Below are positions 1-38,783 of a stretch of 38,783 nt of DNA, piece by piece. Origin of the DNA: Petroclostridium xylanilyticum (GTDB lineage Bacteria > Bacillota > Clostridia > SK-Y3); the NCBI RefSeq assembly GCF_002252565.1, contig NZ_NPML01000014.1, positions 1 to 38,783 on the forward strand, in the 5' to 3' direction. Position 1 is the first letter of the stretch, and every line of letters starts with the position of its first letter. Both the position numbers and the translations under genes were made by a program. Under the pieces are notes generated by a model that did no database searches, had not been told where the DNA came from, and was given only the letters and a program-made list of their open reading frames with translations.

Positions 1-2
1 TA

Positions 3-740
3 GATAAAGCTGCTCCTGAAGATAAATCAAAAATACGGGCAAAAGTATTTTACAAGGAGCGCTGGATTAAAGAAAAAGGCTTTGAACAAAGGCTTATTGT
101 AACCTACTCAATCAAATACAGGGATTATCAGCGTAAAATCCGCAATGCTCAAATAGAAAGAGCTCAAAAGGCAATAGAAAACAACCCGACAAAAATCAAG
201 AAATGCAATGCTAACGATTACAAAAGGTTTATTACCAAAACAAGCTGTACTGCTGATGGAGAAGTTGCAGAAAACGAGATATACAGCATTGATTCTGCTC
301 TAATCCAGAAGGAAGAAGCTTTTGATGGTTTTTATGGGGTTTGCACAAACCTTGAGGATGATGTATCTGAAATAATCAAGGTGAATCACAGGAGATGGGA
401 AATTGAAGAATGCTTTAGAATTATGAAAAGCGAATTCAAAGCAAGACCTGTGTATTTAAGCAATGATGACAGGATTGAAGCACATTTTATTACTTGCTTT
501 ATATCTCTGATTATTTACAGGTTGCTTGAAAAGCGTCTGCATGAGGAGTTTACTTGTCATGAGATTATCTCCGGACTTCGAAATATAGAATTCTATAATA
601 CTCAATGTGAAGGCTATATTCCAACCTATACAAGAACTGATTTTACTGATGCTTTACATGATGCTTTTGGTTTTCGTACAGATTATCAAATTATTAGTAC
701 AAGTATGATGAAAAAAATTTTAAAAGAAACAAAAAAATAA
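3..740 (+). CDS. IS1634-like transposase, C-terminal part (cut by window edge)
   Basis: The reading frame is open from the first bases of the window to the stop at 738-740, so this is the C-terminal ~245 residues of a longer protein; an ATG at 381 is internal. The C-terminal part has the stretch WEIEECFRIMKSEF followed by a conserved ARPVYL and a DRIEAHF motif, typical of the last part of the DDE catalytic domain (glutamate region) of IS1634/IS4-superfamily transposases. It would cut and join element ends during transposition. No frame break is visible here, so the copy could be intact, but its 5' part and left end lie outside the window. The right end is probably near 820-840, where the motif CAAACTTGGGACTATA sits; that boundary is inferred because its partner repeat cannot be seen. 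Confidence 0.8.
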   Translation, partial: DKAAPEDKSKIRAKVFYKERWIKEKGFEQRLIVTYSIKYRDYQRKIRNAQIERAQKAIENNPTKIKKCNANDYKRFITKTSCTADGEVAENEIYSIDSALIQKEEAFDGFYGVCTNLEDDVSEIIKVNHRRWEIEECFRIMKSEFKARPVYLSNDDRIEAHFITCFISLIIYRLLEKRLHEEFTCHEIISGLRNIEFYNTQCEGYIPTYTRTDFTDALHDAFGFRTDYQIISTSMMKKILKETKK

Positions 741-815
741 AAAAAGTACGCACTTTTTGAACACGTGAAGAAAGCTTGAAACTTAGTTTTTTCAACCAGT
801 TACAAGCTTTTTTTG
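741..815 (+). terminator. Terminator hairpins after the first transposase
   Basis: A small hairpin (AAAAAGT at 741-747 with ACTTTTT at 752-758) directly follows the stop codon. A longer one pairs AAAGCTTGAAAC (771-782) with GTTACAAGCTTT (799-810), 11 of 12 positions, and runs into a T stretch. The second fits a factor-independent terminator. Confidence 0.6.
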
Positions 816-864
816 TTTTCCAACTGTCAAACTTGGGACTATATTATAATCTAAAATACAATAG

Positions 865-873
865 TTAAAATGA
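865..873. repeat. Target site duplication, left copy
   Basis: TTAAAATGA abuts the left terminal inverted repeat and is repeated exactly at 2058-2066 beside the right one. Bases further out differ (G against T), so the duplication is 9 bp. Confidence 0.85.
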
Positions 874-906
874 ATGGACATACCCCATTTTTTTCTTTTA
901 ATAAAA

Positions 907-967
907 TTATCCACAAAAAGAAGCTGAAAATGAGAAGTTATCAGGAGATTTGAGAAATTTGTCCACA
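907..967 (+). promoter_or_regulatory. DnaA-box-like sites in the left end of the IS4-like element
   Basis: An exact TTATCCACA lies at 907-915 and a one-mismatch TTGTCCACA at 959-967, between the left inverted repeat and the transposase start. In Tn5/IS50, also of the IS4 superfamily, a DnaA site in the outside end influences transposition, so a similar role is conceivable. Confidence 0.45.
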
Positions 968-1061
968 GATTTGTAAAAACACGAGAAAAGCCCCCAAATT
1001 TATGGTATTGTTAAGATATCGAAAAAAAACACATAAACCACATAGAAAGGGGCTTTCCTAC

Positions 1062-2034
1062 ATGTTTGATTATAGCAAAACAGCATATGATTTGAAAAGA
1101 AGTATTTGTAATTTTTGTTCCAGATTGGCTCAGGGTCTCCCTGTTCCCTTTAAGAAATTCTTATCCTGCATGGTCTTTGGCATACTCGCATCCAAGACAG
1201 TAATACTGGCTGAAATATCCCGTTCTTTAAATGAGGATATAAAGTTAAAAAAGACTATAGAACGCCTTTCCCGTAACCTTGAAAAATTCTCCTATACTGA
1301 TGATGTACTTAAGAACCTCTCTTCTGAAGTTAAAAGGTATATTCACCATGATACGCCTATCATTATCGACTTAAGTGATATTGTTAAAAAGTACGGCGTA
1401 GTCTTTGAAAATATGGGCAAGATCAGGGATGGAAGCACAAAAGAAACCAATATGGACGGGTACTATCTACTTGAAGCACTTATATATAACCACGGAGACA
1501 AGCTTCTTGTCCCAATATATTCAGATTTATTCTCTCCAAGTGAACCGGGATTTAAAAGTGAAAATGAAGAAATCATAAAGTGTTTGGACAAGCTCAGAAG
1601 CTTATACGGGACCAAGGGCATTTACACCATGGATAGAGGTATGGACAATGTACTGTTCTTTAATTATTTTGAAAACAACTCCCAAAAATTTGTCATAAGG
1701 CTTAAGAAAAACCGCAATGTCATTTTCAAAGGTAAGGAAATGAATAAGGCTTAAAAACATAAACTTTTTATTAACCATGGCAATGAGCTATATTTCTCTT
1801 ACTTCAAAATCCATAAGCTCAAGGAAGATGATTTTTATTTTGCAGGAGATATCCAAAAGAGTACATGGCATACCACCTTTCCCTTACTACAGTACCGCGG
1901 ATGGAATTTATGAAGTGCTTAAGAAACACAAAACTGGTATTGCTGAATTTTTGAACTATACAAAAAAGAAGCCCAAATCGCAGCAGCTGAGTCTCTTCGA
2001 ACTCAGATACTGCAAGAGCTTGCTGGTTTCTTAA
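1062..2034 (+). pseudogene. IS4-like transposase, broken (stop, internal deletion, frameshift)
   Basis: Translation should start at the ATG at 1062, about 9 bases after AAAGGGG; an upstream in-frame ATG at 1002 has no ribosome binding site. The first 230 codons read as a typical clostridial IS4-type transposase N-terminus, ending with GKEMNKA before TAA at 1752-1754. The same frame continues past the stop with family-like sequence (ELYFSYFKIHKLKED), so the stop is a point lesion. From about 1855 the recognisable C-terminus (ADGIYEVLKKHKTG, then SQQLSLFEL) is in another frame and ends at 2034. The region carrying the catalytic glutamate appears deleted. No active transposase can come from this copy. 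Confidence 0.8.
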
Positions 2035-2057
2035 ATTAAATTTTGGGGTATGTCCAT

Positions 2058-2066
2058 TTAAAATGA
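2058..2066. repeat. Target site duplication, right copy
   Basis: Exact copy of the 9-bp TTAAAATGA at 865-873, directly outside the right terminal repeat of the IS4-like element. Confidence 0.85.
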
Positions 2067-2068
2067 TT

Positions 2069-2106
2069 AAAGGGTTTCATCTATCCAAACCGATGGAAAG
2101 CCTTTT
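2069..2106 (-). terminator. Probable terminator of the mgl operon
   Basis: Imperfect stem: AAAGG and TTTCATC (2069-2081) pair with GATGGAAA and CCTTT further on, with one mismatch and one bulge. It lies about 50 bases after the mglC stop in the direction of transcription. The T stretch is weak, so confidence is moderate. Confidence 0.4.
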
Positions 2107-2153
2107 GTGCACATTATCTCCCGCCTGTTTTAACTGTAATGGACAGGATATCA

Positions 2154-3167
2154 TCATTTTTTTGCAAGATATTTGCGGATGTCAAAGGCTACGGCACCAA
2201 CGATGATTAAACCTTTGATAACCTGCTGCCAGTATGCGGATACTCCCAGTATAACAAGACCGTTATTCAACACTTCAAAAATCATTACCCCGGTAATGAT
2301 ACCCGAAACTGTCCCAATACCTCCTGAGGTAGATACACCTCCTATGGTAGCTGCAGCAATAGCATCCAGCTCATACATCAGACCGTAGTTGTTTGTCGCC
2401 CCGCCCGTCCTGGCGGCAAGCAAAGCACCTGCAAGGCCGTAAAGAGCGCCTGCAAGGGCATATACCTTTATTAATGTCCGTTCAACATTGACTCCAGATA
2501 CCTCGGCAGCGCTTGGATTGCCTCCTATGGCATAAATATATTTGCCAAAACGGGTCTTATTGAGTATGAACCACATAAACAACGCCACTCCCGACGCTAT
2601 CAATATAAGGTTGGGAATGGAGAATAAGGAACCGGAAGCAATACCAGTAAAATCATCCCTGAGACCGCCTATAGGCTGGGCATTGGTGTAAATACAAGCT
2701 GCCCCGTATACAATTACCATCATGCCCAGTGTCGCAATAAAAGGTGGTACTTTAAGGTAAGCAATGACCAATCCGTTCAAAACACCGATCATGAGTCCTA
2801 CAAGTATTACCAGAAGGATTGGTACAATTACCGGTAGATACGGTAAATCCTTAAACATCTTATATGCATAATCCGGACGTTGGAGAAGGCTTGCCGCAAT
2901 ACAAGCTGTAAGTCCCACAACACGTCCGGAAGAAAGGTCGGTTCCACGGGTTATAAGCGTACCACCTACACCAAGAGCGATGATGACACGCACCGAAGCG
3001 ATGATGAGGACATTTCTCAGGTTGTTAACTGAAAAGAAGTTTTTATCCAGCAAACCTATTCCAATAAACAACCCCACAAGTACCAGATAAATTGCATTCT
3101 TGCTGATAAATTCACGCAAAGCCTTGCTATCCGGCTTTTTTGCCGGCTTCAAGGTTACATCTGACAT
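2154..3167 (-). CDS. mglC: Sugar ABC transporter permease MglC
   Basis: Membrane permease (337 residues) of a galactose/glucose-type ABC importer. The chain is almost all hydrophobic helices (roughly 8-10) and belongs to the branched-chain/ribose permease family, with the typical TRGTDLSSGRVVGL segment after the second helix and a conserved region near GVNVERT. I start it at the ATG at 3167, which follows AGGAGGTCTTAAAAAC; the frame stays open upstream to 3206 but without a ribosome binding site. It begins 20 bases after the mglA stop, so the two are co-transcribed and perhaps translationally coupled. Exact sugar specificity cannot be told from the permease. Confidence 0.9.
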   Translation of the reverse strand: MSDVTLKPAKKPDSKALREFISKNAIYLVLVGLFIGIGLLDKNFFSVNNLRNVLIIASVRVIIALGVGGTLITRGTDLSSGRVVGLTACIAASLLQRPDYAYKMFKDLPYLPVIVPILLVILVGLMIGVLNGLVIAYLKVPPFIATLGMMVIVYGAACIYTNAQPIGGLRDDFTGIASGSLFSIPNLILIASGVALFMWFILNKTRFGKYIYAIGGNPSAAEVSGVNVERTLIKVYALAGALYGLAGALLAARTGGATNNYGLMYELDAIAAATIGGVSTSGGIGTVSGIITGVMIFEVLNNGLVILGVSAYWQQVIKGLIIVGAVAFDIRKYLAKK

Positions 3168-3186
3168 GTTTTTAAGACCTCCTTGC

Positions 3187-4698
3187 CTATGCGAACTGAG
3201 TCGCATATTTCATAATAAGTTCCTGATTTGCTTCCCTGCCATCTATGATACCGCTAAGCCTTCCTGCACACATGATCATAATTCTATCCGACATACCCAA
3301 AAGCTCAGGCATTTCGGAAGATATCATGATGATGCTTTTGCCCCGCTTCGCCAGGTCGGCAATAATGGAATAAATCTCATATTTTGCGCCTACATCAATT
3401 CCGCGAGTAGGCTCATCAAGAATCAGAATGTCAGGTTCGGTAAGCAGCCAGCGGGAAAATATTACTTTCTGCTGATTTCCCCCTGAAAGGTATTGTATAG
3501 GCGTCTTGGCGGAAGGTGTTTTTACCCGGAGCATGTTAATGCTTTTATCCACGTCTGCCGCGCCTTTTTTCCGGCTTAAAACAAATTTTAAATTGATATA
3601 GCGCTCAAGGCTGGCAATCAGCGTATTGTCTTCCACCGAAAGTATAGGGAAGATACCTGTTGCCCGACGTTCTTCTGTGAGAAGAGCAATACCGTGACGT
3701 TTTGCATCTATCGGATTTCGTATCCTGACTTCTTGACCGGAAATAAATATCTTTCCTTCGGATATATGCCGCAGTCCGAAAATTGCTTCCACCAGTTCGG
3801 TCCGCTGAGCTCCGACCAGTCCGCCTATACCCAGTATTTCTCCACGTCTTAGTTCAAAAGACACGTTTCTAAAAGACTTAGGGTTAACCGAAGTGAATCC
3901 TTCCACCTTCATGATGACTTCACCGGGCACATTTTCACGTGCAGGAAAACGGTGAGTCAAGTCCCTTCCCACCATCTTTGCAATAATCATATCTGTGGTA
4001 AGTCCGGCAGAAGACCATGTCCCAATGTATTGTCCATCTCTCATGATGGTTACTTCGTCCGAAATCTCCAATATTTCCTCCATCTTATGCGAAATATATA
4101 TGATTGCCACACCTTGTTCCCTAAGATTGTTAATAATTCTAAACAAGTGCTTTACTTCGTTTTCTGTAAGGGAAGACGTAGGTTCGTCCATAACAATTAC
4201 TTTAGACCTGTATGAAACTGCCTTTGCAATTTCCACTGCCTGGACCTGGGATACGGATAGCTTTGCTACCAGCGTATCAGGCTTAATGTCCATTTGAAGT
4301 TCTTCCATCAGGGCTTTGGTGTCGCTATACATTTTTTTGTGATCCACCATTTTTACGCCCATTAAACTCCTGACCGGAAATCTTCCAAGCCATATGTTTT
4401 CCATCACGCTGCGGTGTGGAACAGGGTGGAGTTCCTGATGAATCATGGAAATCCCATTTTCCAAGGCATCCTTTGGGTTTTTAAATTGCACTTTTTTACC
4501 TTGCAGAATAACCTCGCCTATGTCGGGCACGTAAATACCAAAAAGACATTTCATCAGCGTAGATTTGCCCGCCCCATTTTCACCCATCAAAGCATGGACT
4601 GTTCCAGGCCGGATTTTTAATGTGACATCATCAAGCGCCTTTACACCGGGAAAGCTTTTGGAAATGTTGCGCATTTCCAAAATATATTCCTGTGCCAT
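3187..4698 (-). CDS. mglA: Sugar ABC transporter ATPase MglA (two nucleotide-binding domains)
   Basis: Fused double ATPase (503 residues) that powers the MglC permease. Domain 1 has Walker A GENGAGKS at residues 39-46, the signature LSVSQVQ and Walker B VIVMDEPTSS. Domain 2 has a degenerate Walker A (GLVGAQRTE), signature LSGGNQQKV and Walker B LILDEPTRG. One degenerate and one good site is normal for the MglA/RbsA/XylG type. The ATG at 4698 follows AGAGGTGTGACCT. Length is usual. It lies 158 bases downstream of mglB and 20 bases upstream of mglC. Confidence 0.93.
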   Translation of the reverse strand: MAQEYILEMRNISKSFPGVKALDDVTLKIRPGTVHALMGENGAGKSTLMKCLFGIYVPDIGEVILQGKKVQFKNPKDALENGISMIHQELHPVPHRSVMENIWLGRFPVRSLMGVKMVDHKKMYSDTKALMEELQMDIKPDTLVAKLSVSQVQAVEIAKAVSYRSKVIVMDEPTSSLTENEVKHLFRIINNLREQGVAIIYISHKMEEILEISDEVTIMRDGQYIGTWSSAGLTTDMIIAKMVGRDLTHRFPARENVPGEVIMKVEGFTSVNPKSFRNVSFELRRGEILGIGGLVGAQRTELVEAIFGLRHISEGKIFISGQEVRIRNPIDAKRHGIALLTEERRATGIFPILSVEDNTLIASLERYINLKFVLSRKKGAADVDKSINMLRVKTPSAKTPIQYLSGGNQQKVIFSRWLLTEPDILILDEPTRGIDVGAKYEIYSIIADLAKRGKSIIMISSEMPELLGMSDRIMIMCAGRLSGIIDGREANQELIMKYATQFA

Positions 4699-4777
4699 AG
4701 GTCACACCTCTTTCAATAATATTCCAGTTTTTTCACTTCATTAAATATTTGGAACAAAATTTCACTTAATTAAGTTC

Positions 4778-4799
4778 AGGGAGCGCGAAAACACTCCCT
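4778..4799 (-). other. Hairpin in the mglB-mglA gap
   Basis: AGGGAG (4778-4783) pairs with CTCCCT (4794-4799) around a 10-base loop. No clear T run follows on the minus strand. Such a stem after a binding-protein gene may stabilise its mRNA or give partial termination, so that more binding protein than ATPase is made. This role is inferred. Confidence 0.4.
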
Positions 4800-4856
4800 A
4801 AACCACGTTCAATCCTTTATAGAATACCAAATAATAACCTGCTTTCCATGGAAATA

Positions 4857-5948
4857 TTATTTGAATTGGCTCATATTTTCCTTTGTAACAGGTTGATATG
4901 GAACCCATAAATACTTACCGTCAGTAATTCCTTTTACAGACTTCGCCGGGTCTTCATCTTTTGCCAGCGCATAAGCAATTTCAAAGATACCTTTACCCTG
5001 ACCCTTTGCATCATTTAATACGGTACCAAATAATTGTCCGGCGCCGAGAGAGTCAAGAGCAGGTGCAGTAGCATCAACACCAACTACAGGGATATATTTG
5101 TCGCCCTGGAAGTAACCTGCAGCCTTGAGGGCTTCAATTGCTCCAAGAGCCATGTCGTCATTGTTTGCGAATACAACTTCAATCTTGTCACCGAAAGCTG
5201 ACAACCATGCAGCCATCTTTTCCTGACCTTGCGCACGCTGCCAGTTACCGGTATCGCTGGCAAGTTTTTCAGTCTTGATTCCAGCTTCTTCTACAGCCTT
5301 TATAGAGTATTCAGTACGCAGGATCGCGTCCTGGTGTCCAGGTTCACCTTCCAGCATTACGTACTGGAGTTTTCCGTCTTTATTCTTATCGGCATTAGGA
5401 TTCTTTTTCCAGTAATCAGCAATCATCTGACCCTGCATGGTACCGGATTCTTCAGCTTTTGCTCCAACATAGAACATCTTGTCCCATTTTGCCATGTCTT
5501 CTTTTACCGGTTCACGGTTAAAGAAAACTACAGGGATGCCAGCCTGCTTAGCCTTGTCGATAATAACAGAAGCCGCAGTACGATCAACCATATTTACTGC
5601 AATTACGTCATATTTTTGCGTAATGAAAGTATCAATCTGGTCATTCTGTGTAGCTTGCTGCCCCTGGCCGTCAACAGCATTGATAGTAATTTTTTCACCT
5701 GCTGCCTTGCCCTTTTCTTCTGCAGTTTTTTCAATCGCCTGACGAACGGTGGAAATAAAAGTATCGTCGAACTTGTAAAGGGCAACACCTATTTTAAGTT
5801 CCTTTCCGCCGCCTGCATTGCCTCCATTACTTGAAGCTGGTTCGCTTCCCTGTTTCGGAGCGGAACTGCCGCAGCCTGCCAGCATGCTTGTCGCAATTGC
5901 TGCTGCCGCAATGAGAGAAATTATTTTTGTCAATTTTCTTTTTAACAT
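4857..5948 (-). CDS. mglB: Galactose/glucose-binding lipoprotein MglB
   Basis: Solute-binding lipoprotein (363 residues) delivering a hexose to MglA-MglC. The N-terminus is a lipoprotein signal with lipobox LAGC and Cys26 as the lipidation site. The mature part is a periplasmic-binding-protein type 1 fold. It contains the galactose-binding-protein calcium loop DKNKDGKLQ followed by YVMLEGEPGHQDA, which is the main reason for calling it MglB rather than RbsB or XylF. The start at 5948 follows AGAGGGGG; an upstream in-frame ATG at 6020 would disrupt the signal peptide. It is the first gene of the transporter operon and is separated from the sensor genes upstream by a terminator. Confidence 0.9.
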   Translation of the reverse strand: MLKRKLTKIISLIAAAAIATSMLAGCGSSAPKQGSEPASSNGGNAGGGKELKIGVALYKFDDTFISTVRQAIEKTAEEKGKAAGEKITINAVDGQGQQATQNDQIDTFITQKYDVIAVNMVDRTAASVIIDKAKQAGIPVVFFNREPVKEDMAKWDKMFYVGAKAEESGTMQGQMIADYWKKNPNADKNKDGKLQYVMLEGEPGHQDAILRTEYSIKAVEEAGIKTEKLASDTGNWQRAQGQEKMAAWLSAFGDKIEVVFANNDDMALGAIEALKAAGYFQGDKYIPVVGVDATAPALDSLGAGQLFGTVLNDAKGQGKGIFEIAYALAKDEDPAKSVKGITDGKYLWVPYQPVTKENMSQFK

Positions 5949-6147
5949 TCTGTTTCCCCCTCTGAAATAATAAAATTTTATTTGTCTTTTCCCTTTTCCA
6001 CACCATTGGGCCCTCTGCATGTAGAAAAATTTCTATGCTTTTGGTTAAGCTATAACACGTTGTCCATTTGAAATAATATCATCAACTTAAATTAAACTTA
6101 ATACGAAATCCTATGATTTTATATAGAAATCCTTCTGTTTTTCTCGA

Positions 6148-6175
6148 CAAAAAAATGGCCATTAGGCCATTAATT
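6148..6175 (-). terminator. Terminator after the sensor-type sugar-binding gene
   Basis: On the minus strand ATGGCC, loop TAAT, GGCCAT, then seven T: a compact factor-independent terminator 15 bases after the stop at 6189. It separates the sensor operon from mglB. Confidence 0.85.
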
Positions 6176-6188
6176 AAATTTAGTTATC

Positions 6189-7166
6189 TTATTTTACAAA
6201 GGGAAATACCAGCTTTTGATTTGCCGGTAAATACATATTGTTTTTATCGATTGCTTTTGAACCTGTGTCGATACGCTTGGGAATTTTTTTCCCTTCCATT
6301 GCTTCAACCGCATATTTCACGCCCAGGTAGCCCATGCTGAAAGGATTCTGTATAATTGTAGCCTGTATTACTTCTTTCTCTATAAATTCAATTTCTTCAG
6401 GAGTACTGTCAAAGGTAATTACCTTGACCCTTCCTGCCAGATTCATCTCATAAATTGCTTGCGCCACACCAATAGATGATATGGCATTTAATGCAACTAT
6501 TGCATCTATTTCGCCCTTTTCTGAAATAATTTTTTTAGTAAGCTGGTTGGCAAGTTTTGTATCAGAAAGACTGTATTCTTTTGCCACAACTTTTATCTGG
6601 GGGTATTTTGAAATTACACTCATCAGGCCTTCTTCCCTTTGTTCGGCATTTCCCGTCCCCTTTACAAAGCTCATAATTGCTATCCTGGAGTCTGTCCCGG
6701 CAAGTTCAACAAGTTTTTCTCCTGCTTTTATGCCTGCATCCCGGTTATCTGTCCCTATAAAGCTATGAATCCTATCCGTGTTGACTTCGGCATCTATGAT
6801 AATGACAGGAATTTTTTGGTTGTATGCCTTTTCGGTTACCTCAGCAAGTGCTTTATAATCACTTGCTGCCAGTATCAATGCACCCACTTTTTTCTCAAGT
6901 GCTTCATTTACAAGCCTTATCTGTCCTTCTATATCCTCTTCATCATCGGGAGCATTAAAATCCACATTGACATCAAACTCCCGTGCCGCCACCTCCGCCC
7001 CCATTTTTACAGTCTTCCAGTAATCTCCGTTTTTCATTTTTACAATAAGGGCAATATTTTTCTTTTTTTGAGTATTATCCAGATTTACATTTTCGGAACA
7101 TCCGCTCAAAATGGATACGCTTGTTAAAAGAACACAAATAGCAAGCAACTTGATTCTTTTACCCAT
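6189..7166 (-). CDS. Sugar-binding lipoprotein of a probable three-component sensor
   Basis: A second periplasmic-binding-protein type 1 lipoprotein (325 residues): signal peptide with lipobox LSGC (Cys23), then a ribose/galactose-binding fold with GDYWKTVKMGAEVAA near the N-terminus and FIGTDNRDAG centrally. It lacks the calcium loop of MglB. The start at 7166 is two bases after the kinase stop codon and its ribosome binding site (GAAGGAGGAA) is inside the kinase gene, so the two are translationally coupled. In Clostridium beijerinckii a comparable protein (XylFII) binds a sugar and activates its LytS/YesM-type kinase. By analogy this protein probably senses a sugar for the kinase next to it rather than feeding a permease. 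The ligand is unknown. Confidence 0.82.
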   Translation of the reverse strand: MGKRIKLLAICVLLTSVSILSGCSENVNLDNTQKKKNIALIVKMKNGDYWKTVKMGAEVAAREFDVNVDFNAPDDEEDIEGQIRLVNEALEKKVGALILAASDYKALAEVTEKAYNQKIPVIIIDAEVNTDRIHSFIGTDNRDAGIKAGEKLVELAGTDSRIAIMSFVKGTGNAEQREEGLMSVISKYPQIKVVAKEYSLSDTKLANQLTKKIISEKGEIDAIVALNAISSIGVAQAIYEMNLAGRVKVITFDSTPEEIEFIEKEVIQATIIQNPFSMGYLGVKYAVEAMEGKKIPKRIDTGSKAIDKNNMYLPANQKLVFPFVK

Positions 7167-7168
7167 TT

Positions 7169-8947
7169 TTATTCCTCCTTCACAAGAGGCAACCATATCT
7201 TTACAGTGGTCCCTGCCTCCAATTCACTTTCAATTCGAAGCCCATACTCCCTGCCAAAACACAACTGTATCCTTTCATTTACATTTTTCACGCCAACGCC
7301 CGAACCCTGCCTGTTTTCTGGCTGGTATTCAAGTATCTTTTCCAAAACTTCCGGCTTCATGCCCAGTCCATTGTCACGTATCTCATACAGCAGTCTATCG
7401 TCAACAATAGCTGCAGAAATTTTGATAAAACCTTCATCCACCATATACTCAATACCGTGATATATAGAATTCTCAATGATGGGCTGTAAAATCAGCTTTA
7501 ATGTTTTACATCGAAGGGCCTCTTCCTGCGCTTCTATTTCAAATTTAAATTTGTTTTTGTACCTTATCTTCTGGATAATCAAATAATTTCGTGCATGTTC
7601 AAGCTCTTCCTGCACAGTAATGATGTTTTTGCCCCTGCTTATGCTGATTCTGAACAACTTGGCCAATGCCGTAACCATGGTAATAACATCCTGGCTTTTT
7701 CCGTTTTCCGCCATCCACACAATTGAGTCTAACGTATTGTATAAAAAATGGGGATTGATTTGAGCCTGAAGGGCATTCAGTTCACTTTTTCTCTTTGCTT
7801 CCTGTTCAAGGACTATTTGATTCATAAGATACCTTATTCTGGCAATCATTAGATTAAATGCCCTGGATAGCTCTACTACTTCATCCCCTCCCCGGACATC
7901 AATATTGATATCAAAATTGCCTTCTTCAACCATTTTCATGGATTTCTCCAGTCGCTTTACAGGCTGAGATATTTTTGCGGAAACAAGTGCGGAAATAAAG
8001 ATTACAAAAAAGAAACCAAAAAATAAAATCCATTTCACAAAGTTGCTTATTTCTTTTTTTGTCGCCACTATCTCATCCATATACGATATTCCTACTATCT
8101 TCCACCCGGTATAGTTTACAGTTTTTACCGTTATTAATCTTTTTCCTCCGCTTAATTCTTCCAAATAACTTCCATCGGCATATTTTACCACTTCAGTATT
8201 ATTCTCATTCTTCAAGCCCAGATAGATTAACTGCTGCTGCGGGTGGTAAACAATGTTGCCGTTTGAATCAATTATGTAAATGTAACCTTTTTTCCCGAGG
8301 CTTACCATCTGGCATAGCTGGTCTATTGCACGAAAGTTCATATCTACCAGCAATACCCCATTCATCTTTTGACCTTTTGCGTTAAAAGTAATCTGCCTGC
8401 TTAACGACACCACCCAGTTATGCTGCCCTTCAAACAGGTTTTGGACATGGGGTGAAGAAAAAAAAAGCTCTTGAGGTTTTTCTACAGCTGCCTTAAACCA
8501 GTCCTGTCCGGTTAAATCGATTTTATTTTTCAGCCTGAAAAATGGCGCTGCTATAACAAGATCCCCCTGATTAGAAAATATAGCTAGAGTAACAATATCT
8601 TCCCTCGTGTTAAGAATTACATTCATTTGATCTAAAAGTTTATAATTAGGCACATCCTGGTCTGTATTTAACAGGTTGCCTGCTGAATTAGATATCTGTA
8701 TCATGCTCTTAAGATAATAATCCATGTTTAAATGAACCTGTTCTATGATTTGCCGGGTATTTATGGAAGCGTTTTGTTCTGCTGTGTTGGAAAATTTATT
8801 ATAAAGAGTAATTCCGACAAATAGCATAGCCAGAATTGTAATAAGTACAAAAGATGTCGTAATGGTAAACTGTATGCTTTTAATCTTTAAACTATTAACC
8901 AGTATTGCAAAGATATTCTTTATATATGCGGTTACCTTGTTTTTCAA
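7169..8947 (-). CDS. YesM/LytS-type sensor histidine kinase
   Basis: Membrane histidine kinase (592 residues). Order: first transmembrane helix near residues 27-47, a large extracellular sensor region of Cache type (about 50-300), second helix ending VIFISALVSAKIS, a HAMP segment, a short coiled stretch, the His_kinase box QINPHFLYNTLDS, and a C-terminal ATPase with ENSIYHGIEY and DNGLGM. I choose the TTG at 8947 because AAGGAGAT (8954-8961) lies six bases before it; the ATG 36 bases upstream (8983) has no ribosome binding site. It sits between its response regulator and a sugar-binding lipoprotein and should phosphorylate the regulator when the lipoprotein binds sugar. Confidence 0.9.
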   Translation of the reverse strand: MKNKVTAYIKNIFAILVNSLKIKSIQFTITTSFVLITILAMLFVGITLYNKFSNTAEQNASINTRQIIEQVHLNMDYYLKSMIQISNSAGNLLNTDQDVPNYKLLDQMNVILNTREDIVTLAIFSNQGDLVIAAPFFRLKNKIDLTGQDWFKAAVEKPQELFFSSPHVQNLFEGQHNWVVSLSRQITFNAKGQKMNGVLLVDMNFRAIDQLCQMVSLGKKGYIYIIDSNGNIVYHPQQQLIYLGLKNENNTEVVKYADGSYLEELSGGKRLITVKTVNYTGWKIVGISYMDEIVATKKEISNFVKWILFFGFFFVIFISALVSAKISQPVKRLEKSMKMVEEGNFDINIDVRGGDEVVELSRAFNLMIARIRYLMNQIVLEQEAKRKSELNALQAQINPHFLYNTLDSIVWMAENGKSQDVITMVTALAKLFRISISRGKNIITVQEELEHARNYLIIQKIRYKNKFKFEIEAQEEALRCKTLKLILQPIIENSIYHGIEYMVDEGFIKISAAIVDDRLLYEIRDNGLGMKPEVLEKILEYQPENRQGSGVGVKNVNERIQLCFGREYGLRIESELEAGTTVKIWLPLVKEE

Positions 8948-9028
8948 TCGCTCATCTCCTTGTAAAAGAATCTTCGAGTGCATATCTCAGGCATCAAACA
9001 CAAGGTTTTTTAAGTGATAGATTCTTTT

Positions 9029-10648
9029 CTAAAAGCTGTTCCTGTATTCGGTAGGAGAAATACCCAAGTACTTTTTAAAACAGTAGCTAAAGTAGTTCGG
9101 TTCTGAATATCCCACCCTTTCGGCAATTTCGAAAGTCTTCATGTTGGTTGTCCTTAACAGCTCTTTCGCAGCCTCCATCCTTATTTGCAAAAGGTAGTTC
9201 ATAAATGTCATTTTGGTTTCCTTCTTGAATATGGAACTAAAGTAAGCAGGACTGATGTGCAGGCATTTGCAAACCTTGTTAATGGTGATATCACTTTCAT
9301 GATAATGGCTTTGTGCGTATTCTTTCGCCTTTTCTGCCAGAAGCTTGCATGTATCCTGTCTGTCTTTAGAAATATAGCTCATTATTTTGATACAGATTCC
9401 TGTAAGCCAATCCTTGACCGCCTCAATATCATTAAATTTATACAGTTCAACAAACAGATTGTAATTTGGTCCGAAGACATCTGCCATATCGACATTGGAA
9501 CCCTTGGCGGCCTTAAGAACGGTTGTCAACATTTCCAGCAGATATATCTGGTAATCTTTGAAGGAAGCTTTAACGTCAGTAATTTCTTCAAACAAACTAT
9601 CGATAGTTTCGGTAATTTCCTTAGCTGTGCCTACTTTTATACAACTGGTAAGCGCGTGCTCTTTAAGTTCGTCAAACTCTATCTTATCCACACACCGGGG
9701 CTCGACATCCTCTATCCAGATGATCCTGTTATTTCCGTAAACTAGCCTGTAATCAAGAGCCAATACAGCATTTTGATAGGAATATTTTATAAAAACAATA
9801 TCGTTGCAGACCGTGCCTACGCCAATTGTTACCGTGAATTTCAGGAATTTTTCGATACTCTGCCGTATCTCTTCAAGAGCGGAAAGGGTTTTATTCATGA
9901 CAGTATCACTGTCATCTTCCTCACAAACGGTTATAATGACAATATGGTCATTGTGTAAAAATACCGTCCCCAGGTTATATTTATTAACAATTTCATCGCT
10001 GATGTTCAATACGGCAAAATTTAAAAGCCCTTTATCTTCCGGCATATTAAAAGCCGTAGACTCAGAATTGACAGTATGGTAGTCAATACTCACAATGGAT
10101 GCAACAAAACCATTTCCATTTAAATTGATATTGTAGCTTTGTGACTTTTCTTTAATTTCAGCTTTTCCCAGTTTGCTTGTAATGAGTGAAGTCAGGAATT
10201 TTTCTTTTAAGACAGGCAAGCTTTTCCTGTAATGTTCCCTTAAAGCCTGCATATCTTCTTTTTCGGCTATCTCTTTGTCGATTTGGGATTTAACCTTTAC
10301 GAGTATTTCTATCATTTCATGGGATGAAACAGGTTTTAGCACATATTCCACTACATTTAGCTTAATAGCCTTCTGAGCATATTCAAATTCATCAAAACCG
10401 GTCAATATGACAATTTTGGTAGTAGGAAACTTTTCGCGCAACTGTTCGGCCAATTTTATCCCATCCATAAAAGGCATTTTTATGTCGGTTATCACAACGT
10501 CCGGCATGGTTTTTTCGGCAATTTCCAATGCCTCCCTGCCGTTTTCGGCTTCTCCTGCAATCTCGAAGCCATACTTCGCCCATTCAATCTTCTGAAGAAT
10601 ACCTTTTCTTACTTCTTCTTCATCATCTACAAGAATTAATTTGTACAT
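9029..10648 (-). CDS. YesN-type response regulator with AraC DNA-binding domain
   Basis: Response regulator (539 residues): receiver domain at 1-120 with acidic pocket D8-D9, phosphoacceptor Asp55 in VVITDIKMPFMDG and the conserved lysine in YVLKPVS; a long middle region; and a C-terminal AraC helix-turn-helix pair (about 435-539) ending with the YSEPNYFSYCFKKYLGISP signature. Two ATGs are adjacent (10651 and 10648); the second is better spaced from AGGAG. First gene of the regulator-kinase-lipoprotein operon, with a good promoter about 85 bases upstream. The likely target is the mgl operon downstream, an inference from position. Confidence 0.9.
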   Translation of the reverse strand: MYKLILVDDEEEVRKGILQKIEWAKYGFEIAGEAENGREALEIAEKTMPDVVITDIKMPFMDGIKLAEQLREKFPTTKIVILTGFDEFEYAQKAIKLNVVEYVLKPVSSHEMIEILVKVKSQIDKEIAEKEDMQALREHYRKSLPVLKEKFLTSLITSKLGKAEIKEKSQSYNINLNGNGFVASIVSIDYHTVNSESTAFNMPEDKGLLNFAVLNISDEIVNKYNLGTVFLHNDHIVIITVCEEDDSDTVMNKTLSALEEIRQSIEKFLKFTVTIGVGTVCNDIVFIKYSYQNAVLALDYRLVYGNNRIIWIEDVEPRCVDKIEFDELKEHALTSCIKVGTAKEITETIDSLFEEITDVKASFKDYQIYLLEMLTTVLKAAKGSNVDMADVFGPNYNLFVELYKFNDIEAVKDWLTGICIKIMSYISKDRQDTCKLLAEKAKEYAQSHYHESDITINKVCKCLHISPAYFSSIFKKETKMTFMNYLLQIRMEAAKELLRTTNMKTFEIAERVGYSEPNYFSYCFKKYLGISPTEYRNSF

Positions 10649-10734
10649 CATAACACTCCTATTATATTCAGTCCGGGTTTTAAAGTGCGATAAAATGCTA
10701 ATCGAGGTATAACCGGAAAGTATCTTTAAACAAT

Positions 10735-10763
10735 ATTATAATAATACCTATTGATTAAGTCAA
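10735..10763 (-). promoter_or_regulatory. SigA-type promoter of the regulator operon
   Basis: On the minus strand: TTGACT (10758-10763), 17-base spacer, TATAAT (10735-10740). One mismatch to consensus in total. The predicted transcript starts about 80 bases before the response regulator gene. Confidence 0.75.
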
Positions 10764-10776
10764 AAGATAATAAAGG

Positions 10777-10817
10777 AAAAACTCTAATTAAGCTTTGTTT
10801 GCTTAAATTAGAGTTTC
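10777..10817 (-). terminator. Terminator of the DUF554 gene
   Basis: AAACTCTAATTAAGC and GCTTAAATTAGAGTTT form a 15-bp stem with a single bulged base. On the minus strand the stem is followed by TTTTTCC. It lies about 45 bases after the DUF554 stop and upstream of the response-regulator promoter. Confidence 0.75.
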
Positions 10818-10861
10818 TAAATTTTTATCATGTATAAGTAGCTTAAAATTTTTCTATCATG

Positions 10862-11557
10862 CTACCGCATAACAAAAGTAACAATAATGCCGTATATCAC
10901 AGGAATAAAAATGGACGGAAGCAAATTCCCCACTTTTATTTTTTTAATTTCAAGCATTGTAAGTCCTATCCCGACAATAAGAATTCCGCCCACTGCTGAC
11001 ATTTCGGTAACAACCCAGTCCATAAGGACAGGTTGAAGATAAGAAGCAAGCAATGTAATAGCGCCTTGGTAAATCAAAACAGGGATAAATGAAAACATGA
11101 CCCCGAAACCTAAAGTAGAAGCAAATACCACAGCGGATACGCCGTCCAGGACAGATTTTGCATAGAGAATATCAGGGTTGTGACGTATTCCATCTTCAAT
11201 AGAACCTACAATCGCCATAGACCCGACACAATAAACAAGACTTGCAATAACAAATCCTTCAGAAAAAGTATTTGCTTTCCCATCCCTGTGTAAAAGTCCC
11301 TGTATCCACTTTCCAAACCTGTCCAGCTTATCTTCTATATCTGCCATTTCTCCAATAATTGCCCCAATAACAAGGCTGAAAATCGTAAGTAGTATCATTT
11401 GTCCTTTTAGTGCCATTGATAGTCCAATGATAATTACAGAAAGACCTATCCCCTGCATAATTGTATTTTTATACTTGTCCTTAATTGCTCCTCCAACCGT
11501 AGCACCAATCAGCCCACCTCCAATTACCGCTGCAGAATTTACTATAGTACCCATCAT
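10862..11557 (-). CDS. DUF554 family membrane protein
   Basis: Polytopic membrane protein (231 residues) of the DUF554 (YdfK-like) family, recognised from the N-terminal GTIVNSAAVIGGGLIGATVGG and the internal region CVGSMAIVGSIEDGIRHNPD. Seven or so hydrophobic helices fill the chain; the family is thought to be transport-related but has no established substrate. The start at 11557 follows GGAGG at nine bases; the next codon is also ATG. It is monocistronic, with its own terminator and a REP-like repeat just upstream. Confidence 0.85.
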   Translation of the reverse strand: MMGTIVNSAAVIGGGLIGATVGGAIKDKYKNTIMQGIGLSVIIIGLSMALKGQMILLTIFSLVIGAIIGEMADIEDKLDRFGKWIQGLLHRDGKANTFSEGFVIASLVYCVGSMAIVGSIEDGIRHNPDILYAKSVLDGVSAVVFASTLGFGVMFSFIPVLIYQGAITLLASYLQPVLMDWVVTEMSAVGGILIVGIGLTMLEIKKIKVGNLLPSIFIPVIYGIIVTFVMR

Positions 11558-11612
11558 ATTTCAAAACCTCCGTCCCTCTCATAAAATATCATATCAACCG
11601 CCACGCCAGTAA

Positions 11613-11641
11613 TGCGACAACCGAGAACCGTCCCCTGTCGC
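11613..11641. repeat. REP-like palindrome, copy 1
   Basis: GCGACA (11614-11619) and TGTCGC (11636-11641) flank a core whose minus strand reads GGGGACGGTTCTCGG. It directly abuts the stop of the glycosylase gene (11643). The upstream flank CATATCAACCGCCACGCC (11590-11607) recurs with one change at 22672-22689. Confidence 0.7.
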
Positions 11642-11642
11642 T

Positions 11643-12512
11643 CTATCTTCCTATCTTTAATTCCCGTGCATAGTAGAACAAATACTGTTGTGCAAAACCT
11701 GCCAGGTTACCATATTGTTCAGCCGAATACCTTTGCACGTCTTTTATTGAAACATCCTCGCCAAGGTAGAAATGTCCCATTACTCTCCTTACCCAAACAT
11801 CTGTGGGAAATACATCATATTTTTGCAGAGAAAACAGAAGAATACAATCTGCTACTTTGGGACCTATCCCTTGTACTTTCATCAACTCTTTTCTTGCCGC
11901 TGAAGAATCCAGTTCCTTCAATTGGTCCAGTACAATCCGCCCTTCACAAACCGCACGGGCTGCATCCAAAATATATTTACACCGGTAGCCGCTTCTACAA
12001 AAAGCAAGGTCATCCATTGTTTTATTATATAGATCCTGCGGCTGTGGGAAACTATAATAAACTTTATCACCAAACCCTATAGGTTGTCCATACCTCTCAC
12101 TAATATTTTTTATAATTTTTTTAATTCTTGGAATAATATTGTTGGATGATATGATAAATGAAACAAGACATTCCCATGTTTCCTGATTTAATATGCGTAT
12201 GCCCCAACCATAACTAACCGCTCTTTCTAAAACTTCATCCTTACTCAATCTGTCTTTAATTGCACCGTAGTCTCTTTCCAGGTCAAAGTAGTACTTCCAA
12301 AAATTATGAAAATCTTCCAGACGGGTATTTTTGATAACAAGTAAACCTTTATTAATTTTTAAATTAATTACCTTCCCATATGCCACTCCTGTGTAGCTGC
12401 CATCCTGTTCTCTATCCCATCTAAAGCATTGGCCGCATTCAAAAGTGTGGGTAAGGTTGAAGTCCTTGATGCCTTCTATTACCACTTGATTATTATATTG
12501 ATATGCTTTCAT
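11643..12512 (-). CDS. 8-oxoguanine DNA glycosylase, OGG1 type
   Basis: DNA repair glycosylase/AP lyase (289 residues) that removes oxidised guanine. The sequence shows the OGG1 N-terminal domain with FECGQCFRW, the QETWECLVSFIISSNNIIPRI segment, a helix-hairpin-helix VQGIGPKVADCI carrying the catalytic lysine, and the catalytic aspartate in FPTDVWVRRV. I start it at ATG 12512, where the family N-terminus (MKAYQYNN) begins. The frame extends 43 codons further upstream, but that part is hydrophobic and unlike the family, and it includes a periodic repeat array. No partner genes of the repair pathway are adjacent. Confidence 0.88.
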   Translation of the reverse strand: MKAYQYNNQVVIEGIKDFNLTHTFECGQCFRWDREQDGSYTGVAYGKVINLKINKGLLVIKNTRLEDFHNFWKYYFDLERDYGAIKDRLSKDEVLERAVSYGWGIRILNQETWECLVSFIISSNNIIPRIKKIIKNISERYGQPIGFGDKVYYSFPQPQDLYNKTMDDLAFCRSGYRCKYILDAARAVCEGRIVLDQLKELDSSAARKELMKVQGIGPKVADCILLFSLQKYDVFPTDVWVRRVMGHFYLGEDVSIKDVQRYSAEQYGNLAGFAQQYLFYYARELKIGR

Positions 12513-12626
12513 GCCATTATTCCACCCCTTTATATTTTGCTCATTATCATTTATAATAACAAATAATAAGTAATAAATAAACCAAGGTGTTAGAGTGCAG
12601 TATAGAATGGAAACCTGGATTGCATC

Positions 12627-12661
12627 CTCCCCACTCTCCACTGTCCACTCCCCACTAATAG
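12627..12661 (+). repeat. Heptamer array (CTCCCCA type)
   Basis: Five consecutive 7-base units: CTCCCCA, CTCTCCA, CTGTCCA, CTCCCCA, CTAATAG. Located between two divergent genes, 16 bases before the DUF6062-type start. Similar units recur at 22855-22889 and 35615-35649. The rest of the 12513-12676 gap is AT-rich without other visible structure. Confidence 0.7.
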
Positions 12662-12676
12662 AAAGGCAGAGAACAA

Positions 12677-13450
12677 ATGAAGGAAAAAATATATACCATC
12701 CCTGTCATGGATGCATTTCGGACTGATTGTGAATGTCCAATATGTATCTTGGAAAAAAAACTTGAAGATGATGCGGTTGAATACACACTAGGCCCTTCGA
12801 TGATGGAGCCGGATAGTCGAATAGAATCTAACGAGAAAGGTTTTTGTAACAAGCATTTCAAGCTTCTATACGGACAGAAAAACCGGTTAAGCCTGGCTTT
12901 AATCATCGATACACATTTGTCAGAAACTAATCATAAATTATCTTCTTATTTTAAAGGAAAGTTGGAAGCAATCCGTCAGGAGAGCAACCTGCATCTGGCT
13001 AAAAATCTCTTAAATAAATTTTCATCCAAATCTTCTCAATCTATAAATGTAACTGAGCAACTTGTAAATTTTATTGATGATTTAGAACATAAATGTGTTA
13101 TTTGTGAAAAAGTTGCACATACTATGGAAAGATATATAGATGTGATATTTTATCTCTGGAAAAAAGAAGAAGAGTTTAAAGGTATTTTTAAAAATTCTAA
13201 GGGTTTTTGTATCCACCACTTTAAAATATTATTAGAAGGTGCAAAAAAACACCTTGGGCAGCAGGACTTATCCTTATTCCTTCTTGACCTGCTTCCGCTC
13301 CAATTGGAACACCTTCAGCGTGTACAGCAGGAAGTAAACTGGTTTACCAAAAAATTTGACTATAGATACAATGATGCACCTTGGGGGAATTCCAAAGATG
13401 CTGTTCCGCGTAGTATTGAAAAGATAGTTGGCTATTCGCGATTAGAGTAA
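12677..13450 (+). CDS. DUF6062-type protein with two Cys/His motifs
   Basis: Cytosolic protein (257 residues) of unknown function resembling the DUF6062 family. It is an internal tandem repeat. Each half has CPIC or CVIC near its start and a GFC-x2-HF motif about 50-70 residues later (CECPIC...KGFCNKHFKLL and HKCVIC...KGFCIHHFKILL), so each half probably binds one metal ion, most likely zinc. No membrane segment or signal. The ATG at 12677 is preceded by AAAGGCAGAG. A short HMA-like gene follows 26-40 bases later in the same direction. No function is assigned. Confidence 0.75.
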   Translation: MKEKIYTIPVMDAFRTDCECPICILEKKLEDDAVEYTLGPSMMEPDSRIESNEKGFCNKHFKLLYGQKNRLSLALIIDTHLSETNHKLSSYFKGKLEAIRQESNLHLAKNLLNKFSSKSSQSINVTEQLVNFIDDLEHKCVICEKVAHTMERYIDVIFYLWKKEEEFKGIFKNSKGFCIHHFKILLEGAKKHLGQQDLSLFLLDLLPLQLEHLQRVQQEVNWFTKKFDYRYNDAPWGNSKDAVPRSIEKIVGYSRLE

Positions 13451-13490
13451 TAAAAAAAACAAAAGCATATTAAAATTGGAGGTAATAAGA

Positions 13491-13709
13491 ATAGAAACTA
13501 CGGAAATTATTGTTAACGCAGGAAAACTTAACCAAGAAAATATTCATGCAATCAAAAATCAGATAACATCACTCAACAGTATAGGCAGGGTAATAATCAA
13601 GCCATCAAGGAAGAGTATAACTGTTGTCTATGACGCTAGGGTAGTAAGCAAAAATGAGATTGTTAGTGCATTAAGGCAAATAGGGTATAGTATTAATCGT
13701 ATTAAATAG
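13491..13709 (+). CDS. Small HMA-like protein without the CxxC motif; unusual start
   Basis: About 72 residues with the beta-alpha-beta-beta-alpha-beta pattern of heavy-metal-associated domains (ETTEIIVNAG..., SITVVYDARVVSKNEIVSALRQIGY). The usual GMTCxxC metal loop is replaced by NAGKLNQEN, so metal binding by that loop is unlikely. The frame has no ATG or GTG start. GGAGGT (13478-13483) is followed at seven bases by ATA at 13491. The only other candidate is TTG at 13476, which overlaps the ribosome binding site itself. An AUA start, or a lost ATG, is therefore suspected. Partner of the gene upstream by position. Confidence 0.55.
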   Translation: METTEIIVNAGKLNQENIHAIKNQITSLNSIGRVIIKPSRKSITVVYDARVVSKNEIVSALRQIGYSINRIK

Positions 13710-13750
13710 TGCGACAAGTGCGACAAGGGACAGTTCTCGTTTGTCGCACT
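13708..13750. repeat. REP-like palindrome, copy 2
   Basis: GTGCGACAA occurs twice in tandem (13709-13717, 13718-13726) and in inverted form at 13741-13749, around a core GGGACAGTTCTCG. The inner 28 bases match copy 1 at about 24 positions. It may terminate both the HMA-like gene and, from the other side, the P-loop gene. Confidence 0.7.
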
Positions 13751-13751
13751 T

Positions 13752-13830
13752 CTCAGGAAAACGAAAAGTCTCGAGGTCATTTTAACAGTCGAAGAAGCAG
13801 CGAAGTATGCAAACCTTAACCTCAATCCGA
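13752..13830 (+). pseudogene. Possible remnant of an excisionase-type HTH coding sequence
   Basis: One frame reads RKTKSLEVILTVEEAAKYANLN. LTVEEAAKYANL resembles the first helix of excisionase/MerR-like DNA-binding domains. There is no start codon or ribosome binding site, and the frame runs into the antisense of the next gene before a stop at 13857. Could be chance. Confidence 0.25.
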
Positions 13831-14649
13831 TTCCTGCTGTACAACAAGGGTCTTTATAGTAATATTGACCGCAAGGACATTAATAGCCGTATATTTTTCC
13901 ACGGCTTCTTTTACCTTTGCCTGAACTTCTTTTGCTGCTGAATGAAGAATAATACCATAATTGAACGTGAGTACTATATTAATTATCAAACCGGAGGATT
14001 TATTCTCCAGCCATATCCTATTTACTTTAGTTACATGAGGAATTTTGGTAATTTCATATTCGCATATTGTATAGATTACCTGATTAGAGATGGTATAATC
14101 GCCCATATAGCTGAATGTAGGTCTCACGACCGACTTATCAATAACAAGAGGATCTTCATCCTTACCCCTGCGTCGAAAAATTCTTAATGAATCGATAAAA
14201 TAGCCTGAAAAATCCTTTTTTATCTCAAAGGTAGGCACCGGAATAACGTGTTTTCCCTCTACCCTTCTCGCTGTCCTGGCTTTTTCAATTTCCTCCTGGT
14301 CAGCAACATCTTCTATATAAATCACTTTTGATATCGGTGGTAAATTCAAAGCTTTAATGATTGCTTCCACCATACCTAAAGAGGTACCTAAGATTAATAT
14401 ACCGGAGGGATTCTCAGTGGCTATAGCTTCTATAACCTGTTGTGCATGATCAGGTTCAATAAAAAGCGCCCGCCTTACCGAAGCCAGCTTAGTGTGTTCC
14501 TTCTTCGCAGAGAAGCCCGCTATTATCCTATTGCCTTTAATAAGCAACCCATCATCTATAATAAAATCAATATTATTCTCCTTTGCTACCCACATTGCCC
14601 TATAACTCTTACCGGAACCACTAGCTCCTATAAAAGCAACTATTTTCAT
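13822..14649 (-). CDS. P-loop NTPase fused to an Asp23/Gls24-like domain
   Basis: 275 residues. The N-terminal half is a P-loop NTPase with Walker A GASGSGKS at 8-15 and a likely Walker B at GILILGTS; the segment IDDGLLIKGNRIIAG follows Walker A. The C-terminal ~95 residues (from VVRPTFSYMGDYTIS) resemble Asp23/Gls24 alkaline-shock domains, with the family-like VTKVNRIWLEN and a tail of repeated hydrophobic strands. It starts at 14649 after GAGAGG, 12 bases after the rex stop, so it is in the rex operon and probably under redox control. Biological role unknown; nucleotide-dependent assembly at the envelope is a guess from the Asp23 relation. Confidence 0.75.
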   Translation of the reverse strand: MKIVAFIGASGSGKSYRAMWVAKENNIDFIIDDGLLIKGNRIIAGFSAKKEHTKLASVRRALFIEPDHAQQVIEAIATENPSGILILGTSLGMVEAIIKALNLPPISKVIYIEDVADQEEIEKARTARRVEGKHVIPVPTFEIKKDFSGYFIDSLRIFRRRGKDEDPLVIDKSVVRPTFSYMGDYTISNQVIYTICEYEITKIPHVTKVNRIWLENKSSGLIINIVLTFNYGIILHSAAKEVQAKVKEAVEKYTAINVLAVNITIKTLVVQQESD

Positions 14650-14661
14650 ACTAACCTCTCA

Positions 14662-15300
14662 TTATTCCATATTTTGAGTAATCTTATATGATAACGTCAT
14701 TAAGCTGTCACTTAAGTGTACGTTTTCCACTTGTACGGGACCAGTTAAATTAAGATCGGTATATGAAAAATTCCACAATCCCTTTATTCCAAGTTTAACC
14801 AGACGCTGTGCAACCTCGGAGACACCCTCTTTAGGAATTGCAAGAATACCAATATCAACTTTGTTCGACTTCATAAAGTCATCCAGGTCATCCATATGCA
14901 TTATTTTAATTCCACGAATTTCCTTACCTACAATTTCCCTGTTGACATCAAATATGCCAACCAACCTAAATCCCCTTCTTTCAAAACTAGTGTGATTTGC
15001 CAGCGCACGCCCAAGATTACCTGCACCGATAATAATAGTGGTATAACCATTATATAAACCTAATATATTGCCTATTTCTTTATATAATGACTCTACGTTA
15101 TATCCGTAGCCTTGCTGACCAAATCCACCAAAACAATTTAAATCCTGTCTAATTTGCGAAGCGGTGACACCCATTCTCTGGCTTAGTTCCTTTGAAGATA
15201 TCCTGGTAATATCATTTTTTAATAATTCCTCCAGATATCTGTAGTACCTCGGAAGCCTTCTAACAACTGCTATAGACACCTTTTTTTCATTATAATTCAT
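14662..15300 (-). CDS. rex: Redox-sensing transcriptional repressor Rex
   Basis: NAD(H)-responsive repressor of fermentative and respiratory genes, 212 residues (normal length). N-terminal winged helix (VVRRLPRYYRYLEELL, then ITRISSKELSQRMGVTASQIRQDL), then a Rossmann domain with GAGNLG at 92-97. The ATG at 15300 follows AAAGGAGTGATGGC. High NADH should release it from DNA. A consensus promoter 84-112 bases upstream is overlapped by a Rex-type operator, so it is expected to repress itself. First gene of a two-gene operon with the P-loop/Asp23 protein. Confidence 0.95.
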   Translation of the reverse strand: MNYNEKKVSIAVVRRLPRYYRYLEELLKNDITRISSKELSQRMGVTASQIRQDLNCFGGFGQQGYGYNVESLYKEIGNILGLYNGYTTIIIGAGNLGRALANHTSFERRGFRLVGIFDVNREIVGKEIRGIKIMHMDDLDDFMKSNKVDIGILAIPKEGVSEVAQRLVKLGIKGLWNFSYTDLNLTGPVQVENVHLSDSLMTLSYKITQNME

Positions 15301-15383
15301 GTGCCATCACTCCTTTTACATCACAATAATAGTGCCAGTTTCGTAAAAAACAATTTAAACTCCTGACACAACATGTCTGACTA

Positions 15384-15412
15384 ATTATACATTATTGTTA
15401 ATATATTGTCAA
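15384..15412 (-). promoter_or_regulatory. Consensus promoter of rex with overlapping Rex operator
   Basis: Minus strand: TTGACA (15407-15412), 17-base spacer, TATAAT (15384-15389), a perfect SigA promoter. On the plus strand TTGTTAA-N4-TTGTCAA (15395-15412) matches the clostridial Rex consensus TTGTTAA-N4-TTAACAA at 12 of 14 positions and covers the -35 box and spacer. Confidence 0.8.
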
Positions 15413-15510
15413 TATCTGTATATCTCCTCTAACAATGCTGCTACGTTATGTAGTATTACCTCACTTTTTACATTTAAACAAATTCACATGGTTTTGCTCC
15501 TCACAATAAC

Positions 15511-15550
15511 ACAAATAAATGCAGAAGGCAGTCCTTCCAGACTACCTCCG
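15511..15550 (-). terminator. Possible terminator of the GntR gene
   Basis: AGGCAGTC (15526-15533) pairs with GACTACCT (15540-15547), one G-U pair, followed on the minus strand by a T-rich stretch (TTTATTTG). Lies just after the gntR stop. The 15413-15510 part of the gap shows nothing else. Confidence 0.5.
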
Positions 15551-15555
15551 CCGTA

Positions 15556-16236
15556 TTAAATTTCATTATTCATTTTTATTCGCGCTATCAAGTTCGCACT
15601 TGCATTTTTTACATGTTCATAGGTAAGTTTTTCCGCCCTGTCACCATCTCGGTCAATAATTGCCTGAAGTATTGCCTTATGCTCTTCCAATGCTTTTTTT
15701 GCTCTACCCGGGGTTTCAAAAGAAGTGCCTCTCGCTCTCTTTATATAATGGTGGAATGTAGATAGAGTATGTCTTAAAGGCTTGCTTTTACATGCTTCAT
15801 ATATCAGCTCGTGAAATTTCGAGTCAAGCTTTTGAAGATGCTGCATATCGTTCTTGTTTGTATAAAATTCTGACAATTCCACCGACTCTTTTAGCTGCTC
15901 TATCTCCTCGGAAGTAATTTTTTCCGCTGCCCACCGTGCTGCAAGCCCTTCAATTAACATACGTATTGTATAAATATCTTCAATGTCCTGCGTGGAAACT
16001 CCTAATACAATAGCACCTTTATTTGGAACAGTTTTCACTAAACCTTCCAGCTCTAACTGTCTAATTGCCTCTCTAATAGGAGTACGACTTACCCCCAGTT
16101 CGTCAGAAAGCTTTGTTTCTATTAGACTATCTCCCGGTTGAAACTTGCCGTTTAGTATATCTTCTTCCAGTTCTTTGAATACTTTAGCCCTCAATGAATA
16201 GTTTTCATTATCTTGATCAATTTCTATTTTTCGCAT
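15556..16236 (-). CDS. GntR-family regulator, FCD (FadR-like) subgroup
   Basis: Transcription regulator (226 residues). N-terminal winged helix with ETKLSDELGVSRTPIREAIRQLELEGLV; C-terminal FCD domain with the IRMLIEGLAARWAAE helix and the metal-site histidines in FHELIYEA and the later EHKAIL. I start it at ATG 16236, eight bases after GGGGG; a GTG two codons upstream is too close to that site. It is the last gene after Re-citrate synthase, aconitase and isocitrate dehydrogenase and very likely controls them, responding to an organic acid such as citrate or 2-oxoglutarate (inference). Confidence 0.87.
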   Translation of the reverse strand: MRKIEIDQDNENYSLRAKVFKELEEDILNGKFQPGDSLIETKLSDELGVSRTPIREAIRQLELEGLVKTVPNKGAIVLGVSTQDIEDIYTIRMLIEGLAARWAAEKITSEEIEQLKESVELSEFYTNKNDMQHLQKLDSKFHELIYEACKSKPLRHTLSTFHHYIKRARGTSFETPGRAKKALEEHKAILQAIIDRDGDRAEKLTYEHVKNASANLIARIKMNNEI

Positions 16237-16258
16237 CGACACTTCCCCCGTAAATAAA

Positions 16259-16350
16259 GATTCAGACTCAGATTCAGATAAAATAAAAATTAAATTTTTA
16301 TAGTCTATAATCTGAATCTGAATATGAATCTCAATCTAAATCTTAATCCA
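16259..16350. repeat. Hexamer array forming a long hairpin
   Basis: Left arm of 6-base units GATTCA, GACTCA, GATTCA, GATAAA. Right arm of units ATCTGA, ATCTGA, ATATGA, ATCTCA, ATCTAA, ATCTTA. The arms are complementary and pair through TCAGATTCAGAT and ATCTGAATCTGA. The right arm runs into the stop codon of the isocitrate dehydrogenase gene. Confidence 0.7.
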
Positions 16351-17506
16351 ATGATTGAATTGTTTCCATAATATAGTCTGCAAATTGTGCCCCGGTTGCC
16401 CCTGTGTCCCTACCGGTAACAACCAGTTTCTTTTCAGTATGCATACAGATATCCAATGCTTTTTCAAGCTTTTGTGCCTTTTCTGTATACCCAATATGTG
16501 CCAGCAGCATAGCGCCTGCTCTTATAATACTGCTTGGGTCTGCATATTTGGCTCTGCCTTCTTCTACCATCCTGGGAGCTGAGCCATGAATTGCTTCAAA
16601 CATAGCGTAGCGTTTTCCTATATTTGCACTGCCTGCAGTACCTACCCCGCCTTGAAATTCAGCTGCTTCATCAGTCAGAATGTCTCCATATAAGTTAGGC
16701 AGTACAAATACCTGGAATTGCGTCCTTCTTTTTTCATCTACCAGCTTTGCAGTCATAATGTCAATATACCAGTCATCTACTTCTATTCCGGGATATTCTT
16801 TGGCTATGTTTTGGCATATGTTTAAAAACTTCCCGTCGGTAGTTTTCACTACATTTGCCTTGGTAACGACGGTAACACGCTTTTTGCCGTTTTTAGCAGC
16901 ATATTCAAAAGCTGCCCTTGCAATTCTTTCCGTACCCTCTGTAGTCGTTACGGTAAAATCAAATGCAATATCGTCATTTACATGAAAGCCCTTACTTCCC
17001 AGAACATAAGAACCTTCGGTATTTTCCCTGAAAAACGTCCAGTCAATCCCTTTATCCGGAACTTTTACCGGTCTAACATTTGCAAAAAGATCCAGTTCTT
17101 TTCTCATTGCAACATTGGCACTCTCAATGTTAGGCCATGGATCACCTGCCCTTGGGGTGGTTGTAGGACCCTTTAATATTACATGGCATTCCTTTAGTTC
17201 CTGTAATACATCATCGGGTATTGCCTTCATTGCTTTCACACGATTTTCTATTGTTAAGCCGTCAATAACCTTAAATGCTACTTTACCCTTTTCAACTTCT
17301 TCTTTTAATAGGAACTCTAAAATTCGATGTGCTTCATTTGTAATTGCAGGCCCGATACCATCTCCACCTACAATGCCGATAATAATCTTATCCAATTTGT
17401 CATACTGGATAAAATCCTTCTCCTGCTTCATTTTTTCTACTCTTTTTAATTGTTCTTCAATTAACCTTGCAAATTTCTCGGTAGCCGCTGTAATAATTTC
17501 GTTCAT
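16343..17506 (-). CDS. Isocitrate dehydrogenase (isocitrate/isopropylmalate dehydrogenase family)
   Basis: Metal-dependent NAD(P)-linked beta-decarboxylating dehydrogenase, 387 residues. It has GDGIGP near residue 50, the substrate site IESANVAMRKELDLFANVRPVK with the serine typical of isocitrate enzymes, FRENTEGSYVLG, and the metal-site region NLYGDILTDEAAEF followed by AIHGSAP. Placement after aconitase and Re-citrate synthase makes isocitrate the likely substrate, giving 2-oxoglutarate for glutamate synthesis. Start ATG 17506 follows GGGGGGATTAC; an in-frame ATG at 17527 lies upstream of that ribosome binding site. Cofactor choice cannot be settled by eye. Confidence 0.88.
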   Translation of the reverse strand: MNEIITAATEKFARLIEEQLKRVEKMKQEKDFIQYDKLDKIIIGIVGGDGIGPAITNEAHRILEFLLKEEVEKGKVAFKVIDGLTIENRVKAMKAIPDDVLQELKECHVILKGPTTTPRAGDPWPNIESANVAMRKELDLFANVRPVKVPDKGIDWTFFRENTEGSYVLGSKGFHVNDDIAFDFTVTTTEGTERIARAAFEYAAKNGKKRVTVVTKANVVKTTDGKFLNICQNIAKEYPGIEVDDWYIDIMTAKLVDEKRRTQFQVFVLPNLYGDILTDEAAEFQGGVGTAGSANIGKRYAMFEAIHGSAPRMVEEGRAKYADPSSIIRAGAMLLAHIGYTEKAQKLEKALDICMHTEKKLVVTGRDTGATGAQFADYIMETIQSLD

Positions 17507-17547
17507 ATGTAATCCCCCCATTTTCAATAATATTTCTATACTATATG

Positions 17548-17615
17548 GTTCACAGTTAACAGTTCTCAGTTCACAGTAGTAAACGATTTAATAGCTTTTA
17601 CTGTGAACCGTGAAC
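17548..17615. repeat. Heptamer array (GTTCACA type) with complementary right arm
   Basis: Units GTTCACA, GTTAACA, GTTCTCA, GTTCACA, GTAGTAA (17548-17582), then the complement TTTACTGTGAACCGTGAAC (17597-17615). It sits in the 226-base aconitase-isocitrate dehydrogenase gap. The remaining 17616-17732 is AT-rich, with only a weak hairpin near 17643. Confidence 0.7.
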
Positions 17616-17732
17616 TAAAAGAGACAATGTAAAGTACACGGATGCCGGTATAAGCCGACGGCAAAACATGGAATATATGATGATACTTACCTTGATGTAA
17701 TGTATTAAGTGTAATTTATATAATGAAGAATA

Positions 17733-19661
17733 TTATTCACTTAATTTCCTTGTATAATTCAGCAGTCCTCCTGCAAGAATAATTTCCCTCTGTCGTTCGG
17801 ATAAAGAAATATTTACCTTGATCTCCTTTTCTTTAGTAACATTTTTTATGATGATAGGATTTCCAGACTTAATCTGGCTGATGGCATCTTCCATTACCAG
17901 TTCATCATACATGCCTATAGTATCATAATCCTGTTCATTATCAAATGTCAATGGTAAAATTCCGGAATTTATCAGGTTAGCCATGTGAATTCGTGCAAAA
18001 GATTTTGCAATAACGCCTTTAACCCCAAGATAAAGAGGTACAAGTGCAGCATGTTCCCTGCTGGACCCCTGTCCATAATTCACACCGCCGATAATAAATC
18101 CGCCACCATTTTCCTTAGCCCTCTTTGGAAATTCAGCATCACAAGGAGTAAGGCAGAATTCTGACAAATATGGTATATTCGACCTGAAAGGAAGAAGCTT
18201 TGCATTTGAAGGCATGATATGGTCAGTGGTAATATTATCGCCTACCTTAATCAGCACCTTTCCTTTTACCACATCAGGCAGTTCAACATTTACCGGGAAC
18301 GGTCTGATATTAGGTCCTCTGACCACTTCCACCTCTACACCTTCCGGTGCAGGTGCTACAACCATATTATCATTTATTAAAAATTCTGAAGGAATATCTA
18401 CGGCAGGCGCTTCTCCAAACTCTCTTGGATCTGTTAACACCCCGGTAATCGCGCTTACTGCTGCTACTTCCGGGCTTACAAGATATACTTTTGCTGAAAC
18501 AGTGCCACTTCTGCCCTCAAAGTTCCGGTTAAAGGTTCTCAAAGATACGGCATCACTGCAAGGTGCCTGCCCCATACCGATACAAGGTCCGCAGGCAGAC
18601 TCCAGTATTCTCGCTCCTGCAGCTACCATATCCGCCAGAGCCCCGTTTTGTGCCAGCATATTCAGCACCTGTTTGGAACCCGGTGCAATGACAAGGCTTA
18701 CATCAGGATGCACTGTTTTTCCTTTTAGAATTTTGGCAACCTTCATCATATCAAGATAAGAAGAGTTGGTACAACTACCGATTGCCACCTGATCTACCTT
18801 GATCTTGCCTATATTTTTAACCTTATCTACATTATCAGGACTGTGCGGCTTTGCAGCCAGCGGCTCTAACGCATTCAGGTCAATTGTAATTTCTTCATCA
18901 TACTCTGCATCACTATCGGGAAGCAGTTCTACCCAATCCCCTGCCCTTCCCTGGGCTTTTAGAAACTCATACGTAATCTCATCACTTGGAAAGATGGAAG
19001 TGGTTGCTCCCAGTTCTGCACCCATATTTGTAATAGTTGCCCTTTCCGGTACAGTAAGAGATTTTATACCTTCTCCTGAATATTCAATTATTTTCCCTAC
19101 GCCGCCTTTTACCGACAGTATTCTTAATACTTCAAGAATAATATCTTTCGCTGCTACCCACGGTTTTAATTTACCTTTCAACTCAATTTTACATACTTTT
19201 GGCATTGTCAGGTAGTAGGGTCCTCCACCCATTGCTACAGCTACATCCAGGCCTCCTGCACCTATTGCAAGCATACCCAAACCTCCACCCGTTGGTGTAT
19301 GGCTATCAGAACCCAACAATGTCATTCCCGGAACACCAAATCTCTCAAGATGTACCTGGTGACAGATTCCATTTCCCGGCCTGGAAAAATAAATCCCATG
19401 CTTTGATGTTACTGTCTGTATATATTTATGGTCATCTGCATTCTCAAATCCAGCCTGCAGTGTATTATGGTCTATATATGCTACCGACTTCTTTGTTTTG
19501 ACTCTAGGTATACCGATAGCTTCAAATTGAAGGTACGCCATCGTTCCGGTCGAGTCCTGCGTTAGTGTCTGGTCTATTTTTATGGAAATCTCTTTCCCTG
19601 CAACCATTTCACCGCTTACTAAATGATCTCTTATAATTTTTTGTGCTAAATTTAATCCCAT
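17733..19661 (-). CDS. Aconitate hydratase
   Basis: Monomeric-type aconitase of the ~640-residue bacterial class (642 residues), converting citrate to isocitrate with a 4Fe-4S cluster. Cluster cysteines are visible in GSCTNSS and in SACGPCIGMGQ. HTPTGGGLGMLAIGAGGLDVA and the C-terminal swivel domain with NYGQGSSREHAAL are present. The ATG at 19661 follows GGGGGG. Downstream of Re-citrate synthase by 85 bases and upstream of isocitrate dehydrogenase, so it is the middle step of the operon. Length excludes the two-subunit isopropylmalate isomerase. Confidence 0.92.
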   Translation of the reverse strand: MGLNLAQKIIRDHLVSGEMVAGKEISIKIDQTLTQDSTGTMAYLQFEAIGIPRVKTKKSVAYIDHNTLQAGFENADDHKYIQTVTSKHGIYFSRPGNGICHQVHLERFGVPGMTLLGSDSHTPTGGGLGMLAIGAGGLDVAVAMGGGPYYLTMPKVCKIELKGKLKPWVAAKDIILEVLRILSVKGGVGKIIEYSGEGIKSLTVPERATITNMGAELGATTSIFPSDEITYEFLKAQGRAGDWVELLPDSDAEYDEEITIDLNALEPLAAKPHSPDNVDKVKNIGKIKVDQVAIGSCTNSSYLDMMKVAKILKGKTVHPDVSLVIAPGSKQVLNMLAQNGALADMVAAGARILESACGPCIGMGQAPCSDAVSLRTFNRNFEGRSGTVSAKVYLVSPEVAAVSAITGVLTDPREFGEAPAVDIPSEFLINDNMVVAPAPEGVEVEVVRGPNIRPFPVNVELPDVVKGKVLIKVGDNITTDHIMPSNAKLLPFRSNIPYLSEFCLTPCDAEFPKRAKENGGGFIIGGVNYGQGSSREHAALVPLYLGVKGVIAKSFARIHMANLINSGILPLTFDNEQDYDTIGMYDELVMEDAISQIKSGNPIIIKNVTKEKEIKVNISLSERQREIILAGGLLNYTRKLSE

Positions 19662-19681
19662 TGTTTAACCCCCCGTTTTCG

Positions 19682-19751
19682 AATTGATAATTGAGAATTG
19701 TTCACTGTCCATTGAATATTGTACATTATTTATTTATAATTCTCAATTATT
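19682..19751. repeat. Heptamer array (AATTGAN type)
   Basis: Units AATTGAT, AATTGAG, AATTGTT, CACTGTC, CATTGAA, TATTGTA keep TTG or TG in one phase (19682-19723). A complementary segment ATAATTCTCAATTATT follows at 19736-19751 and overlaps the last codons of the Re-citrate synthase gene. Confidence 0.65.
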
Positions 19752-21120
19752 TTGTAAATCTCCCCGGTGCATACTCATTCACCAGTGTTTCCAGTTCCTC
19801 ATCGCTTATCGCAATGATCCGCCCGCCTTCATATTCGGCATCTACCCACTCTTTCATTTTAGCAACCAATGGATCTTTCTTATCAATCTTTTGCCCTTCT
19901 TCCAGCCTGTAATAGCTATTGATCCAGTGCGCAATTCCTGCCAGCCCCGAAAGGTTGGTTACTGCCACCATCGGAGGCCTGTTAAGCAGTTTTGCCGTAT
20001 CAAATATATTATAGATCTCTTCATCTTTTAACAGACCGTCTGCATGTATGCCTGCCCTTGTAACGTTGAAATTTTTTCCCACAAAAGGAGTCATAGGAGG
20101 AATTTCATACCCAATTTCTTTTTCAAAATATTCTGCAATTTCAGTAATCACAGAAATATCCATTCCATCAGTAGTTCCACGCAAGCCTGTATATTCAAAA
20201 ACCATGGCTTCCAGAGGAACATTACCGGTGCGTTCCCCAATACCCAATAAAGAACAGTTGACTGCGGCTGCACCATATAACCATGCGGTGGCAGCATTTG
20301 TAACTCCCTTATAAAAGTCATTGTGGCCGTGCCATTCCAACAATTCGGCCGGCACATCTGAATAATGACGCAATCCGTAGATAATACCTTGGACACTTCT
20401 GGGAAGTGCAACCCCCGGATAAGATACCCCCAACCCCAGGGTATCACAAGCCCTTATTTTGATTGGTATCCCTGCTTCCCGGGATAGTTCCATAAGCTCA
20501 TTTACAAACGGTACTACAAAACCATAAAAATCTGCACGGGTAATATCCTCCAGATGGCATCTTGGCTTTATTCCAATTGACAATGCATCTTTGACCACGC
20601 TCAGGTAATGGTCCGCCGCCTGCCTTCGGGTCATGTTCAATTTCTTAAAAATATGATAATCCGAACAGCTTACCAGGATTCCTGTTTCCTGGATGCCAAT
20701 ATCCTTAACAAGCTGGAAATCACTTTTGGTAGCCCGGATCCAAGTGGTTACCTCCGGGAACTTATATCCCCTTTCCATACATTTATATAGCGCATTTCTA
20801 TCCTTTTCACTATAAAGGAAAAATTCTGTTTGACGAACGATCCCCTTTGGCCCACTCAGTCGATGAAGCATATCAAAAATATCTACAATTTGCTGTGTCG
20901 TATAAGGTGCCCGTGATTGCTGCCCATCCCTGAAAGTAGTATCTGTTATCCATATTTCATCCGGTACATTGAAAGGAACATGACGGTGGTTGAAAGGTAC
21001 CTTTGGAACCTCATCATAAGGAAATAACGTACGGTAAAGATTCGGTTCTTTAATATCCTGCAGACTGTACTTGTAAGCAGCCTGCTCCAACGTATTACTC
21101 TTTTTACTAAACTCTAACAT
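19747..21120 (-). CDS. Re-citrate synthase (homocitrate/isopropylmalate synthase family)
   Basis: DRE-TIM family aldol-type synthase, 457 residues, condensing acetyl-CoA with oxaloacetate. The N-terminal ITDTTFRDGQQSRAPYT carries the metal-binding aspartate and catalytic arginine, and HGHNDFYKG carries metal-binding histidines. Leucine-inhibited isopropylmalate synthases have a further C-terminal regulatory domain, which is missing here. In Clostridium kluyveri a protein of this family is a Re-face citrate synthase. The operon with aconitase and isocitrate dehydrogenase, and no other citrate synthase in view, makes this the best call; homocitrate synthase is the alternative. Start ATG 21120 follows AAGGGGGT. 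The promoter upstream carries likely repressor sites. Confidence 0.87.
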   Translation of the reverse strand: MLEFSKKSNTLEQAAYKYSLQDIKEPNLYRTLFPYDEVPKVPFNHRHVPFNVPDEIWITDTTFRDGQQSRAPYTTQQIVDIFDMLHRLSGPKGIVRQTEFFLYSEKDRNALYKCMERGYKFPEVTTWIRATKSDFQLVKDIGIQETGILVSCSDYHIFKKLNMTRRQAADHYLSVVKDALSIGIKPRCHLEDITRADFYGFVVPFVNELMELSREAGIPIKIRACDTLGLGVSYPGVALPRSVQGIIYGLRHYSDVPAELLEWHGHNDFYKGVTNAATAWLYGAAAVNCSLLGIGERTGNVPLEAMVFEYTGLRGTTDGMDISVITEIAEYFEKEIGYEIPPMTPFVGKNFNVTRAGIHADGLLKDEEIYNIFDTAKLLNRPPMVAVTNLSGLAGIAHWINSYYRLEEGQKIDKKDPLVAKMKEWVDAEYEGGRIIAISDEELETLVNEYAPGRFTK

Positions 21121-21151
21121 ATTAGGACCCCCTTACATCAATTTTGTATAT

Positions 21152-21212
21152 ATGTATCGTTTTATACATGTTTTTTCGTATTATTGTATACAATTATACA
21201 TCTAAAGTCAAT
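21152..21212 (-). promoter_or_regulatory. Promoter of the citrate operon with two candidate GntR operators
   Basis: Minus strand: TTGACT (21207-21212), 17-base spacer, TACAAT (21184-21189). The palindrome ATTGTATACAAT (21184-21195) covers the -10 box and fits the TTGT-N2-ACAA pattern of FCD-type GntR regulators. A second inverted repeat, ATGTAT-N6-ATACAT (21152-21169), lies just after the predicted transcript start. The rest of the divergent gap holds a palindrome TAAGTTA-AA-TAACTTA at 21315-21330 before the chemoreceptor gene. Confidence 0.65.
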
Positions 21213-21350
21213 AGCTATAGGAAATAATTATAGTTTTGTAAAAATTATATAATCTCCAATATGTTTAGGAAGGATTTTTTAAAAATATATAGAATATATT
21301 TATTAAGTATCAAATAAGTTAAATAACTTAATATACAAGGGGGACATACC

Positions 21351-22601
21351 ATGAAAGAAAAAAAAGATGTAGTTCAGCCGGATTTAATTGCAAAAGTGGT
21401 TATTGCCATAGCAATTGTGATCCCTGCTATTGTAGGAGGTATTTTTAAAAGCTGGAATGTTTTCATCGCAACTTTGATTTCAAACTTTATTATGTTTGCT
21501 ATTGTTCGTTCTACATTAAAACATCAAATGAACAAAATTATCAAAAAGTTTTCTCAGGATATCAGTGCAGTAAAACAGGGTGATTATTCCAAACTCATTA
21601 CTTCTAAAGATTATGAGATGATAGGAGAAGTTGCCCCGGTTGTCAATGCTGTACTCCATGATATTAGAGAACTCATTGAACGTTTTTTCTCATTGGTATC
21701 TTCAATTAACAATGCCTCATATCAGGTAAACACTACTGCAGAAAATGCAGTACATGCGATTGAGCAGATCAGCGTTACAATTGATGAAATCGCCAAAGGT
21801 GCTTCTGAACAGGCTGCTCAATCTCAACGGGGTGTTACTGTTGTAGATAAGCTCTCAGAGCAAATCAATCTGGTTTCAGAAAGCTATAAAAGTGTCATTT
21901 CAGAAACCAATGTAATCAAGGAACTAAATAATGCAGGCATTCAGGCAGTACAAGTATTAAGAGAAAAATCCGAGGAAAATAATAAGATTACCCAACAAAT
22001 TTTCGGTACTATTGAAAACCTTAATAACAAATCCAAAGATATAGGATTATTCGTTGAATCTATTGAAAACATCGCTGAACAAACTAATCTTCTTGCATTA
22101 AATGCTGCAATAGAAGCTGCAAGGGCCGGGGAAGCCGGAAGAGGTTTTGCAGTAGTTGCAGAAGAAGTAAGAAAGCTGGCAGATCAGAGCAGACAGTCTA
22201 CTGAAGAGATAAATAACCTGGTTGCTGCAATCCAGGAAGAAACTACTTTAGCCGTACAGTCTGTAGAAGCGATTAAAAAATCTTCTATTGAACAAAATGA
22301 AGCTGTAGGAAAAACAAATAATGCTTTTGACGATATAGCAGCCGGTATTTTGAAGATTGTTCAAAAAATTAATGATGTCAATACTGCAATGATTCAAATG
22401 GATTCAGCTAAAAATGATGTTATTGACGCAATTGAAAACATATCTTCAATTTCCCAGCAAACTGCCGCTTCCAGCGAACAGGTTGCTGCGACTACCGAAC
22501 AACAGATTCATATAATAGAAGATATGAAAGCTGCTGCCGATAATCTCTCTAAGCTGGTTAGTGAGTTAAGTTCCAATTTGAAAAAATATAAGATTCGCTG
22601 A
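21351..22601 (+). CDS. Methyl-accepting chemotaxis protein without an extracellular sensor
   Basis: Chemoreceptor (416 residues). Two close N-terminal transmembrane helices (about 17-33 and 39-54) are joined by only a few residues, so there is no periplasmic ligand domain. A short linker follows, then a long cytoplasmic helical hairpin whose tip is [39 protein letters not shown] split over residues ~240-280. The tip binds CheA and CheW; a cheW gene is at 33911-34366. Sensing must be from the cytoplasm, the membrane or partner receptors. The ATG at 21351 follows AAGGGGGAC. Monocistronic with a strong terminator overlapping its stop codon. Confidence 0.92.
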
Positions 22602-22650
22602 AATAAATAAAGAGACTGGACAGATTGTCCAGTCTCTTTATTTATTTCAG
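22598..22650. terminator. Perfect 25-bp bidirectional terminator after the chemoreceptor gene
   Basis: Arms 22598-22622 and 22626-22650 are exact complements over 25 bases with loop GAT. The arms carry AAATAAATAAAGAG and its complement, so T-rich tails face both ways. The stem includes the TGA stop of the chemoreceptor. Confidence 0.9.
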
Positions 22651-22651
22651 C

Positions 22652-22897
22652 TGTTCACTCCCCACTATTTTCATATCAACTGCCACGCCGGGCGCACCCG
22701 GCACAAATAATGATGAAAATATGCTTGATTGCTCAGGGCTTCGACATGGGGACGGTTCCTCAGTCGCATGAAAAACGCATTCGACAGACGAACCGTCCCC
22801 AAGTCGCATCCCTTCTTCCTGCTAAAACGGACTTTTTCTGTGGTTTCGGTTTTACTCCCCACTCCCCACTGTTCATTCCCCACTATTTTCATATCAA
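22652..22897. repeat. Segment flanked by 28-bp direct repeats
   Basis: A 28-base unit at 22652-22679 (TGTTCACTCCCCAC then TATTTTCATATCAA) recurs at 22870-22897 with one change. Between them lie a small GC hairpin (GCCGGG-CGCA-CCCGGC at 22688-22703), a double REP-like palindrome and a heptamer array (22855-22889). Confidence 0.7.
22742..22806. repeat. REP-like palindrome, copy 3 (two inverted units)
   Basis: GGGGACGGTTC (22748-22758) pairs with GAACCGTCCCC (22790-22800), extended by CGAC (22742-22745) and GTCG (22803-22806). Each half resembles copy 1, with GTCGCAT or its complement inside. So the copy is two units head to head. Confidence 0.75.
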
Positions 22898-22920
22898 GGA
22901 TTACTGTTTGCAACCTCATA

Positions 22921-23056
22921 TATGCAGTTGTCGAAGAACTTTGCTACCACGATAGGTAGTTGTGTCGTTGACCTAATCTTGCATAGTTAGGAATATAGGT
23001 TGTATGCGACCATTCCTAAAACAGCGACTTGCATACAAAAAGCGTTAGGGCGACAC
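22921..23056 (-). ncRNA. Candidate structured RNA, family not recognised
   Basis: Nested pairing is visible. The closing stem is GTGTCG (22962-22967) with CGACAC (23051-23056), continued by CCTAA (22972-22976) with TTAGG (23045-23049). Inside is a hairpin TTAGGAAT / GGTTG / loop TATG / CGACC / ATTCCTAA (22987-23019). On the minus strand an extended -10 element TGCTATAAT (23061-23069) ends four bases before the closing stem, so a transcript would begin within about two bases of it. After the closing stem come a CTACC/GGTAG hairpin (22944-22959) and a weaker GTT/AAC one. The -35 is poor, no terminator is obvious, and I do not recognise a known riboswitch or 6S/4.5S consensus. An insertion-sequence end is an alternative. 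Confidence 0.45.
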
Positions 23057-23075
23057 TTATATTATAGCAAAATTC

Positions 23076-23154
23076 TAATATATTAGCCATATCAAAAGGC
23101 TAATATATTAAGCCCTTACATCCTCCGAGATAAACAACGGAGGTTTTACGGGCT
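23076..23154. other. Two further hairpins upstream of the RNA candidate
   Basis: TAATATATTAGCC (23076-23088) and GGCTAATATATTA (23098-23110) form a perfect 13-bp stem with a 9-base loop. Immediately after, AGCCC (23111) pairs with GGGCT (23150-23154) and CCTCCG (23122-23127) with CGGAGG (23138-23143). Neither has a T tail. Confidence 0.6.
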
Positions 23155-23232
23155 ACTTTATAAATTGAAACAGGTATATTCTCCTATCCCATTAACATAA
23201 GCAAAACATAATTATACACATCCATAAAAAAG

Positions 23233-23348
23233 TAATCCACAATATCCACAGAGTTATCCACAACATTCAAATCCCTATTTTCTTGGAAAATAATGCTTTT
23301 CCACAATATTCACATGACATATTTCAACAATTTTTTTACTGTGGACAA
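23233..23348. promoter_or_regulatory. Cluster of DnaA-box-like sites
   Basis: TAATCCACA (23233), ATATCCACA (23242), exact TTATCCACA (23254-23262), TTTTCCACA (23297-23305), and on the other strand TTGTCCACA (23340-23348). One exact and four single-mismatch copies of TTATCCACA in 116 AT-rich bases, three of them nearly contiguous. Confidence 0.55.
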
Positions 23349-23378
23349 CTTATTAAATTATAAACATAATGTCGAAAG

Positions 23379-23418
23379 AAGCACGGGGACGGGAAGCATT
23401 AGAACCGTCCCCGTGCTT
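23379..23418 (-). terminator. REP-like palindrome, copy 4, probable tsaD terminator
   Basis: AAGCACGGGGACGG (23379-23392) and CCGTCCCCGTGCTT (23405-23418) form a perfect 14-bp stem around a 12-base loop that contains GAAGCATTAGAA. On the minus strand it ends in CTTTC, 17 bases after the tsaD stop. It shares the GGGGACGG core with the other REP-like copies. Confidence 0.6.
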
Positions 23419-23434
23419 CCCGTTCTTCCGCTTC

Positions 23435-24457
23435 TCAATATCCCAACCGCAGATTTGGCACCGCATTCAGATCCAGGTCTGCTCTTTTTCCTGCTATAAA
23501 TTCGTAGTATGCTGCGCAGGCAATCATAGCGGCATTGTCTGTACAAAGTATGGGTGAAGGGTAGTATACTTTCAGACCATTTTCTTTCGCCCTTTCTGCC
23601 AGTAACTGTCTAAGTGCACTGTTTGCAGCCACTCCGCCTGCCAGGGCAATAGTATTTATCCCCAGCTTTTGTGCTGCCACAACAGTTTTATCCACAAGTA
23701 CTTCAACAACTGCATTCTGAAAACTTGCCGCAATGTCTGCCCTATTATACGTTTCACCCTTCTGTTCCAATTTGTTAACATAATTTAGTACCGCCGTTTT
23801 AACTCCGCTAAAACTAAAATCCAAACTGCCATCATCAAAACTTACCTTTGGAAATTTTACCGCATCCTTGTTACCTTGCTTTGCAAGCTTATCAATTAAA
23901 GGGCCTCCCGGATAACCTAAACCTATTACCCTCGCAACCTTGTCAAATGCTTCTCCCGCAGCATCATCCCGGGTCTGTCCCAATATTTCAAAGGTATTGT
24001 AATCCTGTATATGAACAATATGGCTGTGCCCTCCTGAAGCAACCAGGCATATGTATGGAGGCTGCAGATCCTGATGTTCCAGATAATTTGCAGCAATATG
24101 CCCTTCAATATGGTGTACCCCAACCAATGGTTTGTCCAGCGCAAAAGCAAGCGCCTTGGCAGCAGATACCCCCACAAGTAAAGCCCCCACCAGGCCGGGA
24201 CCGTATGTAACACCAATGACATCTATATCCCGGAAAGTCACTCCCGCCTGCTCTAGAGAATCTTGAATGACTGCATTAATAATCTCAACATGCTTTCTTG
24301 AAGCAATTTCCGGTACAACACCCCCGTATCTCTTATGTAAATCTACCTGGGAAGAGATAACATTGGATAAAATTTTTCTACCATTTTCAACCACCGCCGC
24401 GGAAGTTTCATCACAGGAAGTTTCGATGCCCAGTATAAAGCATTTTTTTTTCATCAT
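23435..24457 (-). CDS. tsaD: tRNA N6-threonylcarbamoyltransferase TsaD
   Basis: Catalytic subunit for t6A37 formation on ANN-decoding tRNAs; transfers the threonylcarbamoyl group made by TsaC/YwlC. 340 residues, normal length. It has the ASKHA-fold opening [14 protein letters not shown], the iron-binding motif HIEGH at 116-120, ASGGHSH, and the C-terminal [13 protein letters not shown]. Two ATGs open the frame (24457, 24454) behind AAGGATGAT. It follows the Lon-like protease gene by 62 bases. YwlC is 3.6 kb upstream on the same strand; tsaB and tsaE are not in the window. Confidence 0.97.
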
Positions 24458-24519
24458 ATAATCATCCTTTATTATTGTAAATATATATATATCATAAACT
24501 TAATATGTTACATTTTATC

Positions 24520-26928
24520 TTAATTTTTCCCAAATTCAACTACATATTTTGCAAATTTTTTCAATTTCTCATAAACCAAATAATTCACCGTTCCCTCAGG
24601 GTATTTGCCGTTTTCATCTTTAGTACCTGCTTCCACACCTGTAAGAATTTCAATGCCTTCATCAATCGTCTTTATAGGGTAAATGTGAAAATTGCCTTCT
24701 TTTACTGCTTCGACGACTTCGTCTTTTAGCATCAGATTTTTTACATTTTGATGCGGTATAATTACACCCTGGTCTCCGGTTAAGCCCCTGCGTTTGCATA
24801 ACTCGAAGAATCCTTCTATTTTTTGATTTACCCCCCCTATAGGCTGTATTTCACCTTTTTGGTTTACCGAGCCTGTAACTGCAATCCCCTGCTTTATAGG
24901 TAATTCCGAAAGACTGGACAGTATTGCATACAACTCGGTACTGGAAGCACTATCTCCATCTACACCACTATACAGTTGCTCAAAACAAAGGCTGGCAGTT
25001 AAAGCAAGCGGCATTTCTTGAGCATATTTTTGCCCTATATATCCAGAGAGGATTAACACTCCTTTGCTGTGAGAAGTACCACTCATCTCGATTTCACGTT
25101 CAATATTTACGATTCCACTTTTACCAATATAAGTAGTTGCAGTAATTCTCGAAGGCTTTCCAAAAGAATAATCACCCAGATCCAGTACAGAAAGGCCGTT
25201 AATTTGCCCTACTACACATCCACTGGTATCTACCATAATGGTTCCTTCTTCAAGGTATTCAAGCAGCTTTTCATCATATTTATTAGACCTGTATTCCTTT
25301 TCCGCTATCGCTTTTTTGACGTGTTCGGCACTAACATGCCCGCTTCCTTCTATCTGTGCCCAGGCAGAGGATTCAGCCAGGATTTCTACAATATCATTAA
25401 ATCGCGTTGTAAGTTTATTCTGATGGTCTACCAATCGAGAACCATAATCAATTACCCTTGCTACTGCGGTTCTATCAAAAGGCAGTGCTCCTTCCCTCTG
25501 GCAGAAAGAACAAATAAACCTTGCATACTTCATAGCATTATCGTTATTTCTATCCATTTCTTCATCAAAGTCAGCTTTAATCTTGAACAGCTTTTTAAAA
25601 TCTTCATCGTACTGCAGCAATAAGTGATAAAGTTCTGTACTTCCTACCAGCAGTACTTTAATATCCAGCGGTATCGGTTCCGGGCGCAGGGTTGAAAATG
25701 CTACCAGTCCGAGGTGCTCCTGCATATTTTCTATAGTAATCTTTTTTGTTCTTAACGCTCTTTTTAAAGCTTCCCACGAATGAATATTCCTTAAGACGTC
25801 ATCAACCTGAAGGATTAGATAACCTCCATTAGCCTGGTGCAGCAGGCCAGGTTTTATCATGGTATAGTCTGTCACCATGGATCCATGTTCAGTTTCATAC
25901 TCAACCTTTCCTATCAAATTATAATAGGTAGGGTTGAAATCGACTATAACCGGGGCTCCCTGAGTATTACTATTGTCTATGAGTAAATTAACCTTGTACT
26001 TATCTTCAGGTCCGGATTCATCCCTCGCTGTAGAAGATAAAAGCAATATTTGTGACTGTTCTTCTTCTGAACCGTCATCCATGAAATCTCCCAGGTTATC
26101 CAAAATATCTTTCTTAACTTTTTCTAAATATTCCAGGACTTTGTCATGTTCTCTGTACTTCTCACTAAGATCATTGATATGCATCCCTACAGCAAATAAA
26201 GCTATTTTATGTTCCCATTCGTTAATTTTTTCTTCTGCTTCTTTTTCTATTTCTTTGATGGTCCTGATGATCTCCAGAGTTTCAAGCTGCAGTTTTTGAG
26301 ATTTTTCCCGGATAGCTGCCTTATCCTTCTCATCCAGGTTTGCGTATTCTTCTTCCGTTAGCGCTTTTCCATCTATAATAGGTAAAAAGTAAATTCCTGC
26401 ATTTGTCGTATTTACTTTAAATCCCTGGTTTTCTGCATTCTTATTTAATCTCTCCAGCAGCTTGTCTCTTTTTTCTTGAAACTCCTTCACAATATCTGCT
26501 TTTCCTTTTTCATAATCATCGCTGTTAAAAGCTTTAGGGATTTCATTTTTAATGATGGATACAAATTCTTCCATATCCTTTTTAAACTCTTTACCCTTTC
26601 CCGCCGGAAAACTAATCGCTATAGGGTGGGTTGGCTTATCAAAATTATATAGATAACACCAGTCGTCCGGGACTGGTTCATTTTCCGCAATTTTCTTTAT
26701 ATAGGTTTCCGCAAAGCTGGTCTTACCTGTTCCTGTCAATCCCGACAGGTAAATGTTATATCCTCTTACTTTTATCTTAAGTCCAAATTCTATTGCCTTT
26801 ACAGCCCTGTCCTGTCCAATAATATCCTCAAACGGTTCCAGGTCATCAGTAGTATTAAAATTAAATTCCTCCGGATCGTATGGATTTCTAAGCTGCTCAT
26901 AGGATAATTCATAAGGTTTTCCTGGCAT
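24520..26928 (-). CDS. Lon-like AAA+ protease (LonH/YcbZ type)
   Basis: ATP-dependent serine protease-like protein, 802 residues. Walker A GLTGTGKT at 63-70; a long coiled-coil-rich insertion (about 130-290, rich in K and E) characteristic of this Lon branch; then the AAA core with TDYTMIKPGLLHQANGGYLIL; and a C-terminal Lon proteolytic domain. The catalytic serine is in DGDSASSTE and the lysine in GGVNQKIEG. There is no N-terminal Lon substrate domain. The ATG at 26928 follows GGGGGGATATCG. It lies between rimI and tsaD, which are usually neighbours in other bacteria. Substrates unknown. Confidence 0.88.
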   Translation of the reverse strand: MPGKPYELSYEQLRNPYDPEEFNFNTTDDLEPFEDIIGQDRAVKAIEFGLKIKVRGYNIYLSGLTGTGKTSFAETYIKKIAENEPVPDDWCYLYNFDKPTHPIAISFPAGKGKEFKKDMEEFVSIIKNEIPKAFNSDDYEKGKADIVKEFQEKRDKLLERLNKNAENQGFKVNTTNAGIYFLPIIDGKALTEEEYANLDEKDKAAIREKSQKLQLETLEIIRTIKEIEKEAEEKINEWEHKIALFAVGMHINDLSEKYREHDKVLEYLEKVKKDILDNLGDFMDDGSEEEQSQILLLSSTARDESGPEDKYKVNLLIDNSNTQGAPVIVDFNPTYYNLIGKVEYETEHGSMVTDYTMIKPGLLHQANGGYLILQVDDVLRNIHSWEALKRALRTKKITIENMQEHLGLVAFSTLRPEPIPLDIKVLLVGSTELYHLLLQYDEDFKKLFKIKADFDEEMDRNNDNAMKYARFICSFCQREGALPFDRTAVARVIDYGSRLVDHQNKLTTRFNDIVEILAESSAWAQIEGSGHVSAEHVKKAIAEKEYRSNKYDEKLLEYLEEGTIMVDTSGCVVGQINGLSVLDLGDYSFGKPSRITATTYIGKSGIVNIEREIEMSGTSHSKGVLILSGYIGQKYAQEMPLALTASLCFEQLYSGVDGDSASSTELYAILSSLSELPIKQGIAVTGSVNQKGEIQPIGGVNQKIEGFFELCKRRGLTGDQGVIIPHQNVKNLMLKDEVVEAVKEGNFHIYPIKTIDEGIEILTGVEAGTKDENGKYPEGTVNYLVYEKLKKFAKYVVEFGKN

Positions 26929-26993
26929 CGATATCCCCCCATTTTAAATTAAGTGCCAATACATTATATTATTTTCTATAAAAATAGGTTAAT

Positions 26994-27443
26994 TTAATTA
27001 ATCATCACCATAGTCATGATGAGTGCATCTTCATTATTGTCTGCATAATATTTCTTTCTTCTGCCGACTACTTCAAAGCCAAACTTCCTATAAAGTCCCT
27101 GGGCAGCAATGTTGTTCTCTCTAACCTCCAGGGTCATGCTGCCTATTCCTTTATTTTTTGCAATTTGAGTAAGTGCCTCCACGATGGCATATCCTACCCT
27201 CATCCTTCTAAAATCCGGGTGGACAGCTATATTGGTAATATGACCTTCTTCAAGAACTTTCCACATGCCTCCGTATCCTATTACCTTGTTACCCTGCTTT
27301 GCAACAATATAAACAGCATGCTTATTATTTATTAGTTCTTCTTCAAAGGCTTCCCGTGACCACGGTATAGCAAAACTTGCATATTCTATTTCCATTACTC
27401 CGTCAATATCCCATAATTCCATTGGTGCAATCGTTATTTGCAT
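26994..27443 (-). CDS. rimI: Ribosomal protein S18-alanine N-acetyltransferase RimI
   Basis: GNAT acetyltransferase of 149 residues, the standard RimI length. The acetyl-CoA loop is RRMRVGYAIVEAL, followed by LEVRENNIAAQGLYRKFGFEVVGRRKKYY, which is the RimI C-terminal signature. The frame is open to 27485, inside the preceding gene, but ATG 27443 with GAGGTG upstream fits the family start. With that start there are 10 bases between it and the phosphatase stop. Family members acetylate the N-terminal alanine of S18; other targets are possible. Confidence 0.9.
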   Translation of the reverse strand: MQITIAPMELWDIDGVMEIEYASFAIPWSREAFEEELINNKHAVYIVAKQGNKVIGYGGMWKVLEEGHITNIAVHPDFRRMRVGYAIVEALTQIAKNKGIGSMTLEVRENNIAAQGLYRKFGFEVVGRRKKYYADNNEDALIMTMVMIN

Positions 27444-27453
27444 GTAAAACACC

Positions 27454-27939
27454 TCAAAGCAGCTCTCCATTTCTAATTCTTTCAACTACCTTTTCAAGCG
27501 CACGATAAATTTCATCTGAACACTGCTCATAATACTCTTTCGGCAGTCCAAAGGGGTCACTTATATCCAAGGTATCGGCATTTTCTACACCGTAAGCAAA
27601 CTCTTTTAATGTAAATACTTTATCTGCCGCCTCAGGGCAGACATTTAACAATTTTTCACGGTGATTTACCGTCATCGTCAAGATGATGTCCGCCTCATGG
27701 ATCATTTCTTTAGTTACCTGTCTGGACTGATGAGAAGTTAAATCAATTCCCCTGTCTCTCATTACTTCAATAGAGTGCTCACTTGCTCCTGAAGGAAAAA
27801 ATACAGATGTCCCTGCAGAAGCTGCCTCAACATCCTCTATTCCATTATCTTTCAAAATCTTTTTAAATAATACTTCTGCCATACTGCTGCGGCAAGTATT
27901 GCCGGTGCAAACGAACAGTATTTTCCTGGTCTTTTTCAT
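27454..27939 (-). CDS. Low-molecular-weight phosphatase, YwlE-like (probable protein-arginine phosphatase)
   Basis: 161 residues with the P-loop CTGNTCRSS (nucleophile Cys11, Arg17) and the general-acid aspartate in DPFG. Family knowledge: tyrosine phosphatases of this fold usually have Ile after GN, while Bacillus YwlE has Thr there and acts on phosphoarginine. Here it is Thr15, so arginine phosphatase activity is the better guess. The usual Pro after CRS is Ser. Start 27939 follows GGTGGAGG. It lies between ywlC and rimI, as in Bacillus where ywlC and ywlE are near each other. No McsB kinase is in the window. Confidence 0.85.
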   Translation of the reverse strand: MKKTRKILFVCTGNTCRSSMAEVLFKKILKDNGIEDVEAASAGTSVFFPSGASEHSIEVMRDRGIDLTSHQSRQVTKEMIHEADIILTMTVNHREKLLNVCPEAADKVFTLKEFAYGVENADTLDISDPFGLPKEYYEQCSDEIYRALEKVVERIRNGELL

Positions 27940-27978
27940 ATTCCTCCACCTTTATAATCTTAATTTTAATTGGAATGA

Positions 27979-28025
27979 AGATAAAGATACAGATAAAGAT
28001 AAATAAATTCTTTATCTGTATCTTT
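27979..28025. repeat. Hexamer array forming a perfect 16-bp hairpin
   Basis: Units AGATAA, AGATAC, AGATAA, AGATAA; arms AAAGATACAGATAAAG (27983-27998) and CTTTATCTGTATCTTT (28010-28025) pair perfectly around an 11-base loop. It sits directly after the ywlC stop but has no T tail in that direction. Confidence 0.7.
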
Positions 28026-28032
28026 CTTACCC

Positions 28033-29085
28033 TCATACCTTAATTATATTATATCCCGCCGCCTTATTGAGCCTATTTCTTATCGCCATTCCTATCCCCT
28101 GTTCTTTTACAGACTGGGCGAAAATAATATCTACACCCATCTGATCGAACTCTCTTAACTTATAGAATAGATTTGCTGCGATGGTTTGAGGCTGTCCTTC
28201 ACTTCCAACAGCGAGTACACAATCGGCATGATAAAGGCTTGCCGTTTCGTCCACTGCCATCACTCCCACTTTTAACCCTTTTCTACGATTTTCTTCCACC
28301 AATCGGTTGATTGCATGTATTACTTTTTCTTTTTCTCCTTCAACAATAACTACCTCGGCGTTGGGAGAATAATGGGTATATTTCATTCCGGGTGACCGTG
28401 GGACTACATCGGCGCTTAAAGCCGATAAAACAGCCGGGTCTACCTGAACTTCTCCTAATACGCTCCTTAATTGTTCATAGGTAACACCGCCCGGACGAAG
28501 AAGAACAGGTATCTCACCGGTTACATCTATAACGGTTGACTCCAATCCCACTTCAGCCGGCCCTCCATCTATTATAATATCCACTTTCCCAAACAAATCA
28601 TCAATTACATGCTGTGCTATTGTTGGACTTGGTTTACCTGAGGTATTAGCACTGGGAGCTGCTATCGGAATACCTGATACCTTTATAAGACTGCGAGCAA
28701 TGGGATGGGATGGAAGCCTGATGGCGACGGTATCCAATCCTGCAGTTATAATATCAGGAATAATATTTGACTTTTTCATAATGATTGTTAGAGGCCCGGG
28801 CCAGAAGCTGGACATTAAGTGTTTCGTGCCTGCAGGAATATTTTCTACAAGCCTGTCCACCTCCTCAAAATCCGAAATATGTACGATAAGTGGATTATCT
28901 GCCGGACGCCCTTTAGCTTCAAATATTTTTTTTACAGCCGCCTCATTCAACGCATTAGCCCCTAAGCCATACACCGTCTCAGTGGGGAAAGCCACCGTCC
29001 CGCCATCTCTCCATACTTGTGCAGCTTGTTCTATCTTATCTTTTTCGGGATTTTGGGGATTTATCTTTAGTATTTGCGTATTCAA
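28033..29085 (-). CDS. ywlC: Threonylcarbamoyl-AMP synthase (Sua5/YwlC type)
   Basis: Makes threonylcarbamoyl-AMP from threonine, bicarbonate and ATP for t6A37; TsaD uses the product. 350 residues: an N-terminal YrdC domain (GGTVAFPTETVYGLGANA, KGRPADNPLIVHI, SANTSGKPSPT) and a C-terminal Sua5 domain after the linker SPGMKYTHYSPNA. The longer Sua5 form rather than short TsaC. The start appears to be TTG at 29085, seven bases after GGAGTGA; no ATG fits. It lies 25 bases after the ZIP gene stop. Confidence 0.93.
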   Translation of the reverse strand: MNTQILKINPQNPEKDKIEQAAQVWRDGGTVAFPTETVYGLGANALNEAAVKKIFEAKGRPADNPLIVHISDFEEVDRLVENIPAGTKHLMSSFWPGPLTIIMKKSNIIPDIITAGLDTVAIRLPSHPIARSLIKVSGIPIAAPSANTSGKPSPTIAQHVIDDLFGKVDIIIDGGPAEVGLESTVIDVTGEIPVLLRPGGVTYEQLRSVLGEVQVDPAVLSALSADVVPRSPGMKYTHYSPNAEVVIVEGEKEKVIHAINRLVEENRRKGLKVGVMAVDETASLYHADCVLAVGSEGQPQTIAANLFYKLREFDQMGVDIIFAQSVKEQGIGMAIRNRLNKAAGYNIIKV

Positions 29086-29110
29086 ACCACTTCACTCCAT
29101 CCTCAATTCT

Positions 29111-29857
29111 TTAATGTGCTCCTGCAGAAATTATTATCCCTAATATTATACCCAATATATTCCCTATTGTCGATAATCTCCCTTTGTAGATACTTTTGGA
29201 TTCGGGTATTAAATCTCCACATACTATATACAGCATTGCACCTCCTGCAAAACCCAGGCAAATCGCAATCACCTCCTGGGAGATTTCACCCAACATTGCT
29301 CCAACAAATGCTCCTATCCCCATTGGGACACCGGCAATGATTGTATAAAACAAAACTTTTAAGTTTCCCATGCCACCTGCTCTCATCGGTACTGCCATCG
29401 CCAGTCCTTCAGGGATGTTATGAATTGCTATCACAAAAGTTAAGCTTAGCCCTAACTTCACGGATGCTTCAAATCCTGATCCGATAGCAACACCCTCTGG
29501 AAAGTTATGCAGGGCAATACCAACCATCATTAAAATACCCACCCTTAACAGCCTGCTATTAACCACTTTTAATCGTTTACCCAGGTTTGCTGCCTTAATG
29601 AGATTATCCAAATATATAATCAAGGTTACCCCAATGATAATTCCTATAATTGTCCACTCTAAGCCTCCCAGTTCAAATGCATGAGGCAGCAAATCAAAAC
29701 ACACTACAGCCATCATTAATCCCGCTGAGAACTCCAATATAAAGCTCATAAAACGATTTCCTTTTTTATTTATAACAAAAGCACTAATCCCCCCAATTCC
29801 TGTTCCCAGCATCCCTGCTGTAAAGCCTACTAATGTAACGCCTAACAAATGCTCCAT
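29111..29857 (-). CDS. ZIP family divalent metal transporter
   Basis: Membrane transporter of 248 residues with about eight helices, importing zinc or a related divalent metal. The two metal-site motifs HNFPEGVAIG and HNIPEGLAMA are in consecutive central helices, as in the ZupT/GufA group. ATG 29857 is preceded by GGGGGGAATAGAA; an in-frame GTG at 29872 overlaps this site and is rejected. No Fur- or Zur-like operator was recognised. It lies downstream of a strong terminator, so it starts a new transcript probably shared with ywlC. Confidence 0.88.
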   Translation of the reverse strand: MEHLLGVTLVGFTAGMLGTGIGGISAFVINKKGNRFMSFILEFSAGLMMAVVCFDLLPHAFELGGLEWTIIGIIIGVTLIIYLDNLIKAANLGKRLKVVNSRLLRVGILMMVGIALHNFPEGVAIGSGFEASVKLGLSLTFVIAIHNIPEGLAMAVPMRAGGMGNLKVLFYTIIAGVPMGIGAFVGAMLGEISQEVIAICLGFAGGAMLYIVCGDLIPESKSIYKGRLSTIGNILGIILGIIISAGAH

Positions 29858-29936
29858 TTCTATTCCCCCCACAAACTCACCTGTAACATTCTATTCATTC
29901 TCCCGAAGTTGTAGAAGGAAAAAGTTTGAAGAAACA

Positions 29937-30002
29937 AAAGAAGCATAGGGCGGTTATCCTGCTTCCTGATCAGAAAACAGGATAACCGCCCTATGCTTCT
30001 TT
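29937..30002 (-). terminator. Perfect 25-bp terminator stem of the antiporter gene
   Basis: Arms 29937-29961 and 29978-30002 are exact complements over 25 bases with a 16-base loop. GC-rich centre AGGGCGG. On the minus strand it ends in CTTTTGTTTC, eight bases or so after the antiporter stop. Confidence 0.85.
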
Positions 30003-30010
30003 CGCAAGTT

Positions 30011-31252
30011 TTACACATTAACTGCCTTCGCAACCTCATCCATATGGCTATTGTGCTGTTTTGGGCCGCCATTTTCTTCTTCAATCTCAAGATCAGCATC
30101 ATCAACAGGTTTTTCTCCTTTAAAAGACCATTTCAACATAGATGGAGTAATAAGTGTAGTTAAAACAACAACGAAAACCATTACAGTAAATAAATCTGAT
30201 TTTATTATTCCTTGTTTTAATCCAATATTGGTAACAATCAAGGCTACTTCTCCTCGTGATACCATTCCAATACCAATCTGCAAAGACTGTTTTGTAGTGA
30301 AGCCCATTATTTTAGCTCCTGCTCCGCTTCCAGCAATCTTTCCAATGATTGCAACTGCCAGCATTGCTAAAGCAAAAGCCAAAGTAGAACCCATACTGTG
30401 AATTTCCGTACTCATTCCAATTCCTACAAAGAAAATTGGAGTAAATATAAGGTATGCTGCAACCTCAATGTTACCGGCAATTTTCGCCCTATAGGAAGTA
30501 GAAGACAAAATCAGCCCTGCAAGATACGCTCCCGTGATTGCTGCAATCTCAGCTTTCTCCGCATAATAAGACAGTATCAGGCATAAAATCAGGCCAATTA
30601 GTGTTATACTTCTAGATAAATTCAAAGTATATCCGTATCTATTTACAAGTTTATGAAAAATAAACCCAAAAACTGCAACTACTACAAAATAAATTAGCAT
30701 ATGTTCAACAGTCAGAAATATATTATTAGTCCCTGTAACCATTCCCATAAGCAGTGCTAGCATAATAATACCCACAATATCATCTATAACTGCCGCTCCA
30801 AGAATTCCTATACCCTGTTTACTCCTTAACTGCCTTAATTCCCTCAATGTTTGGACGGTTATGCTTACACTGGTTGCAGTAAGGATCAGTCCAATAAAAG
30901 CAGCTTCAGAGGGCTTTTGTATTCCAAACATATTGGAAACAAAATATCCTAATGCAAAAGGAGCAAAGACACCTCCAAATGCAATCACTGCCGATGCCTT
31001 TGAGGATGATTTTAATTCACTTACATCAGTCTCCAGCCCGGCAATAAACATCAACAATATTACCCCCAGCTCAGAAAATACATGCAGTGTTTCATTCATG
31101 GAAAATAAGTTTAAAACTGATGGACCAATAACAATACCTGCCAGCATTTCTCCCAACACAACCGGCTGACGCAGTTTCTGTGATATATAGCCGCCAATTC
31201 TTGCAAATATATAGATTAAAGCAAGCTGTAAAAGTATTTCTTTTCCTTCCAT
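30011..31252 (-). CDS. CPA2-family cation/proton antiporter
   Basis: Sodium or potassium/proton antiporter, 413 residues and about 12-13 helices. Family landmarks: RQPVVLGEMLAGIVIGPSVLN near residue 30, LLMFIAGLETDVSEL near 75, and the pair of acidic residues in AVIDDIVGIIMLALL (Asp-Asp of the ion site) near 160. It lacks the C-terminal TrkA-N/RCK domain of KefB/KefC, so any nucleotide control must come from another protein. ATG 31252 follows TAGGTGAT. It lies downstream of two PII-like genes and a repeat-containing gap. Confidence 0.88.
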   Translation of the reverse strand: MEGKEILLQLALIYIFARIGGYISQKLRQPVVLGEMLAGIVIGPSVLNLFSMNETLHVFSELGVILLMFIAGLETDVSELKSSSKASAVIAFGGVFAPFALGYFVSNMFGIQKPSEAAFIGLILTATSVSITVQTLRELRQLRSKQGIGILGAAVIDDIVGIIMLALLMGMVTGTNNIFLTVEHMLIYFVVVAVFGFIFHKLVNRYGYTLNLSRSITLIGLILCLILSYYAEKAEIAAITGAYLAGLILSSTSYRAKIAGNIEVAAYLIFTPIFFVGIGMSTEIHSMGSTLAFALAMLAVAIIGKIAGSGAGAKIMGFTTKQSLQIGIGMVSRGEVALIVTNIGLKQGIIKSDLFTVMVFVVVLTTLITPSMLKWSFKGEKPVDDADLEIEEENGGPKQHNSHMDEVAKAVNV

Positions 31253-31297
31253 AATTATCACCTACAATTTCTTATTATTTCTTCTGTTAACAAATTC

Positions 31298-31365
31298 GTG
31301 GTTCATGGTTCGTAGTCTGCAGTAATAATGGTATTATAACTACAAACTACGAGCCACAAACATAA
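31298..31365. repeat. Heptamer array with complementary arm in the antiporter leader
   Basis: Units GTGGTTC, ATGGTTC, GTAGTCT, GCAGTAA (31298-31325) and, after 12 bases, AACTACA, AACTACG, AGCCACA, AACATAA (31338-31365), forming a long imperfect hairpin. The remaining gap to 31475 has a short stem CATAAAAA/TTTTTATG near 31444, possibly ending the PII-like transcript. Confidence 0.65.
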
Positions 31366-31475
31366 ATAAATCAGCTGTTAAATATTCTCTTATACAGAAT
31401 AAGGGTATTCTCCATCAATAGCATTACCGTGTAGAATCTGTTCATAAAAATATCTGTTTTTATGATATCAGTCTA

Positions 31476-31880
31476 TCAACGACGCTGTTGATAGGAAAAC
31501 CCTTGATTTAAGCAACCCTTTTCAGTTAAATACCTTTCTAATTCCCCACCACGAAAATCTTCAACAGGTACTGTAAATATAATACCTGAACCCGGTTTCT
31601 TCATATCTCCACCCAGGATTTCTTCAATTGCATCCATAGCAGCAAGAACATGCTTTTCGCAGTAAACTACAGACATAATGGTTTTATTAAATTCGCCTGT
31701 ATCATTTATTGCCCTCAATGCAGATCCAATGGCGGGCCTGCCTGTAAGATAGCTGTTATAGTAATTTCCACCTCCCATTGAATCAATAATGGTCGCACCT
31801 TTTAACCCGATATCCCTTAGAGTATTGATAATCTTTTTCAACTTTTTTGTATCACTGATAACCGCAAACATCACATACAT
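31476..31880 (-). CDS. PII-like signalling protein, copy A
   Basis: Small protein (134 residues) with the GlnB-type beta-alpha-beta repeat: MYVMFAVI strand, helix to GLKGATIIDSMG, a shortened T-loop region (GGNYYNSYLTGRPAIG), NKTIMSVV strand, AAMDAIEEILGGDMKKPGSGIIFTVPVEDFRGGEL. The classic PII nucleotide loop TGKxGDGKIF is replaced by GGDMKKPGSGIIF, so it is a relative, not GlnB/GlnK. ATG 31880 follows GGGGGGATACC. It follows its paralogue by 20 bases, and the antiporter gene comes next. Likely a trimeric small-molecule sensor. Confidence 0.72.
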   Translation of the reverse strand: MYVMFAVISDTKKLKKIINTLRDIGLKGATIIDSMGGGNYYNSYLTGRPAIGSALRAINDTGEFNKTIMSVVYCEKHVLAAMDAIEEILGGDMKKPGSGIIFTVPVEDFRGGELERYLTEKGCLNQGFSYQQRR

Positions 31881-31900
31881 GGTATCCCCCCTAATAATTA

Positions 31901-32311
31901 TCAATAGTACTCGCTTTCATATTCCTTTTTAAGAATATTCTTTCTCTCCCTGCTTTCAATATGTCTCTCTAATTCTCCTCCTCTTAAATGTGTAACAGGA
32001 AGGACAAACATGATACCTTTGTTTGGTTTTTTCATATCTCCGCCAAGTATTTTCTCAATAGCATCCATTGCCTTTTCAACCTGCTCTTTTCTCTCGATGA
32101 CTGAAAAAATAGTTTTATTAGACCTCCCTTCCCCCTCTAACGCTTTTGCAATGCCATAAATGAATGACATATTATGCGTTTGTTTGTTAAGAATTTTTTT
32201 TGAGCCCATGCTGTCTATAACAGTAGCACCTCTCAGTCCCAAATCCTTCATTTTTACCAGAATATCCGTCAGATATTCCACTTCATTAAGGACAATAAAC
32301 AGGACATACAT
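31901..32311 (-). CDS. PII-like signalling protein, copy B
   Basis: Paralogue of the next gene (136 residues) sharing GLRGATVIDSMG, NKTIFSV, AMDAIEKILGGDMKKP and RGGELERH. It differs in the T-loop region, where it has SKKILNKQTHNMSFIYG, and in the C-terminal tail, which is rich in charged residues. ATG 32311 follows GGAGGGG; the frame's upstream extension to 32329 has no support. 28 bases after the prfA stop, so it may be co-transcribed with prfA. Two diverged copies suggest hetero-oligomers or two ligands. Confidence 0.72.
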   Translation of the reverse strand: MYVLFIVLNEVEYLTDILVKMKDLGLRGATVIDSMGSKKILNKQTHNMSFIYGIAKALEGEGRSNKTIFSVIERKEQVEKAMDAIEKILGGDMKKPNKGIMFVLPVTHLRGGELERHIESRERKNILKKEYESEYY

Positions 32312-32339
32312 CTTTAACCCCTCCTTCATACCTCTGTTT

Positions 32340-33410
32340 TTATGCTGAGGCTTCTTTCAATTTTTCACTTTGTTCACTAGTGATTAGAGCATCAATAATT
32401 TCATCAAGGTCCCCATCCAAGATTGTTTCAATTTTATGAAGCGTTAAACCAATACGATGGTCAGTTACCCGTCCCTGTGGAAAGTTATAGGTGCGTATTC
32501 TTTCACTCCGGTCACCCGTACCGACCTGACTCTTCCTGGCCTGAGCGATTTCGGCATTTTGCTGTTCCTGCATTAATTCATACAGCCTGGAGCGTAAAAT
32601 TTTCATTGCTTTGTCTTTATTCTTATGCTGTGATTTTTCATCCTGGCATGACACCACCAGACCGGTTGGTAAATGGGTAATTCGCACAGCTGAGTCGGTG
32701 GTATTTACGCACTGGCCTCCCGGGCCTCCGGCTCTAAATACATCAATCCTCAAATCATTTGGATTGATTTCAACTTCTACATCCTCTACTTCGGGAAGAA
32801 CTGCTACGGTTACCGTCGAAGTATGAATTCTTCCGCCTGATTCAGTAGAAGGAATTCTCTGCACCCTGTGCACACCACTTTCAAATTTAAGCCTGCTGTA
32901 TGCTCCCTGTCCTTCAATCATAAAAGCTACTTCTTTATAGCCGCCGATATCGGTAGGATTGGAGTTCATCATCTCTACCTTCCATCTCTTTCTTTCCGCA
33001 TATCTCGAGTACATTCTCAGCAGATCAGCTGCAAACAGGGCTGCTTCCTCTCCGCCGGCTCCTCCACGGATTTCTACAATAACATTCTTCTCATCATTAG
33101 GGTCCTTAGGTAGAAGTAAAATTTTAAGTTCCTCTTTTATTTTTTCAATCTTTTCTTTACTTTCTTCCAGCTCCAGCTCTACCATTTCTTTAAAATCTTT
33201 GTCCAGTTTTTCATTTAATAGTTGTTTAGCCTCGGTTATAGTCTCATTTACCTTTTTGTATTCTTTATATTTGTTTACTATTGGAGTAATATCTGCGTGC
33301 TCTTTACAATACTTTCTCCACACTTCCTGATCAGCTATTACTTCAGGGTCACTTATTTTCTTGCTCAATTCTTCATATCTTTCTTCAATAAAAGCAAGTT
33401 TATCAAACAT
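32340..33410 (-). CDS. prfA: Peptide chain release factor 1
   Basis: Reads UAA and UAG and releases the finished peptide. 356 residues. The codon-recognition tripeptide of the PxT type is PST at 187-189 in [20 protein letters not shown], and the catalytic GGQ is at 231-233 in [23 protein letters not shown] 33410 follows GAGGTGGATAC. PrmC, which methylates the glutamine, is not next to it here. Followed closely by the two PII-like genes. Confidence 0.97.
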
Positions 33411-33475
33411 GTATCCACCTCTATTTAAAACTCGATTTTATTAACCTCGAACTAATACCATATTATATCATATAT

Positions 33476-33514
33476 AACTAAAAAAAAGAAGTAAAGATTT
33501 TTATCTTTACTTCT
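33476..33514 (-). terminator. Terminator of the ACT-protein gene
   Basis: AGAAGTAAAGAT (33487-33498) and ATCTTTACTTCT (33503-33514) form a perfect 12-bp stem with loop TTTT; on the minus strand it is followed by eight T. It lies 12 bases after the stop at 33527. Confidence 0.92.
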
Positions 33515-33526
33515 CTATCTTAATCT

Positions 33527-33775
33527 CTATTTCATTTCCATGCTTTTTACATTTACTCCTTCAATAGAGGTTAGAGCTCCCATTAATTCATGGATCTTCT
33601 CTTCTTTATCTCTTACATTAAGAGTAATTAACCCATGTTGTTCTTCTCCGGGGTCATGTATGCCAAATCTTCCAAGAATACTGTCCCCAAATTCAGTTAA
33701 AACCTCCTGAACTCTCGGGGCTGCATCTGTCCTCTTATCTACAACAATTCCAACTATACTAAGATTTTTTTTCAT
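33527..33775 (-). CDS. TM1266-type ACT-domain protein
   Basis: 82 residues forming one ACT-like beta-alpha-beta-beta-alpha-beta unit: LSIVGIVVDKRTDAAPRVQEVL, FGDSILGRFGIHD, HGLITLNVRDKEEKIHELMGAL, VNVKSMEMK. It resembles the TM1266 family, annotated elsewhere as a putative regulator of the iron-only hydrogenase system because it often sits by hydE/hydG/hydF. None of those is in this window, so the hydrogenase link is unproved here. ATG 33775 follows AGAGGGTGAG; the frame's 15 extra upstream codons have no ribosome binding site. Confidence 0.78.
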   Translation of the reverse strand: MKKNLSIVGIVVDKRTDAAPRVQEVLTEFGDSILGRFGIHDPGEEQHGLITLNVRDKEEKIHELMGALTSIEGVNVKSMEMK

Positions 33776-33871
33776 CCTCTCACCCTCTGCATCCTGTGAA
33801 TAATTAATATCTATATTCATTATTCACCATTCAGGGCTAATTATACATTTGATTGACGGAAATAAACACTA

Positions 33872-33908
33872 AAGATGAGAAAAGAGAGAAACTAATCTCT
33901 CTTCTCTA
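33872..33908 (-). terminator. Terminator of cheW
   Basis: AGAGAGA (33883-33889) pairs with TCTCTCT (33896-33902) in a longer imperfect GA/CT stem; minus strand then reads TTTTCTC. Located three bases or so after the cheW stop. Confidence 0.6.
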
Positions 33909-33910
33909 TA

Positions 33911-34366
33911 CTAGCCGTTCATCGCTCGAAGCTCTTCCTGCTCACTTACAGATAATACCAAATCGAGGTCTAGTAATATAATCATTCTATCCTCAATTTT
34001 TCCTACTCCACTTATGTATTTACGATTTACCCCCGTAACCAGCCTGGGAGCTGCTTCAATTTGGTCATTATCTATACGGACAATCTCACTAACTTCATCA
34101 ACTATAAATCCAACATTAGAATCATTTACGTTTACGATTACAATCTTGGTATCATCATCAAACGGCTTGTCCACGAATTTAAACTTCTTCCTGAGACTAA
34201 ATATCGGATGTACCTTTCCTCTTAAATTGATAATTCCTTCTATAAACTCAGGAGTATTAGGGATCTTTACAATCTGCACAGGCTTGATGATTTCCCTGAC
34301 TTTCATGATGTCAACACCAAATTCTTCACTTTCTAACTTAAAGATTACTAATTGAGTACTTGCCAT
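33911..34366 (-). CDS. cheW: Chemotaxis coupling protein CheW
   Basis: Scaffold protein joining chemoreceptors to the kinase CheA. 151 residues, a single CheW domain: LVIFKLESEEFGVDIMKVREII, the NTPEFIEGIINLRGKVHPIFSLR signature, FIVDEVSEIVRI, and a final LLDLDLVLS. ATG 34366 follows GGGGGGTATTGT. It is isolated from other che genes; the only other chemotaxis gene in the window is the receptor at 21351. Sits 52 bases after prfB. Confidence 0.95.
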   Translation of the reverse strand: MASTQLVIFKLESEEFGVDIMKVREIIKPVQIVKIPNTPEFIEGIINLRGKVHPIFSLRKKFKFVDKPFDDDTKIVIVNVNDSNVGFIVDEVSEIVRIDNDQIEAAPRLVTGVNRKYISGVGKIEDRMIILLDLDLVLSVSEQEELRAMNG

Positions 34367-34392
34367 ACAATACCCCCCTATTCTTTGAATTT

Positions 34393-34420
34393 ACAATTGA
34401 CAATGGACAATTTTCAATTA
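34393..34420. repeat. Heptamer array (ACAATTG type)
   Basis: Units ACAATTG, ACAATGG, ACAATTT, TCAATTA between prfB and cheW, reaching the prfB stop codon. Confidence 0.6.
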
Positions 34421-35540
34421 TTTTAAATTAAGTTGTCCCAAACTCGCTGCCTTTAGATATGCATTAATAAAGCCATCCAGTTCCCCATCCATCACTGCAT
34501 TGATATTTCCCATTTCAAAATTGGTCCTATGGTCCTTAACCAGATTATAGGGGTGGAATACATAAGACCTGATCTGACTTCCCCATGCTATATCTTTTTG
34601 TTCCCCCTTAATATCTTCAATCTTTTCTTTCTGCTCCCTTTCCTTTATTTCTATTAATTTTGCTTTGAGCATTTTCATAGCCGTTTCTCTATTCTGATGC
34701 TGAGAACGTTCATTTTGGCACTGTACAATAATTCCAGTAGGGATGTGAGTAATTCTTATTGCCGATTCTGTTTTGTTTACATGCTGCCCTCCTGCACCAC
34801 CGGAACGGTAAGTGTCTATTTTCAAGTCCTCAGGGTTAATATTGATTTCTATGTCATCATCAATTTCAGGCATCACATCTACTGAAGCAAAGGAAGTATG
34901 CCTCCTTCCCGAAGCGTCAAACGGTGAAATTCTTACAAGCCTGTGAACACCCTTCTCGGATTTAGCATATCCGTAGGCATTTAACCCTTCAATTAAAATG
35001 GTTGCACTCTTGACCCCTGCATCATCACCCGCCAGATAGTCCAGCGTCTTAACACTAAATCCTCTTCGTTCAGCCCACCGGGTGTACATACGAAGAAGCA
35101 TTTCAACCCAGTCTTGTGCCTCGGTCCCTCCAGCACCTGCATGTAAAGATAGGATAGCATTATTTTTATCATAAGGACCATTCAGCAAAGTTTCCAACTT
35201 CAGATCCTGTAGATTTTTCTGCAGCTTTTCAAAACTACTGCTTACTTCTTCAAGAACGGATATATCTTCTTCTTCAATCGCCAAATCCACCAGTGTGCTA
35301 AGATCTTCCCACTCCTGTCTTAGATTTTCAAACCTTTCTACTTTTTCCTTGAGGGCCTTGATTTTTTGCAGGACCTTCTGGGATTTCTCCATGTCATTCC
35401 AAAATTCAGGATCGGCTGACTGCTCCTCCAACTCCCTAATTTCATCCTTTAATTTAGGGATGTCAAAGTGAAGCCCCCATTTCATTGATATCTTCTTCCA
35501 TTGCTTCCAGGTCAAGTCTGTACTGTTCAAACTCCAACAT
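34418..35540 (-). CDS. prfB: Peptide chain release factor 2, with programmed +1 frameshift
   Basis: Reads UGA and UAA. Translation starts at ATG 35540 (AAAGGTG upstream) and gives 25 residues, [20 protein letters not shown] then MGASL, before an in-frame TGA at 35463-35465. A +1 slip on CTT-TGA-C continues as [15 protein letters not shown] and the rest, 373 residues in all. The codon-recognition motif SPF is in [12 protein letters not shown], and GGQ is in [16 protein letters not shown]. The uninterrupted frame running back to 35551 encodes a non-family N-terminus (MLIKCWSLN) and is not the gene start. Last but one in the hpf-secA-prfB-cheW run. Confidence 0.96.
35459..35480 (-). promoter_or_regulatory. 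prfB recoding site
   Basis: Minus strand: GGGGG (35474-35478), five bases, CTT TGA C (35468-35462). This is the RF2 autoregulatory +1 frameshift signal: low RF2 slows reading of UGA and the ribosome slips on CTT. The Shine-Dalgarno-like G run is slightly further away than the three bases of E. coli. Confidence 0.93.
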
Positions 35541-35614
35541 TTTATCAACACCTTTCTATAATCCTAATTCTTACTTATTGTAATAGAGCAAATGTGAAAA
35601 GTGCAGAGATTTTT

Positions 35615-35649
35615 CTCTCCACTCCTCACTATTCACTCCTCACTATTGT
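35615..35649 (+). repeat. Heptamer array (CTCCTCA type)
   Basis: Units CTCTCCA, CTCCTCA, CTATTCA, CTCCTCA, CTATTGT between secA and prfB, reaching the secA stop codon. Confidence 0.65.
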
Positions 35650-38363
35650 CCACAGCATTTCTTATATTTTTTGCCGCTTCCACACGGGCATGGGTCATTC
35701 CTTCCTATCTTTTCTCCTTTTACAACAGGTTTTGAAGGGCCGTCGCCATGTATCGCTTCTATTGGCTCTGCTACTTTTTCTCTTTCAGGCGGACGCTCAA
35801 TGTGGGCATGATAAATGATTCTAACTGTATCCTCCTGGATATTTCTAATCATTTCTTCAAACATGTCAAAACCTTCAAACTTATATTCTACCACCGGATC
35901 ACGCTGACCATAGGCCCTGAGTCCAATGCCCTGCCTTAGCTGGTCCATATTGTCTATATGGTCCATCCACTTCTGGTCAACTACTTTCAGCATGACTACA
36001 CGTTCCAATTCCCTCATATTTTCAGAGCCAATTTCCTGTTCTTTTGCTTCATATCTTTCCAGTGCAATTTTTAATAATTTTTCCCGGACATCTTCCCTGG
36101 TCAAGTCTTCCATTTGCTCTCTTGTATACTCTAAAGCTCCTCTGGGAAGGAATATACTTTCTGCATATTCTATAAGCCCTGTCCAATTCCAGTCATCGGG
36201 ATGCGGACTCTCACCGGTGTACAGGCGAAGCATATTATCTATTATACCCTCGATAGACTTAAGGATAGCAGGCTTGAGATCTTCACCATTTAACACCTTC
36301 TGTCTTTGTCCATAAATAACTTCCCTTTGTTGATTCATTACATCGTCGTACTGTAATACATGCTTGCGAATATCAAAGTTTCTGCCTTCTACCTTTTTCT
36401 GTGCATTTTCTATCGCATTGGACAATATTTTATGCTCTATAGGTTGATCTTCTTCCAGCCCAAGCGCCTCTACTATTCCTGTAATCCTTTCAGAACCAAA
36501 CAAACGCATCAGATCATCTTCCAGGGATATATAAAACCTTGATGCTCCCGGGTCACCTTGGCGGCCCGCACGTCCTCTCAACTGGTTATCAATACGCCTG
36601 CTTTCATGCCGTTCTGTACCGATAATTTGAAGTCCGCCTACGGCAACAACCTCCTCATGCTCTTTACTGGTGTGCTTTTTGAACTCATCATACAATTCCC
36701 TAAAGACCCTGCGTGCTTCCAGGATTTCAGGATTATCTGTATCTGCAAAACCTGTAGCTTCCACCAACAGTCGGTCACTGTACCCTCTCTTTTTCATTTC
36801 ATGCTTGGCCATAAATTCGGGATTGCCACCCAGCATAATATCAGTACCACGCCCAGCCATATTTGTAGCAATAGTAACTGCGCCTTTCTTACCAGCCTGT
36901 GCAACAATTTCCGCTTCTTTTTCGTGATACTTTGCATTGAGCACCTCATGGGGGATGCCTCTCTTTTTTAACATATTGCTGAGCTCTTCAGACTTTTCAA
37001 TGGTAATGGTCCCTACCAGTACCGGCTGTCCTTTTTTATGACATTCTATAATATGTTCAACAACAGCATTTAATTTTCCTCTTTCATTCTTATAAACTAC
37101 ATCGGGCATGTCTTTTCTTTGCATCGGCTTGTTAGTAGGAATTACCACGACATCAAGCTTGTAAATTGCCCTGAATTCTTCTTCTTCTGTCTGCGCCGTA
37201 CCGGTCATACCGGCAAGCTTTTTATACATTCTAAAGTAATTCTGAAAAGTTATTGTAGCCAATGTCTTGCTTTCACGTTCTACTTTTACCCCTTCTTTTG
37301 CTTCAATTGCCTGGTGTAATCCATCACTATATCTTCTGCCCAACATCAATCTCCCGGTAAATTCGTCAACAATAATAACTTCCCCATCTTTTACTACATA
37401 ATCCTTGTCCCTTTTCATAATACCATGTGCCTTAAGTGCCTGATTGATATGATGGGAAATGGTCAGGTTTTCCGGGTCGGACAAGTTCTCCAGGCCAAAA
37501 AATTGTTCTGCCTTCTTTATCCCGTTCTGAGTTAAAGTAGCAGTATGAGCCTTTTCATCTACAATATAATCTGCATCAATATCATCATGATGTTGCTTAT
37601 CATCTGCTTCAATAAACTTTTGCATTTTTAACTTTTTAACAAATTGGTTCGCTTGTACATAAAGTGCTGTAGATTTATCACCGGCACCGGAAATGATCAA
37701 TGGAGTCCTTGCTTCATCGATGAGTATGCTATCCACTTCATCCACAATCGCATAATGCTGGCCTCTTTGTACCATGTCTTCTTTATAGATTACCATATTA
37801 TCCCTTAGGTAATCAAATCCAAATTCATTGTTAGTACCGTAGGTAATATCTGCATTATAGGCTTTTTGCCTTTGTCCCGAATCCAGACCATGAACAATCA
37901 GACCAACGGATAGACCTAGAAAGTTGTAAACCTTTCCCATCCACTCACTGTCACGTTTTGCAAGATAATCATTTACAGTCACTACATGTACGCCTTTCCC
38001 TTCCAGCGCATTAAGGTAGGCAGGAAGAGTAGCTACCAGAGTTTTACCTTCTCCTGTCTTCATTTCTGCAATTCTTCCCTGGTGTAATACGATACCTCCC
38101 AGCAGCTGGACGCGGAAGTGCCTCATACCAAGTACCCTGCCGGAAGCTTCCCTGACTACGGCAAAGGCTTCTGGCAAAATATCATCAAGCGTCTCTCCTT
38201 TTGACAATCTTTGTTTGAATCCCTGTGTCTTAGATTTTAATTGTTCATCGCTTAATGCCTTCATAGCAGGTTCCAGACTTTCTATCCGGTCTACAATAGG
38301 CATTAACCGTTTTATTTCTCTATCGCTATAGCTCCCCAGGAGCTTTTCAATCAGCTTCTTCAT
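35643..38363 (-). CDS. secA: Preprotein translocase ATPase SecA
   Basis: Motor that pushes unfolded preproteins through SecYEG. 906 residues, a full-length SecA. Walker A MKTGEGKT (GEGKT at 104-108), Walker B region [20 protein letters not shown], preprotein-crosslinking and helicase motifs ([22 protein letters not shown]), the helical scaffold, and a C-terminal zinc-binding tail [13 protein letters not shown] that contacts SecB or ribosomes. ATG 38363 follows AGAGGTGAT. It has its own promoter after the hpf terminator and is followed by prfB. Confidence 0.98.
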
Positions 38364-38405
38364 GTCCTATCACCTCTTTAGTGAAAGTTTATCCCAATCT
38401 ACAAT

Positions 38406-38434
38406 ATTTTATCATTAAGGAGGTGGAGGTTCAA
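38406..38434 (-). promoter_or_regulatory. Probable promoter of secA
   Basis: Minus strand: TTGAAC (38429-38434), 17-base spacer, TAAAAT (38406-38411). Start codon about 45 bases further on. Confidence 0.55.
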
Positions 38435-38441
38435 CATATAA

Positions 38442-38486
38442 TTTAAAAATAAGCCGAGACAATTTATGCCTCGGCTTATTTTTAAA
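38442..38486 (-). terminator. Terminator of hpf
   Basis: TTTAAAAATAAGCCGAG (38442-38458) and its exact complement (38470-38486) form a 17-bp stem with an 11-base loop; the T-rich arm gives the tail on the minus strand. The stem overlaps the hpf stop codon. Confidence 0.85.
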
Positions 38487-38783
38487 ATTCAGGTTCAATC
38501 AACCCGTAATTTCCATCTTTTCTTCTATATACTACATTTACTTCTTCAGTATCTGCATTTGAGAATACGAAAAATTGATGTCCCAAAAGATTCATCTGCA
38601 GGATAGCTTCTTCAATATCCATAGGTTTAATTGCAAATCTCTTGGTCTTTACTATGTTAAACTCTGTTTCCTCTTCAAAATCATTAGGTGGTAATCCGTC
38701 ATTGACTGTTTCAACTACAAAGGCGTTCTCTTTTAGTTTCTTTGCAAGACGGGTTTTATTTTTCCTGATCTGTCTTTCCGTAA
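38482..38783 (-). CDS. hpf: Long-form hibernation promoting factor, C-terminal part (cut by window edge)
   Basis: About 100 residues are visible, beginning [16 protein letters not shown] and ending [17 protein letters not shown] with TAA at 38482-38484. The segment [33 protein letters not shown] is the C-terminal dimerisation domain of long HPF/YvyD proteins (older name sigma-54 modulation protein), which pair inactive 70S ribosomes into 100S dimers. The N-terminal ribosome-binding domain and the start are outside the window. Upstream of secA with its own terminator. Confidence 0.92.

What the first reader, a model, noticed from the sequence alone, without database searches (positions are those of the whole stretch)
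22921..23069. Candidate new structured RNA starting at an extended -10 promoter
Two-part closing stem (GTGTCG/CGACAC, CCTAA/TTAGG) encloses a well-formed hairpin, and on the minus strand TGCTATAAT places the transcript start at the base of that stem. It lies in an 830-base region without genes. I could not match it to a known RNA. The upstream DNA holds two further stable stems.
Basis: partly seen in the sequence, partly recalled or inferred. Interest (0 to 1): 0.65.

Follow-up and report, generated by a model that had tools for sequence, protein, structure and literature searches.

The report
RNA-only mini-transposon, truncated copy
The stretch is a broken copy of a small, widespread jumping element of bacteria and their phages that carries no gene but encodes a folded RNA with its own promoter, apparently a free-standing guide-type RNA of the IS200/IS605 transposon world that is absent from the public RNA library.

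Summary
On one sequence alone the stem is not beyond chance (46% of shuffles have one). Homologues decide it. Genome G099 (another family) holds an 86% identical relative and three complete 479-nt copies, a fourth running to a contig end. Each is inserted 3' of TTTAT, with an IS605-type left-end hairpin, a promoter, a 376-nt RNA (fold z -3.5) and a right-end hairpin ending GTAGTTCAC, and no ORF. A core module recurs in another Clostridia genome, viral contigs and Butyrivibrio plasmid pCY360, with strong covariation (24 double-changed cells, 0/500 shuffles). Rfam has no match. The window copy keeps target site, left end, promoter and 5' domain, but a ~230-nt dispersed repeat cuts it off at 22898. 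The 3' part of complete copies resembles TnpB omegaRNA scaffolds. Best reading: a tnpB-less, promoter-driven omegaRNA-type mini-transposon moved by resident TnpA. Mobility is well supported; guide function is inferred and untested.

The parts
23160..23164 (-). insertion target TTTAT, immediately 5' of the element's left end
   Evidence: four G099 copies and the resident IS605 copies are all 3' of TTTAT
22898..23159 (-). truncated copy of the RNA-only IS200/IS605-type element (complete form 479 nt in G099)
   Evidence: 86% identity over 213 nt to G099 C37; boundaries; no insert in relatives G002, G004, G005
23111..23154 (-). left-end hairpin AGCCC-GTAAAA-CCTCCG...CGGAGG-ATGTAA-GGGCT
   Evidence: core 22/22 identical to resident IS605 left ends; outer stem AGYCC/GGRCT shared with G099 element
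23076..23110 (-). palindrome TAATATATTAGCC/GGCTAATATATTA between left end and promoter
   Evidence: same position in G099 copies
23061..23069 (-). extended -10 promoter element TGCTATAAT
   Evidence: TATAATATAAGTG(T/C)C retained in G099 copies
22962..23056 (-). 5' structured domain closed by GTGTCG/CGACAC
   Evidence: pairs kept in G099 C37 (GUGCCG/CGGCAU) and C54 (GUGUCA/UGGCAC)
22944..22959 (-). hairpin CTACC/GGTAG
   Evidence: compensated in relatives
22911..22935 (-). conserved module 5' half TTCGACAACTGCATATATGAGGTTG; its 3' pairing partner is lost here
22668..22897 (-). dispersed ~230-nt repeat (over 40 copies in this genome) that cuts the element off

Best explanation
It is a truncated copy of a non-autonomous IS200/IS605-type element whose only product is a structured RNA made from its own promoter. 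Shown: left-end hairpin next to TTTAT, promoter-like site, covarying 5' domain, and in complete copies a covarying core module and a right-end hairpin ending GTAGTTCAC, with no ORF. Supported: it is moved in trans by a resident IS200/IS605 TnpA, since its left-end hairpin core equals that of the resident autonomous element in both genomes examined. Inferred: the RNA is a free-standing omegaRNA. Its 3' part resembles omegaRNA scaffolds of TnpB, transcription would run through the right end into flanking DNA that would serve as guide, and a TnpB supplied in trans would use it to cut the re-joined empty site, so the element is copied back and kept. The window copy lacks the 3' half and right end and is probably inactive.
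For: Homologues: 86% over 213 nt in G099, which has 6 module copies. Three complete 479-nt copies plus one running to a contig end, at four sites, all 3' of TTTAT, right ends GTAGTTCAC. Left-end core identical to resident IS605 here and to a resident tnpA copy in G099 (CCACTGTGCCTTGTGCCTGTGG); G099 C37 has the same right-end core as the IS605 of this genome. Empty locus in G002, G004, G005. Covariation: module 99.2% of cells paired, 24 double-changed cells, 0/500 shuffles, slid controls 19-68%; 5' domain 98.6% paired versus 23-48% when slid. Full RNA -101.4 kcal/mol, z -3.5, 0/100 shuffles. Sigma-70-like promoters with 17-nt spacers ending 15-18 nt before the module in G135, L207, L211, L230, L320, L322. 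3' part: 72%/125 nt and 79%/71 nt with the tnpB 3' end plus following DNA of two plasmid tnpB loci; G135 3' part hits an annotated TnpB gene. Fifteen places in pCY360, which also has three tnpB and a tnpA gene in the stretch read.
Against: No RNA data. The window copy has no right end and its -35 is poor. The right end of the pCY360 element only weakly resembles that of one tnpB there (E 0.07). No tnpB was found in the half of G099 that was read. The candidate does not match the omegaRNA model of the resident IS605 (0.4 bits, E 4.6), so omegaRNA kinship rests on the 3' part, which the window lacks. IS200/IS605 moves as single-stranded DNA, so part of the covariation could reflect DNA hairpins.
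Confidence: 0.6

Rival explanations
1. A PATE-like, ends-only element: only the DNA hairpins matter for movement by TnpA, and the internal sequence is passenger or structured single-stranded DNA, not a functional RNA.
For: Left and right hairpins, TTTAT target and resident TnpA suffice for movement; such elements are known (PMC7290912).
Against: Deep internal covariation far from the ends, G-U pairs in the stems, promoters at a fixed distance before the module in independent members, and conservation of the module across unrelated right ends.
Confidence: 0.2
2. The RNA acts on its own, not as a TnpB guide: for example a regulator of TnpA translation, a ribozyme or intron-like RNA, with the omegaRNA-like 3' end kept only because it contains the right end.
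For: The conserved module is unlike the resident omegaRNA and is joined to different 3' parts.
Against: No Rfam match, including group I introns. Complementarity to tnpA was not tested.
Confidence: 0.17
3. Chance fold in a repeat-rich spacer.
For: Single-sequence statistics: z -1 to -1.9, stem frequent in shuffles.
Against: Homologues, covariation and copy number.
Confidence: 0.03

Closest known systems
omegaRNA / reRNA of TnpB (IS200/IS605)
   Same: 3' part and right-end hairpin; RNA would end at the right end followed by flank-derived guide
   Different: own promoter, conserved 5' module, no tnpB gene; known reRNAs come from the tnpB 3' end (PMC8612924, PMC10278001)
PATE / non-autonomous IS200/IS605 elements
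   Same: hairpin ends, no transposase, insertion 3' of a fixed short target
   Different: encodes a large covarying RNA with a promoter
IStrons (group I intron plus IS605/IS607)
   Same: structured RNA joined to an IS605 end; ORF-less variants exist (PMC4227781)
   Different: no group I intron match; own promoter and an IS605-type left end upstream
sotRNAs of haloarchaea (RF02656, RF02657)
   Same: IS200/IS605-linked RNAs
   Different: overlap tnpB; no Rfam match here

Membership tests
non-autonomous IS200/IS605 element (PATE-like) | left-end hairpin of IS200/IS605 type next to a fixed target | tested here: met
   TTTAT at 23160-23164, hairpin core identical to resident IS605
non-autonomous IS200/IS605 element (PATE-like) | right-end hairpin | tested here: not met
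   absent from the window copy, which is truncated at 22898; present in complete relatives. The window copy is filed as a truncated member, not a complete element
non-autonomous IS200/IS605 element (PATE-like) | no transposase gene | tested here: met
   no ORF in the 479-nt element; no TnpB matched in the module-bearing viral loci
TnpB omegaRNA/reRNA | scaffold homologous to the tnpB 3' end plus right end | tested here: inconclusive
   met for the 3' part of complete relatives; that part is missing in the window; resident omegaRNA model gives 0.4 bits on the candidate
TnpB omegaRNA/reRNA | produced from tnpB mRNA | tested here: not met
   no tnpB in the element; own promoter-like site
TnpB omegaRNA/reRNA | binds TnpB and guides cleavage | not testable with these tools
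   needs experiment
IStron | group I intron | tested here: not met
   no Rfam match in complete copies or other members
known Rfam family | score above gathering cut-off | tested here: not met
   the only match is an unrelated RT-2 RNA elsewhere in L211

The most novel reading that the evidence does not exclude
A widespread class of RNA-only mini-transposons in Bacillota and their phages spreads promoter-driven, free-standing guide RNAs that programme resident TnpB nucleases in trans, with a conserved 5' module as a new part of such guides.
Probability: 0.4. Interest if true: 0.85.

Novelty: new variant of a known kind. Interest (0 to 1): 0.7.

Why it matters
It gives a covariation-backed RNA family with no Rfam match, mobile and in high copy (15 places on one plasmid). 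It would let one ask directly whether transposon guide RNAs can live and spread without their nuclease gene, a step between TnpB transposons and CRISPR-type trans guides, and whether the resident TnpB maintains such parasites.

Tried and rejected
1) rRNA leader: a 47-nt match at a contig end of G005 looked like one, but the rRNA leaders of this genome do not resemble the window; the G005 piece proved to carry the module. 2) Chance similarity to a tRNA promoter in G024. 3) OmegaRNA of the resident IS605: covariance model gives 0.4 bits. 4) Decayed protein gene: no Pfam match for the two ORFs of the spacer. 5) Phages and plasmids with the window DNA itself: nothing useful; module-based queries worked. 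6) A lone right-end core elsewhere in the window: none. 7) My interim conclusion 'IS debris plus chance fold' was overturned.

Full report
The observation. The window is a contig of a Clostridia-like genome. Between a chemoreceptor gene (21351-22601, +) and tsaD (23435-24457, -) lie 833 bases without a gene. On the minus strand TGCTATAAT (23069-23061) is followed by a 95-base unit closed by GTGTCG/CGACAC and CCTAA/TTAGG. Rfam gives nothing at its cut-offs, and nothing convincing at E up to 10. Judged alone it is unremarkable: such two-part stems occur in 46% of shuffles of the region, and fold z-scores are -0.97 (finding's interval) and -1.9 (closed unit).

The locus. In three relatives of the same family (G002, G004, G005) the order tsaD, DnaA-box cluster, chemoreceptor gene is kept with far shorter spacers; the window has about 500 extra bases. 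This insert has two parts. 22668-22897 is a dispersed repeat with over 40 copies in this genome. 22898-23159 is the finding plus the two 'upstream stems'. One stem has a core, CCTCCGTTGTTTATCTCGGAGG, found five times in this genome. The other four are left ends of IS605-type elements with a TnpB gene (split by a stop in the copy L003) and, in one copy, TnpA, in the other three a small ribbon-helix-helix protein. In the window, as in those copies, the end lies directly 3' of TTTAT.

Relatives of the RNA. A search of 391 Clostridia genomes found an 86% identical 213-nt relative in G099, of another family, and a short match in G135. A pattern from the shared module found six places in G099, one in G135 and one at a contig end of G005. 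Three G099 copies are complete, 479 nt long and nearly identical; a fourth is cut by a contig end. All sit at different sites, each 3' of TTTAT, with a left-end hairpin, palindrome, promoter, RNA and a right-end hairpin ending GTAGTTCAC, and no ORF. The outer stem of the left end, AGYCC/GGRCT, is specific to this element, while its core equals that of the resident element carrying tnpA in each genome: IS605 here, the copy in L332 in G099. This is what trans mobilisation by the resident TnpA would produce.

The structure is real. The closing stem reads GUGUCG/CGACAC in the window, GUGCCG/CGGCAU in G099 C37 and GUGUCA/UGGCAC in C54; with the next hairpin, 98.6% of cells pair, against 23-48% when partners are slid (few sequences, so moderate evidence). 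The core module TTGANAACTGNATATA..GTTG[hairpin]GTAAAATATN'CAAGG was then found in viral contigs L207, L211, L212/L221, L230, L241 and L361 and in further G099 loci L320 and L322. On ten sequences 99.2% of cells pair, with 24 double-changed cells and 0/500 shuffles as good. Loops were excised and arms placed by hand, which leans towards pairing; but the search patterns left the variable positions free. The complete G099 RNA folds at -101.4 kcal/mol, z -3.5. In six members without the extra 5' domain, a promoter-like site with a 17-nt spacer ends 15-18 nt before the module. None of the complete or module-bearing loci tested matches Rfam at this place.

What it does. The 3' third of the G099 RNA matches the tnpB 3' end plus following DNA of two plasmid tnpB loci: 72% over 125 nt and 79% over 71 nt, database E 7e-5 and 3e-3. 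The 3' part of the G135 member matches an annotated TnpB gene. Known reRNAs/omegaRNAs derive from the tnpB 3' end and right end and carry a flank-derived guide (PMC8612924, PMC10278001). On plasmid pCY360 of Butyrivibrio proteoclasticus there are 15 places of such an element, with three tnpB genes and one tnpA gene in the 49 kb that I read for genes beside it. I therefore read the element as a mini-transposon that makes a free-standing omegaRNA-type RNA from its own promoter and relies on TnpA, and probably TnpB, in trans. The TnpB step is inference: right-end similarity to a pCY360 tnpB is weak, no tnpB was seen in the 1.54 Mb of G099 read, and the resident omegaRNA model does not match the 5' domain.

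The window copy. It keeps the target, left end, promoter, 5' domain and the first half of the module, and stops at 22898 where the dispersed repeat begins. The pairing partners of the module and the right end are gone. No intrinsic terminator follows before 22640. It is probably an inactive relic, but it led to the family.

Limits. All evidence is sequence. Covariation could in part reflect single-stranded DNA hairpins, since these elements move as single-stranded DNA; G-U pairs and promoters argue for RNA. The literature search covered open-access papers only, and the main study of TnpB in transposon retention was not held, so a published description may exist.

Noticed in passing
window 23185-23370: Cluster of DnaA-box-like repeats (TTATCCACA) just downstream of tsaD, conserved in all five family relatives and, as short matches, in other Clostridia, Sporomusa and Kroppenstedtia. 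It matches in position the DnaA-binding region downstream of gcp in Bacillus subtilis (PMC4447404).
   Followed up: partly
window 22668-22897: Dispersed ~230-nt repeat with over 40 copies in the genome, containing a GGGGACGGTTC..GAACCGTCCCC hairpin; kind unknown.
   Followed up: partly
L003, L004, L006: IS605-type copies with tnpB in which a 50-aa ribbon-helix-helix protein sits in the place of tnpA; one copy (L005) has TnpA.
   Followed up: no
L152 1480-1530: G099 has a lone hairpin between two genes that joins a left-end left half to a right-end right half, like a minimal single-hairpin element.
   Followed up: no
L320 19212-19500, L322: A second subfamily of the RNA-only element in G099; plasmid records of Bacillus, Paenibacillus, Paraclostridium and others have partial matches with no annotated gene.
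   Followed up: partly
L371 18418-18651 and 20001-20245: pCY360 of Butyrivibrio proteoclasticus carries 15 places of the element, an accessible strain for tests.
   Followed up: partly
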